Source: Clostridiaceae bacterium
GTDB taxonomy: Bacteria; Bacillota; Clostridia; Tissierellales; Sporanaerobacteraceae
DNA length: 64,000 nucleotides
Direction of reading: 5' to 3'
Assembly: GCA_019391515.1 (NCBI GenBank)
Contig: JAHXQP010000017.1
Coordinates: 62,001 to 126,000 of the forward strand
Positions within the stretch are counted from its first letter, which is position 1; the number at the start of each line of letters is the position of its first letter. The translations under genes were made by a program, and so were the position numbers. Positions 1-64,000 of the stretch are shown here, piece after piece. The notes under the pieces are model-generated. The model was not told where the DNA came from and ran no database searches. It saw only the letters and a list, made by a program, of their open reading frames with translations.

Positions 1-2
1 AG

Positions 3-182
3 TATGAAGTAGGACCTATGGAAACTACAATGGAAGGTGAATTAGACTTACTACTAGATATAGTTAAAAAATCTCAAGAAATATGTATAAATGAAGGTGC
101 TGCAAGGGTTTGCTCTGTAATAAAGATTGATTACAAATCTGAAGGAGTAACAATGGATGAAAAAGTCTACAAATATAGATAA
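3..182 (+). CDS. Thiamine-binding protein, MTH1187/YkoF-like (3' part)
   Basis: Only the last 59 codons are inside the window, so the start is missing. The reading frame is open from base 3 to the stop at 180-182. The visible sequence contains GPMETTMEGELD, which resembles the MTH1187/YkoF family of small ferredoxin-fold proteins that bind thiamine. The stop overlaps the next gene (start at 157) by 26 bases, so the two are very likely co-translated. The position ahead of a ThiXYZ-like importer supports a role in sensing or handling thiamine or a precursor. The family call is from memory of the motif and the context. Confidence 0.72.
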   Translation, partial: YEVGPMETTMEGELDLLLDIVKKSQEICINEGAARVCSVIKIDYKSEGVTMDEKVYKYR

Positions 183-924
183 ACTATATCCAGTCTTAAG
201 CATTATAACCATAATCTTTCTATGGCAAATAATAGTTGACCTAAATAATATACCTAAATATATTCTACCATCTCCTAAGGATATAGCATTGGCACTGAAA
301 GATGATTTTAATTTAATAATGACCCATACAAAGGTAACCCTATATGAATCTTTTGTGGGCTTTATCTTTTCAATAATACTAGCTTTTTTACTAGCTATAC
401 TGATGGACAGCTTTACAATAATTAAAAAATCTTTCTATCCATTACTTGTTATATCTCAAACTATACCTACTATTGCTATAGCTCCTATATTCATAATATG
501 GTTTGGCTTTGGAACTTTACCTAAAATAATTATGGTTATTATGGCTTGCTTTTTTCCTATAGTAATAAGCTTAGTAGATGGTCTTGAAAAAATAGACAAT
601 GATTATCTTAGACTATTTAAAACTATGAATGCTTCTAAACTACAAACCTTCTATCATCTAAAACTACCTTATGCTATAGTTCACTTATTGTCAGGAATAA
701 AAATTGCTGCTACTTATATGATCATGACTGCAGTAGTTAGTGAGTGGCTTGGAGGAGAAGGTGGTATAGGAGTATACATGGTAAGAGCTAAAAATGCCTA
801 TGCCTTGGACAAGGTATTTGCTTCTATTTTAGTAATAATGGTAGTAAGTATTTTAACTATATACATAATTGATTTCCTTGGAAATAAGCTGATTCACTGG
901 AAAACAAAAAAGAAAGGGGTTTAA
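157..924 (+). CDS. ABC transporter permease, ThiX-like (thiamine pyrimidine precursor import)
   Basis: A 255-residue integral membrane protein of the SsuC/TauC/ThiX permease family with about six membrane segments. The coupling-helix (EAA) region is near residues 145-175, around the sequence [20 protein letters not shown]. It would form the membrane channel of an importer with the lipoprotein at 930 and the ATPase that follows. The start at 157 has a GAAGGAG site at 141-147 and lies inside the end of the thiamine-binding gene. Members of the family also import sulfonates or nitrate. The thiamine role is inferred from the lipoprotein type and the neighbours. Confidence 0.85.
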
Positions 925-929
925 TTTTT

Positions 930-1934
930 ATGAAAAAAACAAAATTTATAGCATTAATATGTACTTTACTTATAATAACTGTAGTACTTTCAGGATGTTC
1001 TCCACAAAATAGTGAAAATAAAGAAAAAGCTGAATTAGAAAAAACAAAAGTTATATTAGACTGGACACCAAACACAAATCATACAGGTCTCTATGTTGCC
1101 TTAGAAAAGGGTTATTATAAAGATGAAGGATTAGATGTTGAAATAGTACAACCATCTGAAGGCTCTTCTACAACTTTAATTGCTACAGAAAACGGAGACT
1201 TTGGCGTAACTTATCAAGAAGATGTTACTTATGCATTAACCAGTGAAGATCCTCTCCCTGTTAAAGCCATTGCTACAATAATACAGAATAATACATCAGG
1301 TTTTGCTTCTCCAAAAAGTAAAAATATAGAAACTGTAAAAGATTTTGAAGGAAAAGTTTATGGAGGATGGGGTTCTCCATCTGAAGAAGCTATATTAAAA
1401 GCAATTATGAAAAAAAATGGTGCCGACTATAATAAACTTAAGAATATAAGTATAGGTAACGATGATTTCTTTGCAGCCACTGAAAAAAACATTGATATTG
1501 CATGGATATTTGAAGGTTGGACAGGTGTTGATGCAAAGCTGAAGGGAATTGATTTAAATTATATAGCTGTTAAAGACTTATACCCTGATTTAAACTATTA
1601 TACTCCAATTTTAGTTACTAATAATAAGTTGATTAATGAAAATCCAGATAAAGTAAAAAGTTTTCTAAAAGCAACTGAAAAGGGATATAAATATTCCATA
1701 GATAATCCTGAAGAAAGCGCTAAAATATTAGTAAAATATGCACCTGAATTAGATGAAAAGCTTGCAGTTGAAAGCCAAAAGTTTTTAGCTAAAGAATATA
1801 TTTCTGATGCTTCCAAATGGGGAGTAATGAAGTCAGAAGTTTGGAAAAATTATGCTAAATTCTTAAAAGATAATGGACTAATTGAAAAGGAGTTAAAGGT
1901 TGAAAATGCATTTACCAACGACTTCTTACCATAA
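930..1934 (+). CDS. ABC transporter substrate-binding lipoprotein, ThiY/NMT1-like
   Basis: A 334-residue exported lipoprotein. The N-terminus has Lys residues, a hydrophobic stretch and a lipobox ending at VLSGC, so Cys-23 or thereabouts would be lipidated. The mature part begins with the family signature [16 protein letters not shown] and then [17 protein letters not shown], typical of NMT1/THI5-like proteins that bind pyrimidine precursors of thiamine such as formylaminopyrimidine. It starts 5 bases after the permease stop, and the ATPase gene overlaps or abuts its end. Substrate identity is inferred from family, not seen. Confidence 0.88.
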
Positions 1935-2655
1935 AGGAGGATATTCATCTATTATAAACTTAAATGGTATAGAAAAAAGTTTTGATGATATAAAGGTACT
2001 AGAAAATATATCCATAAGTATAGAAAAAGGAGAACTTGTTTCTCTATTAGGCCCTAGTGGCTGTGGAAAAAGTACAATATTTAATATAATATCAGGACTA
2101 ACACCACAAGATAGCGGAAAACTCTATATTGATGGAACTATAGGTTATATGCAGCAAAAAGATTTGCTTCTTCCCTGGAAAAATATAATGGATAATGTAG
2201 CACTTCCACTGACAATAAAAGGTATAAATAAAAATGCAAGGGAAGAAAAAGTTAAAAAATATCTACCTATAGTTGGACTTGAAGGATATGAAAAAAGTTA
2301 CCCATCTCAATTATCTGGTGGAATGAGACAAAGAGCAAGTTTTCTTAGAACCCTTATGGCTTCTGAGGATATAATGCTTCTAGATGAACCCTTTGCTTCT
2401 TTAGATTCTATTACTAAATCTAAAATGCAACTATGGCTTTTAAAAATGAAATCTAAACTAAACAATACTATACTCCTTATAACCCATGATATAGATGAAG
2501 CTTTGTTATTGTCTGATAGAATATATATATTGTCATCAAAACCTGCTACAATAAAGAAAGAAATTACTTTAGATTTTAATATGGATAACAAAAAAGAAAG
2601 GCTCTTGTCTACAAAGACTTTAAAATTAAAAGAAGAAATACTTAAATTGTTATAA
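1906..2655 (+). CDS. ABC transporter ATP-binding protein, ThiZ-like
   Basis: An ATPase of the Ssu/Tau/Thi class, energising the importer encoded just upstream. Visible motifs are Walker [10 protein letters not shown], a Q-loop near [10 protein letters not shown], the signature LSGGMRQR, Walker [12 protein letters not shown] and the H-loop THD. The start is uncertain. ATG 1906 and TTG 1900 lie inside the preceding gene and would add about 15 residues not expected in the family. A strong AAAGGAGG sits at 1933-1940, right over the preceding stop, and points to a rare ATT start at 1951, which would give a protein beginning [12 protein letters not shown] terminator follows the gene. Confidence 0.85.
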
Positions 2656-2663
2656 TCTTAAAA

Positions 2664-2706
2664 AACGGTTTTTATCCCATCTTTCAATACAGAGATAAAA
2701 ACCGTT
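2664..2706. terminator. Bidirectional Rho-independent terminator
   Basis: A perfect 13-bp inverted repeat: AACGGTTTTTATC at 2664-2676 pairs with GATAAAAACCGTT at 2694-2706. It lies between the convergent importer operon (+) and the thiM-thiE-HAD operon (-) and has short T-rich ends on both strands. Confidence 0.8.
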
Positions 2707-2711
2707 CTAAA

Positions 2712-3356
2712 TTATTTAAAGTTAAATTCTTTAAAAGATTCTATGTAGCCATCACTTATTTTCTTTATTTCTTTTCTATCTTCCCTTGCAGATTCATCTT
2801 CTATACCTATTACATGAAAATTAGCTTCTTTAGCGGCTTTAATGCAATGGAGTGCATCTTCATATACTATTATTTCACTTGGATTATATCCTAACATTTC
2901 TGAAGCTTGTACATATATTTCTGGATTATCTTTAGGAATTCCAGTTTCTACACTAGTCAATATAAACTCAAAGAAATCTAATACTTTAAGCCTAGTAAGT
3001 ACAATTTCTGATAACGCCTTATCCGTTGCAGTAACAATACACATTTTAATATTTTTTGATTTTAGTTTTCTAAGGTAATGGACTACACCTTCTTTAAGAC
3101 CTATCTCATATCTATACTTATCTTCTACCATTTTATTAAATTCAGATATTATATCATCTACAGATAGATCTAATTTAAACTCATCTATAAAATATTTTGA
3201 AGACTCTTGAAAACTCATAGTCTTTAATATCCCAGAAAGGTTTTTTGGTGGAATCTTACCTTTAGATTTCAAAAACTCTTCTCCAATGTTTTCCCATACA
3301 GCCATAGAGTCAATAAGAGTTCCATCTAAATCAAAAATTGCTCCTTTAAACTTCAT
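2712..3356 (-). CDS. HAD-superfamily phosphatase (beta-phosphoglucomutase-like) in the thiamine operon
   Basis: A 214-residue haloacid dehalogenase hydrolase. Motif I is FDLDGTLIDS near residues 8-17 (nucleophile Asp plus Asp+2). Motif II Thr lies in VTAT around residue 110, and the acidic motif III/IV near IVYEDALHC. A helical cap domain lies between motifs I and II. It is the last gene of the thiM-thiE operon and overlaps thiE by 11 bases. The position suggests it dephosphorylates a thiamine-pathway phosphate ester such as thiamine monophosphate or a precursor phosphate. That role is inference; general sugar-phosphate phosphatase activity is equally possible. Confidence 0.82.
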   Translation of the reverse strand: MKFKGAIFDLDGTLIDSMAVWENIGEEFLKSKGKIPPKNLSGILKTMSFQESSKYFIDEFKLDLSVDDIISEFNKMVEDKYRYEIGLKEGVVHYLRKLKSKNIKMCIVTATDKALSEIVLTRLKVLDFFEFILTSVETGIPKDNPEIYVQASEMLGYNPSEIIVYEDALHCIKAAKEANFHVIGIEDESAREDRKEIKKISDGYIESFKEFNFK

Positions 3357-3993
3357 AGTCTACTATTCCTTCTGACAACTTTCTTAATTTCTTTGTAGCT
3401 TCAAAGACATTGATTTTTGAAAATATTGCAGATATTACACAGATACCATCAACATTTGTTCCCTTTAACTCTTCTATATTCTCTTCATTGATTCCACCAA
3501 TGGCAACTATAGGTGTGGATACAGCCATAGATATTTCTTTCAATTGTTCTAAAGAAATACAATTAGCATCAGATTTCGTTGATGTTGGAAATACTGCCCC
3601 AACCCCTAGATAATCTGCACCATTTTGTTCTGCTAATATTGCCTGTTCTACTGTTTGAACTGAAACTCCAATAATTTTATCTTTGCCAATTAATTTTCTA
3701 ACATCTTTTGCATTCATATCATCTTGTCCTACATGTACTCCATCTGAGTTAACAGCTAAAGCTACATCCATATTGTCATTTATAACAAAAGGTATATTAT
3801 ATTTATCAGTAACTGACTTTATTTCTTCAGCTTGCTTTACAAAGTCATTGAAAGATAGATTTTTTTCTCTCAACTGAATAAAAGTAGCTCCTCCTTTTAT
3901 TGTATCTTCAACTTGACTCGACAAAGTTTCACCTTTAAGCCAAGTTCTATCAGTTATTGCGTATAAAAGCATAGATTTTCTATCTAATTTCAA
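3346..3993 (-). CDS. thiE: Thiamine-phosphate synthase ThiE
   Basis: Condenses HMP pyrophosphate with thiazole phosphate to make thiamine monophosphate in the cytosol. The TIM-barrel family motifs are clear: YAITDR at the N-terminus, QLREKN, INDNMDVALAVNSDGVHVGQ, and the pyrophosphate loop VGAVFPTSTK. The start is taken as TTG at 3993, because GGAGGTG lies at 4000-4006 with a 6-base gap. An upstream ATG at 4008 lacks a ribosome site. The gene overlaps thiM on its 5' side and the HAD phosphatase on its 3' side, so it is part of one operon under the TPP riboswitch. Confidence 0.93.
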   Translation of the reverse strand: MKLDRKSMLLYAITDRTWLKGETLSSQVEDTIKGGATFIQLREKNLSFNDFVKQAEEIKSVTDKYNIPFVINDNMDVALAVNSDGVHVGQDDMNAKDVRKLIGKDKIIGVSVQTVEQAILAEQNGADYLGVGAVFPTSTKSDANCISLEQLKEISMAVSTPIVAIGGINEENIEELKGTNVDGICVISAIFSKINVFEATKKLRKLSEGIVDYEV

Positions 3994-4804
3994 TTTTAGC
4001 ACCTCCATTTAATATTTTGCTATCCATCTTACTCATAAAATCAATAATATATGTTCGATAAGTTGAAGTACCGCCACCAACTTCTTCTAACTTATCATAG
4101 CCTAATTCACCACAAATCCCCATAGCACAAACAGCTGCTGCCGTTGCTTCAAGAATATTGTTGCTATTTGCACCACAGAAACTACCTATAACTGTTGTTA
4201 GCATACATCCTGTACCTGTAACTCTAGTCATAAGTGGATGTCCATTCCTAATTATGTAAGTCTTTTTATCGCTTGATGCTATATCAATTGCCCCAGTAAC
4301 TACAATAACTGCTCCTGTTTTCCTACTTAATTCTTTAATAAAAGCTATAGTTTCATCAATATTTTCATCAGTTACCATATCTCTTTCATCAGCATCTACC
4401 CCTTTAGTTGTGCCACTCCCTTTATAAATTGTTTTTATTTCTGATATATTGCCTCTTATAACCGAAAAATCTACTTCTTTTAATAAATCAAATGTAAATT
4501 CATTTCTAAATTTTGATGAACCTACTCCTACAGGATCGAGTATTACAGGATGTCCTAATTCATTTGCTTTTTTACCCGCTTTCAGCATTGCTTGAGTTGA
4601 TTCTCCATTTAATGTACCTATATTAATAACAAGTGAGTTAGCAATAGAAGTTACATCCTCTACCTCATATTTACAATCAGCCATTGTAGGCGATCCTCCA
4701 GCAGCCAATATTATATTGGCACAATCATTAACTGTTACATGGTTTGTTATAGTGTGGACAATAGGCTCACTCTCTCTTACATTTTCTAAAACGTTTCCAA
4801 ACAT
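3980..4804 (-). CDS. thiM: Hydroxyethylthiazole kinase ThiM
   Basis: Phosphorylates 4-methyl-5-hydroxyethylthiazole in thiamine salvage. The 274-residue protein has the hallmark N-terminus HTITNHVTVNDCAN, followed by ILAAGGSPTMAD, and the LDPVGVG and VTGTGCMLT motifs, the last forming the anion hole and holding the conserved Cys. GGAGGG lies just upstream of the ATG at 4804. It is the first gene after the riboswitch. ThiM and ThiE without ThiC or ThiG in view indicate salvage, matching the importer next door. Confidence 0.95.
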   Translation of the reverse strand: MFGNVLENVRESEPIVHTITNHVTVNDCANIILAAGGSPTMADCKYEVEDVTSIANSLVINIGTLNGESTQAMLKAGKKANELGHPVILDPVGVGSSKFRNEFTFDLLKEVDFSVIRGNISEIKTIYKGSGTTKGVDADERDMVTDENIDETIAFIKELSRKTGAVIVVTGAIDIASSDKKTYIIRNGHPLMTRVTGTGCMLTTVIGSFCGANSNNILEATAAAVCAMGICGELGYDKLEEVGGGTSTYRTYIIDFMSKMDSKILNGGAKIEIR

Positions 4805-4856
4805 AATCTTATCCCTCCATTATATAAAATAGAGATCTGCATAATACCAATTTTCT

Positions 4857-4892
4857 AAAAAAATATGGAATCTACCAAAGGGTAAATTCCAT
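4857..4892 (-). terminator. Riboswitch-controlled terminator upstream of thiM
   Basis: On the minus strand a 12-bp stem (4881-4892 with 4865-4876, one mismatch region around the loop CTTT) is followed by seven T (complement of A 4857-4863). It lies between the TPP aptamer and thiM, as expected for the expression platform of a transcription-terminating riboswitch. Confidence 0.8.
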
Positions 4893-4906
4893 TAAGAATC
4901 TAACAT

Positions 4907-4992
4907 TATCCCTACGTTGGCATTATCCAAATCAGGTTTAGGGTCGAAGCCGCAATTAGCTTCCTCTCAGCCTGTATGCACAAGCTCCCCAA
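4907..4992 (-). promoter_or_regulatory. TPP (THI-box) riboswitch
   Basis: Read on the minus strand the region contains the conserved THI-box blocks in order: GGGGAGCTTG, CAGGCTGAGAGGAAGC, GACCCTAAACCTGATTTGGA, TAATGCCAACGTAGGGA. These form the pyrimidine-sensing and pyrophosphate-sensing arms of the TPP aptamer. A terminator follows at 4857-4892 and then thiM, so TPP should switch off thiM, thiE and the HAD gene. A TATAAT-like -10 lies at 5005-5010 (complement), just upstream of the aptamer. Confidence 0.96.
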
Positions 4993-5064
4993 TATTTAGT
5001 TTGTATTATATATATCTTAGCATAAAAATAGAATTAATTCTAATTTATATTGATTTTTATTTCA

Positions 5065-5307
5065 CTATTTTTTCTTCTTCTCTTGAAAATCACATATAGT
5101 ATATAGTACTAATGATACAATAAATAAACCTATTGCTATATACATTATTGGACGATTGTCGTCTATAGGACATACTCCCTGTGGCAATCCTCTTCTGCTT
5201 ATATAAATTTTATAAAGTCCATAAGCTGCTACTAAAAGGCCTATATAAAAAATATAGTTAGTTATTTTCTCTAAATTCTTTTTTACATAGTTTAGGATAT
5301 TATCCAC
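5065..5307 (-). CDS. Small two-helix membrane protein of the redox operon
   Basis: About 80 residues, family not recognised. It has two predicted membrane helices (YIFYIGLLVAAYGLYKIYI and IMYIAIGLFIVSLVLYTI) separated by a loop with GVCPIDDNR. A second Cys lies just after helix 2, and the protein ends in Lys residues. The start is taken as GTG at 5307, preceded by AAGGGAGAGG. A TTG at 5334 overlapping the HxlR stop is the alternative. It is the last gene after the CcdA-TlpA fusion and the HxlR regulator. The two cysteines could be redox partners, but that is speculation. Confidence 0.65.
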   Translation of the reverse strand: MDNILNYVKKNLEKITNYIFYIGLLVAAYGLYKIYISRRGLPQGVCPIDDNRPIMYIAIGLFIVSLVLYTICDFQEKKKK

Positions 5308-5330
5308 CGCCTCTCCCTTCGCTGAATAGC

Positions 5331-5753
5331 TCAATAATCTTTCACTATCAGATCATCTACATATTCATTACAGTTTTCACAGTAATATTTAATTTTTACT
5401 TGCTTTCCACATTCTTGATGACATAAGGTTCTATTACAATTATCTAAATATTTATTTGCCCAAAGTATCATGGAATTAAATACATGATTAAAATCTCTAC
5501 CTTTTTGTGTCATCATATATTTGTATCTAGGTGGATGTTCATTATATAGTTCTGAGTATATAAGTTCATTTTCTTCAAGGAGCTTTATCCTATTAGAAAG
5601 TATATTTGTTGGAATAGAATCTAAAGATTCCTGTAAGTCTTTAAAAGTGTTTTTATTTTTAGATATTCTATGAAGAACTAACATAGTCCATCTATCCCCT
5701 AAAATATTAAGTGTTTGAGCTAGATTACATTCTAAATCATAAGTAACTTTCAA
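5331..5753 (-). CDS. HxlR-family winged-helix regulator, Cys-rich
   Basis: A 140-residue DNA-binding protein. The HxlR core is visible: C9 in LECNLAQTLNILGDRWTMLV, FKDLQESLDSIPTNILSNRIKLLEEN (recognition helix) and YMMTQKGRDF. The N-terminal Cys matches the redox-sensing Cys of HypR/YodB-type members. The C-terminus is unusual in carrying several more cysteines (CNRTLCHQECG, then YYCENCNEY), which resembles a zinc- or metal-binding tail. The start is TTG at 5753 with GGGAG upstream. It is the second gene of a redox operon, so it probably senses thiol or electrophile stress and controls its own operon. Confidence 0.87.
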   Translation of the reverse strand: MKVTYDLECNLAQTLNILGDRWTMLVLHRISKNKNTFKDLQESLDSIPTNILSNRIKLLEENELIYSELYNEHPPRYKYMMTQKGRDFNHVFNSMILWANKYLDNCNRTLCHQECGKQVKIKYYCENCNEYVDDLIVKDY

Positions 5754-5805
5754 AATACCATCTCCCTTGTAACTCTATGTTAACTACCAATTTACATAAA
5801 ATATA

Positions 5806-7050
5806 TTAATCTGCAGTATCTATAATATTCTCCATTGTTTCTTTACTCATAGCTCCTAAAATATAATCTACTATATTTCCATCCCTATCTATTATAAATG
5901 TAGTAGGTAAAGACTGTATACTATATGTTGCCATAATATCCCCAGTTTCATCAAATACTACTGGATATGTGTAGCCTTCTTCTTTTAAAAATTCAATTAT
6001 TTCTTCTTTAGAACCTTCTCTTCCTAAATTTGGACCTGCTACACCTAATATTATAACATCTTCAATATTTTTCCCTCTTTCTTTATAAACCTCCTCTATA
6101 TCAGGCATTTCCATCCTACACGGAGGACACCATGTAGCCCAGAAGTTTAAAAATACTACCTTACCTTTATAGTCACTTAAAGTATGGATTTCACCATATT
6201 GGTCTACTAAAGTAAAATCTATTGCTGGAATTTTATCTTCTTTATTTTCTGTACTTTCTTCTGAAGGTTCTTCTTTATTAACATCTTCCTTAGTATCTTC
6301 ATCTGTTATTTCTTCATTATATTCTGTTGGATTCTCTTCTGACTTTTTAAAATATCCTGCTACCTTATCAGTTCCTCCTAAAGCCATTACTAAACCAGTT
6401 ATTATAAGAATAGCCCCTCCAATTTTTTGAATTGTTTTCATATTACGTTTCACATTATCTACATATTTTAATAGCCTGTTATAAAATATAGAAATAATTA
6501 TAAAAGGCAATGTAAATCCTATAGTATATACTAGAATCAATAAGTTCCCAATCAATGCACTATCAGAGCTTGAAGCCATAATAAGTGCAGAAGCAAGCAT
6601 AGGACCAATACATGGACTCCATCCAAAGCTAAAAGTAAAGCCTAATAAATAAGCTGTCCATGGTTTCATTTCTCGTACTCCCAAATTAAACCTCTTTTCT
6701 TTTTGGAGAAATGGTAGATTTAAATATCCTAAGTAGAAAAGTCCCATGATAATTATAAGGATTCCACCTATTGTAATCATAATCTCTTTGTTACTTGTAA
6801 AGAAATGTTTAAATGCACTTATTGAAGAGCCTAGTATAAAGAAAGTTGTAGATATACCTAGTACAAATAGAATAGTATTTTTAAGTAATGGACTATCTTT
6901 TAATTTAACATTTCCTTCTTTTAAATTCTGCACACTACTACCTGACAATATAGCTAGATATATTGGTAAAATTGATATCACACAAGGTGAAAAGAAGGAA
7001 AGTAATCCTTCAACAAATACAACAATAAAATTTATATGCTCCATACCCAA
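5806..7050 (-). CDS. CcdA-TlpA fusion: membrane thiol transporter with exported thioredoxin domain
   Basis: A 414-residue fusion. Residues 1 to about 235 form the six-helix CcdA/DsbD-beta domain, which moves electrons across the membrane. Its two redox cysteines are in FSPCVISILP and FGWSPCIGPM. An acidic, Glu-rich linker (about 235-275) follows. The C-terminal part is a TlpA/ResA-like thioredoxin fold with NFWATWCPPC and the cis-Pro region LPTTFIID, placed outside the membrane. Such fusions reduce disulfides in exported proteins. The start is TTG 7050 or ATG 7044 after GGAGG. First gene of the operon with HxlR. Confidence 0.92.
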   Translation of the reverse strand: MGMEHINFIVVFVEGLLSFFSPCVISILPIYLAILSGSSVQNLKEGNVKLKDSPLLKNTILFVLGISTTFFILGSSISAFKHFFTSNKEIMITIGGILIIIMGLFYLGYLNLPFLQKEKRFNLGVREMKPWTAYLLGFTFSFGWSPCIGPMLASALIMASSSDSALIGNLLILVYTIGFTLPFIIISIFYNRLLKYVDNVKRNMKTIQKIGGAILIITGLVMALGGTDKVAGYFKKSEENPTEYNEEITDEDTKEDVNKEEPSEESTENKEDKIPAIDFTLVDQYGEIHTLSDYKGKVVFLNFWATWCPPCRMEMPDIEEVYKERGKNIEDVIILGVAGPNLGREGSKEEIIEFLKEEGYTYPVVFDETGDIMATYSIQSLPTTFIIDRDGNIVDYILGAMSKETMENIIDTAD

Positions 7051-7083
7051 AACCGCCTCCTTTTCGTTCCAAATACAATATTA

Positions 7084-7155
7084 ACTTTATTTTTCAAAGT
7101 CACTTTACTTTTTAAAGTTACTCTTCATTATAAATGTATTATATGATTAAGTCAA
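7084..7155 (-). promoter_or_regulatory. Promoter with two tandem palindromic operators upstream of ccdA-tlpA
   Basis: On the minus strand TTGACT (7150-7155) and TATAAT (7127-7132) are 17 bases apart. Just downstream of the expected start point lie two 17-base imperfect palindromes separated by one base: ACTTTATTTTTCAAAGT (7084-7100, + strand) and ACTTTACTTTTTAAAGT (7102-7118). They fit an operator for the HxlR protein encoded in the same operon. Confidence 0.7.
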
Positions 7156-7180
7156 TAATTTTATTATAAAAAATGGAAAA

Positions 7181-7244
7181 TAAAAAAATACCTCCAAGTA
7201 GATAATCTAATTTTAATTAATTAGACTGTCTACTTTGGAAGTAT
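7181..7244 (-). terminator. Terminator of the CoA-transferase operon
   Basis: On the minus strand a long imperfect stem pairs ATACTTCCAAAGTAGA (7229-7244) with TCTACTTGGAGGTAT (7189-7203), with an inner AT-rich stem, followed by a run of seven T. It directly follows the CoA-transferase gene. Confidence 0.8.
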
Positions 7245-7273
7245 CATATCATAAAATGATGACTCCTTAATTT

Positions 7274-8608
7274 TTACCAAAGTTTTAATTCTTCTGCTTG
7301 TTTTTTAAGTTCTTCTCTAAAGTCTGGGTGAGCAATTTTTATTAGCTCTTCTACTCTTTCGCTAATATTTAGTCCTCTTAGCCAAGCTACTCCGTATTCT
7401 GTAACTACATAGTCTACATCATTTCTACTTGTTGTAACTGCTGCATTTCTATGAAGATATGGAACTATTTTTGAGTGAAGTACTTCTTTTCCATTTTCGT
7501 CTTTTGTAGTATATGTTGAGTGCATTGCTATTATTGATTTTCCACCTTCTGACATTTGTGAACCTTGAACTGTTTCTGATTGTCCACCTGTTCCTGACCA
7601 TTGTAGTCCACCTACTGTTTCTGATGCACATTGTCCCATTAGGTCTATTTCAAGTGTTGCATTTATTGAAACAAATTTATTGCAAAGTCCTATTGTATAA
7701 GGATCATTTGTAAAAGTACAGGATTTAAATAGTACTGATGGATTGTCATTTATATAGTCATAAAGTCTTTTACTTCCCATTGTAAATGAGCATACTGAGT
7801 ATCCATTTAAAAGTCCTTTTTGTGAGTTATCTACTGCTCCACATTCTATTAAGTCAATCATTGTTTCTGTAAACATTTCTGTATGAATTCCAAGGTGTTT
7901 TTTGTTGCGAAGTTCATGAGCTACTGCATTTGGAATATTTCCTATTCCCAGTTGAATAGTAGAACCATCTTCTATTAAGTCTGCAATATTTTTACCAATT
8001 GTTGCATCTACATCTGTATATGGAGCAAGGTTTGCTATTGGAATTTCTCTATCTGATTCTACTAGTGCATCTACTTCTGAAATATGAACTTGTGAGTCTC
8101 CAAAAGTTCTTGGAAAATTTGGATTTACTTCAAGAAGAACTAATGCACCTTTATCTATTAAATCTCTTTCATATATTGCACTTACTGAAAGTGATAAGTA
8201 TCCATGCTCATCCATTGGTGATACTGTCGCTATTACTACTGGACGTCTTTTTTCATATTCTAAACGGCTTAAAACTTTTCTAAGTATTGATGTTGAGCTT
8301 TGTGGTATTGCACTTACTAATTTATCTTCATGTGCTTCACGAAGTGCCTTTGAGAAAAACCAACCATTGTGATCTAGTATTCCCTTCATTTCAGGATCTT
8401 TAAATATTGGATAGTCTTGTAGTGGAAGACATGTATTAATATTGCATCCCTTAACTCCTGTTTCTTTTAAGTGCTGCATTTTTGATAAAATTGCTGCTGG
8501 TTCTCCTGCTGCTTGCGCTGAAAATATATAGTCCCCATCTTTGATTAATTCTAGTGCTTTTTCAGCTGCCATTACTTTTTCATCATATAATTCTTTTATA
8601 GTTTTCAT
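7274..8608 (-). CDS. Acetyl-CoA hydrolase/transferase family CoA-transferase
   Basis: A 444-residue class I CoA-transferase of the 4-hydroxybutyrate/butyryl-CoA:acetate type. Visible motifs are GIGNIPNAVA (CoA-binding loop), HTEMFTE, with the Glu matching the catalytic Glu of the family, and EYGVAWLRG near the C-terminus. It should swap CoA between acetate or butyrate and another carboxylate. It is the last gene of an operon with an alpha/beta hydrolase and an MFS transporter, so the unit likely imports and activates or cleaves an organic acid. The exact acid cannot be told from sequence. Confidence 0.88.
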   Translation of the reverse strand: MKTIKELYDEKVMAAEKALELIKDGDYIFSAQAAGEPAAILSKMQHLKETGVKGCNINTCLPLQDYPIFKDPEMKGILDHNGWFFSKALREAHEDKLVSAIPQSSTSILRKVLSRLEYEKRRPVVIATVSPMDEHGYLSLSVSAIYERDLIDKGALVLLEVNPNFPRTFGDSQVHISEVDALVESDREIPIANLAPYTDVDATIGKNIADLIEDGSTIQLGIGNIPNAVAHELRNKKHLGIHTEMFTETMIDLIECGAVDNSQKGLLNGYSVCSFTMGSKRLYDYINDNPSVLFKSCTFTNDPYTIGLCNKFVSINATLEIDLMGQCASETVGGLQWSGTGGQSETVQGSQMSEGGKSIIAMHSTYTTKDENGKEVLHSKIVPYLHRNAAVTTSRNDVDYVVTEYGVAWLRGLNISERVEELIKIAHPDFREELKKQAEELKLW

Positions 8609-8622
8609 AATTTCCCCACCCT

Positions 8623-9519
8623 TTAATTATTTTTTACAATTTCTTCTAATATACTAATAAACTTTTCCCTTTCGTCCATAAACATTGCATGGCCTGAGTT
8701 TTCAAATTTAATAAAATCAGTTTTTGTTTCAAAGTATTTCATACTGTCTAATCCAGTTTCTATTGGAACTACTAAATCTTTTTCGCCGTGAATCCAAGTT
8801 ACTGGCATTTTAATATTTTCTATTCTTCCGCTTCCATCTATTACACTTTTTTCTTTAGTAATATTAAAATTAATTAGCGCTACGCTTACATCTAAGAAAC
8901 ATCTTTCTTTTAAGATTGCTTCCATATAGGATTTATATACTTCTTTTTCTGGCTCATTTAGATTAAATATTGTCTTCCTCCAAACTTCTGTGAAAAAATC
9001 TAGATTTTGCTCTTTTATTCCAGTAAGTACTGGAACCATTAAAACTGGATCTTTTACTATGTCTTCTTCTTTATAAATAGGCTCAGAAAGTATTGGTTTT
9101 AAATCCTTATCATATTTAAACATTGGGTAACCCTTTACTCCAACAGATGCAAGTAATACTAAATGAATTACTTTTTCTGGATGGTTTGCAGCAAGTTCCA
9201 TTACTACTCCTCCACCTAAGCTCCATCCAACAACTACTGCTTTTTTTATATTTTTAATTTCCATAAACTCATTTACATCTTCTGCCCAGTCTTTTATTGT
9301 CTTATGCTCATTTTTGTAACTTGAGTCCCCAAAACCCATAATATCTATGGCATAAATATTTATATTATCATCTAAGTTATTCATTAAATCTTCATAAAAA
9401 ATAGATGAGCTTTGATTACCATGTACTAAAAGTAAAGTTTTGTCCCCTTTACCTTTATGTCTATAAGCCATTGTTTCGCCATTAGGTAAATTTTCTTTAT
9501 TAAACTTAATTTTTCCCAT
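8623..9519 (-). CDS. Alpha/beta-fold hydrolase
   Basis: A 298-residue alpha/beta hydrolase. The oxyanion region is LLVHGNQSSS. The nucleophile elbow is VVGWSLGGG (Ser), the acid is likely the Asp in HGEKDLVVP, and the His is in NSGHAMFMDE. The catalytic triad therefore looks complete. It lies between the MFS transporter (17-base gap) and the CoA-transferase (14-base gap) and is surely co-transcribed with them. It could cleave an ester, lactone or C-C bond in the substrate handled by this operon. The substrate is unknown. Confidence 0.88.
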   Translation of the reverse strand: MGKIKFNKENLPNGETMAYRHKGKGDKTLLLVHGNQSSSIFYEDLMNNLDDNINIYAIDIMGFGDSSYKNEHKTIKDWAEDVNEFMEIKNIKKAVVVGWSLGGGVVMELAANHPEKVIHLVLLASVGVKGYPMFKYDKDLKPILSEPIYKEEDIVKDPVLMVPVLTGIKEQNLDFFTEVWRKTIFNLNEPEKEVYKSYMEAILKERCFLDVSVALINFNITKEKSVIDGSGRIENIKMPVTWIHGEKDLVVPIETGLDSMKYFETKTDFIKFENSGHAMFMDEREKFISILEEIVKNN

Positions 9520-9536
9520 AATATCCCTCTTTCTGT

Positions 9537-10748
9537 TTAGTTTTTACTTTTACCTGTTTCCGGAAGTAAAAATGATCCTAAGAAAAATGTTAAACTAGCT
9601 ATTAAGGCAAGGTTAAGTCCTGCGCCATATCCTTTTAAATCTATCACATTTCCAATGATAAAATAAAGTGTTGTTTCTATAATGTATGATATTGCCCAAA
9701 ATAATCCCATAACTTGTGTTAATTTACTTGGTGTCATATTTGGAAGTTCTTGAGGTATCATTACAAGTGATGTCATTGGTGTAAACATACATACTCCTAT
9801 TGCAAGTGCTGCAATTGATGCAACTACTCCATTTGTAGCCTTAAACATTAATAGTCCACTAAGTGTCATTAATAGTCCACAAATTCTTATTACTGGAAGC
9901 CTTTTACTGTATCTTTTGGAAAGAGCTATTGCAATTAGTGTTCCTATTACTCCTCCAATTGCAGTTAAAGCACTTAAGCTTTTTGCATCTATTACTGCAG
10001 AGCCTGATATTGGAAATATATTTAAAAGAACTAAATAAAATGTAAGAAGACCTGAGTAAGTTAAAGGTAATAACCAATTTACTTTTTCTTTCATTGCATC
10101 TTTTATTGTGTATTTTTCTTCTACTACTTTAGTATCTTTCTTTTCAATTTCTACATCTTCCCCCATGAAAACCCATAGGATAAATAGAATTCCACTAATT
10201 GCTACGAAAAATCCCATACTATATTGCCATGTTTGAAGCCAATCTATTACTGGTCCTACTATTACCAGGGCAATTATACTACCAACATTATAAGCTACTG
10301 AATTAAGAGCATTTACTGTTGGTCTTGTTTCAGGTGAAAAATATTTAATTACAATTGGGCTAAAGTATACTACATATAGTGCTCCACCAAATCCCATTAT
10401 AAATCTACCTAATATAAATACTGAGTATGATGGCGCAAATATTGCAACTACGCTTCCAAGTACTATTAAAAGTGATGCTAGTCCAATAGATTTTTTAAGA
10501 AGTAATTTATTAAGTACTACTGCTGCTGTAAAGTTTCCTATTATTTTTGCAATTGTAATGGCATTTGAAATTAAAGTTGCTGAAGCAAATCCCTCTAAAT
10601 GAAAATATTCCATTATTTGAGGTGTTAAAGTACTTCCTGCAATCCAGTTAACTGCAAAAAATGCATAAGTAAAAAACATAATAGCTTCAATAATTATTGA
10701 TCTACTAGAAATTTTTGTTTTATTTTGTTTAATTGTTTGGTCTTTCAT
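9537..10748 (-). CDS. Major facilitator superfamily transporter
   Basis: A 403-residue MFS protein with about 12 membrane helices and the loop 2-3 region GNFTAAVVLNKLLLKKSIG. The strong AAGGAGG site is just upstream of the ATG at 10748. It is the first gene of a three-gene operon with an alpha/beta hydrolase and a CoA-transferase, so it probably takes up a carboxylate or ester that these enzymes process. Cyanate and oxalate/formate type carriers are related families. The substrate is not shown by the sequence. Confidence 0.88.
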   Translation of the reverse strand: MKDQTIKQNKTKISSRSIIIEAIMFFTYAFFAVNWIAGSTLTPQIMEYFHLEGFASATLISNAITIAKIIGNFTAAVVLNKLLLKKSIGLASLLIVLGSVVAIFAPSYSVFILGRFIMGFGGALYVVYFSPIVIKYFSPETRPTVNALNSVAYNVGSIIALVIVGPVIDWLQTWQYSMGFFVAISGILFILWVFMGEDVEIEKKDTKVVEEKYTIKDAMKEKVNWLLPLTYSGLLTFYLVLLNIFPISGSAVIDAKSLSALTAIGGVIGTLIAIALSKRYSKRLPVIRICGLLMTLSGLLMFKATNGVVASIAALAIGVCMFTPMTSLVMIPQELPNMTPSKLTQVMGLFWAISYIIETTLYFIIGNVIDLKGYGAGLNLALIASLTFFLGSFLLPETGKSKN

Positions 10749-10794
10749 TTTGTATCCTCCTTTTTTAATTACATATTACGAAAATAAGTTAAAT

Positions 10795-10862
10795 AAAAAA
10801 ATCAGAATCTGATATATTGCATGCAAACGTTTAACTTAGTTATAATATATCAGATTCTGATT
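10795..10862 (-). promoter_or_regulatory. Perfect 19-bp inverted repeat with nested palindromes between lysR remnant and MFS operon
   Basis: AATCAGAATCTGATATATT (10800-10818) is a perfect inverted match to 10844-10862. Each arm contains a 13-base palindrome, ATCAGAATCTGAT or ATCAGATTCTGAT. On the minus strand the right side runs into seven T (10795-10801), so it may terminate lysR transcripts. It also lies 50-110 bases upstream of the MFS start, so it could hold operator sites. Confidence 0.6.
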
Positions 10863-10925
10863 ACTCTTAGGATACAGCTTAGTTATGATGTATGAATAAA
10901 ACTCATACTATATTTTTATTTAATT

Positions 10926-11814
10926 CTAATTCTTTTTTAGGCAAAGGTTTAGAAAATTTTTCATAGGTCTTGTAAGTATTTTTGACTTTAAATATATTAC
11001 ATTTAATCCCCAAGGAAATTCTGGATTTTCTAAATGAACTTGATGAATTTTTTCTGATGAATATTTATCAGTAAGAGGTTTTGGAAGTATAGTAACTCCT
11101 TGATTTGCAGCTACCATTTCTATTATTAAGTCCCATTGATTACTTTCAAATACAATATTTGGTGTGAACCCTGCCTTTTTACAATAATCTAAAAATACAT
11201 CATGATACATAAAGTCCTTTTTTACTTGCAGGAATTTTTCATCCTTTAAATCTCTAAAATCAACTATCTCACTTTTGCTTAATTTATGATTTTTACCAAC
11301 TACAAGAATTGCCTCTGAATTAAAAACCTTGTGTATTTCAAATCTATCATCTTCAAAAGGGAGGTATTGCTACTCCCATATCCATTTGTCCATCTAAAAG
11401 TTTTTCAACTATATATGTAGAAGTTGTATCATCAATATTAAGATTTACATTTGGATGTTTTTTTTGAAATTCATAAAGTACTGAATAAAAATAAATACTT
11501 CCTGCTGTTGGAGGTAATCCAAATCTTAGTATAGTATCTGACTCTTCAAGTTTTTTTAGCATAATTTCTTCTTTTGTATCATAATAATTTATAATATCCT
11601 TTGCAAATTCATATACTATTTCCCCTTCTTTTGTTAATGTAAACTTTCTATAATTTCTATCTATTAAAGTAGTTTGAAGTTCTTCTTCTAAATTTCTTAC
11701 AGCTCTACTTACAGCTGACTGACTTACATATAGCTCATCTGCAGCCTTAGTAAAACTTTGACACTCAACTGTTTTTAAAAAATAATTCAAATTTAAAAAT
11801 GGCATTTTAATCAT
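10926..11814 (-). pseudogene. LysR-family regulator interrupted by one frameshift
   Basis: The N-terminal part (11353-11814) has the LysR helix-turn-helix: FLKTVECQSFTKAADELYVSQSAVSRAV, then the linker and the start of the effector domain. It stops at TGA right after IPPF. Removing one T from the run in CCCTTTTGAAG restores an open frame (EDDRFEIHKVF...) with no further stops to 10926. The sum is close to the usual LysR length of about 295 residues. It lies upstream of the MFS-hydrolase-CoA-transferase operon and would be its regulator. A sequencing error or +1 frameshifting at UUU-UGA cannot be excluded. Confidence 0.85.
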
Positions 11815-11958
11815 CTCCCATTAATTATATATTTTTAAAAATCCTAGGTTAAGTTTTGTCTTTAACTTTATTTTATCATTACTTAAATTCATATTACTTA
11901 AATCTATTATATATTAGCAAGCTAAACTTTTAAACTAAGATATTATTTAAAAATTCAT

Positions 11959-12120
11959 TTAAAGTATCTTTAACTTTGCTTTTTCTTTATTTGTAGTTCT
12001 ATAATATTTTACACTCGGTTTACCAATTACTAAAGTAGCAACTACTTTTTCTCTTCTATTTAACTTAAGTTCTCTTTTTATTTTTCTACTTTTATTTGCA
12101 ATTACTGTAAAAAATCCGCT
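11959..12120 (-). pseudogene. Remnant of a nitroreductase-like gene (C-terminal end)
   Basis: Minus-strand translation gives an open stretch of about 53 codons with KLNRREKVVATLVIGKPSVK followed by YYRTTNKEKAK, then a stop at 11959-11961. This resembles the C-terminus of nitroreductase-family proteins (pattern VLGYPxVKYxRTxxRK). No start codon or ribosome site is present and the rest of the gene is missing. The family call is tentative. Confidence 0.45.
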
Positions 12121-12150
12121 AAAAAAAGAATGCTAAAGCTTTAGCATTCT
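12121..12150 (-). terminator. Terminator after the HD-domain gene
   Basis: The palindrome AGAATGCTAAAG/CTTTAGCATTCT spans 12127-12150. On the minus strand it is followed by a run of T (12121-12126). Confidence 0.8.
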
Positions 12151-12168
12151 TTTCCCATAATTTAAAAT

Positions 12169-12756
12169 TCAAACCTCTACATTGCCTTTCAATCCAATTT
12201 CATCTGCTACTTTTTGCATTCCCTTTATTGTTTCTTCCATAACTTCATTTAAATCCATTCCAAGCATTTCAACGCCTTCAGCAATAACTTCTCTATTTAC
12301 TCCAGCAGCAAATCCTTTGCTTTTCCATTTTTTCTTCAAAGATTTTACTTTGAGATCTAGTATACTCTTGCTTGGACGCATTAAAGCAGTAGCAGTGATG
12401 AGCCCTGTTAGCTCATCAGTTGCATATAATACTTTTTCCATTGTTTCTAAAGGTTCTACATCGGAGCATATCTTCCATCCATGGCTCTCTACCGCTCTAA
12501 TATAGTCTTCAGGCCAATTTTCTTCTATTAATATCTCCCTTGTTTTTTTACAATGCTCTTCTGGATACATTTCATAATCAAGATCATGTACAAGTCCTAT
12601 TATTCTCCATTTTTCTTTATCTTCCTCATTAAATAGTTCTGCAAAGTGGATCATAACAGCTTCAACAGCCAATGCATGTCTTATAAGACTTTCATTTTTA
12701 TTGTACTTTTTCAGTAGCTCATAGGCTTCCTCCCTAGTTGGAACCTTCTCTGCCAT
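12169..12756 (-). CDS. HD-domain phosphohydrolase-like protein
   Basis: A 195-residue HD protein. Metal ligands are visible as the first His in LIRHALAVEAV, the HD pair in GLVHDLDYEMYPEEH and a further His in VESHGWKI. Related clostridial proteins are annotated only as HDIG-domain hydrolases; many act on nucleotides. The start has GGAGGGGATGGAGA upstream of ATG 12756. It stands alone with its own terminator, so context gives no clue to its substrate. Confidence 0.85.
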   Translation of the reverse strand: MAEKVPTREEAYELLKKYNKNESLIRHALAVEAVMIHFAELFNEEDKEKWRIIGLVHDLDYEMYPEEHCKKTREILIEENWPEDYIRAVESHGWKICSDVEPLETMEKVLYATDELTGLITATALMRPSKSILDLKVKSLKKKWKSKGFAAGVNREVIAEGVEMLGMDLNEVMEETIKGMQKVADEIGLKGNVEV

Positions 12757-12866
12757 TCTCCATCCCCTCCTGTCTTTGAAACTAATATAATTTAATATTA
12801 TTTATAATAATATCTGTTCTGTTAAACCTTGTCAATTTCAATTAATATAAATTTCAACGCATAGGT

Positions 12867-14330
12867 TTATTCTTCTTCAAGACTGTTTAAATAGTCTAAC
12901 AGCTCAGACTTTTGAACCCTATTTACTCCACTATGTTCTATATCATAGGAAGGATCAATTTTTTCACCATATTCCCTTTCCATAACTTCAATAACCCTTG
13001 ACTTACAAAAATCACCTTGGCACCAGCCCATAGTAGCCCTAGTCCTTCTTTTCACTCCATCAATGGTCTTTACTTTTATACCTCTATGCAATGCATCTAC
13101 AATTTCTTCCTCTAAGACTTGTTCACATCTACAAACAATCCTTCCTTCAGAGCCTAATGGAAGTTCTATTTTATCCTTTATTTCATTAAATGGTTTTAAA
13201 GGCTTCTTAGTTATAATTGGCTTCCTATAAGGATCGAAGTTTGGATTCTCTTCTAATTTCAATCCAGCATCTTGAAGAATTCCTATAACCATTTCAGCAA
13301 TAGCCGGTGATGATGTTAGACCAGGGGATTGTATACCTGCTACATTAATAAAACCTTTAACTTTTGTTTCCTCTATAATAAAATCATTTGTTGAACTTCT
13401 AGCCCTAATTCCAGTAAAACTTCTTATAAATTGCTTAGGATTGATTTTATCATATAAACTCTTAGCTTGTTGGTATATCTTAGCTATTCTTTCCACATGG
13501 GTTGATGTATCTTCTCTTTCAGTTTCATCATTTGCATCTGGCCCAATAAGAAGGTTTCCATAGTGAGTAGATGTAACTAATACACCTTTCCCAAGTTTAG
13601 TTGGAAGTTGGAAAATAACTGTATTTATAGGATCACCTGTACCTCTAGTAAACAAAATATACTCTCCACTTCTAGGAAGAATTTCAAAATTATCTACCCC
13701 AACCATTTTAGAAATCTTGTCAGAATATAGCCCTGCAGCATTTACTACATATTTCCCATAGTATTCTCCCTTATCTGTCGTTACTTTAAATCTATCCTCT
13801 ATCTTTTCTATATCTATAACTTCATTTTCAAGTTCTAATTTAACACCATTCTTTATTGCATTTTCAGCCATGGCAATAGCCATTTCATATGGCGAACAAA
13901 TCCCTGCCCCTTTACAGTACAGTGCCCATTTAGCATCATGGATTAATTCAGGCTCAATTTCTCTTATCTCTTCAGAACCAACAATACTTAAATCATCTAG
14001 CCCATTTTTAATACCATTCTCCATTAACTTTTCCAGTTGTTCTTTATCATCTTCTGTACTAATTACCAATGAGCCAGTTTCTTCAAAACCAAAATTTAGT
14101 TCTTCATTTAGTCTCTTAAATTGTTTCCTTCCTTTATAACATAATCTTCCTCTCAAGGTTGAATTGCTTTCTGCATATCCTCCATGAACAATTGCACTGT
14201 TGGCCTTTGTAGCCCCCATAGATACATCAATACCTTTTTCAAGGATTAATATTTTAGTATTATATCTAGATAACTCTCTTGCTATACTAGTACCTATTAT
14301 ACCTGCTCCAATTATAATTACATCATACAT
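12867..14330 (-). CDS. FAD-dependent oxidoreductase with BFD-like [2Fe-2S] domain, GlpA-type
   Basis: The start is set at ATG 14330 (MYDVIIIGAG), because AAGGAG lies 8 bases upstream; the frame extends further 5' without need. Residues 1-30 form the Rossmann FAD site GAGIIGTSIARELSR. The DAO-type catalytic domain runs to about residue 370. The C-terminus carries a BFD/Fer2-like cluster with CRCEQV and CQGDFC cysteines. This layout matches clostridial anaerobic glycerol-3-phosphate dehydrogenase subunit A and related hydroxy-acid dehydrogenases. The usual partner genes (GlpB-like oxidoreductase, DUF1667) are not adjacent. Confidence 0.87.
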   Translation of the reverse strand: MYDVIIIGAGIIGTSIARELSRYNTKILILEKGIDVSMGATKANSAIVHGGYAESNSTLRGRLCYKGRKQFKRLNEELNFGFEETGSLVISTEDDKEQLEKLMENGIKNGLDDLSIVGSEEIREIEPELIHDAKWALYCKGAGICSPYEMAIAMAENAIKNGVKLELENEVIDIEKIEDRFKVTTDKGEYYGKYVVNAAGLYSDKISKMVGVDNFEILPRSGEYILFTRGTGDPINTVIFQLPTKLGKGVLVTSTHYGNLLIGPDANDETEREDTSTHVERIAKIYQQAKSLYDKINPKQFIRSFTGIRARSSTNDFIIEETKVKGFINVAGIQSPGLTSSPAIAEMVIGILQDAGLKLEENPNFDPYRKPIITKKPLKPFNEIKDKIELPLGSEGRIVCRCEQVLEEEIVDALHRGIKVKTIDGVKRRTRATMGWCQGDFCKSRVIEVMEREYGEKIDPSYDIEHSGVNRVQKSELLDYLNSLEEE

Positions 14331-14399
14331 TTTGCACACTCCTTTTAATATAAATCCTGCATTAATATTATATTTACCCACGAATCCATAGTTTTTTAC

Positions 14400-14437
14400 A
14401 AAAATACTTCTAAACTATTAATAATTTAGAAGTATTT
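14400..14437 (-). terminator. Terminator after the 14449-15123 gene
   Basis: AAAATACTTCTAAA (14400-14413) pairs perfectly with TTTAGAAGTATTTT (14424-14437). On the minus strand the stem ends in five T. Confidence 0.75.
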
Positions 14438-14448
14438 TATACATTATT

Positions 14449-15123
14449 TTATATCCCCTTATTTTTGTTGATTTTAACTTCCTTATAACCCATAATTACC
14501 ACCCAAACATAAGCAAGGGTTTTTGGTATCATTAATATTCCAATCCATGGTATTCTATTGGCCCACAATACCACTGGCATATATAAAGCAAATGACAATA
14601 CGATTGCCAACCACATGTATTTAAAATTATTATCCCTATGTTTTTTAACTTCAGAATAAAAAATACCTATAATGATAATCCCCATAATTAAAAATGGAAT
14701 ATTCCTATATATTCCCCATGAAACAGGCGGATTAAAGTTTAACCAATCATTTTGGGGAAAGAAACATAATCCTATTCTTACAATACTTAAAGTATAAATT
14801 AAAAACGTAAGACCTTTACGTCCTTCAATATTATAACGAAGTCTCCATATGTGATATAAAATAACATAAAATATTGTCATAGTAATAGAGGTTATGAATT
14901 TTCCAATTCCAAGAGCAGCAGCATTGGCCTCTAGACCAGTTGTAAGCAACGCATAAGCTCTAGGAATTAAGTGGAATGCATCCCCTGCTCCCAGCAAAAC
15001 AGCCATTAGTCCAAATAACCTATATTGTTTATTGTTACCACTTTTCAGTATCATTATTGTTCCTAATATGATAACACCAACCAAATAAACTGTATCAAAT
15101 AAAGTTTCCATTATAGCTTGCAT
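14449..15123 (-). CDS. Integral membrane protein under TetR control
   Basis: A 224-residue protein with about seven hydrophobic helices and no recognised catalytic motif. Short conserved-looking stretches include GAGDAFHLIPR in helix 2-3 and PKTLAYVWVVIMGYKEVK at the end. It has a GGAG site before ATG 15123. The promoter region carries the palindrome ATGAACAACGTTCAT (15150-15164), which is also present at the promoter of the TetR gene just upstream. The protein is therefore probably induced together with that regulator by an unknown hydrophobic ligand. Function unknown. Confidence 0.8.
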   Translation of the reverse strand: MQAIMETLFDTVYLVGVIILGTIMILKSGNNKQYRLFGLMAVLLGAGDAFHLIPRAYALLTTGLEANAAALGIGKFITSITMTIFYVILYHIWRLRYNIEGRKGLTFLIYTLSIVRIGLCFFPQNDWLNFNPPVSWGIYRNIPFLIMGIIIIGIFYSEVKKHRDNNFKYMWLAIVLSFALYMPVVLWANRIPWIGILMIPKTLAYVWVVIMGYKEVKINKNKGI

Positions 15124-15149
15124 ATTTGATCGCTCCTTTAATGAAATTT

Positions 15150-15164
15150 ATGAACAACGTTCAT
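15150..15164. promoter_or_regulatory. TetR operator, copy 1
   Basis: The 15-base palindrome ATGAACAACGTTCAT lies between the TetR gene and the membrane protein gene, upstream of the latter. It matches the copy at 15780-15794 at 13 of 15 positions, with full arm identity (ATGAAC/GTTCAT). Confidence 0.7.
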
Positions 15165-15202
15165 CTTAATCTATATTAAAAATCATACTATAAGTATGAT
15201 CT

Positions 15203-15766
15203 CTAATTAAACATTCTTTTTAAAACTTCAATAAAAAACTCTATATCTTGCTCTCCTTTTTTAAGCATATTTAACATATTTTCAAATATAAATTCTACTG
15301 TTTTCTCTTTTGAAATAGTATCTGTCCATTGATAATCTCTTAATTCATCGTCCATATTCATCAATCTTATTATCATATTTTGGATCTTTCCAAAGTATTC
15401 ATTTTCTTTTTGTTTGCCAAGTAGCTTTTCATCCCTTTTTAACAAATATAACTGTTCAATCCAATTTTCTTTAAATTTGTTAAGATAAGAATGTAATATA
15501 TTATAGATTTGTTCTAAGTTTTCATAAAAGTCATTATCTTCTAAGCTCTGCCAATCAATTTCTGCAAAAGCACCTTGCCAAAAGTTCTCAATAATAACTA
15601 TTAACAAAGCTGCCTTTGAAGGAAAATAATTATATACTGTTCCTGTAGCAATTCCACTATTCTTTGCTACAGAACGAATATTTACTTTTGAAATACCTTG
15701 GTTTATAGCAATATCCTTTGCTTCTGATAAAATAATTTCCTTATAATTTTTAGTATGATTGCCCAT
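15203..15766 (-). CDS. TetR-family transcriptional regulator
   Basis: About 187 residues. The N-terminal helix-turn-helix is typical: ILSEAKDIAINQGISKVNIR, then SGIATGTVYNYFPSKAALL. The C-terminal ligand domain has no close match known to me. The start is taken as ATG 15766, because GAGGTGA sits at the right distance; an ATG two codons upstream is too close. Two copies of ATGAACAnnGTTCAT lie at its own promoter (15780-15794) and before the downstream membrane gene (15150-15164), which indicates autoregulation and control of that gene. Confidence 0.88.
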   Translation of the reverse strand: MGNHTKNYKEIILSEAKDIAINQGISKVNIRSVAKNSGIATGTVYNYFPSKAALLIVIIENFWQGAFAEIDWQSLEDNDFYENLEQIYNILHSYLNKFKENWIEQLYLLKRDEKLLGKQKENEYFGKIQNMIIRLMNMDDELRDYQWTDTISKEKTVEFIFENMLNMLKKGEQDIEFFIEVLKRMFN

Positions 15767-15779
15767 TTTCATTCACCTC

Positions 15780-15794
15780 ATGAACATTGTTCAT
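15780..15794. promoter_or_regulatory. TetR operator, copy 2
   Basis: The palindrome ATGAACATTGTTCAT lies just upstream of the TetR gene start and overlaps its leader. It shares its arms with the copy at 15150-15164. Confidence 0.7.
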
Positions 15795-15864
15795 GCTAAT
15801 ATTACATTAAATATATAAGACTGTCAATATTTTTTATGCACATAAAATAAAATTTAATCCTATA

Positions 15865-16257
15865 TTAAGATCTTTTTATCATTACAAGTTTACATTTTGG
15901 ACAAGTAATGGAAATCTTCCCTTTTCCTCTTGGTACACGAAGGGTTTGCTTACAATTAGAGCATTTAAAGTATTTATAATGCTTTAAATCTTTTATTCTT
16001 TGAATCTTCTTGTTTACTTTTCTTTTTATAGGATTCCAAATATTTAAAAACTTAATATTTTCCTGGTATCGTTTAGATATATTTTTAGAAAATATCCTAT
16101 AAATAACTATTACTGAAATAATTATACAAAATATATTTAATATAGAACTATTAAAAAATCTCAATAAAATGGTGCAAATCAAATTGACTACTATTAATGC
16201 AGTAGACAGCTGATCTACCCCGCACCTACCTGCCATAAATTTTCTTAACCAATTCAT
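15865..16257 (-). CDS. Membrane protein with C-terminal zinc ribbon
   Basis: A 130-residue protein. Two hydrophobic helices lie near residues 20-55 (STALIVVNLICTILLRF and ILNIFCIIISVIVIYRIF). A basic linker follows. The C-terminus is a zinc-ribbon-like knuckle, FKCSNCKQTLRVPRGKGKI then ITCPKCK, with two CxxC pairs. The gene follows the membrane-anchored J-domain gene by 16 bases, so both are probably made together. The ribbon may contact a client protein or nucleic acid; no defined role is known to me. Confidence 0.8.
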   Translation of the reverse strand: MNWLRKFMAGRCGVDQLSTALIVVNLICTILLRFFNSSILNIFCIIISVIVIYRIFSKNISKRYQENIKFLNIWNPIKRKVNKKIQRIKDLKHYKYFKCSNCKQTLRVPRGKGKISITCPKCKLVMIKRS

Positions 16258-16273
16258 CTATAACCCCTCTTTT

Positions 16274-17068
16274 CTAAGCCATTCTCCTATATCTTTCTAT
16301 ATTGCTATCACTTAAAAATTCATATGCATTATTTATCTTTTGAAACATAACTGTTGCATCTGGTGATTTATTTAAATCTGGATGGTATTCCTTTGCTTTC
16401 TTCCTATATGCTAGTTTTATTTCATATTTATCCGCATCATATTTGACCCCTAACAAATCACAACTTTCTTCATATTTCTTTTTAAACTCAATAGTTGGAT
16501 CTTGGTACATATTTTGATTGCTATTACCAGTGTTTTGTCTATACCATTCATAGTCAGAATATCCACTACTTTTTCTCTGATATTCAGACCATTGTCTAAA
16601 TCTTTCTTCCCATACTCTCTGTTGTTCATTCCAACGTTGTTGCTGTTCCCTTCTCTTTCTCTCTTCTTCCATTCTCCTATATTTATCCTTATATTCACTA
16701 AATGATTCAAACTGATAACTTATTCCATCAATAAGATATCTTGCACGATCAAATAAAAACTCTGTAACAATATACTTTATATATTTTAAATAAGATACAA
16801 ACTTGGTCCCCAATAATGGAAATATAACAAAAAACAAAATAGCCAAAAGAACTACAGGATTCATTAAAAGTAAAAGACCAAGTGGACCAGAAAATATGAG
16901 AAGTAACAGACAACCTCCCATACCTATAAAGGCAATAAGCCCTTTAGTAACATTGCCTAGAACTGTCACTATAGCTTCCACTACTTTTATAAAAATATCT
17001 AATACTACTGATACTAACTTTGCAATACCATATAAAATCTTACCTGCTGCTTTTTTAAATATATTCAT
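16274..17068 (-). CDS. Membrane-anchored J-domain (DnaJ-like) protein
   Basis: About 264 residues. The N-terminal third is hydrophobic, with two or three membrane segments (around [18 protein letters not shown] and [16 protein letters not shown]). The middle is a charged coiled-coil-like region rich in Arg, Glu and Gln. The C-terminus is a J domain, [19 protein letters not shown] with the HPD tripeptide in YHPDLNK, which would stimulate a DnaK-type Hsp70 at the membrane. The start is ATG 17068 after GAGGG. Co-transcribed with the zinc-ribbon gene. J domains at the C-terminus rather than the N-terminus are less common. Confidence 0.88.
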
Positions 17069-17231
17069 ATACAACCCTCTTCATTTCTAATATTCGTATA
17101 TTTATAAATTATATCATATAGCCGATGCATATTTCTAGCTTTTAAATAAATCGCATAAATATCACTCTTATATTTGAGCTTATATATGTAATCTGATAAA
17201 ATTAGACTAAATATTGGAAAGGAGTGATTTT

Positions 17232-18668
17232 ATGAACTTTAAACTTCAAAAAGGTGGAGAAGTTAAAATAATACTGGTTACTAAAGGAACAAAAGAGCTA
17301 GAAAATGCTAATGAACTATATTCATATCTAATGAAAAAAGATTTATTCAAAGGTAATTGTGGTGAAATTTATTCAAATGCTTTATATTCTAAAGATAAAG
17401 TTATATTGTTGGGACTTGGTGAAAAAAATAAAATAACCTCAAACTCTCTTAGAAAAGCTTTTTATAATCTTGGAGTAGAATTAATGAATTTAAAAATTAA
17501 AAGTGCAAATATTTCTGTGCCTATTTTTCAAAATATTGACTATAAAAATACAATTCAAGCTATTGTTGAAGGTTTATTACAATCAGAATATAGCTTTGAA
17601 AAATATTTAACTAAAAAGAAAACTATATCTAGTGTAGAGAACATTTATCTTGATATATTAGAAGAAACAAAAGAAGCAACTATTGAAGTTATAAAAGAAA
17701 CAAAGAATTTAATAGAAGGTATCTTTTTAACAAGGGATCTTGTAAATGAGCCTGCTATGTATATGACCCCTAAAGCCCTTGCAAATAATGCAAAAAAAGA
17801 ATTAGAATATGTTGGAGTTGAAGTAAAAGTTTATGGAGCAAAAGAAATTGAGGAATTAGGTATGGAAGCTTTCCTAGCAGTTTCCAAAGGCTCTTCACAG
17901 GAACCTCAACTAATTGTAATGAACTACAAAGGCAATCCTAATTCAGATGAAAAATTAGCCCTTGTTGGGAAAGGTTTAACTTATGACTCTGGCGGATATT
18001 CTATTAAAACTTCTAATGGCATGGTTACTATGCACTCAGACATGGCTGGTTCAGCATCTGTTATAGGAGCTATGAAATCAATAGCAATGTCAAAGCTTAA
18101 GAAAAATGTAGTTGGAATAATAGCTGCTTGTGAAAATATGATTTCTGGTAAAGCTTATAAACCAGGTGATATTATTGGTTCCATGTGTGGAAAAACTATA
18201 GAAGTGTTAAATACGGATGCAGAAGGCCGACTAACTTTAGCTGATGCACTATGGTATGCTGCTGATATAGTTAAAGCTGATAAAATAATAGATATAGCAA
18301 CTCTTACTGGTGCATGTGTAGTAGCTTTAGGAAATATAAACACAGGTGCCATTACAAATAACTATACTCTTATGAACAACGTTAAAAAAGCTGCTGAAAT
18401 TGCAGGAGAACCAGTTTGGGAATTGCCACACAATGACGAATATAAAGAGTTGATTAAAGGAAGTTTTGCTGACTTGAAAAATTCAGGTGGTAGAGGTGCT
18501 GGAACTATAACTGCTGGACTATTCCTTCAAGAATTTGTAAAAGATACTCCATGGGTTCACCTAGATATTGCAGGTACTTCATACCTTTCTTCTAAAAATG
18601 CTTATCTACCAAAAGGTGCTACTGGAGTACCAGTAAAAACTTTATACTTTCTAGCAAAAAAATATTAA
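17232..18668 (+). CDS. pepA: Leucyl aminopeptidase, M17 family (PepA)
   Basis: A cytosolic di-metal aminopeptidase of about 478 residues. The start is ATG 17232 with AAAGGAG upstream; the frame extends to 17214 without support. The C-terminal catalytic domain has GKGLTYDSGGYSIK (metal and Lys ligands), MHSDMAGSA and the M17 signature NTDAEGRLTLADAL, plus the substrate region around LKNSGGRGAGTITAGLFL. The N-terminal macro-like domain is more divergent, as usual. It stands alone with a terminator behind it, and contributes to peptide turnover. Confidence 0.93.
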   Translation: MNFKLQKGGEVKIILVTKGTKELENANELYSYLMKKDLFKGNCGEIYSNALYSKDKVILLGLGEKNKITSNSLRKAFYNLGVELMNLKIKSANISVPIFQNIDYKNTIQAIVEGLLQSEYSFEKYLTKKKTISSVENIYLDILEETKEATIEVIKETKNLIEGIFLTRDLVNEPAMYMTPKALANNAKKELEYVGVEVKVYGAKEIEELGMEAFLAVSKGSSQEPQLIVMNYKGNPNSDEKLALVGKGLTYDSGGYSIKTSNGMVTMHSDMAGSASVIGAMKSIAMSKLKKNVVGIIAACENMISGKAYKPGDIIGSMCGKTIEVLNTDAEGRLTLADALWYAADIVKADKIIDIATLTGACVVALGNINTGAITNNYTLMNNVKKAAEIAGEPVWELPHNDEYKELIKGSFADLKNSGGRGAGTITAGLFLQEFVKDTPWVHLDIAGTSYLSSKNAYLPKGATGVPVKTLYFLAKKY

Positions 18669-18674
18669 GTATAT

Positions 18675-18714
18675 AATAATTCCTAGTTAAGTAAGAGCTT
18701 AGCTAGGAATTATT
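18675..18714 (+). terminator. Hairpin after pepA
   Basis: AATAATTCCTAGTTAAG (18675-18691) pairs with CTTAGCTAGGAATTATT (18698-18714), one mismatch. The T-rich tail is weak (ACTTTA). Confidence 0.65.
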
Positions 18715-18782
18715 ACTTTAAAATAAGTATATGAATAAAAAACTATGGTACAATATTTTATATAAATACAATAAGTTTTTAA

Positions 18783-19913
<1,131 letters not shown>

Positions 19914-19943
19914 TAACTAAAGTTGTATAAAAACATAATAAAA

Positions 19944-19979
19944 AAAGAGATTGTACTCAGACTGAGTACAATCTCTTTT
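19944..19979. terminator. Bidirectional terminator between mnmA and the repeat-protein gene
   Basis: AAAGAGATTGTACTCAG and CTGAGTACAATCTCTTT form a near-perfect palindrome with T-rich (or A-rich) flanks on both strands, between convergent genes. Confidence 0.85.
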
Positions 19980-19988
19980 AAAGTATAT

Positions 19989-21020
19989 TTAAGCTAATAT
20001 CGGATTATTTACCGAATTGTTGGTATTGTTTTTAGAATCCTTGTATATTTGTGCAATTTCCTCATAGCCTTTATTTACTACATCTTTTGCACTATCAAAT
20101 GAGTTGCTTATAGTGTTAGCTATATCTATACTTGCTGCTTTTACGTCAGATGCTATTGTTTTCACTGTATTTACTATATCCTTTCCAACTGACACTATAG
20201 CATTTTTAACTGTTCTGATATTATCCTTTGACTTTTTAACAGTTTCTACTATATTATTGCAATGTTTCTTAATATTATTGTAACCAGTTGAAAAAGTATT
20301 TGGTATTCTCTTTATAGGTTCTTTTACAGAGTCTATACCAGCTTTTACAAGGCCTACTGTTTGTACACCTTTTCTAAATACTCCACTCCCAGGATTCTCT
20401 ATTGTCAATTTAATATTAGCTGCTGTAACTCCTACTTTACCTACTATTTCAACAACATCTTCACCTATGGATATTGCTGTTTTAACAGTTTCACCAACTA
20501 CAGATGTGGCAGAGTCTACAATATCTTTTGCTGCTTGTTGCAATTCTGAAACTGATGTAGATACCTCCTTATATGTATTGGATGTTTTTAAGACTATTTC
20601 ATCTTTTTTAGCAGAGATTGAGCTAGAAACATTTTTTATAGTTTTACCTATTGAACTGAAAGTATTTTTAATAATATTTGAAACTGAAGAAACAGTATTT
20701 CTTACACTTTCACCTATGGAAACTATTGTTTTAGCAACTTTTTTAACAGTCCCCAATGCCATGTTTAAGGATTTTGATATTGAATTAGCAGATGAACTCA
20801 CCGAGCTTTTAGTTGTATCTTTTACAACCACCGAAACTTCTTTTGCATCATTGGAACTTTTTACAACTAACTCTTTATAATCATCTTCAACAGTCTTAAT
20901 GATATTGCTTGATATATTTGTTTTACAGTTACTATTATTAATTTTTTTGGTTCTTGTTTTGTATTCATTACAATTGCCTACAGAACTTAATGTATTAATA
21001 TTATTAGAACATTTTATCAT
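19989..21020 (-). CDS. Amphipathic repeat protein of unknown function (LEA/phasin-like composition)
   Basis: A 343-residue protein of low complexity, rich in Ser, Val, Lys, Thr, Ile, Asn and Asp. I do not recognise a family. A short unit of pattern [KN][TA]x[VIS]S[IV]G[EK]x[VI]xxxV occurs at residues 97-110, 119-131, 180-193 and 273-286. The spacing of Val/Ile and Ser/Thr suggests long amphipathic helices, as in LEA proteins, phasins or lipid-droplet coats. No signal peptide or membrane helix is evident. Four Cys lie in the first 35 residues or at 254. It starts 19 bases after a CBM48-like gene and is surely co-transcribed. Confidence 0.75.
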   Translation of the reverse strand: MIKCSNNINTLSSVGNCNEYKTRTKKINNSNCKTNISSNIIKTVEDDYKELVVKSSNDAKEVSVVVKDTTKSSVSSSANSISKSLNMALGTVKKVAKTIVSIGESVRNTVSSVSNIIKNTFSSIGKTIKNVSSSISAKKDEIVLKTSNTYKEVSTSVSELQQAAKDIVDSATSVVGETVKTAISIGEDVVEIVGKVGVTAANIKLTIENPGSGVFRKGVQTVGLVKAGIDSVKEPIKRIPNTFSTGYNNIKKHCNNIVETVKKSKDNIRTVKNAIVSVGKDIVNTVKTIASDVKAASIDIANTISNSFDSAKDVVNKGYEEIAQIYKDSKNNTNNSVNNPILA

Positions 21021-21039
21021 AATATCAACTCCTTTAAAA

Positions 21040-21723
21040 TCAGTATTTTATTTCTCCTTGTGGAGAGTATGAGCTTGTCTCTGACAATATGAAATTATCT
21101 TCTAAGATAAATTCTCCATTTATAAACAATTTCATTGTCCATACGCCATAAGGATATTGTCTTGAATCATCATCCAAGTCCATCCAAAACCACATTTTTA
21201 TTGGTTTTTTCTCTTCTGATGATGCAAATAAATTATTTTCTGTAATCTGATATAGCTCTCTTTTTGGTGTATACCATGCTATCGTTACTGTATGCAACCC
21301 TGTTACATTTGTAAAATCAAATCTTGTCACTACTTTTTCATCTAAATTAACGTTAAAAGTTTTCTTATTAGGAACAACTTTCTCATTTAAAATTGAACTT
21401 ATATTATATTTATCTAAATGAACAGTATATTGGTTATTATTATAAAGTCTTTGATCACTATCATTTATAATGATTACTGACCAAAGCTCTTCATTATCAT
21501 CTGGAAGATATATATTTGCTGTTGAATCATTTAATTTCAATTCACCATTGATAAGAAATTTATATCTATGTTCTCCAGGAGGAAGCTCACAATCAAAACT
21601 CCAAATATTATCACTCTTTGTCATCTTTCCTTTTTCGGGATCGTAGTTATTAAACTCTCCTATAACAGATATTCTATCTATAATTAAATTCTCATTTTCT
21701 TCATATTTAAAATTTATTTTCAT
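21040..21723 (-). CDS. CBM48/AMPK-type glycan-binding domain protein
   Basis: A 227-residue protein. Residues 10-75 match the glycogen-binding (CBM48) pattern of AMPK-beta and isoamylase N-domains: VIGEFNNYDPEKGKM, then W-S-F, LPPGEHRYKFLINGE and DSTANIYLPDD. The C-terminal part (about 85-227) is beta-rich with YGVWTMKLFINGEFILEDNF, resembling an immunoglobulin-like fold, with no catalytic domain. A GGGGGGA site precedes ATG 21723. Paired with the repeat protein downstream, it may attach that protein to a polysaccharide or granule. That joint role is my inference. Confidence 0.78.
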   Translation of the reverse strand: MKINFKYEENENLIIDRISVIGEFNNYDPEKGKMTKSDNIWSFDCELPPGEHRYKFLINGELKLNDSTANIYLPDDNEELWSVIIINDSDQRLYNNNQYTVHLDKYNISSILNEKVVPNKKTFNVNLDEKVVTRFDFTNVTGLHTVTIAWYTPKRELYQITENNLFASSEEKKPIKMWFWMDLDDDSRQYPYGVWTMKLFINGEFILEDNFILSETSSYSPQGEIKY

Positions 21724-21860
21724 AATAATCCCCCCATCAAATGTGCTAATGATTGTTTAATGACTTTCTTACCTTTATTATCGACAAGTATTTAACTTTC
21801 TTGAGTTTTAGGCATGTTGCTATATTAGCTTTAGAATATAAAATTTAATAATTCGATATT

Positions 21861-22997
21861 TTATTCCTTAAAAAAGAAACATAATATTAAAACCAGTCCT
21901 AATATATTTAATACTCCACATACTCCTATGGCTTTTTCCAGTGAAACGTCAGAAGCCTTACCTATAGCTAAATTCGAAAGCCCTCCAATTATATTCTCCA
22001 CCATGGCATAAATAGAAAGAATTGTAGCCCTGTTAAGAGTATCAATACTTTCATTCTGTATTGTATTTGACAGTGGCTGAGTTATAGCAAAGGCACCTTC
22101 TATGATAAATATCATAGCTATAACTAGTATCCAATTTCTAATATATATGAGCAGTATATTTGCCCCTATTATCATCAAAATTAGAATAATATATAGATTC
22201 TTTGTTTCAACTTTCTGATTTAACTTATATGCTTTTGCTGATAAAAGACAAGATATTTGCATAGTTGCTGTCAAAATCCCAAAATATTTAATATCAATCC
22301 CACCTCTTAAATATATAGGTTGATTTAAGAAAATACATAATGCATGAGTACTTTCTGCAATTAAAGCCATAGATAATATAAATATAAATATGATTTTATT
22401 ATGATTTAAGCTTTTAAAACTATCTATTAAGCTAATCTTTTCTTCATTTCTATATTGATGAGTATCTACTAAAAAAAATGAAAGAATAAAAGCTATTCCA
22501 TATGGAATAATAGTTAGAAATGCAGTTAGATCTAAAGAATATTTCACTATAAATGAATTCATAAACGAAGCAAATAAAAATCCACTTGTAGAAGAAGTAG
22601 AATAATAACTAAAAGCTTTATCACTGTCTTTCCCGTCTATAGATATATAGATAAGGGCTGAATCACAACCAGATATACCTGATATTGATATAGCTACTAT
22701 AATACTTTCCAATAAGAACATACTAAAAGAATGAGCATTATAAAATATTATTTTTGATAAGAAAAATAGGAAAAAAGATATGACCAATGTATTCTTATAT
22801 CCAATTCTATCACCAATATATCCCCATGGCACCTCAAATATAAACATAAGAACTATGAAAATAGTCTCTAAAATAAAAATATTATTTAATGAAAGTCCTC
22901 TATTTTGCCTAAATAATGTAGCAACAGGTCCATAAAAAACTAAACCTTGCAAAAAAGCTATAGTACAAAGTAAATACAAGTTTCTATTTCTATTCAT
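21861..22997 (-). CDS. MFS transporter, drug-efflux type
   Basis: A 378-residue major facilitator protein with about 12 helices. Loop 2-3 shows GYIGDRIGYKNTLV, a good match to the MFS antiporter motif (GxxxDRxGRR). Related clostridial proteins are annotated as multidrug or macrolide-type exporters. GGAGGTG lies before ATG 22997. Its leader contains a six-codon ORF and a terminator-like hairpin (23028-23109), as seen for antibiotic-inducible resistance genes. The substrate is unknown. Confidence 0.85.
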   Translation of the reverse strand: MNRNRNLYLLCTIAFLQGLVFYGPVATLFRQNRGLSLNNIFILETIFIVLMFIFEVPWGYIGDRIGYKNTLVISFFLFFLSKIIFYNAHSFSMFLLESIIVAISISGISGCDSALIYISIDGKDSDKAFSYYSTSSTSGFLFASFMNSFIVKYSLDLTAFLTIIPYGIAFILSFFLVDTHQYRNEEKISLIDSFKSLNHNKIIFIFILSMALIAESTHALCIFLNQPIYLRGGIDIKYFGILTATMQISCLLSAKAYKLNQKVETKNLYIILILMIIGANILLIYIRNWILVIAMIFIIEGAFAITQPLSNTIQNESIDTLNRATILSIYAMVENIIGGLSNLAIGKASDVSLEKAIGVCGVLNILGLVLILCFFFKE

Positions 22998-23027
22998 TTT
23001 GGCACCTCCACAATTAATTGCATAGCA

Positions 23028-23054
23028 AAAAAGCCTTATATAATAAGGATTTTT
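23028..23054 (-). terminator. Candidate attenuator hairpin in the MFS leader
   Basis: On the minus strand AAAAATCCTTA (23044-23054) pairs with TAAGGCTTTTT (23028-23038), one mismatch, loop TTATA, followed by T. It ends only about 25 bases before the ribosome site of the MFS gene. A second copy of AAAAATCCTTA lies immediately upstream and could offer alternative pairing. Confidence 0.55.
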
Positions 23055-23088
23055 AAGGATTTTTGATTTTATAATATTATTTATGCAA

Positions 23089-23109
23089 TCAATGTTTAGA
23101 TGCCGCCAT
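23089..23109 (-). CDS. Candidate six-residue leader peptide (MAASKH)
   Basis: A strong ribosome site (AAAGGAG) precedes ATG 23109 by about 9 bases; the frame encodes MAASKH and stops at 23089-23091. The ORF lies 35 bases before the attenuator-like hairpin and about 90 bases before the MFS exporter start. Short leader peptides of this kind mediate antibiotic-induced expression elsewhere. Translation here is inferred only from the ribosome site. Confidence 0.45.
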   Translation of the reverse strand: MAASKH

Positions 23110-23239
23110 AATCAGATTCTCCTTTAAATAAAATTTAAATTCTATATACTGAAATTATAACATAAAAAGCTTTACTAAAATATAGAAAATAATTTATAAT
23201 GTATTTAATATCAATTTCTTATAATTTTCTTTCGAGTGT

Positions 23240-23268
23240 TTGAATAAAAACTTTCTACCTACTATTAT
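23240..23268 (+). promoter_or_regulatory. Predicted promoter of cls
   Basis: TTGAAT (23240-23245) and TATTAT (23263-23268) are 17 bases apart, about 28 bases before the cls start. Confidence 0.5.
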
Positions 23269-23295
23269 ATACAGATTAAGTATGGAGGTGTATAA

Positions 23296-24831
23296 ATGCG
23301 TCAAAGATGGTTATGGACTTTAATCCATAGGCGAATATTAATTTCTTTAATTATAGTAATCCAATTTGCAATTATTATATACCTTGTTTTCAGTAGTAGC
23401 AAAAATTCAATGTTTATTAACTGGGCACTAAAAGCAATCAGTTTATTCGCTGCTTTGCATATTATTAGCAAAAAAGAAAAAGGTGCTTACAAGTTGACTT
23501 GGGTTTTCCTAATACTTGTTTTTCCAGTGTTTGGTGGCTTATTTTACTTGCTATTTAATTTTCAAAGCTCTACAAGAAAAATGAGCAGAATATTATCATG
23601 TATTGAAAATGAAAGTAAGCCACTATTTCTTATGCCAGGAAATATATTTGAAAATGCTTGTAATAAGGCTCCAGAATATATGCCTCAAATTCAATATTTG
23701 CAAAACTTTGCTGATTTCCCTATATACAGTAATACGAAAACTAAATACTTATCTCCTGGCGAAGAAATGTTTAAATACCTTATAGAAGAATTAAAAAAGG
23801 CAGAACATTATATTTTTCTTGAATTCTTTATTATTCATGAAGGCATAATGTGGAATACAGTTTTAGATATTCTCGTAGAAAAGGCAAAAAAAGGGGTTAA
23901 TATTCGGCTTATTTATGACGATATAGGATGTTTTTTCTTATTACCTAAAAATTATCCTCAAAGACTTGAAAAATTGGGGATAAAATGTGTTGTATTTAAT
24001 CCTTTTCGTCCTTTTCTTTCAACAAAACAAAATAATCGAGATCACCGCAAAATTGCTGTTATAGATGGAAAGGTTGCATTTACAGGAGGCATTAATTTAG
24101 CTGACGAATATATTAATGCTATTGAAAAATATGGACACTGGAAAGATGCTGCCATTATGGTTGAAGGGGAGGCAGCTTGGAGCTTTACACTAATGTTTTT
24201 ACAAATGTGGACTTTATGTAATAGTGTTGAAGAAGATTTTACACAATATTATCCCTGGAAAAAAGAACCTTGTAAAATAAAAAAAGATGGACTTGTACAG
24301 CCATATGCTGATAGCCCCATGGACAAAGAAAATGTAGGAGAACATGTATATTTGCAAATTATTAACAGTGCAAAAAAATATGTTTATATAAATACTCCCT
24401 ATTTGATTATAGATGATAGTATGCTTTCAGCACTAACATTAGCTGCTAAAAGTGGTGTAGATGTTCGTATAGTAACACCACACCGTTGGGACAAACGTAT
24501 CGTCCATATAACAACTCGTTCCTATTATAGAGACCTTATTGAAGCTGGGGTAAAAATCTATGAATATTCTAAAGGATTTATTCACTCTAAAACCTTTGTA
24601 TCTGATGATAAGGTTGCAACAGTTGGCACAACTAACCTAGACTTTAGAAGTCTCTATCTACATTTTGAATGTGGGGTGTGGTTATATAAAAGTAAAGCTG
24701 TTATGGAAGTTCATGATGATTTTATTGAAACTCTAAAAAAATGTTATCAGGTTACAGAAGAAGATTGTAAAAACAATGCTATTATCCGATTTATACAAGA
24801 AGTATTCCGCTTATTTGCACCACTAATGTGA
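23296..24831 (+). CDS. cls: Cardiolipin synthase
   Basis: A membrane phospholipase-D-family enzyme that joins two phosphatidylglycerol molecules. The 511-residue length is typical. Two N-terminal membrane helices lie around residues 12-60. The two HKD motifs are in DHRKIAVIDGKVAFTGGIN (first) and IHSKTFVSDDKVATVGTTN (second). GGAGGTG precedes the ATG. A degenerate second copy of this gene exists at 52775-53475. Cardiolipin content affects daptomycin and cationic peptide sensitivity, which fits the neighbouring defence genes, but the link is only contextual. Confidence 0.94.
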   Translation: MRQRWLWTLIHRRILISLIIVIQFAIIIYLVFSSSKNSMFINWALKAISLFAALHIISKKEKGAYKLTWVFLILVFPVFGGLFYLLFNFQSSTRKMSRILSCIENESKPLFLMPGNIFENACNKAPEYMPQIQYLQNFADFPIYSNTKTKYLSPGEEMFKYLIEELKKAEHYIFLEFFIIHEGIMWNTVLDILVEKAKKGVNIRLIYDDIGCFFLLPKNYPQRLEKLGIKCVVFNPFRPFLSTKQNNRDHRKIAVIDGKVAFTGGINLADEYINAIEKYGHWKDAAIMVEGEAAWSFTLMFLQMWTLCNSVEEDFTQYYPWKKEPCKIKKDGLVQPYADSPMDKENVGEHVYLQIINSAKKYVYINTPYLIIDDSMLSALTLAAKSGVDVRIVTPHRWDKRIVHITTRSYYRDLIEAGVKIYEYSKGFIHSKTFVSDDKVATVGTTNLDFRSLYLHFECGVWLYKSKAVMEVHDDFIETLKKCYQVTEEDCKNNAIIRFIQEVFRLFAPLM

Positions 24832-24853
24832 AAAGGGTTCATTTATAATTATA

Positions 24854-26212
24854 TTATTCATATAGAAGTGGAATTTTCACAATAACCTTTCCACCACCAT
24901 TTACACTATTGGATAATATAAGTTCTCCATTATGTTTTTTTATAATAGTATCTGCTATATATAAACCCAATCCGTAATGTCCATTTTTTGTTCTACTCTC
25001 ATTTCCCATTGAAAGTTGTTCTTTCCCATATTTTAACATCTTTTCAGAAAAACCTTCACCTTCGTCTATTACCTGAATAATCAACTGGGAATTATCTACA
25101 ACACTGTTAATAGTAATAGTTGAATAGTCTGGAGAAAAATCTACTGCATTGGCTATAATATTCATTAATGCACGGTCTAATTCATTTTCATGTCCTTTTA
25201 TATACAGATCCTCTTCAATATTCATTTTTGAAATTATATCAATATTTTTTGTTCTACCTAGAGCCATACCTTGTTCTTTTACTAAATTTAATATCTTTAT
25301 AATTTGAATTATTTCATTGGAATTTTCACGAGCCGATTCTTTTTTTGTAATAGCCAATAAATTTTGGATGTATTTCTCCATCTGTCCACTGCTTTCTTCA
25401 ATATAATGGCAATAAACTTTCTGCTCTTCTGTCATATCTGTTTCTGCAAGTAATCCTACATTGCCTTTAACCACTGTAAGAGGTGTTTTTACATCATGTG
25501 TCAAAGCAGAAATCTGTTCTTGTCTTTGTTTCTCTATTACCCATTGCTCCTCCAAAGCAGTTTTTAAAGAACCTTTCATCTTATCAATTCCTTGAAGAAC
25601 CATGTCTATCTCTTTTATATTACTTGCCCCTATATTAAAATCTAGATCTTGTTCTTCTATTTTTTCCGTTGCCACCAAAAGAGATTTTAATTCATTGTTA
25701 ATCTTTTTAGCAAATCTATTAGCCCATAAAATAAGTATTACAATAAACTCTACGAAAAACAAAAATACTACTGTATTTTCCGCATTAGGTAAAATTTCTC
25801 TCAACTTTTCACTTTTATATTGCATAGTTAAAGGATAGTTAATAATCAATATACCTTCCTCACGTTCAATACTTGTAATATAACCTGTAGTTCTTGTTCC
25901 CTTTCGATAGTTCTCCCACTTTACTTTTTTATCCTCATTAGAAAAGTTTCCATATAAATAATGTCCATCATTTGAATAAACTCCAAAACTACACATTGGT
26001 GTCAATAAATCCATTGTTACCTTAGGTGTGTTTTTTAATTTTTCCAAATTTTTCTCAATTGTTTTTTGAGAGTAATTTGCTGGATATACGCCAAGTAAAG
26101 CTACAAAAAATACATACAAATTAGCTATTATTAAGACAATACTAAGGATACCAACAGATATAATATATTTTATAAAAATTGTACGAAGTTTCGTACCTTT
26201 TTTTAATGCCAT
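24854..26212 (-). CDS. Sensor histidine kinase, lantibiotic-resistance type
   Basis: A 452-residue kinase. Membrane helices lie at about 13-37 and 145-165, flanking an extracellular domain of roughly 105 residues. The phospho-acceptor is in ISALTHDVKTPLTVVKGN (His-Asp-x-Lys-Thr-Pro). The ATPase domain has an N box near NAVDFSP, DEGEGF and HYGLGLYIA. Its overall layout resembles NisK/SpaK/CprK-class sensors paired with immunity transporters. It overlaps the response regulator gene by 10 bases and ends the operon. It probably senses a cationic peptide antibiotic; this is inferred from the operon. Confidence 0.9.
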   Translation of the reverse strand: MALKKGTKLRTIFIKYIISVGILSIVLIIANLYVFFVALLGVYPANYSQKTIEKNLEKLKNTPKVTMDLLTPMCSFGVYSNDGHYLYGNFSNEDKKVKWENYRKGTRTTGYITSIEREEGILIINYPLTMQYKSEKLREILPNAENTVVFLFFVEFIVILILWANRFAKKINNELKSLLVATEKIEEQDLDFNIGASNIKEIDMVLQGIDKMKGSLKTALEEQWVIEKQRQEQISALTHDVKTPLTVVKGNVGLLAETDMTEEQKVYCHYIEESSGQMEKYIQNLLAITKKESARENSNEIIQIIKILNLVKEQGMALGRTKNIDIISKMNIEEDLYIKGHENELDRALMNIIANAVDFSPDYSTITINSVVDNSQLIIQVIDEGEGFSEKMLKYGKEQLSMGNESRTKNGHYGLGLYIADTIIKKHNGELILSNSVNGGGKVIVKIPLLYE

Positions 26213-26862
26213 TTATATCCTACTCCCCAAACTGTTTTTATGGGTTCTTCACCATATAATAGAAATTTAGCTCTAATATTTTTTATATGTTCAACAATTG
26301 TACTTAAATTACTCTCTCTTTCAAAACCAAAAACTGCTTCAAATATTTGTTCTTTTGAAAATACCTGCCCATGATGAAGAGCTAAGTATTCACTTATTTC
26401 ATATTCACTTTTAGTAAGGGGAACCTTATTATCTAATATGAAACACTCTTTACTAGAAATTGAAAATCTAACATACCCTATATTAATAGAATTTACCTTT
26501 TCTCTTTGTTCCCTCCTAAGATGGGCACCAATCCTTGCACGAAGCTCCTGAATTCCAAAAGGTTTAGTTAAATAATCGTCTGCCCCCAATCCTAAACCTT
26601 TGATTATATCTCCCTCGTCTACTTTTGCTGTAAGAAACAATAGAGGACAATCCACTTGTTCTCTTATCTTAGAACATAATTCAAACCCATCAGTACCAGG
26701 CATCATAATATCTAAAATTATTAAATGATAGTAACTCAAATTTTCTTGTAAAACTTTTTCTGATTTACTTATTTTTTTAATATAATGACCACTTTTACTT
26801 AATATATTGTCAATCAAGTCTAAAATAGCTTCATCATCATCTACAATTAAAATATTTGCCAC
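26203..26862 (-). CDS. OmpR-family response regulator of the lantibiotic-immunity operon
   Basis: A 219-residue regulator. The receiver has VDDDEA, the phospho-Asp in IILDIMMPGTDG and Lys in LTKPF. The winged-helix effector ends with VWGVGYKWH. The start is GTG at 26862, chosen because GGAGG lies 7 bases upstream and the protein then begins MANILIVDDD; the open frame to 26955 runs into the permease gene. It pairs with the kinase at 24854-26212 and most likely controls the ABC genes upstream in the same operon. Confidence 0.92.
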   Translation of the reverse strand: MANILIVDDDEAILDLIDNILSKSGHYIKKISKSEKVLQENLSYYHLIILDIMMPGTDGFELCSKIREQVDCPLLFLTAKVDEGDIIKGLGLGADDYLTKPFGIQELRARIGAHLRREQREKVNSINIGYVRFSISSKECFILDNKVPLTKSEYEISEYLALHHGQVFSKEQIFEAVFGFERESNLSTIVEHIKNIRAKFLLYGEEPIKTVWGVGYKWH

Positions 26863-26873
26863 AACAATACCTC

Positions 26874-27623
26874 CTACTCTTCTGCCTTCTTTCCTTCCCA
26901 TTTTGCAAACCATACTAGCATGATTAAAAAGGACATAATTGTTCCAAGTATGCAAATAATAATTCCAAGATGTAAATCGGGATCTATAAAGTTAATATTT
27001 TGATATTTTTTTAGTAAAGAACTAATAAATCTAATACTCCATGAGCATGGAGTAAATGCCCATCTGCCATCCCCTATACCTGTCAGAAACAAAGCTGATG
27101 TAAGAGATTCTACAATTCCCACACCAATGGAAACTCCTTTTGAAAATCTAAGGCTTAAAAAGAAATGTAAAATATATTCAAATATATTACTTCCTATCAA
27201 TATGCCAACAACAGCTAAATACATAGTAAATGGAAAAATATCATTTTCTATAAAAGAAAAACCTATATAGAAACCAATAACAGATAATATAGTACTTAAA
27301 AGTCCCAGCAATAAGAATAATATATATTTACTAATAAATGATAAGCATTTTATTTCTGAACTAGCTAAAATATTTTGAAAACCTCCTGCTATATATTCTT
27401 GATCTGATACCATTGAAGTTATTATTCCAATTAATATAGGAAAAACTATGCACAATACCTGTAAGTAAGCTGAAATCTTACTAGAACTATTCCATGGAGT
27501 ATAGGAATAATAACTTAAAAACATAATCAATCCTAAAGCAGGAATATATAAGTGAATCCATATCATTTGAGTAGATTTTAGTTTCATTATATCAGCTTTT
27601 AGTAGTTTTTTTAACTGTAACAT
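26874..27623 (-). CDS. Lantibiotic-immunity ABC permease, MutG/NisG-like
   Basis: A 249-residue membrane protein with six predicted helices, starting with a short cytosolic segment LKKLLKADIMKLKSTQMIWIH, typical of MutG/EpiG/NisG-type permeases. It ends with cytosolic WEGKKAEE. It follows the MutE-like permease with no gap (start 27623, previous stop 27624). Two small permeases plus one ATPase is the usual make-up of lantibiotic-immunity or CprABC-type transporters that remove peptides from the membrane. Peptide specificity is unknown. Confidence 0.85.
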   Translation of the reverse strand: MLQLKKLLKADIMKLKSTQMIWIHLYIPALGLIMFLSYYSYTPWNSSSKISAYLQVLCIVFPILIGIITSMVSDQEYIAGGFQNILASSEIKCLSFISKYILFLLLGLLSTILSVIGFYIGFSFIENDIFPFTMYLAVVGILIGSNIFEYILHFFLSLRFSKGVSIGVGIVESLTSALFLTGIGDGRWAFTPCSWSIRFISSLLKKYQNINFIDPDLHLGIIICILGTIMSFLIMLVWFAKWEGKKAEE

Positions 27624-28343
27624 TTAATTTACCTCCTTTTTCCTAAACCATATAGTTGTTAAGATAGTTAACATAATAAAAATAATAACACTAATAATAG
27701 TATCTTTTACTATCATGTCTCCATTTAACAACGGACTATTGTTTGGTACTGGAAGACCATTGGGTAAAATATGGAGAACTGGACACATTAGTGCAGACAT
27801 TGTCCCATAAGGTGAAAATTTTAAAATTGAACTTGTTCCAAAAGATACTACCCCTATCATTGTCATAGATATATTAAAAAGAACAGTAACAAACATATTA
27901 AGTCGCACAGTTAAAAACAAACTAATTGGAATCTGGAATAATAATGTTAGTATCAATATAATTGTTGCAAGAATATTAGCTTTTAATGGAATAGTAGATT
28001 TATATATTAAACCAATACCTATAATCCCTATCATAAATATTAAACTAGTAAATATAAGTAAAATGCTAATATATATTATCTTCCCTAGCCATATAGAACC
28101 TTTATCTTGTGGATATAAAAGCAATCCTTTGTAATAAAGGCTCTTTTCCCTTGTGATTACTTGGGCAGAAATAATAGCTAACATTCCTGGAAGAAACATA
28201 ACATACCACCAGTTGTATGCCCCATTTTGACCTCCACCCCACAAAAGACATAACAAAAATGTAAGTAGTGGTGTTACTATAATAAATTTATTTGTTGATG
28301 TTCTTTTACTCTTTTGAAATTCTGCTTTAATTATATCTATCAT
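27624..28343 (-). CDS. Lantibiotic-immunity ABC permease, MutE/EpiE-like
   Basis: A 239-residue membrane protein with six predicted helices. The N-terminal IIKAEFQKSKRTSTNKFIIV and the segment GGQNGAYNWWYVMFLPGMLA resemble the MutE/EpiE/CprB family. The start codon shares a base with the stop of the ATPase gene (TAATG), which is typical of tight translational coupling. It works with the ATPase and the MutG-like permease. Confidence 0.86.
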   Translation of the reverse strand: MIDIIKAEFQKSKRTSTNKFIIVTPLLTFLLCLLWGGGQNGAYNWWYVMFLPGMLAIISAQVITREKSLYYKGLLLYPQDKGSIWLGKIIYISILLIFTSLIFMIGIIGIGLIYKSTIPLKANILATIILILTLLFQIPISLFLTVRLNMFVTVLFNISMTMIGVVSFGTSSILKFSPYGTMSALMCPVLHILPNGLPVPNNSPLLNGDMIVKDTIISVIIFIMLTILTTIWFRKKEVN

Positions 28344-29047
28344 TAGTTTTCACCTCTATTTCTTTCTACAATTTCCATAAATAACTTTTCAAGATTGTCT
28401 TCTTTTTTGATTTTCCCACTATATCCTATAACACCATTAGATATAATTCCTATTTCGTCAGCTACCTGTGCTACCTCTGATAAAATATGGCTAGATAGAA
28501 TAACTGTCATACCTTTAGAAGGAAAAGACCTAATCAATTCTCTTAAATCCTCAATACCGATTGGATCCAAACCATTGGTAGGTTCATCAAGAATAAGCAA
28601 TTTTGGATTATTGATAATAGCCATACCAAGTCCTAACCTTTGCTTCATTCCCATAGAAAAATTCTTCACTTTCTTTTTACCTGCTTTCTCAAGTCCTACA
28701 ATATTAAGGACTTCTTCAGCTCTCATCTTAGGAAGTCCATAAAGAGTACATGCAAGTTTTAAATTTTCCATTGCTGTTAAATTCGGATATATTGCAGGAT
28801 TTTCAATTAATGCTCCAATATTTTCTAAATCTTTCCTAGTCCATATATGATTGTCAAATAATATTTCTCCAGAAGATGGCTTCATAATTCCTGTAATCAT
28901 TTTTAATGTAGTAGATTTTCCTGCACCATTTGGCCCTAGTAAACCAAATACAGAATTTTTTCTAATAGATAAAGAAATATTATCTACAGCTACCTGATGT
29001 TTAAATTTTTTTGTTAATCCCTTTGTCTCTAAAATATATTCTGACAT
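28343..29047 (-). CDS. Lantibiotic-immunity ABC ATPase, NisF/CprA-like
   Basis: A 234-residue ATPase. Walker A is GPNGAGKST, the signature is NFSMGMKQRLG, and Walker B is LLILDEPTNGLD. The signature SMGMKQR instead of SGGQ and the glutamate-type Q-loop region IENPAIYPNLTA are typical of bacteriocin-protection ATPases. First gene of the five-gene operon (ATPase, two permeases, regulator, kinase). GGGGGA precedes the ATG. A 26-base element shared with the decayed Bce locus lies about 80 bases upstream. Confidence 0.92.
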   Translation of the reverse strand: MSEYILETKGLTKKFKHQVAVDNISLSIRKNSVFGLLGPNGAGKSTTLKMITGIMKPSSGEILFDNHIWTRKDLENIGALIENPAIYPNLTAMENLKLACTLYGLPKMRAEEVLNIVGLEKAGKKKVKNFSMGMKQRLGLGMAIINNPKLLILDEPTNGLDPIGIEDLRELIRSFPSKGMTVILSSHILSEVAQVADEIGIISNGVIGYSGKIKKEDNLEKLFMEIVERNRGEN

Positions 29048-29124
29048 GATAATTCCCCCTAATTATTCTCATATTAAAATTAACTTAATCTATAACTATA
29101 ATATAAAAGATAATTATAAGGATT

Positions 29125-29150
29125 TTATAAGGATTAATTTTTTTCATAAA
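29125..29150. repeat. 26-base exact repeat, copy 1 (upstream of the lantibiotic-immunity operon)
   Basis: The 26 bases 29125-29150 are identical to 44101-44126. The block begins TTATAAGGATTAA, runs through seven T and ends CATAAA. In this copy TTATAAGGATT also recurs partly at 29114-29124, giving a tandem direct repeat close to the promoter. A hairpin (29153-29187) follows on the far side. Confidence 0.8.
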
Positions 29151-29152
29151 AA

Positions 29153-29187
29153 AGGCCATATTTCTTAATTGTTAAAAATATGGTCTC
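29153..29187. terminator. Hairpin, possible terminator
   Basis: GGCCATATTT (29154-29163) pairs with AAATATGGTC after an 11-base loop. On the minus strand the stem is followed by a T-rich run. It could end transcription from the degenerate region or the methyltransferase gene. Confidence 0.45.
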
Positions 29188-29214
29188 ATAAATTCCTATA
29201 CAAATTTATATTTA

Positions 29215-29470
29215 TATGTTTATTACTTCAATTTCATTATCTTCAATCTTCATTTTATCTAAACAATATTTCATCTACTTCTAATATTTCTATGCTTTTT
29301 TCACATTTTTAAAATCATAAAATTCTCCAGCATGGACCTTAGCTTACTTTTCACTAATATATTTCATAGTTTCATTAAAAATATAATCATCTAATCCATT
29401 AAGCCCATCCATTTTATTTTGTAATCCTCTATAATTGTTCCATTTCTATCTAAAAACGTAACCTTAAAAT
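29215..29470 (-). pseudogene. Degenerate gene remnant of unknown family
   Basis: Minus-strand translation gives protein-like pieces in different frames, interrupted by stops: FKVTFLDRNGTIIEDY, then MDGLNGLDDYIFNETMKYIS and VHAGEFYDFKNVKK, then IEILEVDEILFR. The order and spacing suggest one former gene of about 85 codons or more with at least two frameshifts. No family was recognised. Confidence 0.4.
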
Positions 29471-29539
29471 ACTCCCCCTATAATCCTAAATTAAAATAAT
29501 CACAACAAATTTAAAACAGTAGAACCATGCCCTTGTATT

Positions 29540-30211
29540 TTATTTAAATGTAATAACGTCAAATACTTTGGAATGATATTCCTTTCCATTTAAATCATCA
29601 ATAATATATTTGTTTTTATAAATGCTAGTGCCATTAAATTTTTCCAATAATTTTTCTAATTCTTTTATATCGGTATAATGATGAGGTATTCCTTCTTCGC
29701 CTTCTCTGGAGCCAACAAAAGTGTTTTCTTCAATAGCTTCTCCTAATCCATATGACAGATCGTCCTTTGATAATATATCAAAGATTAAACATCCATTTGG
29801 CTTTAATACTCTGTGGATCTCCGATAGTCCTCTTTCAATTTCCGTAAGTCTTGCATGATGTAATACCAATACGCAAACGACAGTATCAAAAAAATCATCT
29901 TCAAATAAAATATTCTTAAAGTTAAAATTATGTATGCTAACATTAGATATCTTTTTTCTATAAAGCTTGTCCTTCAATATCTCCGTTGACTCTTTACAAA
30001 TATCAGAAGAGAATACTTCAAATCCATGTTGAGCAAAGAACAAAGAGTTTCTTCCCGTTCCACAACCTAAATCAAGTATCTTACTATAGTTTCTCTCTTT
30101 AAATATATCTATAGAACTTTTAATTATATAAGACAAAGATATTTGATATTCTCCATCTATTTTTTCTATAGTAAGTCTATGCTTATTCCAACTATTTTTT
30201 GCATTATTCAA
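29540..30211 (-). CDS. Class I SAM-dependent methyltransferase
   Basis: A 223-residue methyltransferase. The SAM-binding motif I is ILDLGCGTGRNSLFFAQHG, motif II lies near FSSDIC, and VVCVLVLHHA is the motif IV region, followed by EIHRVLKPNGCLIFDIL. The start is TTG 30211 with GGGGTGA upstream; the open frame to 30241 lacks support. It is a single gene with no terminator seen nearby. The substrate is unknown; many such small enzymes act on small molecules. Confidence 0.87.
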   Translation of the reverse strand: MNNAKNSWNKHRLTIEKIDGEYQISLSYIIKSSIDIFKERNYSKILDLGCGTGRNSLFFAQHGFEVFSSDICKESTEILKDKLYRKKISNVSIHNFNFKNILFEDDFFDTVVCVLVLHHARLTEIERGLSEIHRVLKPNGCLIFDILSKDDLSYGLGEAIEENTFVGSREGEEGIPHHYTDIKELEKLLEKFNGTSIYKNKYIIDDLNGKEYHSKVFDVITFK

Positions 30212-30439
30212 AACAATCACCCCTACTCTATAACATACCATCCTAAATCAGAGTAATCACAACAGGAGAAACATCCCCTTGTGTTTACAAATTGATTATA
30301 TCAAAATTTTCACACAATAGGTGAATCTATTCTCTAATTTTAAATATCTAAATATCTGAATAGCATAGAACTATCAAAACGTGATATAATTGGACTATGT
30401 TATTTCAAAATCAATACGGATTAAGGAGTAGATATTTAT

Positions 30440-31105
30440 ATGAACAAATATAAGGGAATTATCTTTGATTTAGATGGGACTTTGCTAAATACCATTGAAG
30501 ACATAAGTGATAGCATGAATGAAGTTCTTGAAGCATTCAATTTGAATACTTATTCTTATGAAGAGTATAAACATAAAATAGGAGGAGGCTTTAGAAATCT
30601 AATATTGAATAGCTTCCCAGAAGGAACTGATGAGAATACAATTGGTAGAGCCTTAGGGATGTTGCTTAAAATTTATTCTGAAAAATACATCAATAAAACT
30701 CAACCATATGATGGGATTAACAAACTATTGAATCTACTAGTTGAAAGAAATATAAAATTAGGAGTCAATTCAAATAAGAAAGATGAATATACTAAAAATT
30801 TAGTTTATAAATTTTTTGATAGTATACCTTTTATAGATGTTTATGGACAAAGAGAAAATGTCCAAATCAAACCCGATCCTACTACAGCATTAGAAATTGC
30901 TGAAAACATGAACCTTAAACCAGAAGAAATATTATTCATAGGTGATTCAAAGACGGATATTTTAACAGCAAAAAATGCCCATATGGATAGTGTGGGAGTT
31001 CTTTGGGGTTTTAGAAGTCGTGAAGAATTATCTAAACATGGTGCAAAATATATAGTTTCAGATTGGAAAGAGATATTAGATATAGAAGGATATAATGAAA
31101 AATAA
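30440..31105 (+). CDS. HAD-superfamily phosphatase, phosphoglycolate phosphatase-like
   Basis: A 221-residue HAD hydrolase. Motif I is IFDLDGTLLNTIEDI, with a helical cap domain following. Motif II is in LGVNSNKKDEYT and motif IV in FIGDSKTDILTAKNA. It resembles Gph-type enzymes. GGAG precedes ATG 30440. Its end overlaps the radical SAM gene by 11 bases, so the two are co-translated and may share a pathway. The physiological substrate is unknown. Confidence 0.87.
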   Translation: MNKYKGIIFDLDGTLLNTIEDISDSMNEVLEAFNLNTYSYEEYKHKIGGGFRNLILNSFPEGTDENTIGRALGMLLKIYSEKYINKTQPYDGINKLLNLLVERNIKLGVNSNKKDEYTKNLVYKFFDSIPFIDVYGQRENVQIKPDPTTALEIAENMNLKPEEILFIGDSKTDILTAKNAHMDSVGVLWGFRSREELSKHGAKYIVSDWKEILDIEGYNEK

Positions 31106-32228
31106 AAGCAAAAAAGGGGATATAATAGCTATGGATAACAATGAACTTACTCTATATATTAACAAAGCAATTGGTAATATCGTTTCGGATGTTTTTGTCA
31201 ACACTTTAAATAATCCAAAAGAAAGTACATTCCTTATAAAATATGGGAAACAGAGCAAGGAATCCATGAAAAGAAGGGTTAAATACGAGGAAAAAGGGCA
31301 GCATATTCCTGCGTTTTTAATTTCCAGCATCACTAATTCTTGCAATTTATTCTGTAAGGGATGTTATGCAAGAAGCAATGGTATCTGTAATGAAAAAAAT
31401 CAAAAACAAATGCTTACCGATAAGCAATGGGAAGATATTTTTAGACAGGCTTCTGAATTGGGGATAGGATTCAATTTGCTTGCAGGTGGAGAACCCCTTA
31501 TTCGGAAAGATGTAATACAAAAAGCAGCAGCTTTCCAAGATATAGTTTTCCCCATATTTACAAATGGCACTCTAATAGATGATGAATATTGTGAGCTCTT
31601 TGATAAAAATCGAAATCTTGTTCCAGTATTGAGTATAGAAGGATTGCAGGAAACCACAGATTCTCGAAGAGGAGAAGGAATATATCTTCAATTATTAGAT
31701 AAAATGAAAATGCTCCAACAGCATAAAATATTATTTGGTGTTTCTATCACAGTAACGAGGGATAACATCCTTGAGGTAAGCAATATTAACTTTATGAGAC
31801 AATTGGAATCTTTGGGATGTCGATTGGTATTTTTTATTGAATATGTCCCAATAGATAAGTCTACGATGAGCTTGGCATTTTCTGATATAGAACGACATAA
31901 TTTGGAGAACCGTCAGCAGATATTAAGAGCCGAAATTCCATCTATACTATTTCTATCGTTTCCTGGGGATGAAAAAAGTATGGGAGGCTGTTTAGCCGCT
32001 GGCAGAGGATTTTTTCACATTAATCCATATGGAGAAGCGGAGGCTTGCCCATTTTCACCATACTCTGATCGAAATCTCCAGACTTCTACGCTATTAGAAG
32101 TTTTACAATCTCCTTTTTTTAAAAAACTTCAAAAAGACCGTTTAGTTGGTGGAGAGCATATTGGAGGTTGTGCTCTATTTGAAAAGCAATCTACTGTAGA
32201 AAATATTTTGAAATTAGTAAAAGGATAG
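31095..32228 (+). CDS. Radical SAM protein with C-terminal Cys region
   Basis: A 377-residue radical SAM enzyme. The cluster motif CNLFCKGCYARSN (CxxxCxxC) is near residue 88. GGEPLIRKD is the SAM-binding GGE motif, and FPIFTNGTLID follows. C-terminal cysteines in GGCLAAGRGFFHINPYGEAE, EACPFSPY and GGCALFE suggest one auxiliary cluster of SPASM-like type. The N-terminal 75 residues precede the barrel and may recognise a partner. GAAGGA lies before ATG 31095. It is coupled to a HAD phosphatase. No precursor peptide was found next to it. Confidence 0.88.
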   Translation: MKNKSKKGDIIAMDNNELTLYINKAIGNIVSDVFVNTLNNPKESTFLIKYGKQSKESMKRRVKYEEKGQHIPAFLISSITNSCNLFCKGCYARSNGICNEKNQKQMLTDKQWEDIFRQASELGIGFNLLAGGEPLIRKDVIQKAAAFQDIVFPIFTNGTLIDDEYCELFDKNRNLVPVLSIEGLQETTDSRRGEGIYLQLLDKMKMLQQHKILFGVSITVTRDNILEVSNINFMRQLESLGCRLVFFIEYVPIDKSTMSLAFSDIERHNLENRQQILRAEIPSILFLSFPGDEKSMGGCLAAGRGFFHINPYGEAEACPFSPYSDRNLQTSTLLEVLQSPFFKKLQKDRLVGGEHIGGCALFEKQSTVENILKLVKG

Positions 32229-32242
32229 AATTTATCTCTTTT

Positions 32243-32622
32243 CTATTCTTTTACTTCCCAATCTTGAACTGGAATCCAATTCATTATAGACTGGTTATCT
32301 TCTACACTTACCGTTCCAACTAAAACATCATAAATATTATCTCCATATTCTATATAATGTTTAAGTATCTCTCTTGTCATTGTAGACAACTCTCTTTCAA
32401 ATAATTCTTCTTTATTTATCCAAAACAGTTCTCCTTCATCTGTTTGAATTACATTTCTTATCTCTGAATAAGCAAAATAAATATATTGAATTCTTATCTC
32501 ATCTTTTAATCTTCTTAGTACGATATACTTCAACTTTAAATTTTCTAAGTCTTCTTCTTTTATCACCATCTCTTCAAATATTTCACGTAAACATGTTCAC
32601 CAGTCCAATGATTATTGAACAT
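32243..32622 (-). pseudogene. Nudix hydrolase with a damaged Nudix box
   Basis: The 3' part (32243-32569) encodes the C-terminal half of a Nudix protein: VLRRLKDEIRIQYIYFAY and ELFWINKEELF. Just upstream the frame reads CLREIFEEM, the second half of a Nudix box (REXXEE). A good start context (GGGAGAATCTAA then ATG 32622) begins a different frame, FNNHWTGEHV. The first half of the box (GxxxxxE) is missing. A small deletion plus frameshift has therefore removed part of the active site. Confidence 0.72.
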
Positions 32623-32638
32623 TTAGATTCTCCCTTAA

Positions 32639-33181
32639 TTATTTATTTAAGCAATACTCCAATTGACAATCACACGGCTCTTCTTCTACCAATTTAGAAT
32701 TATATTCCACTGTCTCCACACACCCAACAATTTTATAAAAAGCCTGTGTCTCTTCAGATGAATGGGCGGATATATAAAGTTTTTGTGCGCCCATTTCTTT
32801 TGCCTTTTTACATATGAGAAAAAATAGCTTTTTTCCTATGCCCATACCGCGCTTCTCATAAGATATATGAAGGCTTGAAAGTTGTAGATACTCTTTTTTA
32901 GAGCCAAAAATTTCATTTTCTATAGACGCAAATCCAACAAGTACATAATTATCAAAGGCACCAAACACTGCGCCACCTGTATCTATGGTGTTTTGTAAGC
33001 ATTTAACCAAATACTCATATTCTTCTAAACTCCAATGCTCAGTAAAAGAAATTTCTTTCAATAACCACTCTCTATCTTCTTTACGCCAACATTTCTTTAC
33101 ATCCTGATAGCGATTAAAACTTTTAAATAATTTTAAGTTTATTTCCGCTCGTTCTAATTGCCTATATATAATATTTTCCAA
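32639..33181 (-). CDS. GNAT-family acetyltransferase
   Basis: About 180 residues. The acetyl-CoA binding motif is in LSSLHISYEKRGMGIGKKLF (RGxGxG/A pattern), followed by AKEMGAQKLYISAHSSEETQ and the FYKIVGCVE motif. The start is taken as TTG 33181 with GGAGTGGGGG upstream; GTG 33196 is too close to that site. It lies beside the Nudix remnant and is transcribed in the same direction. The acceptor is unknown; drugs, polyamines and amino acids are common for this family. Confidence 0.82.
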   Translation of the reverse strand: MENIIYRQLERAEINLKLFKSFNRYQDVKKCWRKEDREWLLKEISFTEHWSLEEYEYLVKCLQNTIDTGGAVFGAFDNYVLVGFASIENEIFGSKKEYLQLSSLHISYEKRGMGIGKKLFFLICKKAKEMGAQKLYISAHSSEETQAFYKIVGCVETVEYNSKLVEEEPCDCQLEYCLNK

Positions 33182-33196
33182 TGGATATACCCCCAC

Positions 33197-33562
33197 TCCT
33201 AGTAAATAGTTAATAATCTATCTGGATTTTATAAATTCAGTCAAATAATAAACCAGTCCTAATTAGTTTTATATTGCAAAAGAATATCTCAACTATAATA
33301 TATAAATTTATCATATCAAAATTTTCGCACAACGTACACTCTTTTGAAAACTTTTCTTAATCTACCACCTTATATTCTCTATAAATAATACGGAACGACA
33401 TAAGGGCCGTTCCGTACTAAGTATTTTTAATGGCTTGTTTTCTTAACTTTCATAGCGAATTGAATTTAGAAAATCCTTTATGATGTAAGTTTCTTCTCTT
33501 ATACTATACCTTATCCTTATTCATCTCCAATTTATTAATAGAATCATCTTAATCTATTCTTA
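33197..33562. other. Intergenic stretch without a gene
   Basis: No coding frame with a credible start was seen. The only structure is a hairpin: TACGGAACG (33389-33397) pairs with CGTTCCGTA (33408-33416) around a 10-base loop. Its GC-rich stem stands out from the AT-rich surroundings. It has no T tract on either strand directly after the stem, so it may be a repeat or regulatory stem rather than a terminator. Confidence 0.5.
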
Positions 33563-34318
33563 CTAAACATTGGTTTCTTTTTTAAGTCTCCACATTGCTA
33601 ATGCATAGCTACCACAACACATCAATACAAATAATAATATTATAGGTAATACCTCACTAAACACTATCTTCTCTCTAAATATCAAACTACGCAGAGCATT
33701 TATAACATGGGTAAATGGATTAAGTTTCACGGCTACTGCCAGCCCTCCGGACAGATTTTCAGGAGGAAAAAGAGCTGAGCTCAAGAAAAAAATAGGTAAT
33801 ACAATCGCTGTCATAACTGTTTCATAAACCACTTCATTTGGTAAACAAAGACTAATTGCGTAGGCAAGGCCAGATAAGAAAAATGCTAATAAAAAAATCA
33901 ATATAGCTATAAATACAATACCTAGAATACCAGAGTTTATATTAACTGAAAATAAAATGCTTACTACATACAGGATTGTGACTTCAAAAAATGATACTAA
34001 TATAGATTCTAACATTTGTGCAAAAACAATAGAACTACGGCTTACTGGTGAAATCAAAATGCGATAAAAACTTCCATTGGATTTCATAAGAAAATTCATG
34101 ATTCCGCCACTAGTACAAGACGAAAATGTTACTAGAAACATAACACCTGGAAGTATAAAAGCAGTATAATTTGTAATACCAGTATCTTTCATTGTTGATC
34201 CTGCAACTGCACTATATAAAACCAACCATAATAAAGGTTGCAATATTGTAATAATAATCGTGAACTTATTTTCAAATCTCCATTTTATATTTCTCCACAA
34301 AATATTCATCATAAGCAT
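33563..34318 (-). CDS. ABC-2 type permease, DrrB-like
   Basis: A 251-residue permease with six predicted helices. The N-terminal RNIKWRFENKFTIIITILQPLLWLVLY and the central FILPGVMFLVTFSSCTSGG are typical of the daunorubicin-resistance DrrB family. FPPENLSGGLAVAVKLNPFTHVINALR is the usual C-terminal motif. Its start overlaps the ATPase end by 47 bases, so an internal start is possible. It ends the AraC-GyrI-ABC operon and should export a drug-like molecule. Confidence 0.87.
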   Translation of the reverse strand: MLMMNILWRNIKWRFENKFTIIITILQPLLWLVLYSAVAGSTMKDTGITNYTAFILPGVMFLVTFSSCTSGGIMNFLMKSNGSFYRILISPVSRSSIVFAQMLESILVSFFEVTILYVVSILFSVNINSGILGIVFIAILIFLLAFFLSGLAYAISLCLPNEVVYETVMTAIVLPIFFLSSALFPPENLSGGLAVAVKLNPFTHVINALRSLIFREKIVFSEVLPIILLFVLMCCGSYALAMWRLKKETNV

Positions 34319-35267
34319 CTCCCCCTCTATTTTCTTCTGAACCAGTTAATGCCAAGAATACATCTTCCAAACTAGGTTCTACGATTTCAATTGCGTAAAA
34401 TGCCACATGATGTTCCAGAAGCCATTTGTTTACCATTGTAAAGGAAGCCCTGCTGTCATCTACACCCAATGCAACAGAATTGTCCCGTACATCAGCAAAT
34501 TTAGTAATTTCTATATTTTCAAGAATGCCTTTGTATTTTTTTGCTTCACCAGTACTAGAAAATGCAATGCAAAGCATATTTTGTTTAATATAACCTCTTA
34601 AACTTTTAAGTGTTCCTTGAACCACCTCTTTCCCATCTTTCATGATACATATGGTATCACTTAATCTATCGGCTTCTTCAAGATAATGGGTTGTAAGAAA
34701 AATAGTTGTCCCATATTCATCCCTAATTTTCAACAACATTTCCCACATAGCTTTTCGCGACATGGCATCCATTCCCACTGTAGGTTCATCCAAAAATAAA
34801 ATCTTAGGCATCGATACCATGTTCATGGCAATATCCAACCTACGTTTTACTCCACCTGAATAGGACGCTATAGGATATTTCAAATATCTTGAAAGCTCAA
34901 AAATATCAATTAGAGAATTAATTCTTATCTTTGCTACTTTAGGATCTACCTTGTACAACCTACTTTGGAACATCATATTCTCCATAAGGGACAAATGTTC
35001 GTCAATGGAAATATGTTGAGCAACACAGGCAATCTGTGTACGAACCCAGGCAGGTTCTTTACATATATCCTTGCCTAGCATAGTTACATTACCAGATGTA
35101 GGTTTATAAAAAGTTGTAAGAATATTGATCAAAGAAGACTTTCCTGCACCATTGGGTCCTAGAAGAGAAAAAATTTCTCCCTTGTTTACTTCCAAATTTA
35201 AATTATCCAAGGCTCTAACACCATTCTTATATTGTTTAACCAATTCATGAGTTTCAATTGCCAGCAT
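34272..35267 (-). CDS. ABC ATPase, DrrA-like
   Basis: A 331-residue ATPase with the extra C-terminal domain of the DrrA subfamily. Walker A is GPNGAGKSS, the signature is SYSGGVKRRLDIA, and Walker B is ILFLDEPTVGMD. The C-terminal region (about 230-320) ends with EPSLEDVFLALTG, the hallmark of drug-exporting ATPases of this kind. It starts 1 base after the GyrI-like gene stop. It powers the permease encoded next. Confidence 0.92.
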   Translation of the reverse strand: MLAIETHELVKQYKNGVRALDNLNLEVNKGEIFSLLGPNGAGKSSLINILTTFYKPTSGNVTMLGKDICKEPAWVRTQIACVAQHISIDEHLSLMENMMFQSRLYKVDPKVAKIRINSLIDIFELSRYLKYPIASYSGGVKRRLDIAMNMVSMPKILFLDEPTVGMDAMSRKAMWEMLLKIRDEYGTTIFLTTHYLEEADRLSDTICIMKDGKEVVQGTLKSLRGYIKQNMLCIAFSSTGEAKKYKGILENIEITKFADVRDNSVALGVDDSRASFTMVNKWLLEHHVAFYAIEIVEPSLEDVFLALTGSEENRGGDAYDEYFVEKYKMEI

Positions 35268-35268
35268 T

Positions 35269-35727
35269 TTATTCCTCCTCTTTTATTGGAAACAAAATTT
35301 CTGTAATATACTTATTAGGATTGCCTTTTAAAAACATCCCTGGTCCTTTTATGAAGACTTCTCGAAATGGTAGTTGTAATATCAAATTATGTTCTTCTGC
35401 GTATTGCTCAATAGCTACATATGCACTCTGCATCATTTCATAAGGACCTATATGTGTAGCACAAATTGCTTTGATACGCGAAATTTCCTTTACTTCAATA
35501 CCACTTACTGTCGGTATTTCAGCAGTAGGAACACACAGTTCCAATTCACCGATTTTAGTTTGAGGATCTATAGCATAGTAGTTGAAAAAAGGCACACCAT
35601 TTGCTTTACCTCCAATGGACTTAAATACATTTGGAAATACTTTATTTGCCTCGGTAACAATACCTTTATATTGCATAAATGCCACCCTTATAGGCTCAAT
35701 TTCTCTAATTTCAATTTTATAATTCAC
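35269..35727 (-). CDS. GyrI-like small-molecule binding protein
   Basis: A 152-residue GyrI-like (SHS2/BacA effector) domain on its own. Visible features are [20 protein letters not shown] and [13 protein letters not shown] plus the terminal [10 protein letters not shown]. The start is GTG 35727 with GGAGG 7 bases upstream; the frame extends to 35766 but overlaps the AraC gene. The AraC gene upstream carries a second copy of the same kind of domain. Such proteins bind lipophilic or cationic drugs, and some hydrolyse them. It probably binds the substrate of the adjacent exporter. Confidence 0.85.
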
Positions 35728-35729
35728 TT

Positions 35730-36599
35730 CTATTCCTCCTTGTTTTCTTTTTTTATTGCAATCCAAACTTCCGAATATCCACTTTTTAAGTTTGGATCGC
35801 TAATAGGATAAACTTCTACATCTGGTAACTCAGCATATTCATATCCAGAAAAGGGAAGCCATTCTGTAAGAAATCGTTTGAAAATTGTTTGAATGGATTC
35901 TTGAAAATGCCCATGACAGTCAAATATAACCCATGTAGCTGCTGGTATGTTAAATTCCATCATTCCCTCTAGTACAGGTTTATCCGTAGCTACTGCTATA
36001 TAATAATAGATTTCTTTTGGACTTTTATAAGCAGTAACACCTAAAATACCTTGGGGATCTTGATTAGCTAATTTACAAACTTCTGAATATAAATTTCCTT
36101 CTAAGATTTTATCCCAGAATTTAGGAACAATCTGGAAATTTTCTTCTTGATTCTCCTGTAATGGGACTCTAACTCCAACAATTCTTATGGCATCTTTTGT
36201 TTCGATTCGATATTTCATACTCTCACCTCCAGTCACTTTAATAGAAAAGCTAATACGTGGATAAGCTTTTAATGAGGTTCCTGACTTTCGAGCAGCAGTC
36301 GGAGGAACACCATGAACATTTTTAAATGCACGATTAAATGATGTGGGAGATTCATAACCGTATTTTAAACCAACATTCATTACTTTTGCATCACTTGTCT
36401 GCAAATCAAAAGCTGCTACTGTCATACGTCTACGGCGTATATATTCAGATAATGGAATACCTACAACATAAGAAAACATACGCTGAAAATAATATGTAGA
36501 GCAACAGGCTATCCTAGCCGCTTCTTCATAAGAAATATTGCCAGTCAAATTATCCTCTATATAATCAATTGCTTTGCTTAACTTCTTTAACCATTCCAT
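35730..36599 (-). CDS. AraC-family regulator with GyrI-like effector domain
   Basis: A 289-residue regulator with an N-terminal AraC DNA-binding domain (two helix-turn-helix units: [19 protein letters not shown] and [20 protein letters not shown]) and a C-terminal GyrI-like drug-binding domain from about residue 125. This is the Rob/MarA-effector or TipAS-like layout. First gene of an operon with a free GyrI-like protein and a DrrAB-type exporter. It most likely activates the operon when it binds a drug. Confidence 0.92.
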
Positions 36600-36604
36600 C
36601 TATT

Positions 36605-36982
36605 TACCTCCTTGATTGAAAGTTTAGCATAATATAAAATATATATCCTCTCTTTTATTGCTCAGATTTGTAAATTTATTTTTATTAAATATTTTCTTAA
36701 AAACAGGAAAATAGAACTCAGTGTCTTATAAAAAATAAAGTTATTAACTTATTTTGACCATATAAAAATAAAGGCACCAAGATTTTTTATCTCAATGCCT
36801 TTATAATTTAAAATAATATAAAATTTGCCATTAATACCTCTCCCTATTATACTACTATTAAATTTAATCAGTTTGTTCTTTCTAATTGACAAACTTACCC
36901 CTACAAAAACATGTTATTTCCCTACATTTGTATAACAATATTATCTCATATTTAGTACATTTTAACGAGATTTCATCAAACA
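36605..36982. other. Intergenic stretch with one terminator
   Basis: Very AT-rich, with no coding frame supported. It contains the terminator at 36768-36804 and presumably the AraC promoter next to 36600-36700. Nothing else was recognised. Confidence 0.5.
36755..36804 (-). terminator. Terminator after the second ABC/two-component operon
   Basis: ATAAAGGCA (36768-36776) pairs with TGCCTTTAT (36796-36804). On the minus strand the stem is followed by a T-rich tract (TTTATTTTTAT). It lies about 180 bases beyond the last permease gene. Confidence 0.65.
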
Positions 36983-37621
36983 TTATTCTTTTCGCTCCAT
37001 AATATACCTCCCTAAAAATCCTAAGATTAAAAACAACAAAGCAATTCCCATATTCAATTGAACCATTGGCTCAAGTCCCTTTCCTATTCTAAATAAGTAA
37101 AAAACCCCTAGTCTCTTCCAGTTTCCCAACCATTGTATTAAATAGTACATCAAAGGTCCAAAATATCCGCCAATTAAGCTAGAGCTAATACCAGAAATAA
37201 AAACCCCTAAAGAACCCAACAATAATCCTATTGATATAGATTCTAAAACATAGGAGGGATACTCCACAAATGCTCCTTTGGTTTTTAATACATACATAAA
37301 TATTAAAGATAACAATATATATACAACAATCCTTAATATCAAACGCATGAAATAAGTCTCACCTATTGATATTGTCTTTGAACGAATCACTTCATTAATA
37401 CCTTTATCCAATTCACATTCAAAACAAGAAGTTAACAATATAATAGCCATCAGGGGCAAAAACCTTTCGGTAATAATAAGTACTACATCCTTCTTTAATT
37501 CATTGATTCCAAATATAATATAAATCAATAGAAAAATCACAAAACATAGCGATACATTTAATAGAATATGGTGTTTGATTTCATTATTTAAAATTTTACT
37601 TCTTATAAATCCCATGAGCAA
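36983..37621 (-). CDS. ABC permease subunit of the second defence operon
   Basis: A 212-residue membrane protein with about six helices and no catalytic motif. It overlaps the preceding 399-residue permease gene by 26 bases, so translation is coupled. The segment LIGGYFGPLMYYLIQWLGNW is in the middle. Together with that permease and the ATPase it forms a transporter beside a two-component system. The family was not recognised beyond ABC-2-like topology. Confidence 0.75.
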   Translation of the reverse strand: MLMGFIRSKILNNEIKHHILLNVSLCFVIFLLIYIIFGINELKKDVVLIITERFLPLMAIILLTSCFECELDKGINEVIRSKTISIGETYFMRLILRIVVYILLSLIFMYVLKTKGAFVEYPSYVLESISIGLLLGSLGVFISGISSSLIGGYFGPLMYYLIQWLGNWKRLGVFYLFRIGKGLEPMVQLNMGIALLFLILGFLGRYIMERKE

Positions 37622-38795
37622 ACACCTTCCCCTCTCGTTTTAAATCATAAATTTTCATAGAAATAACAAGTATTACTATTGCAAGAAGTACATATATTCC
37701 ACGATTCATAAAAATCATATTTTTATTATTTAGATAAAGCTGTGTATTGCCAACAATATTGTGTCTTAGAACTAGACTGCCCCCATATCCTCCATCTATA
37801 TTTGTTACTCCCTTCATTATATCTAAAAACCACCAAATCATCATTGCAAAAATTCCCAATGGAGAATTAGTTGCTATAGTACTAAAAATACCAATTGATA
37901 ACACAACCATCAATGTAGGCATTAGCCATATTAAAGTATATCCATAAAAATAAAGAGGATTTGTCTTATTCCACCCAAAATCTTTGATAATTTGTAAATT
38001 ATAGTAGCTTGCAATAGCCATCAAAAATATACTTAGTAGGATAAAAATAGCTAAATATCTACTAATAACTAACTTTGATGAGTATACACTTCTTGTAAAT
38101 AGCAAATTCTCACATTTACTTCTTTTATCTTGAAACCAAAATGCTACTGCCAAAAATATAGGTATTATTCCTATGCTAATCCCTGCATAGTCACAAAATA
38201 CCCTAGCATAAGCACCTGATATCTTATCTTTTTTTATCATCAATTCATAATCTTTTACCGCTTCATCATAAGTTCTAGGTCTTTCTCCAAATCTTGAGGA
38301 TATTAACTTTTTGCTATAAACAGAACCTCCTCCCAAAAGTTCATCCACTTTATCCATCAGTTCTATAAATTGTTCATCTATAACCTTTGGATTAAATATT
38401 TTATCATCTGGTTTTACTTGATATATTCCAGAATCATTTTGTAATTTTTTAATATCTTCTAGTGATATCCCAGATAATGCAGAAATAACCTTTGATATTT
38501 GTTCATTCTTTTCTTTATTCAATTCAATATCTCTATAAAACCCATAGGGATAAGTAGTGTAAGAATTAATAGAATACTCCTGTAATAGGTGCCCCATAGC
38601 ATTTTCACGGATAGCTGCCATATCATTAGTCTTAGTCATCCCATAGTTCTCTTGATTAGGCAATGGTCTATTCATTTTTGACATATTTAATTCACTGCCC
38701 AACTGACTTTGGATAAAAACAAATATCAATACTACTGTAATCCAAAATATAGGGTTTTTAAGTATCCGTTTCATTTCAGTAAACATTAGCTTCAT
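37596..38795 (-). CDS. ABC-2 type permease with large extracellular loop
   Basis: A 399-residue membrane protein. Helix 1 is near residues 14-28 (IFWITVVLIFVFIQS). A long polar region (about 30-200) follows, probably outside the cell, and five more helices lie in the C-terminal half. This ABC-2 arrangement is common in peptide- or antibiotic-sensing exporters. Its start codon overlaps the stop of the ATPase gene at 38795. It is likely to export or sense an antimicrobial together with the kinase and regulator upstream. The specificity is unknown. Confidence 0.8.
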   Translation of the reverse strand: MKLMFTEMKRILKNPIFWITVVLIFVFIQSQLGSELNMSKMNRPLPNQENYGMTKTNDMAAIRENAMGHLLQEYSINSYTTYPYGFYRDIELNKEKNEQISKVISALSGISLEDIKKLQNDSGIYQVKPDDKIFNPKVIDEQFIELMDKVDELLGGGSVYSKKLISSRFGERPRTYDEAVKDYELMIKKDKISGAYARVFCDYAGISIGIIPIFLAVAFWFQDKRSKCENLLFTRSVYSSKLVISRYLAIFILLSIFLMAIASYYNLQIIKDFGWNKTNPLYFYGYTLIWLMPTLMVVLSIGIFSTIATNSPLGIFAMMIWWFLDIMKGVTNIDGGYGGSLVLRHNIVGNTQLYLNNKNMIFMNRGIYVLLAIVILVISMKIYDLKREGKVFAHGIYKK

Positions 38796-39673
38796 TATTT
38801 TGCACCTCCCACATCATAGAGAAGATTTAGATACCCATCTTCAATGTTTGGCTCGCATGGTATAAATTCTTCTTCTACCTTATCTTTCGATAATAATTTA
38901 ATATCTACATAATCACCATAGTCTTGTTGGGAAGTAAGAACATAGCGATTCTGATATTCATGAAGCTTTTCCTTAGGTATATTTGCTCGGTAAGTACAAC
39001 CTCTTGCACCTTCTACAAGATCATTGACTTCGCCATTGAACAGTATATGACCATGATTTAAAACTGCTAAATGGTTGCAGGTACTTTCTATGTCTCCTAC
39101 AATATGAGTAGATAAAATCACAATTTTATCTTCTGCTAAATTGGCTAAAATATTTCTAAAACGAATTCGCTCTTCTGGATCTAGCCCTGCTGTTGGCTCA
39201 TCTACAATTAATACCTTTGGATCATGAACAATTGCCTGAGCAATTCCTAAACGTCTTTTCATCCCTCCTGAAAGGGTCTTCACTTTGAGTTTTCTATCAT
39301 CCCAAAGATTAACTAATTCTAATACTTTTTTTGTACGCCCTTTTATTTCAGTGGATTCCATTTCAGATAAAGTAGCTAAATACTCCAATGCTTCCACAAC
39401 GGTCATATTTGGATACATATTAAAATCTTGAGGTAGATAACCAACCATGGAGCGAATTTTTCTTCGATTGGAAATAGGTACATTGCATATCTCAATCTTT
39501 CCATTTTTCACAGGTAATAAAGTCACCAACGTTTTCATAAGGGTTGACTTTCCGGCGCCATTTCTTCCCAATAACCCGAACATACCTTTCCCAATTTCAA
39601 TATTGATATCAAAAAGCACCTGATTTCGTCCATAGGCTACATTTAAATTTTTAATTATAATTTTCTCTGACAT
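38795..39673 (-). CDS. ABC transporter ATPase
   Basis: A 292-residue ATPase. Walker A is GRNGAGKST, the signature is LSGGMKRRLGIAQ, and Walker B is VLIVDEPTAGLD, followed by the H-loop in LSTHIVGD. A C-terminal extension (about 215-292) contains GCTYRANIPKEKL and is seen in many resistance-type ATPases. It lies 62 bases after the kinase gene in the same direction and is coupled to the large permease gene. Confidence 0.9.
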   Translation of the reverse strand: MSEKIIIKNLNVAYGRNQVLFDINIEIGKGMFGLLGRNGAGKSTLMKTLVTLLPVKNGKIEICNVPISNRRKIRSMVGYLPQDFNMYPNMTVVEALEYLATLSEMESTEIKGRTKKVLELVNLWDDRKLKVKTLSGGMKRRLGIAQAIVHDPKVLIVDEPTAGLDPEERIRFRNILANLAEDKIVILSTHIVGDIESTCNHLAVLNHGHILFNGEVNDLVEGARGCTYRANIPKEKLHEYQNRYVLTSQQDYGDYVDIKLLSKDKVEEEFIPCEPNIEDGYLNLLYDVGGAK

Positions 39674-39735
39674 AAAACACCCTCCTTATACTTTAAGGAG
39701 AGTGTAACAAATAATTTCCAATATTCTATCAAAAT

Positions 39736-40884
39736 TTATAAAATAATTATTATTTCTACTACTCCCCCATATTCTGTATTACTAATCTGAAGCTTCCCTC
39801 CATGTTTTTCTAAAATTATACTAGAAATATTCAGTCCTAGCCCCATATGACCCTTTACATTGTTTTCACAAAAAAAAGGAGAAGTTGCATAGCTCAATGC
39901 ATCTTCACTAAAACCAGGACCATCATCTTGAACTCGAATTTTAAATTCTTTATCATTAATTAAAAACTCTACATAAATATTTTCTTTTGCATATCGAATA
40001 GCATTATTTATGATATTTTCAAAAACTTCTTGTATGTGAACTGAATCAATTAGAATTTTTCTATCTTTCTGCGACTTGATCCAATGAATTCTTTTATTTT
40101 TACATAAACCATTTCCAACTTGTTCCAATGTAAAAATAAACTCTTTTAAAGAAATTTCATTTTTTTTAATTGTTAGCTCATCTATTGACTGAAGGTTACT
40201 AATCTTTTCTATATATTCCTCAATTCTTGCTGTCTGTCTTTCCATAGAATCTAATATTTCCAACCTTTTATCATTATATTTAGAATTTTCTTCATCAAAA
40301 CACCTCATCATCTCTTGATTCCCTTTTAATATAGTAAGTGGCGTTCGAATATCGTGACCTATGGAAGAAACCATATGATTAAATGCATCATACTGACGCC
40401 AAACTTTTATTTTTTGTTCATGTAAATCTTTTGTATAAGATTCTATTTTCTCGCAAGCATTGCTTAGTTCATTTTCTTCATCTAGCAATGCTATTGTCAT
40501 ATCTCTGTCGCCACTACTATATGAATTAAAATAGTCTATAGAGTTTTGAACCTTATGTTTATAAAAAGTAGAAAAAGCTAAAATTGCAAAAAGTAAACAA
40601 TGTATTTCTACAGCAAAATTCCTATAACATAGCAAAAGTTTATAGGTTAACCTAGCTAATTTTGATTCTGGTAATTTTTTTAATGTATAATAGGTATTTT
40701 CTTCTCCTTCTTTTACCTCTAGAACCTTGTCAAACTGTTTATTAATTAATTCAATTTCGTAGGAGCTTATTAATATAGCATTTACTTTAGCTAACAAAAT
40801 ACCTATTAAAAGAAATATGGATAAATAGATAGCAAAGCTCTTTTTTAAACTTAACTTCTTTGTCCATTCCTTTAGCCAATCCAT
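39736..40884 (-). CDS. Sensor histidine kinase of the second defence operon
   Basis: About 382 residues. Membrane helices lie at about 14-34 and 80-105 with only a short loop (about 45 residues) between them. The phospho-acceptor is in MVSSIGHDIRTPLTILKGN. The ATPase domain has NNAIRYA, QDDGPGFSED and HMGLGLNIS. The start is ATG 40884, since GGGGAG lies upstream; the longer frame to 40902 overlaps the regulator more. It is paired with the response regulator at 40872-41546. A small extracellular part suggests sensing at the membrane or through the transporter. Confidence 0.9.
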   Translation of the reverse strand: MDWLKEWTKKLSLKKSFAIYLSIFLLIGILLAKVNAILISSYEIELINKQFDKVLEVKEGEENTYYTLKKLPESKLARLTYKLLLCYRNFAVEIHCLLFAILAFSTFYKHKVQNSIDYFNSYSSGDRDMTIALLDEENELSNACEKIESYTKDLHEQKIKVWRQYDAFNHMVSSIGHDIRTPLTILKGNQEMMRCFDEENSKYNDKRLEILDSMERQTARIEEYIEKISNLQSIDELTIKKNEISLKEFIFTLEQVGNGLCKNKRIHWIKSQKDRKILIDSVHIQEVFENIINNAIRYAKENIYVEFLINDKEFKIRVQDDGPGFSEDALSYATSPFFCENNVKGHMGLGLNISSIILEKHGGKLQISNTEYGGVVEIIIIL

Positions 40885-41546
40885 CGATAACCAACTCCCC
40901 AAACCGTTTCAATATATTCTCTATCTGTATGTCGAGATAATTTTCCGCGAATTCTACGCACATGCTCAGCAATAACTGAACTATCACCAAAACCATCATA
41001 CCCCCAAACAGAAGTATAAATATGTTCTCGATCAAACACTCGACCTGAATTTAAAGATAAAAGCTCTATAATATCGAATTCTGTCTTGGTAAGCACCACT
41101 TCTTGATTCCTATAAAAAATACGTCTGCCACTATAGTCAATCCACAATTCTCCAAAAGATACTGTATCATTTTTCTTACCTTTTCTGTTCTCCCTCATTA
41201 AATGAGCATGAATTCTTGCTAATAGCTCTGCTAGAGAAAATGGTTTGGTAATATAGTCATCTCCTCCAATCATCAATCCTTTTACTCGGTCTCTTTCATT
41301 AGTACGTGCAGTTAAAAACAGTACTGGTATGGTGGTTTTATCCCTTATCATTTGACATGTTTTAAAACCATCTAATTGTGGCATATTTACATCAAGAAGA
41401 ATCAAGTCTGGTCTTTCATTTAACTTTTCCAGTACTTCTCTGCCATCTAAAGCTGTAATCACTTCATAGCCTTTCATATTTAAAAAACTTTGTAACATAT
41501 TTACCAAATCTATTTCATCATCAACAATTAAAATTTTTCTTTTCAT
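40872..41546 (-). CDS. OmpR-family response regulator
   Basis: A 224-residue regulator. The receiver has VDDEIDL, the phospho-Asp in ILLDVNMPQLDG and the Lys in ITKPFSLAEL. The C-terminal winged helix ends with VWGVGYRW. It is the first gene of a five-gene operon (regulator, kinase, ATPase, two permeases). It overlaps the kinase start by about 13 bases. It probably activates its own operon. Confidence 0.93.
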   Translation of the reverse strand: MKRKILIVDDEIDLVNMLQSFLNMKGYEVITALDGREVLEKLNERPDLILLDVNMPQLDGFKTCQMIRDKTTIPVLFLTARTNERDRVKGLMIGGDDYITKPFSLAELLARIHAHLMRENRKGKKNDTVSFGELWIDYSGRRIFYRNQEVVLTKTEFDIIELLSLNSGRVFDREHIYTSVWGYDGFGDSSVIAEHVRRIRGKLSRHTDREYIETVWGVGYRWIG

Positions 41547-41701
41547 AATATATCACCCATTTTAATATACCATATAATTTCCTATTTTTTATCAACTCCC
41601 ATGGTTTTCATATCAATACTATTGTTTCCACCAAAATACATATATTCTAACTGCACTACATACTTTATCCATTTATATTATCCCATTAAATTAGAGCCTA
41701 A

Positions 41702-41736
41702 AAAAGCAGATGAATCTATAAATCATCTGCTTTTTA
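41702..41736. terminator. Bidirectional terminator
   Basis: AAAAAGCAGATGA (41702-41714) pairs perfectly with TCATCTGCTTTTT (41724-41736). It has T tracts on both strands. It lies between the regulator (41546) and the methyltransferase (41806), so it mostly ends the methyltransferase transcript on the minus strand. Confidence 0.8.
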
Positions 41737-41805
41737 ACTTAAAATATTTAATTGTATTTTTTAAATTCTGTTACATCTTGTTGTGATTATACATTATGAT
41801 TATTT

Positions 41806-42564
41806 TTATTTAATAGCAACAGCTTCAAAAGTGATTATTTCTTCAGAATTTGATGGATATTGCCCAAATTTATAATCTGAAGAAATCACAATATTTTTAA
41901 ATCCTATATTTTCAAGTATTAATCTAAACTCTTCTACTCCATACCAACGTAATGGAAAATACTCTAATTCAGTTTGTATAAGTACCCCTTCACGCCATTT
42001 TTCGTATCGCCCATGTGAAATAGTATATTGATTTATATAGTCAACTTCTACAATTTTATTTTCCAATGTAATTATATCTCCATTAGAACATTCCCAAGTT
42101 TTTGTGGAAACTGTACCTATTGAAATATCAGTTTGTAAAGATATATCAAGAATTAATCTACCATCATTAGATAGATGATTATAAAAGTTTTTTAATGCTT
42201 TTATTGAATCTGCTCTTTTGTATAGTAGAAGGAATGTTCCCGTTGGCACTATAATAGCATCATATTTTTTATCCAATAAAAATGACTCCATCTTCCCTTC
42301 AAAAAGTTTAGGATTTAGACCCCTCTCTTTACAATTTTTCTCACATATATTTAACATATCTTTTGAACTGTCAAATCCATCAACATTTAATCCTTTTTCT
42401 AAAAGAGGAATTAATATGCGACCGGTTCCTGTTGCAGGTTCAAGAATAGGCCCTTTGCACGACTCTAGTCTATTCATGTAAAATTCCACATCCCCAAAAG
42501 AATGACCTATAGGTTTGTCCATATCATATACTTCTGAAGACAGTCTACCATAATAGCTAAACAT
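41806..42564 (-). CDS. Class I SAM-dependent methyltransferase
   Basis: A 252-residue enzyme. The N-terminus MFSYYGRLSSEVYDMDKP is followed by the SAM-binding motif ILEPATGTGRILIPLLEKG (a variant of the GxGxG motif), VDGFDSSKDML, and the LILDIS region. It resembles ubiquitous methyltransferase-11/25 proteins of Firmicutes. The ATG at 42564 is chosen as the only good start. It lies alone between resistance modules; the substrate is unknown. Confidence 0.85.
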   Translation of the reverse strand: MFSYYGRLSSEVYDMDKPIGHSFGDVEFYMNRLESCKGPILEPATGTGRILIPLLEKGLNVDGFDSSKDMLNICEKNCKERGLNPKLFEGKMESFLLDKKYDAIIVPTGTFLLLYKRADSIKALKNFYNHLSNDGRLILDISLQTDISIGTVSTKTWECSNGDIITLENKIVEVDYINQYTISHGRYEKWREGVLIQTELEYFPLRWYGVEEFRLILENIGFKNIVISSDYKFGQYPSNSEEIITFEAVAIK

Positions 42565-42734
42565 CTTTTATCACCTTTCTTCTTCAAATTATTCTAAATA
42601 ATTATTTTAATGTATATCTTTTCCACTAATTATAACTTATTATCTATGCATTTCAAACTATTATTTTGAATTTATTTAATAATTCCTATTTACTAAACCT
42701 TATAAAACTCAACACTAGGATTGGAATAATGATG

Positions 42735-42852
42735 CTAAGCACTCTCATCCTTTAAAACGTCTACTATTTCATCTTTTTCAATTTTCCTAATTCTAAAATA
42801 ATATGCTAGATAAACACTCATAAATATCACGACTACATATCCAATCATAACT
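42735..42852 (-). pseudogene. C-terminal remnant of a BceB-like ABC permease
   Basis: Minus-strand frame reading MIGYVVVIFMSVYLAYYFRI, then RKIEKDEIVDVLKDESA and stop at 42735-42737. This is the last membrane helix and tail of an FtsX/BceB-type permease. It is joined directly to the N-terminal half of a sensor kinase (42853-43302), so a deletion has removed the rest of both genes. Confidence 0.72.
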
Positions 42853-43302
42853 TTATAATCTAAAAACATTAAAAGAATAATCACCTCTATTAATTCTTTT
42901 AAGATAATTCTTTAAACTTTCTGTATTTTTCTTTTTATTTTCATTAGATATGTACATATAAATATAGAAAATAAAAGTAATTAGAACTGAAAATAGAAAA
43001 CTTGCATAAATAACCTTTTTTCTATCCTCTAAAAAAATAAATCTTTCAAAATCATATCCGTATTTTCCCAAGGTTTTTTTCCCTATCAAAAAATATTTAT
43101 TACTTTCAGACTTTAATTGATTCATAATCTCTATTTCTAAGTTTTTTGAATCATTAGTCACAATGCCCATTATAATTGCCAATTTTTCAAAGAATATATT
43201 TTCAAAGAAACTATATACTGAAATAGAAAAAACAAATGATAAGATTAGAATAAAAATCAATAATCCTATTCTATAAAATAAACTTTTCTTTGAATTATTC
43301 AT
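42853..43302 (-). pseudogene. N-terminal half of a Bce-type sensor kinase
   Basis: A 149-residue piece: two membrane helices (LFYRIGLLIFILILSFVFSI and VIYASFLFSVLITFIFYIYM) around a short extracellular loop, then NYLKRINRGDYSFN, the usual start of the cytosolic part in such kinases. The His-box and ATPase domain are missing. The frame runs out in sequence that belongs to a permease tail. The start overlaps the response regulator end, as expected in an intact system. Confidence 0.8.
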
Positions 43303-43990
43303 ACCTATTCTCCATTCTATATCCCATACCTCTAATAGTCTTTATAATTATAGGATTATTTGGATTATCCTCAATCTTTTCCCTTAATCTTTTAATCGTA
43401 ACAGTTAGGGTATTGTCATTAATAAAATCCCCATCAATGTCCCAAAGCCTTTTAATAATCAATTCTCTTGTTAAAGTTTGATTCTGGTTTTCCATAAATA
43501 ATTCAAGTAATTTATATTCTCTACTAGTTATGTCGATTTCTTTATTTTCTTTAAAAATCTTAGTTTGAGATTTAATTAATTTCAAATCCTTACAAAATAA
43601 TGTATCCATTAAGGTTTTATCTCTTTTTACTCTTCTTAATACTGTATTTATTCGTGATTTCAATATAGATAGCTTAAAAGGCTTAGTAATATAATCATCT
43701 GCTCCCAAGTCTAAACCTTTAACTATTTCCTCTTCTTCATCTACTACAGTAAGAAAAATTATTGGAATATTGGATTGAGATTTTACAAAAGAAAAAAAAT
43801 CATAACCTGTTCCATCTGGTAAATTCATATCTAAAATAATTAAATCATATTTTAAATTAAACTTTTTCTTTCCTCTAGCTAAATTTTCTTCTATATCTAC
43901 CTTAAAATCATCCTTTTCTAAATATGTTTTTATTCCAAATGATATGTTTTCATCATCTTCTATTAATAAAATTTTCCTCAAATCTTTCAC
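43295..43990 (-). CDS. Response regulator, BceR-like, without an intact partner kinase
   Basis: A 231-residue OmpR-family regulator. The receiver has IEDDENI, the phospho-Asp in IILDMNLPDGTGYDF and Lys in ITKPFKLS. The winged helix ends with IRGMGYRMENRYE. It looks intact, with a start at 43990. Its kinase gene (downstream, overlapping) is truncated, and the transporter genes are lost. It could still be phosphorylated by another kinase or bind DNA unphosphorylated. Two shared upstream elements (a 26-base repeat and a promoter block) suggest links with other loci. Confidence 0.9.
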   Translation of the reverse strand: MKDLRKILLIEDDENISFGIKTYLEKDDFKVDIEENLARGKKKFNLKYDLIILDMNLPDGTGYDFFSFVKSQSNIPIIFLTVVDEEEEIVKGLDLGADDYITKPFKLSILKSRINTVLRRVKRDKTLMDTLFCKDLKLIKSQTKIFKENKEIDITSREYKLLELFMENQNQTLTRELIIKRLWDIDGDFINDNTLTVTIKRLREKIEDNPNNPIIIKTIRGMGYRMENRYE

Positions 43991-44019
43991 CCCTATTATA
44001 ATACCTTGGATCTATTTAT

Positions 44020-44048
44020 ATTATATAATCTGAATTTCAATAAGTAAA
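44020..44048 (-). promoter_or_regulatory. Promoter of the BceR-like gene (shared block, copy A)
   Basis: On the minus strand TTTACT (44043-44048) and TATAAT (44020-44025) are 17 bases apart. The surrounding 35 bases closely match the blocks upstream of cwlD (47206-47234) and the cwlD remnant (55392-55420). Confidence 0.65.
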
Positions 44049-44100
44049 TTCTAAAACCCTTTATACATTAAACCTTATTAACCGTTAACACTAGCAAAAC

Positions 44101-44126
44101 TTATAAGGATTAATTTTTTTCATAAA
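44101..44126. repeat. 26-base exact repeat, copy 2 (upstream of the BceR-like gene)
   Basis: Bases 44101-44126 are identical to 29125-29150. This copy lies about 55 bases upstream of the -35 box of the BceR-like gene and immediately before a terminator stem. See copy 1 for the other location. Confidence 0.8.
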
Positions 44127-44153
44127 GAAAAGACCTTTCATAAGGTCTTTTCT
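44126..44153 (-). terminator. Terminator after the GntR-ABC operon
   Basis: AGAAAAGACCTT (44126-44137) pairs perfectly with AAGGTCTTTTCT (44142-44153) around a TCAT loop. It follows the permease gene ending at 44202. Confidence 0.75.
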
Positions 44154-44201
44154 AAATATTTTCATTGTTATTTGGTTTTAAGATATATGGTAAATTGTCC
44201 C

Positions 44202-44858
44202 CTAATACTCTTGTTTTTTCAATATATTACTTGAAGCTTTACTTCCAATTGATATTACAATCATCGTCAAAACTACAATCCCAACAATAATAGTTAAATC
44301 AGATAATGATTGAATACTAGAAGTGATATTAATAACAGAGGCAAAATACTTTGATATTAATGAAATAATAAAAGGGGATAGAAATATTATTCCTGAACTC
44401 ACCATTTGAAGTTTAACATAGCCAAGCTTAAATGTTAGGGGAATATATATTCCAAAAAACAGTTCAATAATAGCAAAGGATAACATAATGCCTTTAATAC
44501 CTACTCCTCCGACTTTAGTAAATGGTAATAAAGCAAGAATACAATATATAATGGTAGTCGCTAAGTAAGCTAATGTAACTACTATATATTTTGAAATTGC
44601 TATTTTTTTATTTGACATAGGAGTAATCTGTAAATATACAAATCCCTTTTGTTTCATTTCTTCCATTGAAATCATATGATACGTCATAAAAGTAATCATT
44701 AATGCTAACATTCCATATAACAATGTCCCATTGTTTTGAAATTCAGGAGCTCTCATTGAAATGAAAATAGGGGCAAATGTAACAAATAATAACATTATAA
44801 GTAAAGATTTTTTTATTAAAATGTAATCTTTTTTTACTAAATTATATATAGTCTTCAT
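44202..44858 (-). CDS. ABC-2 permease of the GntR/YtrA-type module
   Basis: A 218-residue membrane protein with about six helices, beginning with the cytosolic YNLVKKDYILIKKSLL. The central segment MEEMKQKGFVYLQITPMSNK and helices of the YtrC/ABC-2 kind are typical of GntR-controlled ABC operons in Firmicutes. It overlaps the ATPase by 17 bases. In related systems such transporters respond to cell-wall antibiotics. Confidence 0.85.
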   Translation of the reverse strand: MKTIYNLVKKDYILIKKSLLIMLLFVTFAPIFISMRAPEFQNNGTLLYGMLALMITFMTYHMISMEEMKQKGFVYLQITPMSNKKIAISKYIVVTLAYLATTIIYCILALLPFTKVGGVGIKGIMLSFAIIELFFGIYIPLTFKLGYVKLQMVSSGIIFLSPFIISLISKYFASVINITSSIQSLSDLTIIVGIVVLTMIVISIGSKASSNILKKQEY

Positions 44859-45711
44859 TTTCTATCTCTCCTGTCTTTGCAAGAAAAATGTCTTCTAAAG
44901 AAGCTTTTTCTAAAATAATCTTTGGTATACATTGTTTTATTTCCTCATAATCACTAGTAATTCCAGTAAATCCATATTTAGTTTGGTCTAATATTTTAAT
45001 AGACTTAGAAGAAATTCTCTCCAAATCATCTAAAGTTCCTTTTACCATCCTATAACTTTCTATCATATCATCTTTATTAGATTGCTCTATTATTTTTCCA
45101 TTATTAATAATAACAATCTCATCAGCACAGCGCTCTAAATCACTTGTAATATGGGTTGAAAAAAATACACTCTTTCCTTCTTCTTGAACATATTCAGAAA
45201 GAATATCTATAAGTTCTTTTCTAATTTCCGGGTCAAGTCCTGAAGTTGGCTCATCCATAATTAATAAATCTGCACCATGGGATAAAGCTAAAGCTAGTGC
45301 ATACTTCATCTTCATACCCTTTGATAAGGAAGAAATCAACTGACTTTCATTTAACCTAAATTTCTTTAAATAGTTTTTATAAGTAGTTTCATCCCATTCC
45401 TTATAGGTGGAAGCTATAATATTTTTCATCTGCTTCAAATTTAAATTATCATAAAAATAACCATCATCTAAAACGACCCCTATTTTATTCTTTATTGTCT
45501 CAATATTTTTATATCGATTAGAAAAAAATATTATTTCACCACTGTCTTTGTGTAGTAAGCCTAAAATAATCTTTATTAAAGTTGTTTTTCCAGCTCCATT
45601 TTTCCCTAAAAATCCTGTAATACAGTTCTCTTTTAACTCTAAAGAAATATTAGCTAAAGTAAAGTCACTAAAATGCTTCGACACATTTCTTATATCTAAT
45701 ACTGTGTTCAT
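44842..45711 (-). CDS. ABC ATPase of the GntR/YtrA-type module
   Basis: A 289-residue ATPase. Walker A is GKNGAGKTTL, the signature is SLSKGMKMKYALA (SKGM replaces SGGQ, as in YtrB-type proteins), and Walker B is LLIMDEPTSGLD. The C-terminus ends with ASLEDIFLAKTG. It starts 2 bases after the GntR gene stop and overlaps the permease. The whole set (GntR, ATPase, permease) resembles the YtrABC systems induced by lipid II-binding antibiotics. Confidence 0.9.
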   Translation of the reverse strand: MNTVLDIRNVSKHFSDFTLANISLELKENCITGFLGKNGAGKTTLIKIILGLLHKDSGEIIFFSNRYKNIETIKNKIGVVLDDGYFYDNLNLKQMKNIIASTYKEWDETTYKNYLKKFRLNESQLISSLSKGMKMKYALALALSHGADLLIMDEPTSGLDPEIRKELIDILSEYVQEEGKSVFFSTHITSDLERCADEIVIINNGKIIEQSNKDDMIESYRMVKGTLDDLERISSKSIKILDQTKYGFTGITSDYEEIKQCIPKIILEKASLEDIFLAKTGEIENEDYI

Positions 45712-45713
45712 TT

Positions 45714-46097
45714 TTAAACCTCCTCATATATAATATCAAGCATTTCATGTAAATTTTGAATTTTAACCCCCATGGTTTTAGAAAGAGTCACCATTTCTAT
45801 CATTTTTTCTTCAATGAGCATTCTTTTAGTATCTTCTATCAAATCTTTATTTCCGGCTAAAACAAAAGTACCTTTCCCTGCTTGACTCGAAACAAATCCT
45901 TCTTCTTCAAGTTCATCATATACTCTTCGTATAGTTAGAATACTTACCTTTAAATCTGTAGAGAAATTCCTTATTGATGGTAGTAACTCTCCATTTTTTA
46001 GTTCTCCTTTTAATATAGCTGATTTTATTTGCTCTTTAATTTGCTCATAAAGTGGTTTCTCTGATGTGTTAGAAATCACTATATTTAAACGGCCCAA
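45714..46097 (-). CDS. GntR-family regulator, YtrA subfamily
   Basis: A 127-residue regulator: winged helix with PLYEQIKEQIKSAILKGELK and LKVSILTIRRVYDELEEEGF, ending in AGKGTFVLAG, then a short C-terminal dimerisation helix. Length and layout match YtrA-type repressors. The start is TTG 46097 with GGAGG upstream. A consensus promoter with an inverted repeat across the -10 region (46114-46162) lies just upstream, so autorepression is likely. Confidence 0.92.
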   Translation of the reverse strand: MGRLNIVISNTSEKPLYEQIKEQIKSAILKGELKNGELLPSIRNFSTDLKVSILTIRRVYDELEEEGFVSSQAGKGTFVLAGNKDLIEDTKRMLIEEKMIEMVTLSKTMGVKIQNLHEMLDIIYEEV

Positions 46098-46113
46098 ATT
46101 CCACCCTCCTTAA

Positions 46114-46162
46114 TGTGTATCTTATTGCATCACATTATACACATTCATCACATTTTTGTCAA
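46114..46162 (-). promoter_or_regulatory. Consensus promoter with GntR operator
   Basis: On the minus strand TTGACA (46157-46162) and TATAAT (46134-46139) are 17 bases apart. The inverted repeat TGTGTAT (46114-46120)/ATACACA (46137-46143) covers the -10 box and start point, a typical place for a YtrA-type operator. Confidence 0.7.
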
Positions 46163-46191
46163 TAAAAAAGCTTACTTCGCAAAGTAAGCTT
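46163..46191 (-). terminator. Terminator between cwlD side and the GntR promoter
   Basis: AAGCTTACTT (46168-46177) pairs with AAGTAAGCTT (46182-46191), loop CGCA. On the minus strand it runs directly into six T and then the -35 box of the GntR operon. Confidence 0.8.
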
Positions 46192-46196
46192 GAAAA

Positions 46197-46385
46197 TCAT
46201 CTATAAGTTTTATAAAATATATTTTCTTTGTCTGTTTTTAATACTTTTATTTTATCTCTTTCTATTAAATAACAATAAATAATTATGCCCTTCTTATACT
46301 TATTTTCCATTATATCTGGAACTAAACTTATTCTAAGCATATATTTAATAATTGTTGTTATTAAAGAACCTTGTTGCTTTAGAAT
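46197..46385 (-). pseudogene. ORF remnant downstream of cwlD, unknown
   Basis: A minus-strand frame of about 60 codons without a proper start: LKQQGSLITTIIKYMLRISL, then VPDIMENKYKKGIIIYCYLI and a lysine-rich end. It is preceded by a stop, and no ribosome site is present. It may be the tail of a lost gene or chance. The family was not recognised. Confidence 0.3.
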
Positions 46386-46446
46386 TTTTTATACATACAA
46401 TATTGGAAGAAATCCAACATGTTTCCATCCAATCTAATAAATATTT

Positions 46447-47106
46447 TTAAAACCCATTAATATAATTTTCTAATCCTTTTACTATACCATTAACTATCTT
46501 TCTTTGATATCTATGGGTCCCCAGCAAATTTGCCTCATCTTCATTTGATAAAAAACCACATTCTACTACTATAGCAGGCATATTAGTTTGATTTAGTACT
46601 ATTAAATCTTTTCTTTCTACTATTCCCTTACTATTAGCCCCAGTATTTCTTAAAACTTCATCCAACATTGTTTGAGCCAATAATTCGTTATTTGTGGCTT
46701 TGTTACTAGGATAATATAAAATTTGAACACCATTAGCACTACTATTATTTTTAACTGAATTGCAATGAATACTAATAAATATCTTAGCTTTTTCCTCGTT
46801 TGCCAACTTTGCCCTTTGATTATTGTCAATATATTCATCTATATCCCTTGTTATAATGACTTCATAACCTTTCCTCTTTAGTTTTTTATACAACCTTTTT
46901 GATATATCTAAATTTATATCTTTTTCTAAACTATGGTTAACTCCAATGGTTCCAGGATCTTCTCCCCCATGCCCTGGATCTATCACTATAATATTACTTC
47001 TTTCTGATAAATTTCCTATTAAAGAAAAAACTCCATGGAATATTTGAAAGACCATAAATACTAAAACAATTATAAGCAAAATATTTCGTGTCCTTGAATT
47101 TTTCAT
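46447..47106 (-). CDS. cwlD: N-acetylmuramoyl-L-alanine amidase CwlD
   Basis: A 219-residue Amidase_3 protein, an exported zinc amidase. An N-terminal membrane anchor (NILLIIVLVFMVFQIFHGVF) is followed by the catalytic domain: IVIDPGHGGEDPGT (zinc His), the zinc Glu in the NHSLEKDINLD region, ISIHCNS (zinc His) and PAIVVECGFLSNEDEA (catalytic Glu). Length matches CwlD, which strips peptides from muramic acid so that spore cortex muramic-lactam can form. Its presence suggests a spore-forming host. A partial second copy of its 5' end lies at 55285-55358. Confidence 0.9.
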   Translation of the reverse strand: MKNSRTRNILLIIVLVFMVFQIFHGVFSLIGNLSERSNIIVIDPGHGGEDPGTIGVNHSLEKDINLDISKRLYKKLKRKGYEVIITRDIDEYIDNNQRAKLANEEKAKIFISIHCNSVKNNSSANGVQILYYPSNKATNNELLAQTMLDEVLRNTGANSKGIVERKDLIVLNQTNMPAIVVECGFLSNEDEANLLGTHRYQRKIVNGIVKGLENYINGF

Positions 47107-47205
47107 TTGTTTTCCTCCGCCATATTTAATTTAATATTTCTTGTTCTGCAAAAATATAATACAATCAATAGCTAAGCCTAGTATAAATATTTTGAATTTA
47201 TTTAT

Positions 47206-47234
47206 ATTATATAGTTAAAGATCTAATAAGTAAA
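47206..47234 (-). promoter_or_regulatory. Promoter of cwlD (shared block, copy B)
   Basis: On the minus strand TTTACT (47229-47234) and TATAAT (47206-47211) are 17 bases apart. The block matches copies A and C. Confidence 0.65.
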
Positions 47235-47338
47235 TTTCAAGATTAATTTTTTAAATTTTATAGTACAAATTATATGTTCATTTAAGATCAATCACAAAGG
47301 ATCTCTCCTAAAATAATTGATTTCCATTATTGACAGAT

Positions 47339-47372
47339 GTTGGTTGAATTTCCATATCAACTAACATATAAT
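47339..47372 (+). promoter_or_regulatory. Promoter with inverted repeat upstream of the DUF5692-type gene
   Basis: TTGAAT (47344-47349) and TATAAT (47367-47372) are 17 bases apart. GTTGGTTGA (47339-47347) and TCAACTAAC (47357-47365) form an inverted repeat (one mismatch) over the spacer, a likely repressor site. Confidence 0.6.
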
Positions 47373-47417
47373 ATATGTATTGATAATTATATAACAAATA
47401 ATTTAGGGGGGCTGTGT

Positions 47418-48449
47418 ATGTTTACATTTAATTATGCTGAAGGAGCAACTTTATTTTCAGCTTGGGGTATGTGGTTTGTAGTATTTGCTGCTTTGTTCCT
47501 ATTTAATGAGTTTTCAAGAAGGTCAAAAGCAGGCGCATTTATTAGTTTTATCGTTTTACCGACAATTCTATCTATCCTCTGGTTCACAGTTCTAAAAGAA
47601 AAAACCTATACTGATTGGTTCCATTTAGCAAAAGTTTATTCTGCTACCGCAGGCTGTATAGGATTTTGGTTTATAAGGCACTATGAGAAAAAAGACAAAA
47701 ATACAGGAGAAGTTTTATGGCGTCTTTCTGAGAAAAAACTAGCTCTTGCTTTCCCACCATTAATTCTTGCCATTAATATTATAGAAGCTGTAACTCGAGA
47801 TTTCCAAATTGGTAGCCTTGGACTTATGAAAGATTTGTTTGAAGGCGAAATCATGATGAGTGGTCCTTGGAACTATATGAATGGTATTGCAGGTATTCTT
47901 AATATTATAACTATCACTGGATGGTTTGGAATTGTTATAAGAAAGAAAACAGAAAATGATAAAAGTATGGATATGTTATGGCCTGATATGATGTGGTTCT
48001 GGATAGTAGCTTATGATATATGGAACTTTGCATATACTTATAATTGTTTACCAGGTCATGCATGGTATTGCGGTCTTGCATTATTACTTGCACCAACCCT
48101 TTGTGCTTTTACATTAGGAAAAGGTGCATGGTTACAACATAGAGCACACACTTTAGCAATTTGGTGTATGTTTGCACAAACATTCCCTCACTTCCAAGAT
48201 CAAGGAAAATATCAAGTAATGTCAACATATAATCCCAAAATTTATTTTATTGTGAGTTTCCTCGCATTAATAGTTAATATTGCCGTATTTGTATATATGA
48301 TTTATAAAGTTGTAACTACAAAGAGAAATCCATATACAAGAGAACTTTATATTGACCTACCAGGATACCAAGAAGTTAAATCTCTTGGAGAACCTTCAAT
48401 ATTCGATTCTAAAACTTCAACATCAAAATCAAGTAAACAGTACTCTTAA
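47418..48449 (+). CDS. Tryptophan-rich membrane protein, DUF5692-like
   Basis: A 343-residue protein with about eight to nine helices and many Trp, His and Tyr residues (WGMWFVVFAALFLF, MLWPDMMWFWIVAYDIWNFA, CLPGHAWYCGLALLLAPTLC). I believe this is the DUF5692 family, function unknown. The start is ATG 47418, because AGGGGGG lies at the right distance; the open frame from 47337 covers the promoter. The conserved HAWYCG and Trp clusters suggest binding of a cofactor or aromatic ligand, but nothing more is known. The family name is moderately certain. Confidence 0.78.
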   Translation: MFTFNYAEGATLFSAWGMWFVVFAALFLFNEFSRRSKAGAFISFIVLPTILSILWFTVLKEKTYTDWFHLAKVYSATAGCIGFWFIRHYEKKDKNTGEVLWRLSEKKLALAFPPLILAINIIEAVTRDFQIGSLGLMKDLFEGEIMMSGPWNYMNGIAGILNIITITGWFGIVIRKKTENDKSMDMLWPDMMWFWIVAYDIWNFAYTYNCLPGHAWYCGLALLLAPTLCAFTLGKGAWLQHRAHTLAIWCMFAQTFPHFQDQGKYQVMSTYNPKIYFIVSFLALIVNIAVFVYMIYKVVTTKRNPYTRELYIDLPGYQEVKSLGEPSIFDSKTSTSKSSKQYS

Positions 48450-48522
48450 AATTATAAATAGTATGTTTGTTATAAATTTAATAAGATATAGTATATACAG
48501 GACATTGAAAATACACATTTAT

Positions 48523-48555
48523 AAAAGGGATAGCAAGGCTATCCCTTTTACATTT
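48523..48555 (+). terminator. Terminator after the DUF5692-type gene
   Basis: AAAAGGGATAGC (48523-48534) pairs with GCTATCCCTTTT (48538-48549), loop AAG. It shares its core with the terminator at 57616-57644. Confidence 0.85.
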
Positions 48556-48570
48556 TTAAATAAAGCATCA

Positions 48571-49215
48571 TTATTTTAGAAATAACACACTATTTTCTAA
48601 AAATATATGTTGATGAATATCATCTTGTAGTTCTTTCATTAACTTTAGTGTGTACTCATATGTCTGGCATCCGTCATCTGGTGCAGTATAGTGATTTGTC
48701 TTTTCTTCTAAAGTTTTTAATAAATCACCTACATTTTCATGTTCTTCAATTAATTCGTCAAAATCCACTTGCTTACCTTCTAAAAATCCTGGAAAATCTT
48801 CTTTCTCTTCCTTGATAAAATGAACTATTAAATCATTTTTCATTTCCATAAATATTCCATAAATTTCTATTAACTCGGAACCATGAGTATCATAATGAGC
48901 ATTTATTAACTTTCTCATATAATTATCTATTTTATCTAATAGTGGAATCCCTGGAATATGGTATTTTTCAATAATATATTGAACTAAATCTTCCTTATTC
49001 ATATTAATTGCTTCTTCTATTGAATGTTCACCTTTGTTTTCTTGACGATTTAATAATTTAATAAAACTATCTACATCTAATTTCTTCTCATTAAGAGCTT
49101 CACTAATAGAACGATGCCCTCCACAACAAAAATCTATATTAAAATCAGATAATGTAGGTATTATTTCTGGATGTCTTTTAATAGCTTCACTAATTGTCAT
49201 ATCTTTATTTATCAT
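48571..49215 (-). CDS. Iron-sulfur cluster repair di-iron protein (RIC/ScdA family)
   Basis: A 214-residue RIC protein. The N-terminal ScdA_N (DUF542) domain has PTLSDFNIDFCCGGHRSISE with the conserved CCGG. The hemerythrin-like part supplies di-iron ligands, visible as NAHYDTHGSEL, HFIKEEKEDFP, LIEEHENVG and DDIHQHIFLENSVLF. The family repairs clusters damaged by nitric oxide or oxidants and can release iron. A broken Crp/Fnr-type gene lies next to it in the same direction and may have been its regulator. Confidence 0.93.
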   Translation of the reverse strand: MINKDMTISEAIKRHPEIIPTLSDFNIDFCCGGHRSISEALNEKKLDVDSFIKLLNRQENKGEHSIEEAINMNKEDLVQYIIEKYHIPGIPLLDKIDNYMRKLINAHYDTHGSELIEIYGIFMEMKNDLIVHFIKEEKEDFPGFLEGKQVDFDELIEEHENVGDLLKTLEEKTNHYTAPDDGCQTYEYTLKLMKELQDDIHQHIFLENSVLFLK

Positions 49216-49320
49216 AAAATCCCACCTCTATTTTTAAGAATATCTTTTCATTATTTCTTGTTTTAATTCTATAATATAGAGTGTCCTAAAACATTGATTT
49301 AAATCAATGTTTACTAATAT

Positions 49321-49674
49321 TTAGCTATTTAATATTTTTATCAACTCTCCTTCATATATTATTAAAATTTTTCCATATCCAATCCTCTCAATACAATTTA
49401 TCCTTTGTAAATCTGATATTTTACGACTTACAGTTCTTCTAAGGTTTGTACTTAAAGTCATATCATCTATCGTTAAATTTATATCTTGACCATTAATTCT
49501 TTTATTTCTTTCCAAAGATAATCTTACAATCCTCTTTATTGCGTCATTCTCATAGATCAATTCAACTCTTTCATTTGACTTTCTTAACTTACCAGTTAAA
49601 GTCTTTATAAGATTCCAAGCTACTTCTGACCCTTGTTTAATAAAATTAATGAAGATTTCTTTACTAATATTATT
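49321..49674 (-). pseudogene. Crp/Fnr-family regulator remnant (C-terminal part)
   Basis: The open part encodes FINFIKQGSEVAWNLIKTLT, the dimer helix region, then VELIYENDAIKRIVRLSLER and a Crp-type helix-turn-helix ending in RRTVSRKISDLQRINCIERI. The N-terminal sensor domain is missing, and a stop and frame change occur near 49670. From 49674 to 49800 no more of the gene could be found. It lies just upstream of the RIC gene and may have been its nitrosative- or oxidative-stress regulator. Confidence 0.72.
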
Positions 49675-49826
49675 TCAACATGTTTAGAAAATGTTTGGGA
49701 AACGTTTACAGATTATTTGTGTGTCAGAAAATAATTTATATTAAAACTTTATTACAAATATAATAAAACACCTCCCATATATAATCGTACATAGATAAAA
49801 TAAATAAAACAAAGGAGGAAAACATT

Positions 49827-51254
49827 ATGAAAGATGATATTAAAAAACCTTCATTTCTTATTTCATTGTTAACCGTGATATTCTTGTTTGTCGTTATTGC
49901 TTTACAGCTGATAGCAGTTGGCGAACCAGATATTCACATGACTTTAGTATTTTCAATTGTATTTACAATACTAGTACTTATGAGAAGTGGAATTGAATGG
50001 TCTAAAATTGAAGAAGGTATTATGCATGGCTGTAAAATTGCAACTATTCCAATGTTAATACTTATGTTTATTGGTATGCTTATTCCTGCACTTATTGCTT
50101 CAGGAACTATTCCATCGCTAATATACTATGGACTACAAATTATTAATCCTTCCATGTTCCTTTTAACAACAGCTGTTATATGTGCCATTGCAGCAATTTG
50201 TACAGGAAGTAGTTATACTACCGGTGGAACATTTGGTGTAGCTTTTATGGGTATTAGCATAGGACTTGGCATACCTCCTGCATTAACAGCAGGTGCTGTT
50301 ATTACAGGAGCTGTTATTGGAGACAAAATATCTCCACTTTCCGACTCAACAAACCTAGCTGCTGGTGTTGCAGAAACTGATCTTTTTTCCCATATAAAAA
50401 GTATGATGTATACAACAACTCCTGCATTTATTATTTCATTGATTTTGTATGGAATAATCGGCATGAAATATGATGCTTCTTCTATTGATACAACTGCAGT
50501 AGATGCAATACTTACTGGTATATCACAAAATTTCAAAGTTACCCCCTTATATGCATTGATCAGTTTGATACCACTTATAACTATTGTCATAATGGCGGTT
50601 AAAAAAGTAAGTGCTCTTATGGCTATGCTCATAGCCTCTATAATAGCTATGGTACTTGCTATTATAACTCAAGGGTATAGCACTATAGAAATGATGTCTT
50701 TTATGAATTACGGTTTTACTATTGAAACGGGAGTTGCAGATGTAAATAAACTTCTCAATAGAGGTGGTATTCAATCAATGATGTGGACTGTTTCTTTAGG
50801 ATACTTAGGCCTTTCTTATGGCGGTATTCTTGAAAAAACAGGAATAATGGAATCATTATTAGAAAAAATGAGTTCTTTAACAAAAAATGCAAGAAATCTT
50901 ATTATCACTCACATTATCTCATCAGCTATTGTCAATTTAATTGCAGCTAGTCAATATGTAGCTATTATTATTCCAGGAAGATTATATTTACCTGCATATA
51001 AAAAACTTGGAATAAGAGGAGATGTTGCTTCAAGAACATCTGAAGATTCAGGAACAGTACTATCGCCATTAGTACCTTGGGGATTATGTGGAGTGTTTTT
51101 TACAGGAACATTGGGAGTATCTACTATGGAATATCTTCCCTATGCATTTCTATGTTATTTAACTCCTATGATTGCAATTATTTATGCGATTACAGGTAAA
51201 TTCATTTGGTATGAAAAAAACAATACTGAAAAGGAAAGGATGCAAAATGTATAA
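49827..51254 (+). CDS. NhaC-family Na+/H+ antiporter
   Basis: A 475-residue membrane protein with about 11-12 helices. Family features include TGSSYTTGGTFGVAFMGIS and VITGAVIGDKISPLSDSTNLAA, with an acidic pair in the core helix. Relatives include Na+/H+ and malate/lactate antiporters (NhaC, MleN). AAAGGAGG precedes ATG 49827. It overlaps the M20 peptidase by 8 bases. Pairing with an amidohydrolase suggests it may move an amino or hydroxy acid linked to the peptidase product rather than only sodium. Confidence 0.88.
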   Translation: MKDDIKKPSFLISLLTVIFLFVVIALQLIAVGEPDIHMTLVFSIVFTILVLMRSGIEWSKIEEGIMHGCKIATIPMLILMFIGMLIPALIASGTIPSLIYYGLQIINPSMFLLTTAVICAIAAICTGSSYTTGGTFGVAFMGISIGLGIPPALTAGAVITGAVIGDKISPLSDSTNLAAGVAETDLFSHIKSMMYTTTPAFIISLILYGIIGMKYDASSIDTTAVDAILTGISQNFKVTPLYALISLIPLITIVIMAVKKVSALMAMLIASIIAMVLAIITQGYSTIEMMSFMNYGFTIETGVADVNKLLNRGGIQSMMWTVSLGYLGLSYGGILEKTGIMESLLEKMSSLTKNARNLIITHIISSAIVNLIAASQYVAIIIPGRLYLPAYKKLGIRGDVASRTSEDSGTVLSPLVPWGLCGVFFTGTLGVSTMEYLPYAFLCYLTPMIAIIYAITGKFIWYEKNNTEKERMQNV

Positions 51255-52437
51255 AATTGAAAAAAATCACACAATAGAATTGTTAATGGATTTAGTTTCC
51301 ATCGAAAGCCCATATTTCAAAGAAGATAATATAATAAAATTCGTATGCAAATGGTTTGAAAAAAATAATATAGATACCTTTGTCCATGAATATCACGAAT
51401 CAAAAGTAACAGGTTTTAAAGGAAAAAATATTGTTGTTAATTTAGAAGGCAAAACAGATGGTCCTGTCATATGTCTTAATGGTCATCTAGATACTGTTCA
51501 ACTATGCAGTGGATGGACTTTCAACCCTAAAGGAGAAATAAATGGGGATAGACTTTATGGCCTAGGAGCTTTAGATATGAAATCTGGATGTGCTGCAACA
51601 ATGATTGCACTAAAAGCCTTTGTTGAAAACCATAAAGACTTTAAAGGTAGAATTATTTCAACTTATGTATCAGTTGAAGAAGGACCTTATGGAATGGGCA
51701 CTAATGCTTTAATTGAAGAAGGTTATCTGAATAATGTTGACTTTTCAATTATTACAGAACCAAGTGCAGGATTTACAGGAAATAAGTATCCTGACATATG
51801 TCTTGGTGCACGAGGTGGATATGGCTTAAACATTGAACTTTTTGGAAAATCAGCACATGCTGCAATGCCGGAACTTGGAATAAGTGCAGCAGAAGATGCA
51901 GCAAAATTAATCTTAGAATTAAAAAACGTAGAATATATTGAAGATCCTCATCTAGGTACTGGAGAAGCTTGTGTAATAGGTGTTGAATGTGATGGAGGAG
52001 CTTGCAGTGTCCCTGACTATGCTAAAATAAACTTATTCTGGCATATAGTCGTAGGAGAAAATGAAAAAACAATAATAAAAGAAATTGAAAAAGCTATAAA
52101 AAGATCAAATATTGAATGTGAATATAAAATCAATTTTAGAGAAGCTCCTTCAGATAGTTCTAAAGGATTTTTACCTTATACAATTACTGGAGAAGAACCT
52201 CTAGCAAAAGAATTTATAAAGACAGTTGAAAATCTATGCGAAACAAAACCTAGTATTTCTTATTTTCAAAGCATAGGAGATTTCAATTATTTAGGTTCAA
52301 GGTTAAATGCACCAGCTATTATATTTGGTGCTTATGGAGGGAATTTCCATGGAAGCAATGAATATGTAGAGCTAGAATCTGTTTATATAACTGCAAAAGT
52401 TATATATGAATTCCTTAAAAACACCTTATGCAATTAA
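51247..52437 (+). CDS. M20-family metallopeptidase (ArgE/DapE/CPG2-like)
   Basis: A 396-residue di-zinc amidohydrolase. Metal ligands are visible: His in NGHLDTVQ, bridging Asp in GALDMKSG, catalytic Glu pair in VSVEEGPYG, Glu or Asp in ITEPS, and His in GNFHGSNEY near the C-terminus. The central dimerisation domain (RGGYGLNIELFGKSAHAA) is normal. The start is ATG 51247 with GGAAAGGATG upstream; an extended frame to 51172 lies within the antiporter. It overlaps and is coupled to the NhaC-type gene. The substrate may be an N-acyl amino acid or dipeptide. Confidence 0.88.
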   Translation: MYKIEKNHTIELLMDLVSIESPYFKEDNIIKFVCKWFEKNNIDTFVHEYHESKVTGFKGKNIVVNLEGKTDGPVICLNGHLDTVQLCSGWTFNPKGEINGDRLYGLGALDMKSGCAATMIALKAFVENHKDFKGRIISTYVSVEEGPYGMGTNALIEEGYLNNVDFSIITEPSAGFTGNKYPDICLGARGGYGLNIELFGKSAHAAMPELGISAAEDAAKLILELKNVEYIEDPHLGTGEACVIGVECDGGACSVPDYAKINLFWHIVVGENEKTIIKEIEKAIKRSNIECEYKINFREAPSDSSKGFLPYTITGEEPLAKEFIKTVENLCETKPSISYFQSIGDFNYLGSRLNAPAIIFGAYGGNFHGSNEYVELESVYITAKVIYEFLKNTLCN

Positions 52438-52774
52438 TATTTTGAGATCAAATAATAAAAAATCAAGTAGGGCTGTTTCAAAATAAACAACTCATAAAAT
52501 AAAAGTAGATCAAAGAGCACTAGTTCTCTGATATGGTCAGTTCATTTTCTTATAGAGATTATATCATAAATAAAACCTCCCTTGTTAACACATGGAAAAA
52601 ACTTTAATCACCTTGCATGGCAGGTAGGGTGATTATTTTTTCTCTTAAGGTTATCCTTTGTCAGCATAATCATTAAATAGATTCCCTTTATATATTATAT
52701 TGTTATCGAAGTATAATAATTTATAAATATATGCAAAATATTAATATAAATGAGCGCAATAGGGAGGTATATAA
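52438..52774. other. Intergenic stretch with a terminator and no gene
   Basis: The terminator of the antiporter-peptidase operon is at 52605-52641. A short sequence GGGCTGTTTCAAAATAAAC (52471-52489) resembles the end of some insertion sequences, but no second end or transposase was found. Nothing else was recognised before the ribosome site of the cls remnant. Confidence 0.45.
52605..52641 (+). terminator. Terminator after the NhaC-M20 operon
   Basis: TAATCACC (52605-52612) pairs with GGTGATTA (52628-52635), with an inner CCTTGC/GCAGG-type stem, followed by seven T on the plus strand. Confidence 0.8.
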
Positions 52775-53475
52775 ATGCGTCAAAAATGGCTGTCGACCCT
52801 AATCCATAGACGAATACTAGTTTTTTTGCTTCTAGTAGTTCAATTTTTTGTTATTATATATCTTGTTTTCAATGGTAGTAAAAAATCAATATTTATTAGC
52901 TGGGGACTAAAGGCAATAAGTTTATTTGTTACCCTATATATTATCAATAAAAAAGAAAAAGGTGCTTACAAGTTAACTTGGGTTTTCCTAATACTTATTT
53001 CCCCAACATTTAGCGGACTATTTTATCTACTATTTAATTTCCAAAGCTCTATAAAACATACCAGTACAACATTAGAGCGTATTGAAAATGAGAGTAAACC
53101 ATTGTTTACTATGCCAGTAAATATATTTAAATATGCTTGTAATGAAGCTCTAGAATATATACCTCAAATTCAATATTTGCAAAACTTTGCTGGTTTTCCT
53201 ATATATAATCATACAAGGACAGAATATCTATCATCTTAGCTTATGAATATATTAATAATATTGAAAAATATAGACACTGGAAAGATGCTGCCATTATGGT
53301 TAAAGGTAAAGGAGCCTGGAGTTTTACACTAATGTTTTTGCAAATGTGGGCTCTATGTAACGATATTGAGGAAGATTTTGCGCAATATTATCCTTGGCAA
53401 GAAAAACCCTGTACAATAAAAAATGATGGACTTGTGCAACCCTTATGCTGATAGCCCTTGGGAAACAAATCTCAT
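52775..53475 (+). pseudogene. Degenerate second copy of cardiolipin synthase
   Basis: Residues 1-154 closely match the intact cls at 23296 (e.g. KEKGAYKLTWVFLIL, IPQIQYLQNFAGFPIY), then the frame stops at 53239. It continues right after with EYINNIEKYRHWKDAAIMVK, matching residues about 270 on. About 115 codons, including the first HKD motif, are deleted. A further +1 insertion occurs near 53440 (GLVQP then shift). Homology ends near 53475, and the last third with the second HKD motif is gone. The ribosome site and start are still good. Confidence 0.88.
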
Positions 53476-53516
53476 AATTATTTTTATGCTTTGCCTATTT
53501 TGCTAAATTAAAACTT

Positions 53517-54839
53517 TTATAATCCTAATTTTTCTTTTACAATTTCTATAACTTTTTCATCCTCAAAGTCTTTTCCATCTAGAAGAAAAACTTCTTTGTC
53601 CTTTCTCAAAACAATCTTTGTCTTATCTGACTTTAGAAAATAACCTTCATCTATATTCCAAATATTATTATCTATTTTAGATATGCTTTTTTCTCCAATT
53701 CTTTCTATAGGATCATTTATAGCTTCTTTTTTATATACATCCATTAATCTAATGGCTATCTTTTTATTTAAAGTTTTTGAATAACTTGTTTCAATAGATT
53801 CTTCTTTAAATCTATTTATATATTCATAGGATCTAGGAACTAATATACTTGTATCTTCTAAGATGGTATCTTCATAACCTAAATTTTCATCTTTAAAATC
53901 TTTAATTAATAATATCTTATACTTATCTCTATCTATCTCATATTTTTGATTTAATAAATTATCTATGTTAAAAGTTCCTACTCCACTCCCTATTACAGTT
54001 GCCACTATAATAACTAATACAAAACTGACTTTTTTAGAACCCTTTGACATTTTAGAAGGTTTAATATATTTTCTATATAACAATCCAATAGTTAAACCTA
54101 CTACAATAGGAATAAGGGCAATAACAGTTACTTTGTTCCTTAAAAATATAAAAGAATAAAAAATATATATTATACAAACTATTAAGGTCAAATATATCAT
54201 AGAAAAGAAAACTTTATTTATATAAAATTTAGAGTCATTATATTCTATTTCTTTACCTAAGGTTAAATTCTCACTATTTTTCTTTAAAAATTTTCTCAAT
54301 TGGACTATTTCTGCTATTCCTGCAATTGAACCAATAAGCATTATTAACATAGGTAACTGTATTAACCCACTTTTCATATAAAAACTATTATTAAACAATA
54401 CTACAAATCTAGAATAAGTAATAAGTATTAATATAGGCAAAAATATATACATGGACTTTAATTGTTTCTTACTCAGCTGCTCTAATAAGTTAAATTCTAT
54501 CTCTTTATCCGTATGAATCTCTACTGACTCTGAATCTTTTTCTTTATAATATATATGAAGATCAAATGAACTAGTACAATAATTCCAACCTACCTTTTCA
54601 CATGCATCCTTATATTCTTTTAATTCACTTTTACTCTTTCTGGTATATGCAGTTTCTATTTCATAAGGTGATATTGAAAACTCTAATTCTTTTGGCTCTA
54701 TTTTTTTAAATATAAATAAACTTCCCATAATAATTTTTTTTACTAACCAACCCTCTTTTGCCATACTCTCTAGATATCTTTCCACGGAAGGATAGTTAGT
54801 AATATTTAAATACTTAATTTCTGCTTTAAATTTCATCAT
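53517..54839 (-). CDS. DUF2812 membrane protein, PadR partner
   Basis: A 440-residue protein. The N-terminal 110 residues look like DUF2812 (YLESMAKEGWLVKKIIMGSL, then EFSISPYEIE and a later CEKVGWNYCTSSFDLHIYY). About five membrane helices follow (140-270), then an extracellular or cytosolic C-terminal domain of about 155 residues. The start is ATG 54839, preceded by GGAGGT, within the PadR gene end. DUF2812/PadR pairs are common in Firmicutes and lie near antibiotic-response genes. The biochemical role is unknown. Confidence 0.82.
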   Translation of the reverse strand: MMKFKAEIKYLNITNYPSVERYLESMAKEGWLVKKIIMGSLFIFKKIEPKELEFSISPYEIETAYTRKSKSELKEYKDACEKVGWNYCTSSFDLHIYYKEKDSESVEIHTDKEIEFNLLEQLSKKQLKSMYIFLPILILITYSRFVVLFNNSFYMKSGLIQLPMLIMLIGSIAGIAEIVQLRKFLKKNSENLTLGKEIEYNDSKFYINKVFFSMIYLTLIVCIIYIFYSFIFLRNKVTVIALIPIVVGLTIGLLYRKYIKPSKMSKGSKKVSFVLVIIVATVIGSGVGTFNIDNLLNQKYEIDRDKYKILLIKDFKDENLGYEDTILEDTSILVPRSYEYINRFKEESIETSYSKTLNKKIAIRLMDVYKKEAINDPIERIGEKSISKIDNNIWNIDEGYFLKSDKTKIVLRKDKEVFLLDGKDFEDEKVIEIVKEKLGL

Positions 54840-55152
54840 CTGTACCTCCAATTACTTTCTCAGCGTCATTTAAAAGTGATTTCAATCTTTTTATCTCATC
54901 TTCTAAAACTTCTCTACCTAAACTTGTAATTAAATATGTCTTTTTATTATCACTATCTGAAACCATCTCTATATATTCATCTTCTTCAAATCTTGATAAC
55001 AATGCATATAATGTGCCTGGACCAACCTTTACAGCTCCATTTGTAAGATATTCTATATACTGCATAATTTCATATCCATGCCTTTCTTCCATTAGACTTA
55101 AAAGTAAATAATACATGGGTTGAGTAAGTGGTTTTTGTTTCTTTTTAGGCAT
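54826..55152 (-). CDS. PadR-family transcriptional regulator
   Basis: A 108-residue winged-helix protein. PMYYLLLSLMEERHGYEIMQ and GAVKVGPGTLYALLSRFEED are the signature PadR helices and wing. The start is ATG 55152 with GGAGG upstream (an upstream TTG is too close to it). It is the first gene of a two-gene operon with the DUF2812 protein. Three copies of a half-site lie in its promoter (55167-55243), which indicates autoregulation. Confidence 0.92.
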   Translation of the reverse strand: MPKKKQKPLTQPMYYLLLSLMEERHGYEIMQYIEYLTNGAVKVGPGTLYALLSRFEEDEYIEMVSDSDNKKTYLITSLGREVLEDEIKRLKSLLNDAEKVIGGTDDEI

Positions 55153-55166
55153 AATCAACCTCCTTT

Positions 55167-55243
55167 ATATATCGACATCAGTTATATCTGATATCGATAT
55201 ATTTATTTGTTTATATATTATATCAGGTGTCGATATATGTCAA
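55167..55243 (-). promoter_or_regulatory. Promoter and operator of the padR operon
   Basis: On the minus strand TTGACA (55238-55243) and TATAAT (55217-55222) are 15 bases apart. The 15-base half-sites ATATATCGACATCAG (55167-55181), CTGATATCGATATAT (55188-55202, inverted) and CAGGTGTCGATATAT (55224-55238, within the spacer) share their core. The first two form an inverted repeat just downstream of the start point. Confidence 0.75.
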
Positions 55244-55284
55244 GATAAATATTTATTTTATATTAAATACATCCTCCAAGTTTA

Positions 55285-55358
55285 AGCATAAAAATTTGAA
55301 AGACAATAAATACTAAAACAATTATAAGCAAGATATTTCGTACCCTTGAATTTTTCAT
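55285..55358 (-). pseudogene. Partial duplicate of the cwlD 5' end
   Basis: The minus strand from ATG 55358 reads almost as cwlD from its ATG at 47106 for about 60 bases (membrane anchor region), then the match is lost. Homology also extends upstream through the ribosome site and promoter (55392-55420). Only the anchor codons remain. Confidence 0.75.
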
Positions 55359-55391
55359 TTGTTTTTCCTGCTATATTTAAAATTTATTTAT

Positions 55392-55420
55392 ATTATATAG
55401 TCTAGGATTCAATAAATAAA
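55392..55420 (-). promoter_or_regulatory. Promoter-like block (copy C)
   Basis: On the minus strand TTTATT (55415-55420) and TATAAT (55392-55397) are 17 bases apart. The block matches those upstream of cwlD and the BceR-like gene. Confidence 0.55.
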
Positions 55421-55534
55421 ACTAAGATAAAACTTAAAGTAGTAAAACTAACTTTTCTAGAGATTATAGCATAACTACGGGGAATACAAATAGAGAATGT
55501 CAATATAGCAAATTTTATCAATATACAATAAAAT

Positions 55535-55585
55535 AAAAAACCCATTCATTCTTTTCTATTAGTGGAAAGAATAAATAGGTTTTTA
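55535..55585 (-). terminator. Terminator after uppP
   Basis: AAAAACCCATTCATTCTTT and AAAGAATAAATAGGTTTTT form an imperfect stem with a T run on the minus strand, just after the uppP stop. Confidence 0.7.
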
Positions 55586-55604
55586 TGTAATTAATTTTTC
55601 AATA

Positions 55605-56429
55605 TTACTTTATAACTAAGAAATATAATAAAATAAGTACACCTAGAATAATTCTGTACCAACCAAAAACTTTAAAATCATTATTTCTAATATATCGCAT
55701 TAAAAACTTAATCGCTATTATGGAAACCACGAAAGCAACTACCATTCCTGTTAATAATATAGTTATTTCCATTCCTGTAAAAGCAAATCCAAATTTCATT
55801 AGTTTTAATGCGCTGGCACCAAACATAATTGGAATAGACATAAAGAACGAATATTCAGCGGCGATATGGCGAGAGGTTCCCAATAATATCCCTCCAAGAA
55901 TAGTTGATCCTGAACGGGAGGTTCCTGGTATTAAGCTCAATACTTGAAACATACCTATTCCAAATGCAGTCCCATATGACAACTCTGAAAAATCTCTAGC
56001 CTTTGGTTTTTTATTTTTATTTCTATTTTCAATAAGAATAAAAAGTATTCCATATACAATCAAAGTTATTGAAACCGTAATATAATTATAGAAATGTTCA
56101 TCTAACCAATCATCAAACATTACACCCAATACTCCTGCAGGGATTATACCAATTAATACCTTGATCCAAATAGATATAGTATCTTTCTTTTCTTTTATAG
56201 ATTTTTTAGATGAAAATGGATTTAGCTTGTTAAAATATAATAGAACTACAGCCATAATAGCTCCCAGCTGAATTACTACCAAAAACATTTCCTTGAAAGC
56301 GGCAGTCATATTTAGCTTTATAAATTCATCTGCTAAAATCATATGTCCTGTACTACTTATAGGTAACCACTCTGTAATACCTTCTATAATTCCTAAAATA
56401 ATTGCCTTAATAATCTCAATATACTCCAT
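55605..56429 (-). CDS. uppP: Undecaprenyl-diphosphatase UppP (BacA)
   Basis: A 274-residue membrane enzyme that recycles the lipid carrier of cell-wall synthesis. The family signatures are present: [17 protein letters not shown] at the N-terminus and [19 protein letters not shown] (catalytic His/Glu/Arg/Ser set), with about eight helices. High levels give bacitracin resistance, in line with the neighbouring defence genes and the lost Bce module at 43 kb. Good start at 56429 with AAGGAG upstream. Confidence 0.95.
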
Positions 56430-56647
56430 TCTATTTTATCTCCTTTTCATAGTTTTTATTTTAATGAAACTAACACCTCTCCAATACTATAAAAGATAAT
56501 ATTGCAAATAAAATTCTAAAACCATATCTAAGAATATATATTATCATAAATTTATTATAGATAGTATATATATAGTAAAAAAACTTCTATCTCATTTATT
56601 ATATATTTCCCTTGCTAATATCCCATAGTTCTATTCCTATTGTTAAA

Positions 56648-56693
56648 TCCTGGTTTATATTACATATTAATTAATATGTAATATAAACCAGGA
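56648..56693. repeat. Perfect 46-base palindrome
   Basis: Bases 56648-56670 are the exact inverse complement of 56671-56693 with no loop (begins TCCTGGTTTATATTACATAT). There is no T tract. It lies between uppP and the creatininase gene. Confidence 0.85.
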
Positions 56694-56755
56694 ACCTTCT
56701 TCATCAAAAACAAATGGACAATACTCTGCGACTTATAAATAAAGATAGCTAGGGG

Positions 56756-56793
56756 TATAATAGTATATGCTTGAATAAGCATATACTATTATA
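56756..56793. repeat. Perfect 17-bp stem-loop upstream of the creatininase gene
   Basis: TATAATAGTATATGCTT (56756-56772) pairs perfectly with AAGCATATACTATTATA (56777-56793), loop GAAT. It lies 54 bases upstream of the start of the creatininase-family gene. The same AAGCATATAC string recurs right after that gene (57601-57610). Confidence 0.85.
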
Positions 56794-56846
56794 GTAAAAT
56801 ATAAACAATATAAAACTTTAACTATATATCAGAAGGAGATATCATT

Positions 56847-57602
56847 ATGTATGAAAATCTAAAAATAGAAAATATGACCTGGCAAGAATTTGAAAAGAAA
56901 AAGGATAATGTAATTATATTACCTATAGGGGCTACTGAACAACATGGTCCCCATTTGCCCCTTTGTGTAGATACTATATTAGCTCAAGAGTTTGCCTATC
57001 GTATAGGGGAAAAAATAGATGGAGTAGTCGCACCAGCCCTATCCTATGGTTATAAATCAAAACCTCTAAGCGGTGGAGGACCATTATTCCCTGGAACTAT
57101 TGATTTAAATGGCATCACACTACAGTCTTTAGTAATGGATATAATTGATGAATTTGTATGTGATGGCTTCACTAAAATACTCATTCTAAGTGCCCATTTT
57201 GAAAATGAAGCATTTATAATTGAGGCTATGGATTTATGTTCAAGAAAATACGGTGATAAAGTAAAAATTCTACTTACTAATTGGTGGGATCCAATGTCAC
57301 CTGATATAATTGATAAGGTTTTTGATAAAGTTCCCTTTCCTGGGTGGGCTTTGGAACATGCAGCTGTTACAGAAACTTCATTGATGATGTATTTTTCACC
57401 AAAGTTAGTTAAAGAGGATAAAATCATCAATACAGATAATGTCAGTCCAGCAACTTATTTTAGATATCCGATAGAAAAGGATATAGTTCCTCCAACCGGT
57501 GTACTTGCATCAGCTAAATCATCCTCAGCTGAAAAAGGTAAAATAATCGTAGACAATGTTGTACCAAACATCGTTAAAATAGTTAAAAGAGCCTTTGGTT
57601 AA
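56847..57602 (+). CDS. Creatininase-family amidohydrolase
   Basis: A 251-residue metal-dependent amidohydrolase. Metal ligands can be placed in PIGATEQHGPHLPLCVDT (Glu, His, Asp), LSAHFEN and the EHAAVTETSLMMYF motif. Length matches the family, which includes creatinine amidohydrolase, a riboflavin/F420-pathway formamide hydrolase and mycofactocin protein MftE. No mycofactocin or F420 genes are nearby. AGAAGGAGA precedes the ATG. Anaerobes of the Tissierella type can use creatinine, but this function is only one option. Confidence 0.88.
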   Translation: MYENLKIENMTWQEFEKKKDNVIILPIGATEQHGPHLPLCVDTILAQEFAYRIGEKIDGVVAPALSYGYKSKPLSGGGPLFPGTIDLNGITLQSLVMDIIDEFVCDGFTKILILSAHFENEAFIIEAMDLCSRKYGDKVKILLTNWWDPMSPDIIDKVFDKVPFPGWALEHAAVTETSLMMYFSPKLVKEDKIINTDNVSPATYFRYPIEKDIVPPTGVLASAKSSSAEKGKIIVDNVVPNIVKIVKRAFG

Positions 57603-57615
57603 GCATATACACTTA

Positions 57616-57650
57616 TAAAGGGGATAGCAAAGCTATCCCCTTTATATTCT
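57616..57650 (+). terminator. Terminator after the creatininase gene
   Basis: TAAAGGGGATAGC (57616-57628) pairs with GCTATCCCCTTTA (57632-57644), loop AAA, followed by a T-rich end. Confidence 0.85.
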
Positions 57651-57691
57651 TATTCAGTTTCACTTACATATTTATTATTAACTTATATCTT

Positions 57692-58135
57692 CTATCCTAA
57701 TAATGTTTTACTTCCTTCTAATTTTCTAAGCTCTGAAATTTCTTCAGTCACTTCTAAAACACCTAAATATTTATTATCTTTATTTCTTAATGCATAATAT
57801 CTAATCAATATAAATACACCTGGTTTATTTATATAAAATATTTCAGTATCTTTTCTACCATTTCTAAAGTCATCCACTATTTGCTCAACAACATCAAGAC
57901 TTTTTCTTGGATGGCAATCTCCCACGTCTCTTCCTATAATAGTCTTAGTTCTTGGAAAAACTCTATTTTTATTTTCCGAAAAATATCTTACTTTATTGTT
58001 CGCATCTACAAAAGTTATATCAACTGGTAATGTATTAAGTAAAGTTTCTAATTCTTCTATATTAAAAAATCCACTTGGTAGATTTATTTCTCCTGTTTTG
58101 ATTTCTTCAACTATATCTATTCTCGATTGTCCTTT
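57692..58135 (-). pseudogene. C-terminal PAS domain of a DUF438-type protein
   Basis: A minus-strand frame of about 145 codons encodes the end of a DUF438/hemerythrin/PAS protein: INLPSGFFNIEELETLL, LPVDITFVDANNKVRYFSEN, IIGRDVGDCHPRKSLDVVEQ and YLGVLEVTEEISELRKLEG. The CHP motif is typical. The frame starts after a stop near 58136 and has no start codon with a ribosome site. Fragments of further coding sense appear to 58280 in other frames. The N-terminal DUF438 and hemerythrin parts are missing, so it is a broken gene. Translation from GTG 57925 would give only 77 residues. Confidence 0.78.
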
Positions 58136-58290
58136 AAGTAATTATCTTCATCAGAATGGAAGAAAACCGAAATAAGAGAAGCCTTATCTTCATTTGAAAA
58201 CTCGATACCTTTATTTCTCCCAATCTTCCTTCACCTTATTAACATGAATAAATACATCTGTTATTTGTCGCAAGTCTATTATATAATATT

Positions 58291-59976
58291 TTATCTATAT
58301 GACAACTCCCTAACACATAGTTTTTCTTTTAGTATGCGATTATTCTCTATCTTAAGTTTATAATTGCAGTAGTCTAATACCTTATCCCTATGTGATACAA
58401 ATATCACAGTACTTTCATTAAACTTTCGAAAGATATTTTGTAATATAATTTCCTCTGATTTTGTATCTAAAGCTGATGTTGGTTCATCTAAGATTATTAT
58501 TGGTATATCCTTTCTTAAAAATAATCTTGCTAAAGATATCTTTTGACACTGACCTGCTGATAACTTAACTCCATAATTACCTACAATTGTATTTATACCA
58601 TCAGCCATCTGTTCAATATCCTTATCTAAATTTGCAAAAGTTATAGCTTTCATGATACTTGCATTGTCAATATTCTTATTATTTATAACTATATTTTCTA
58701 TAATAGTTCCATTAAATATAAACGGTACCTGTCCAATATATAATACATTATTAAAAAATGAATCAGAATCAAAAGAATTTATATCAACATCATCTATTGT
58801 AATATGACCATTATAAAATGGTTCTAATCTAGTCAATATATTTAATAAAGTAGATTTTCCAGTTCCATTGTCTCCAACCAATACAACTTTTTCTCCCTCA
58901 TTTATTTTTAAATCAATATTCTTTAATAAATGCCTTTCATTATAGCTAAAATTTAAATCTTTTATAGTAATATCAAAATTATTAAGAGAATTAAAATTAT
59001 AATTGCCACTTTTCAATTCATAGTTACTTGTTTCTAATATCTCAAGAACCCTTTCAATTGATGCTTCAGTTTTCTTCATTTCAATATAATTATTTATACA
59101 TGAAACGATTGGCGTAAATAACTTCTGTACATATAATGACAATGTAAATAAAGAACCAATTGTTAATTCATTTTTCAGAACCATAATTCCGCCTATAAAA
59201 AGAACAAGTATTAGATTTATTGCTTCAAAAAAGCCATCTATAACAAATAAATACTCTCTATATCCAACACCCTTTTTTTCTATCATACTTAAATCTTTAA
59301 AATTATCTTGGTATTTTTCAATAAAATAACTCTTTTTGTTCAATAAATTAATAGGCACTATTTTCTCTAATATTCTCTGAGTTAAATCTAAAAAAGATCC
59401 TCTTTCTCTATTATAAATATAAGCCATTTGTTTAATAAAAGAGGAATATTTTTTCTGTATTAAGAGATAAATAGTAGATACAAATAATGATATCAAGGCA
59501 ATTTTCCAATTTAACAAAACAACAATCACACATAATCCTATAAATGTTAAAATATTGGCAATAAAATCATTAATAATATTAACAAATAATCTTTGTATAG
59601 AAGCAACATCTTGATCTAATATTGATACTATGTCTCCTATTTTGATATTCTTAAAAAATTGAAGATTATTATTAAATACTTTATTTAAAATATGTTTTTT
59701 TAAATCTAAGCCTATCTTTTGACCTAATGTTAAATAGTATAATGATTTCATATATCTTGTAAATATCATTACACATAAAACGATAGTCATAAGTAATGTG
59801 TTCTGTAACAAACTCTTGTAATCATTATTGATAATTGAGTTATCAATAATGATCTTAAGAAAGTATGGATAAATAATACTACTTATTAAATATATGGACA
59901 ACAATAAGAAACCTTTTATTTGACTTCTTCTATATTTGTAGAAATAATTCTCATATAACAACCTATATTTAGCCAC
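58291..59976 (-). CDS. ABC exporter (fused permease-ATPase)
   Basis: A 561-residue half-transporter. Residues 1-310 form a type I exporter membrane domain with six helices. The ATPase has Walker A VGDNGTGKSTLLN, the signature KLSAGQCQKISLARLFLR and Walker B IIILDEPTSALD. There is no N-terminal C39 peptidase. It lies 79 bases after the BceAB-like permease gene in the same direction, downstream of a radical-SAM peptide locus. It could export the matured peptide, or protect against it. That link is by position only. Confidence 0.9.
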   Translation of the reverse strand: MAKYRLLYENYFYKYRRSQIKGFLLLSIYLISSIIYPYFLKIIIDNSIINNDYKSLLQNTLLMTIVLCVMIFTRYMKSLYYLTLGQKIGLDLKKHILNKVFNNNLQFFKNIKIGDIVSILDQDVASIQRLFVNIINDFIANILTFIGLCVIVVLLNWKIALISLFVSTIYLLIQKKYSSFIKQMAYIYNRERGSFLDLTQRILEKIVPINLLNKKSYFIEKYQDNFKDLSMIEKKGVGYREYLFVIDGFFEAINLILVLFIGGIMVLKNELTIGSLFTLSLYVQKLFTPIVSCINNYIEMKKTEASIERVLEILETSNYELKSGNYNFNSLNNFDITIKDLNFSYNERHLLKNIDLKINEGEKVVLVGDNGTGKSTLLNILTRLEPFYNGHITIDDVDINSFDSDSFFNNVLYIGQVPFIFNGTIIENIVINNKNIDNASIMKAITFANLDKDIEQMADGINTIVGNYGVKLSAGQCQKISLARLFLRKDIPIIILDEPTSALDTKSEEIILQNIFRKFNESTVIFVSHRDKVLDYCNYKLKIENNRILKEKLCVRELSYR

Positions 59977-60055
59977 ATAACATCCTCCTTTTTTATTAAT
60001 TATAGCTTGTCATGTTAATACAAATAATGGGTATTTATATTTCTATAATTTAATA

Positions 60056-62143
60056 CTATTCACTTATTTTATAATCTATAATGTCCTGGCTATATAATTT
60101 CATTGTTATAAAAAGATAAATAATATATATACATATAGAAATTATCCCTACTCCTTTTATAGTATACCAATAATTATCCCATCCAACATATGCATTTATC
60201 TCATTATTAAACGCCATAATCATTATCTTTATCGTAAGTAGCCAACCAAATATTGAAATAATACTTGGTATCAAAAAAAATGTTAAAACTTGATAATTCA
60301 CAGTCTTTTTTATTAAATCTATATCGGTTCCAATTTTATATAGTATCTTGCATCTCAATTTATTTTCTTCAAAATCTGTTAGTTGTTGCAAAGATATTAT
60401 AGTTAAAGCTATAATCAATAAGATGACACCTAAATATAAGAATATCATTCTTAACAGCAATGAAAAAATCATAGCTACATTATCTTGCTTAGTTTTCATA
60501 CGTATTGAAATTACATCTGTAACTTCTTCATTCTCACCTACAACGTTACAATGGTATTTATCATAAATTAAAGCAAATTCTCTTTTATTGAATTTAGCAA
60601 TATAATCTTCTATTTCTTCAGCCATCTTATAGCTCAATGAACTATAAGTATCTATGTAAAAACCAACTTTTCCAATATCTAATTCTTCACAAGCAGAATC
60701 AGGTAAAATAATTAATACATCAGTATACTTATTGTAAATAGATTCGCCTAATTCCTTTTTATAATATTTATTTGAATGAGGATATTTCTTTCCAGAAACA
60801 TTAATATTTGCTTTATCTTTAATCTCCGCTTCTATCTCTGCATCTTTACATGTTAAATTCCATTGAGTAGTATATTCATTATCATTAATTCTAATAGGAC
60901 TTTCTCTAATTAAACTAAGGAGCTTGTTATAATCACTTAGTTTTATTGCCAAAGCAGGAAAGTCGTCCACCTTTCTTTTAAAAAAATCATTAGAATTTAT
61001 AAAATAATATTCTATTCTGCAACTATCTTTTATTCTAATTTTATTTTTCTCAAGGTAGTTAGTTACTTTATCAAAATCTACAGTAACTAACTTATTCATA
61101 TCTTTTTTCTCATTGATTAATGAATATATAGTATTAAGTTGGATATCAAATACAGCTTTATGATCATTAAATCCATCTATCCAATCTGATAATATAGGTC
61201 CAAGACTAAAACTCATCATAGATGCCATTAAAGTCAGTGTAATAGTTGCCATTAACTTACTATTCGTGTTTATTTTAGAAAAAACATTACCTAATATAAG
61301 CACTCTTAAGTTTTTATATTTAAAATAGTCAAACTTTTGCCTTAACTTAGACAAAAAAAATCCAAATGAATAAAAAAATAAATATGTTCCAGCTATTACA
61401 GAAAATATTGATGTTAATATATACCTGTTTTTCACAGATATATCAATATAAACGAGATCCTCGATTTTCCTATATTTTATTATCATTATATAAGCACAAA
61501 TATAACACGATATCCCCACTATTAATGTTAATATATACACATAATCCTTTTTGTGTTTTCTATCTTCAGATTCATTCTTTAGACTCATTAATTCTCTTAT
61601 GCTTTTTTTGGATATAATTTGTACATTTCTAAATGCAATAAATATAAATATTAAAATATAAAATATTATTGTTCTAATAGCTGCTATCCACGAAATAGTT
61701 ATCATAGAAGAATGTTTTACATTTATACTATTCAATATAATATTTACCAGAAACGTAGAAAAGAAAATACCTATTATTATTCCCAATGCTACAGATACTA
61801 TACTTATTAATAAAAGTTGAATAGTAAACATTATAGCAATTTTCTTTGATTCAATTCCTAATAATGTATATATTGCAAGCTCGGAACTCCTAGTCTTTAT
61901 AATAAATCTATTTACATAAATAATTAGAATTACCAAAAAGAGTGAAATAATAACTGTTACATAATTCAGATAAGTATATAGATTAGAAAACTCAAACTTT
62001 TCAGGTGCCAAATTTGAAAGTTGAGTAGTTGATAAAGATGTAAATCCGTAAAACAACATAGCTCCGATAATTATTGTTACTATATATACTAAATATTTTC
62101 CGATATATTTTCTTGTATTTCTGGATATTAATTTACCATACAT
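60056..62143 (-). CDS. FtsX-like ABC permease, BceB type
   Basis: A 695-residue permease of the BceB/VraG kind. It has about ten helices, four to six before and the rest after a large extracellular domain (about residues 330-560). The N-terminus SRNTRKYIGKYLVYIVTIII and the FtsX helix ITLTLMASMMSFSLGPILS are typical. The start is taken as ATG 62143 after GGTGGTGA; GTG 62158 is another option. It overlaps the ATPase stop. Such transporters free lipid II-cycle intermediates from peptide antibiotics and act as sensors; no two-component system is present next to this one. Confidence 0.88.
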   Translation of the reverse strand: MYGKLISRNTRKYIGKYLVYIVTIIIGAMLFYGFTSLSTTQLSNLAPEKFEFSNLYTYLNYVTVIISLFLVILIIYVNRFIIKTRSSELAIYTLLGIESKKIAIMFTIQLLLISIVSVALGIIIGIFFSTFLVNIILNSINVKHSSMITISWIAAIRTIIFYILIFIFIAFRNVQIISKKSIRELMSLKNESEDRKHKKDYVYILTLIVGISCYICAYIMIIKYRKIEDLVYIDISVKNRYILTSIFSVIAGTYLFFYSFGFFLSKLRQKFDYFKYKNLRVLILGNVFSKINTNSKLMATITLTLMASMMSFSLGPILSDWIDGFNDHKAVFDIQLNTIYSLINEKKDMNKLVTVDFDKVTNYLEKNKIRIKDSCRIEYYFINSNDFFKRKVDDFPALAIKLSDYNKLLSLIRESPIRINDNEYTTQWNLTCKDAEIEAEIKDKANINVSGKKYPHSNKYYKKELGESIYNKYTDVLIILPDSACEELDIGKVGFYIDTYSSLSYKMAEEIEDYIAKFNKREFALIYDKYHCNVVGENEEVTDVISIRMKTKQDNVAMIFSLLLRMIFLYLGVILLIIALTIISLQQLTDFEENKLRCKILYKIGTDIDLIKKTVNYQVLTFFLIPSIISIFGWLLTIKIMIMAFNNEINAYVGWDNYWYTIKGVGIISICIYIIYLFITMKLYSQDIIDYKISE

Positions 62144-62144
62144 A

Positions 62145-62891
62145 TCAACATTCACCACCTAAAAACTTCATTGTTTTCATAATATTATTAAGAAACTTAG
62201 AACTATTGGTATTATTGATAATTTCATCAAAAAGTTTTCCATCTTTCAAAAACATAACACGTTTTGCATAACTAGCGCAAAATGGATCATGTGTTACCAT
62301 TAAAATGGTTGTATTATCTTCATTGTTTATCTTTTGTAAGGTATCCATAAAAACACTTGCCATATTTGAATCTAAAGAACCCGTTGGTTCATCAGCCAAT
62401 ATGATACTAGGAAGAGTTATCATTGCTCTTGCACATGCAACCCTTTGACGCTGTCCACCACTGATTTCTGTTGGATACTTGTCTAGTATGTCAAGTATGT
62501 CAAGTTTTTGGCATAGTTTATTTATTCTTTCGTTAATTATTAATGGATTCTCCCTATTGATAGTTAATGCAACGGCAATATTTTCTCTCACTGTGAGTAT
62601 CTCCAAAAGGTTGAACTCCTGGAAGATAAATCCTAAGTTTTTTCGTCTAAATTCCGCAAGTTTTTTTTGAGACATTCCACAAATATTTGTTCTAGCTATT
62701 TTTATTATTCCCTCATCAATTCTATCAATTGTTGCAATCACATTTAATAATGTCGTTTTCCCAGAACCAGATGGCCCCATTATAGCTACAAACTCTCCTT
62801 CTTTAACAGTAAACGATATATTATTCAGTGCCCGAGTTTTTACTTTCCCGCTATTATATATTTTAGTGACACCTTCAACAGATAAAACCAT
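62145..62891 (-). CDS. ABC ATPase, BceA/MacB type
   Basis: A 248-residue ATPase. Walker A is GPSGSGKTTLLN, the Q-loop is FIFQEFNLLEILTV, the signature is ISGGQRQRVACARA and Walker B is IILADEPTGSLD. The start is ATG 62891, because GGGAGGTGA sits just before it; the open frame extends to 62927 without support. It powers the BceB-type permease. A strong hairpin (62922-62964) separates it from the radical SAM remnant upstream. Confidence 0.92.
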   Translation of the reverse strand: MVLSVEGVTKIYNSGKVKTRALNNISFTVKEGEFVAIMGPSGSGKTTLLNVIATIDRIDEGIIKIARTNICGMSQKKLAEFRRKNLGFIFQEFNLLEILTVRENIAVALTINRENPLIINERINKLCQKLDILDILDKYPTEISGGQRQRVACARAMITLPSIILADEPTGSLDSNMASVFMDTLQKINNEDNTTILMVTHDPFCASYAKRVMFLKDGKLFDEIINNTNSSKFLNNIMKTMKFLGGEC

Positions 62892-62921
62892 ATTATCACC
62901 TCCCATATTTAACAATTTGAT

Positions 62922-62964
62922 AAACAACTAAGGAGCATAAGTTGTTTATGCCCCTTAGTTGTTT
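62922..62964 (-). promoter_or_regulatory. Long hairpin between the radical SAM remnant and the BceAB-like genes
   Basis: AAACAACTAAGGAGCATAA (62922-62940) pairs with the inverse sequence 62946-62964, with one mismatch, loop of 5 bases. No T tract follows on the minus strand, so it may be a processing or attenuation stem rather than a simple terminator. It overlaps the stop codon of the upstream Cys-rich frame. Confidence 0.6.
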
Positions 62965-63575
62965 AATATGCTACTACTTAGCCAGTCCATTGCTTGTCCA
63001 TTACACCGAAGGCAATTTTTAGTGTCTTTTTCATCACAGAAAACACACCATCCTTTGCTACACACTGGACCATTCAGCTTATTTATGAATTTAAATATGA
63101 TATGCACACATCCTCGTATAAAATATATTTAGGTTTTATGGATACTTATAAACATCGATACCAACTTTTAATATCTATAAAAATAGGTCAATATTCTTAT
63201 TAAATACTCTTTGAATCTCCTAATTCGTTCGAAAGAATAGAATCTCTGTATCTATGCCAATAGCTTAAACAATACTTTAGGTTTCTTATAAACATCATCC
63301 CCTTGATAAATCATTTTGGCCCTTATCATTAGTTTATTAGAGATAAGCTTCTGCAAACAACTTTAAAAGGTAAATATTTTTTAATTCCTATAACTATAAT
63401 GTAAGGGAAAACTTTTCTTCTATGGAATAATCTCTTCCTACTTTCATAATATTAAAGTCTAACAATGGTTCTCCACCGTAATAAGCAATACTAAAGATAT
63501 TGTCGTATTTATTTGAAATTAAAGTTTGTATTGTATTAATTAGCAACATGTCAAAAAACTTGTAGGACAGGCACT
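62955..63575 (-). pseudogene. Degenerate radical SAM/SPASM peptide maturase
   Basis: Pieces of one family follow each other on the minus strand. At 63411-63560 lies FFDMLLINTIQTLISNKYDN followed by IFSIAYYGGEPLLDFNIMK, the GGE region of radical SAM enzymes. Then stops and shifts follow, with GPK near the TIM-barrel. At 62955-63124 lies a Cys-rich tail: NGPVCSKGWCVFCDEK, then NCLRCNGQAMDW, like a SPASM end. The CxxxCxxC motif is missing. The 55-residue precursor-like ORF overlaps its 5' edge, so a deletion seems to have joined the two genes. Alternatively the Cys-rich tail is a separate small peptide. Confidence 0.68.
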
Positions 63576-63707
63576 TGATATCGATTTTATAAAATTATCC
63601 TCTTCAGAAATTAAATCGGAGATTTGTTGTTCCGTTATATCCATAGTTAAGTTTTTAGAAATCACTTCGTTTGCAGCTCTATCAATTCTTTTTAATGACA
63701 TTTTCAT
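63540..63707 (-). CDS. Candidate RiPP precursor peptide, 55 residues
   Basis: ATG 63707 follows a GGGGGAAGAG ribosome site. The frame encodes a charged leader MKMSLKRIDRAANEVISKNL, then TMDITEQQISDLISEEDNF, and ends IKSISSACPTSFLTCC before TAA. A polar leader plus a short Ser/Thr/Cys end is the form of ribosomal peptide antibiotics. A radical SAM maturase remnant follows directly, and transporters lie further down. One caution: the last residues lie in DNA that, one frame over, reads as maturase sequence. The true core may thus have been replaced through a deletion. The peptide family was not recognised. Confidence 0.55.
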   Translation of the reverse strand: MKMSLKRIDRAANEVISKNLTMDITEQQISDLISEEDNFIKSISSACPTSFLTCC

Positions 63708-63810
63708 ATTTTCTCTTCCCCCTTTTTTTGTATACTTAAACTATATTTTAAAATATATTTAATGTCAGCTAACTTTTGTACAAATTATCCAAATTGTTCA
63801 AAATATAAAA

Positions 63811-63838
63811 ACATGGAATTAAATAAGTAATTCCATGT
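63811..63838 (-). terminator. Terminator after the LuxR-type gene
   Basis: ACATGGAATTA (63811-63821) pairs perfectly with TAATTCCATGT (63828-63838). On the minus strand it is followed by TTTTTATATTTT. Confidence 0.8.
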
Positions 63839-63849
63839 CCCAAAATATA

Positions 63850-64000
63850 TTAAAAAAAACTTGGCTTTATATAACCTAACTCTAATGCTTTGTTTACCAT
63901 TTCTTGATAATTCCTCACATCTAATTTTTCATAAATTCGATTTAATGTTACAGCTAGTGAACTTACTGATATATGACATTCCTTAGCAACCTCTTTCCTT
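63850..64000 (-). CDS. LuxR-type HTH regulator (C-terminal part)
   Basis: The last 50 codons of a gene that enters from beyond the window. The visible end has a LuxR/FixJ helix-turn-helix: KEVAKECHISVSSLAVTLNR, then IYEKLDVRNYQEMVNKALEL and a short tail. It could be an orphan LuxR-type or NarL-type regulator; the N-terminal domain is not visible. It lies upstream of the peptide locus, in the same direction and separated by a terminator, and may regulate it. Confidence 0.8.
   Translation of the reverse strand, partial: RKEVAKECHISVSSLAVTLNRIYEKLDVRNYQEMVNKALELGYIKPSFF

What the first reader, a model, noticed from the sequence alone, without database searches (positions are those of the whole stretch)
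62955..63707. Decayed radical-SAM peptide (RiPP) locus with an unannotated precursor-like ORF
A 55-codon frame (63540-63707) with a good ribosome site encodes a charged leader and a Ser/Thr/Cys end (IKSISSACPTSFLTCC). It is followed by radical SAM/SPASM maturase fragments, a BceAB-like transporter and an ABC exporter, with a LuxR-type gene upstream. This is the layout of a peptide antibiotic or signalling locus. The precursor 3' end overlaps maturase-like sequence in another frame (KFFDMLL...), so a deletion probably fused the precursor to the maturase interior. The precursor family was not recognised, so intact relatives may define a new peptide class.
Basis: partly seen in the sequence, partly recalled or inferred. 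Interest (0 to 1): 0.72.

Follow-up and report, generated by a model that had tools for sequence, protein, structure and literature searches.

The report
Lanthipeptide precursor with its own switch
The small gene is an intact precursor of a probable thioether-ringed peptide (lanthipeptide), apparently switched on by a neighbouring sensor and regulator pair whose DNA site also lies before other modified-peptide genes in related anaerobes; the radical SAM debris beside it is probably the leftover of a different pathway.

Summary
The 55-codon ORF is real and intact. Seven other intact peptides share its C-terminal skeleton [ST]x[ST]xxC-x6-CC (8 of 8): four resemble it end to end, a Lachnospiraceae MAG shares CPTSFLTCC behind a diverged leader, two share only skeleton and position. 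The usual neighbours are not radical SAM genes but LanM, a histidine kinase and a LuxR-type regulator just beyond the window (6 of 8). Among 40 kinase loci the peptide is present at 5 of 5 with LanM directly upstream, 1 of 35 without. A box (ACAAAAGTTAGCTGA) with a -10 element at fixed spacing precedes 5 of 8 peptide genes; in this draft genome it occurs three times, all in this locus, and tracks the regulator's recognition helix (24 of 26 versus 0 of 12 loci, partly confounded by ancestry). On Anaerococcus prevotii plasmid pAPRE01 it precedes class III lanthipeptide and radical SAM peptide genes. The radical SAM remnant is real but short. Best reading: a class II lanthipeptide of lacticin-481-like skeleton, lacking the acidic residue of the lipid II motif, under autoregulatory control, perhaps itself the signal. 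Rings, export and sensing are untested.

The parts
63540..63707 (-). lanthipeptide-like precursor, 55 aa, C-terminus SISSAC-PTSFLT-CC
63763..63781 (-). operator box GTACAAAAGTTAGCTGACA (15-bp core at 63765-63779); its last six bases, CTGACA, serve as a -35-like element
63740..63745 (-). -10 element TATAGT, 17 nt after CTGACA, at the offset shared by the boxes
   Evidence: best promoter-like match of the stretch, 10 of 12; the number of such matches there, 4, is below the shuffles' 7.9
63808..63841 (-). terminator-like stem and T run after the regulator gene, separating it from the peptide's own promoter
   Evidence: (1 found, shuffles 0.4); similar repeat at the same place in L025, L026 and L028 read
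63850..64000 (-). C-terminal part of LuxR/NarL-type response regulator (continues beyond the window, L002 2351-2962)
63424..63531 (-). remnant of a radical SAM RiPP maturase interior (around YYGGEPLLDF), inside ORF 63394-63549; CcpM type inferred from position in relatives
   Evidence: not reported at E 1e-3
62958..63107 (-). 50-aa Cys-rich ORF of unknown origin; membership in this system not shown
62145..62927 (-). ABC ATPase, BceA-like by layout (better start probably ATG at 62891); possible immunity, not seen beside relatives and without a box of its own
60056..62158 (-). FtsX-like permease, 700 aa, BceB-like by layout
   Evidence: no NCBIfam match
58291..59976 (-). ABC exporter without a C39 peptidase domain; possible exporter of the peptide (inferred)

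Best explanation
The ORF encodes an intact class II lanthipeptide precursor. Inferred steps: the neighbouring LanM dehydrates the conserved Ser/Thr and closes thioether rings onto the three conserved Cys of [ST]x[ST]xxC-x6-CC, in the manner of lacticin 481; a transporter exports the peptide and a protease other than a LanT C39 domain removes the leader. Steps supported by comparison: the histidine kinase (eight hydrophobic segments) and LuxR-type regulator encoded between LanM and the peptide control the peptide gene, and the genes leading through LanM to the regulator itself, through the box ACAAAAGTTAGCTGA overlapping the -35 region. In this genome a third box precedes a second precursor-like ORF (MKDKKILDQ...CGQAQLHCITDC...). 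The simplest wiring is positive feedback in which the mature peptide is the kinase's signal (a lanthipeptide pheromone); a plain bacteriocin output is the main alternative for that last step. The radical SAM debris belongs to a separate, lost pathway, probably of CcpM type.
For: Skeleton in 8 of 8 intact peptides, including two (G173, G110) found only by position behind the regulator; of 6622 distinct ORF tails in the loci then held, 9 fit, 8 of them these peptides. LanM within 1.5 kb upstream: 5 of 40 kinase loci, all 5 with the peptide (four within the fetched locus; the fifth lies beyond L066 and was read in L030), against 1 of 35 without LanM. LanM (936 aa) scores 728 against TIGR03897 (cut-off 304), aligns to LicM2, and keeps the dehydratase and zinc-site motifs DxHxxN...DxE, WCHG and CHG (motifs recalled). 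Box: three sites in the draft genome at up to 3 mismatches in the 19-mer, all within 17.4 kb of this locus, before the peptide, before the amidase-to-regulator gene run and before a second precursor-like ORF; reversed control 0. Box within 200 nt upstream of 5 of 8 peptides. -10 match of 5/6 or better at one fixed offset in 18 of 24 boxes, at most 6 of 24 at any other offset listed, random 2.1%. Box in 25 of 40 kinase loci, reversed control 0 of 40. Regulators with helix SL[AT]VxLxRIY: box in 24 of 26 loci; other helices 0 of 12; helix not found in 2, one of them with a box. Purifying selection on the peptide and eight hydrophobic segments in the kinase.
Against: No mass spectrum, no expression data. 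The leader lacks a GG/GA site, and no C39 peptidase domain was found in 4 of 5 genomes, unlike typical LanM systems (recalled). The Thr before CC is replaced by Met, Val, Ala or Ile in 4 of 8 peptides, so a third ring as in lacticin 481 would need another residue. The box is not found before 3 of 8 peptides (G011, the Lachnospiraceae MAG, G110). LanM frames are interrupted in Tissierella sp. P1 and in the MAG; G011 and G110 have no LanM in the 19 and 16 kb read. Many box-bearing kinase loci have other, secreted-looking proteins instead of the peptide, so the signal need not be the peptide. Of the 12 regulators with other helices, 9 come from the Lachnospiraceae-centred search and 3 are near-identical, so the helix-box link is confounded by ancestry. 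One reversed-pattern match occurs in G241.
Confidence: 0.74

Rival explanations
1. The peptide is a radical SAM (CcpM-type) RiPP, and the adjacent LanM acts on something else.
For: CcpM-type genes follow the peptide in G241 copy 2 and Tissierella sp. P1 and a radical SAM remnant follows it here; weak leader similarity to the KGR RaS-RiPP family (E 0.011, 15.8 bits against cut-off 50).
Against: No CcpM match at E 1e-8 in L025, L030, L077 or L005, and only a 134-bit radical SAM match about 6 kb away in L076; the CcpM loci have their own Cys-rich peptides; the peptide persists here although the adjacent maturase is broken and no complete CcpM was found in the window, L002 or L006; LanM is the commoner partner.
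Confidence: 0.1
2. It is a LanM-made bacteriocin, not a signal; kinase and regulator sense envelope stress or another cue and switch on several RiPPs together. (Shares the first steps of the best explanation, so the odds overlap.)
For: Lacticin-481-like skeleton; BceAB-like and other ABC transporters and a BacA-family protein in the neighbourhood; boxes lie before diverse RiPP genes; box-bearing kinase loci without the peptide exist.
Against: The D/E of the lipid II motif TXS/TXD/EC (PMC4985645, passage) is missing in 8 of 8 peptides (A, P, V, G or I instead); no BceAB-like pair was seen directly behind the peptide in L025, L026 or L028, and the one here has no box.
Confidence: 0.36
3. An unmodified or differently cyclised (for example thiolactone) signalling peptide for the kinase.
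For: A short peptide beside a polytopic kinase and a response regulator recalls Agr and ComX loci (recalled).
Against: A LanM with its catalytic motifs adjoins in most loci; Ser/Thr positions are conserved. AgrB- or ComQ-type genes were not looked for by profile; none was noticed among the ORFs listed.
Confidence: 0.08
4. A decayed, non-functional remnant.
For: Adjacent radical SAM remnant; a stop-bearing copy exists in G241; transposase and intron genes surround the copy in G011 (named by eye).
Against: Full-length, dN/dS about 0.17, exact box and -10, LanM motifs retained.
Confidence: 0.06

Closest known systems
Lacticin 481 group (type A-II, class II lanthipeptides: lacticin 481, nukacin ISK-1, salivaricin B)
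   Same: LanM-type enzyme; C-terminal T-x-S-x-x-C ... C-C layout (lacticin 481 letters recalled; motif TXS/TXD/EC and unbridged N-terminal part from PMC4985645, passages)
   Different: Six instead of about ten residues before CC (recalled), no D/E before the first Cys, no GG/GA leader site, no LanT C39 domain found; no NCBIfam or Pfam model above its cut-off
LanM-like proteins linked to Agr quorum sensing in Clostridium (CA_C0082; PMC10301443, abstract and passages)
   Same: LanM-family gene in a signalling locus of a clostridium
   Different: Those LanM-like proteins lack catalytic residues and are not needed to make the signal; here the catalytic motifs are kept and a candidate substrate is encoded in the module
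CcpM Cys-rich peptide maturation systems (TIGR04068, TIGR04066)
   Same: Close neighbours in two relatives and perhaps the source of the remnant here
   Different: Own Cys-rich peptides; absent from most loci; no complete gene here
ComP/ComA-type and nisin-type autoinduction circuits (recalled)
   Same: Peptide, polytopic kinase and regulator, a probable regulator site before the peptide gene
   Different: Class II lanthipeptide; NarL/LuxR-type regulator; one operator shared by several RiPP classes

Membership tests
Class II lanthipeptide system | Bifunctional LanM with dehydratase and zinc-site motifs in the locus | tested here: met
   TIGR03897 728 bits against 304; DxHxxN..DxE, WCHG, CHG present in G000, L025, L026, L076
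Class II lanthipeptide system | Precursor with leader and Ser/Thr/Cys core linked to LanM | tested here: met
   5 of 5 LanM-bearing kinase loci have it, 1 of 35 others
Class II lanthipeptide system | Lanthionine rings in the product | not testable with these tools
   needs mass spectrometry
Class II lanthipeptide system | LanT with C39 peptidase and GG/GA leader site (common, not universal; recalled) | tested here: not met
   No PF03412 in G000, G241, G239, G173; one in G249 on another contig than the locus; no GG/GA before the core
Lacticin 481 group | Ring A motif TXS/TXD/EC | tested here: not met
   [ST]x[ST]xxC kept in 8 of 8, but D/E before Cys in 0 of 8 (motif from PMC4985645)
Lacticin 481 group | C-terminal CC pair | tested here: met
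   8 of 8, one with an extra Phe
CcpM radical SAM RiPP (TIGR04068) | Complete CcpM gene in the locus | tested here: not met
   Only the short remnant beside the peptide; best full-length matches in L002 are 112 and 108 bits at 25-29% identity, in the window 48 bits at 31329-31784; two upstream radical SAM proteins score 153.6 and 118.2 of 500, the third is not among the 25 rows shown
KGR RaS-RiPP (NF050045) | Score above curated cut-off | tested here: not met
   15.8 against 50 bits, leader only

The most novel reading that the evidence does not exclude
A class II lanthipeptide acts as a dedicated pheromone: it is sensed by its co-encoded eight-pass kinase, whose regulator, through one conserved operator, turns on its own operon and whole islands of unrelated RiPPs (class II and III lanthipeptides, ranthipeptide-like, CXXX and Cys-rich radical SAM peptides) across Tissierellales, including a conjugative plasmid.
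Probability: 0.33. Interest if true: 0.78.

Novelty: new variant of a known kind. Interest (0 to 1): 0.6.

Why it matters
It names a peptide family that no Pfam or NCBIfam model recognised here, ties it to a specific enzyme, and gives a testable operator by which RiPP genes in poorly studied anaerobes can be found and switched on. If the peptide proves to be the signal, it would be a lanthipeptide without the lipid II acidic residue used for communication, with one regulator governing several RiPP classes.

Tried and rejected
Radical SAM maturation of the peptide: set aside because CcpM is inconstant. Truncated or fused precursor: rejected, the core is identical to intact relatives and the maturase match starts after the stop. 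Relatives of the precursor in phage and plasmid records: none at E 0.01. Viral contig hit L035: a chance match in a phage contig, without the terminal CC. LanM in viral contigs: none. Weak precursor hits at E 0.0027-0.1 in 16 of the 20 matching genomes were dropped by score and by the mostly long open frames around them; their loci were not read. Evenly drawn samples of class (391 genomes) and phylum (398) gave only the own genome: the family is rare or too diverged for the 6-row profile. Box search in the Lachnospiraceae genome: 83 matches to the 15-mer at up to 3 mismatches, control 108. Promoter-like search on plasmids with a 42-nt query: listed hits at E 0.5-7, chance level. Exact box plus TANNNT in viral contigs: 6 stretches, taken as background, contexts not read. 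Identity of ORF 62958-63107: unresolved. Structure prediction was not run: kinase and LanM lie outside the window, and most of the wanted sequences are outside the tool's stated scope. A first recognition-helix script missed rows and was replaced. Rows left out of counts: the ninth, stop-bearing peptide copy in L027 (it also lacks the second S/T); five second kinase matches not returned as loci (one of them, G241 copy 2, was read as L026).

Full report
The window lies at G000:C28:62001-126000 of a 2.84-Mb draft genome in 32 contigs. The order is Tissierellales: genome G239, listed as same order, has a contig of the same length (144,606) and the same peptide position as Tissierella sp. P1 contig NZ_NPMN01000010.1. 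The species of the window is not identified.

The observation. ORF 63540-63707 (-) encodes MKMSLKRIDRAANEVISKNLTMDITEQQISDLISEEDNFIKSISSACPTSFLTCC. Protein searches found relatives in 2 of 60 near genomes, the own one included, and in 4 of 249 genomes of the order with E of about 5e-11 or better, the own one included; the other 16 of 20 listed genomes had weak matches (E 0.0027-0.1), dropped. Genome G241 holds three copies, one with an in-frame stop. A scan of the collection of 84,980 species genomes returned two loci: Tissierella sp. P1 and Lachnospiraceae bacterium UBA1683, a MAG from outside Tissierellales by its name. Samples of the class (391) and phylum (398) gave only the own genome. 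The family is rare.

The neighbourhood. Beyond the window's right edge, on the same strand and in reading order, lie a radical SAM gene (393 aa), an ABC exporter (571), a subtilisin-like protein (339), radical SAM genes of 383 and 414 aa, a C92-type amidase (219), a 351-aa protein, a LanM (936 aa, TIGR03897 728 bits against cut-off 304), a 550-aa histidine kinase and a 203-aa LuxR-type response regulator; then, after a terminator-like stem, the peptide. LanM-kinase-regulator-peptide recurs in G241 twice, in Tissierella sp. P1, in the Lachnospiraceae MAG and in G173. What follows the peptide varies: CcpM-type radical SAM genes in two loci (546.5 bits, above the 500 cut-off, in L026; 480, just below, in L028), an ABC exporter in G110, neither in L025. 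In the CcpM loci, separate Cys-rich peptides are encoded.

Kinase-based search. At E 1e-25 the kinase found 30 of 249 genomes in the order and, starting from the Lachnospiraceae homologue, 10 of 250 in that family, giving 40 loci with flanks of up to 1.5 kb, one per genome. LanM lies in the upstream flank in 5 of 40; all 5 have the peptide (four within the locus, the fifth in L030), and 1 of the 35 others has it (G110, a 71%-complete draft). The peptides of G173 and G110 share almost no leader similarity with P0001 (23% and 18%) but keep the skeleton [ST]x[ST]xxC-x6-CC, as do all 8 intact peptides. In 6622 distinct ORF tails from the loci then held the pattern fits 9: these 8 and one antisense frame of the window.

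What modifies it. The commonest adjacent enzyme is LanM, with dehydratase and zinc-site motifs (recalled) retained in G000, both G241 copies and G173 and similarity to LicM2 over residues 45-936. In Tissierella sp. P1 and the Lachnospiraceae MAG the LanM frame is interrupted; intact copies exist elsewhere. The skeleton resembles lacticin 481 (recalled), but the acidic residue of the lipid II motif TXS/TXD/EC (PMC4985645, passages; role of ring A in nukacin ISK-1, PMC6156582, passages) is absent in 8 of 8. No C39 peptidase domain was found in 4 of 5 genomes searched. No Pfam or NCBIfam model matches any of the 8 peptides above its cut-off. That the rings form is inferred.

What controls it. Five of 8 peptide genes have the box within 200 nt upstream: G000, both G241 copies and Tissierella sp. 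P1 exactly, G173 with one mismatch and a weaker -10 (4/6); G011, the MAG and G110 do not, although G110 has an exact box elsewhere in the 16 kb read and a one-mismatch box before the gene preceding its kinase. Searched over the own genome with up to 3 mismatches, GTACAAAAGTTAGCTGACA occurs three times and its reverse never: before the peptide; before the run amidase, 351-aa protein, LanM, kinase, regulator, whose gaps suggest one operon; and at C28:143114 before a second precursor-like ORF, MKDKKILDQELTEADKTELLEAEVNMYEKDCGQAQLHCITDCFPFGTAFINPNR, which matches no NCBIfam model at E 0.001. The first site helped define the pattern; the other two are independent. G241 has 10 hits, 8 of them within a 98-kb RiPP region, and 1 reversed-control hit; Tissierella sp. 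P1 has 8, five of them with at most two mismatches; G001, G002 and G004 have none, G003 and G011 one each at 3 mismatches, the latter not at its peptide. Of 24 boxes (15-mer, up to 2 mismatches) in 12 loci, 18 have a -10 match of at least 5/6 at one fixed offset, at most 6 at any other offset listed, against 2.1% at random. A plain sigma-70 scan ranks this promoter best in its stretch (10 of 12) but finds fewer promoter-like sites there than in shuffles. The box lies in 25 of 40 kinase loci, the reversed control in 0. It follows the regulator: SL[AT]VxLxRIY helices 24 of 26 with box, other helices 0 of 12, helix not found in 2, one with and one without a box. Nine of the 12 come from the Lachnospiraceae-centred search and three are near-identical, so ancestry confounds this; the Lachnospiraceae regulator beside the peptide has another helix and its locus no box.

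A named relative. On Anaerococcus prevotii plasmid pAPRE01 (115.6 kb, typed conjugative) a pair annotated 'membrane protein' and response regulator matches the kinase (31.7% over 40% of the query) and has the SLAVSLSRIY helix. Four boxes at up to 2 mismatches were found, both controls none: before the pair itself, before a hypothetical peptide and the radical SAM maturase of the CXXX-repeat family, before a LanKC class III lanthipeptide operon, and before hypothetical genes that lead to a radical SAM gene. The -10 of the second is poor (3/6). Earlier mining papers note a sactipeptide-like cluster on this plasmid (PMC3132745 and PMC4289311, passages); the passages seen do not mention this operator.

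The radical SAM debris. The stretch 63424-63531 resembles radical SAM maturase interiors, starts after the peptide's stop, and is too short to be reported against the whole window at E 1e-3. Its best profile is RumMC, then CcpM; CcpM type is inferred from the relatives. The peptide therefore outlived that gene. ORF 62958-63107 remains unexplained.

Interpretation. Shown by comparison: conservation, linkage to LanM, a shared operator, its association with the regulator type. Inferred: modification by LanM, binding of the regulator, export, sensing. The feedback layout suggests a pheromone, but box-bearing kinase loci without the peptide leave room for a bacteriocin output under another cue. Searches of the paper library for the core letters, for lanthipeptide signalling and for these taxa (listings only, top entries seen) and passages of PMC7268733 showed no description of the peptide or operator; subscription literature is not covered.

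Noticed in passing
L006 2665-2829 (-), G000:C28:142664-142828: Second precursor-like ORF behind box three, similar in layout to peptides beside PapB-like radical SAM genes in G241 (L027 15874-16250); possibly a ranthipeptide-type RiPP under the same regulator.
   Followed up: partly
L034 682-804 (G239:C61): A 40-aa ORF behind an exact box looks like a fusion of the CPTSF-type leader with the tail (DASYNRG) of a Cys-rich CcpM-locus peptide, as if by recombination.
   Followed up: no
window 62921-62965: Inverted repeat of 20-nt arms, 95% complementary, 5-nt loop, between ORF 62958-63107 and the BceA-like gene; attenuator or terminator role not tested (no T run scored).
   Followed up: partly
window 62958-63107: 50-aa Cys-rich ORF (CSKGWCVFCDEKDTKNCLRCNGQAMDW) without convincing relatives.
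   Followed up: partly
L044-L049 and similar loci: In many kinase-regulator loci of the order without LanM, a box also lies directly after the regulator, before genes for secreted-looking proteins of about 118-246 aa; their role is unknown.
   Followed up: partly
L028 1815-4608 and L030 4036-6643: LanM reading frames interrupted in Tissierella sp. P1 and in Lachnospiraceae bacterium UBA1683; sequencing error or decay not decided.
   Followed up: no
window 55605-56429: BacA (UppP) family protein (PF02673, 294.7 bits) a few kb from the BceAB-like transporter; possible contribution to peptide immunity.
   Followed up: partly
window 31329-31784: A weak radical SAM-like match to CcpM queries (E 4e-8, 27%), not examined.
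   Followed up: no
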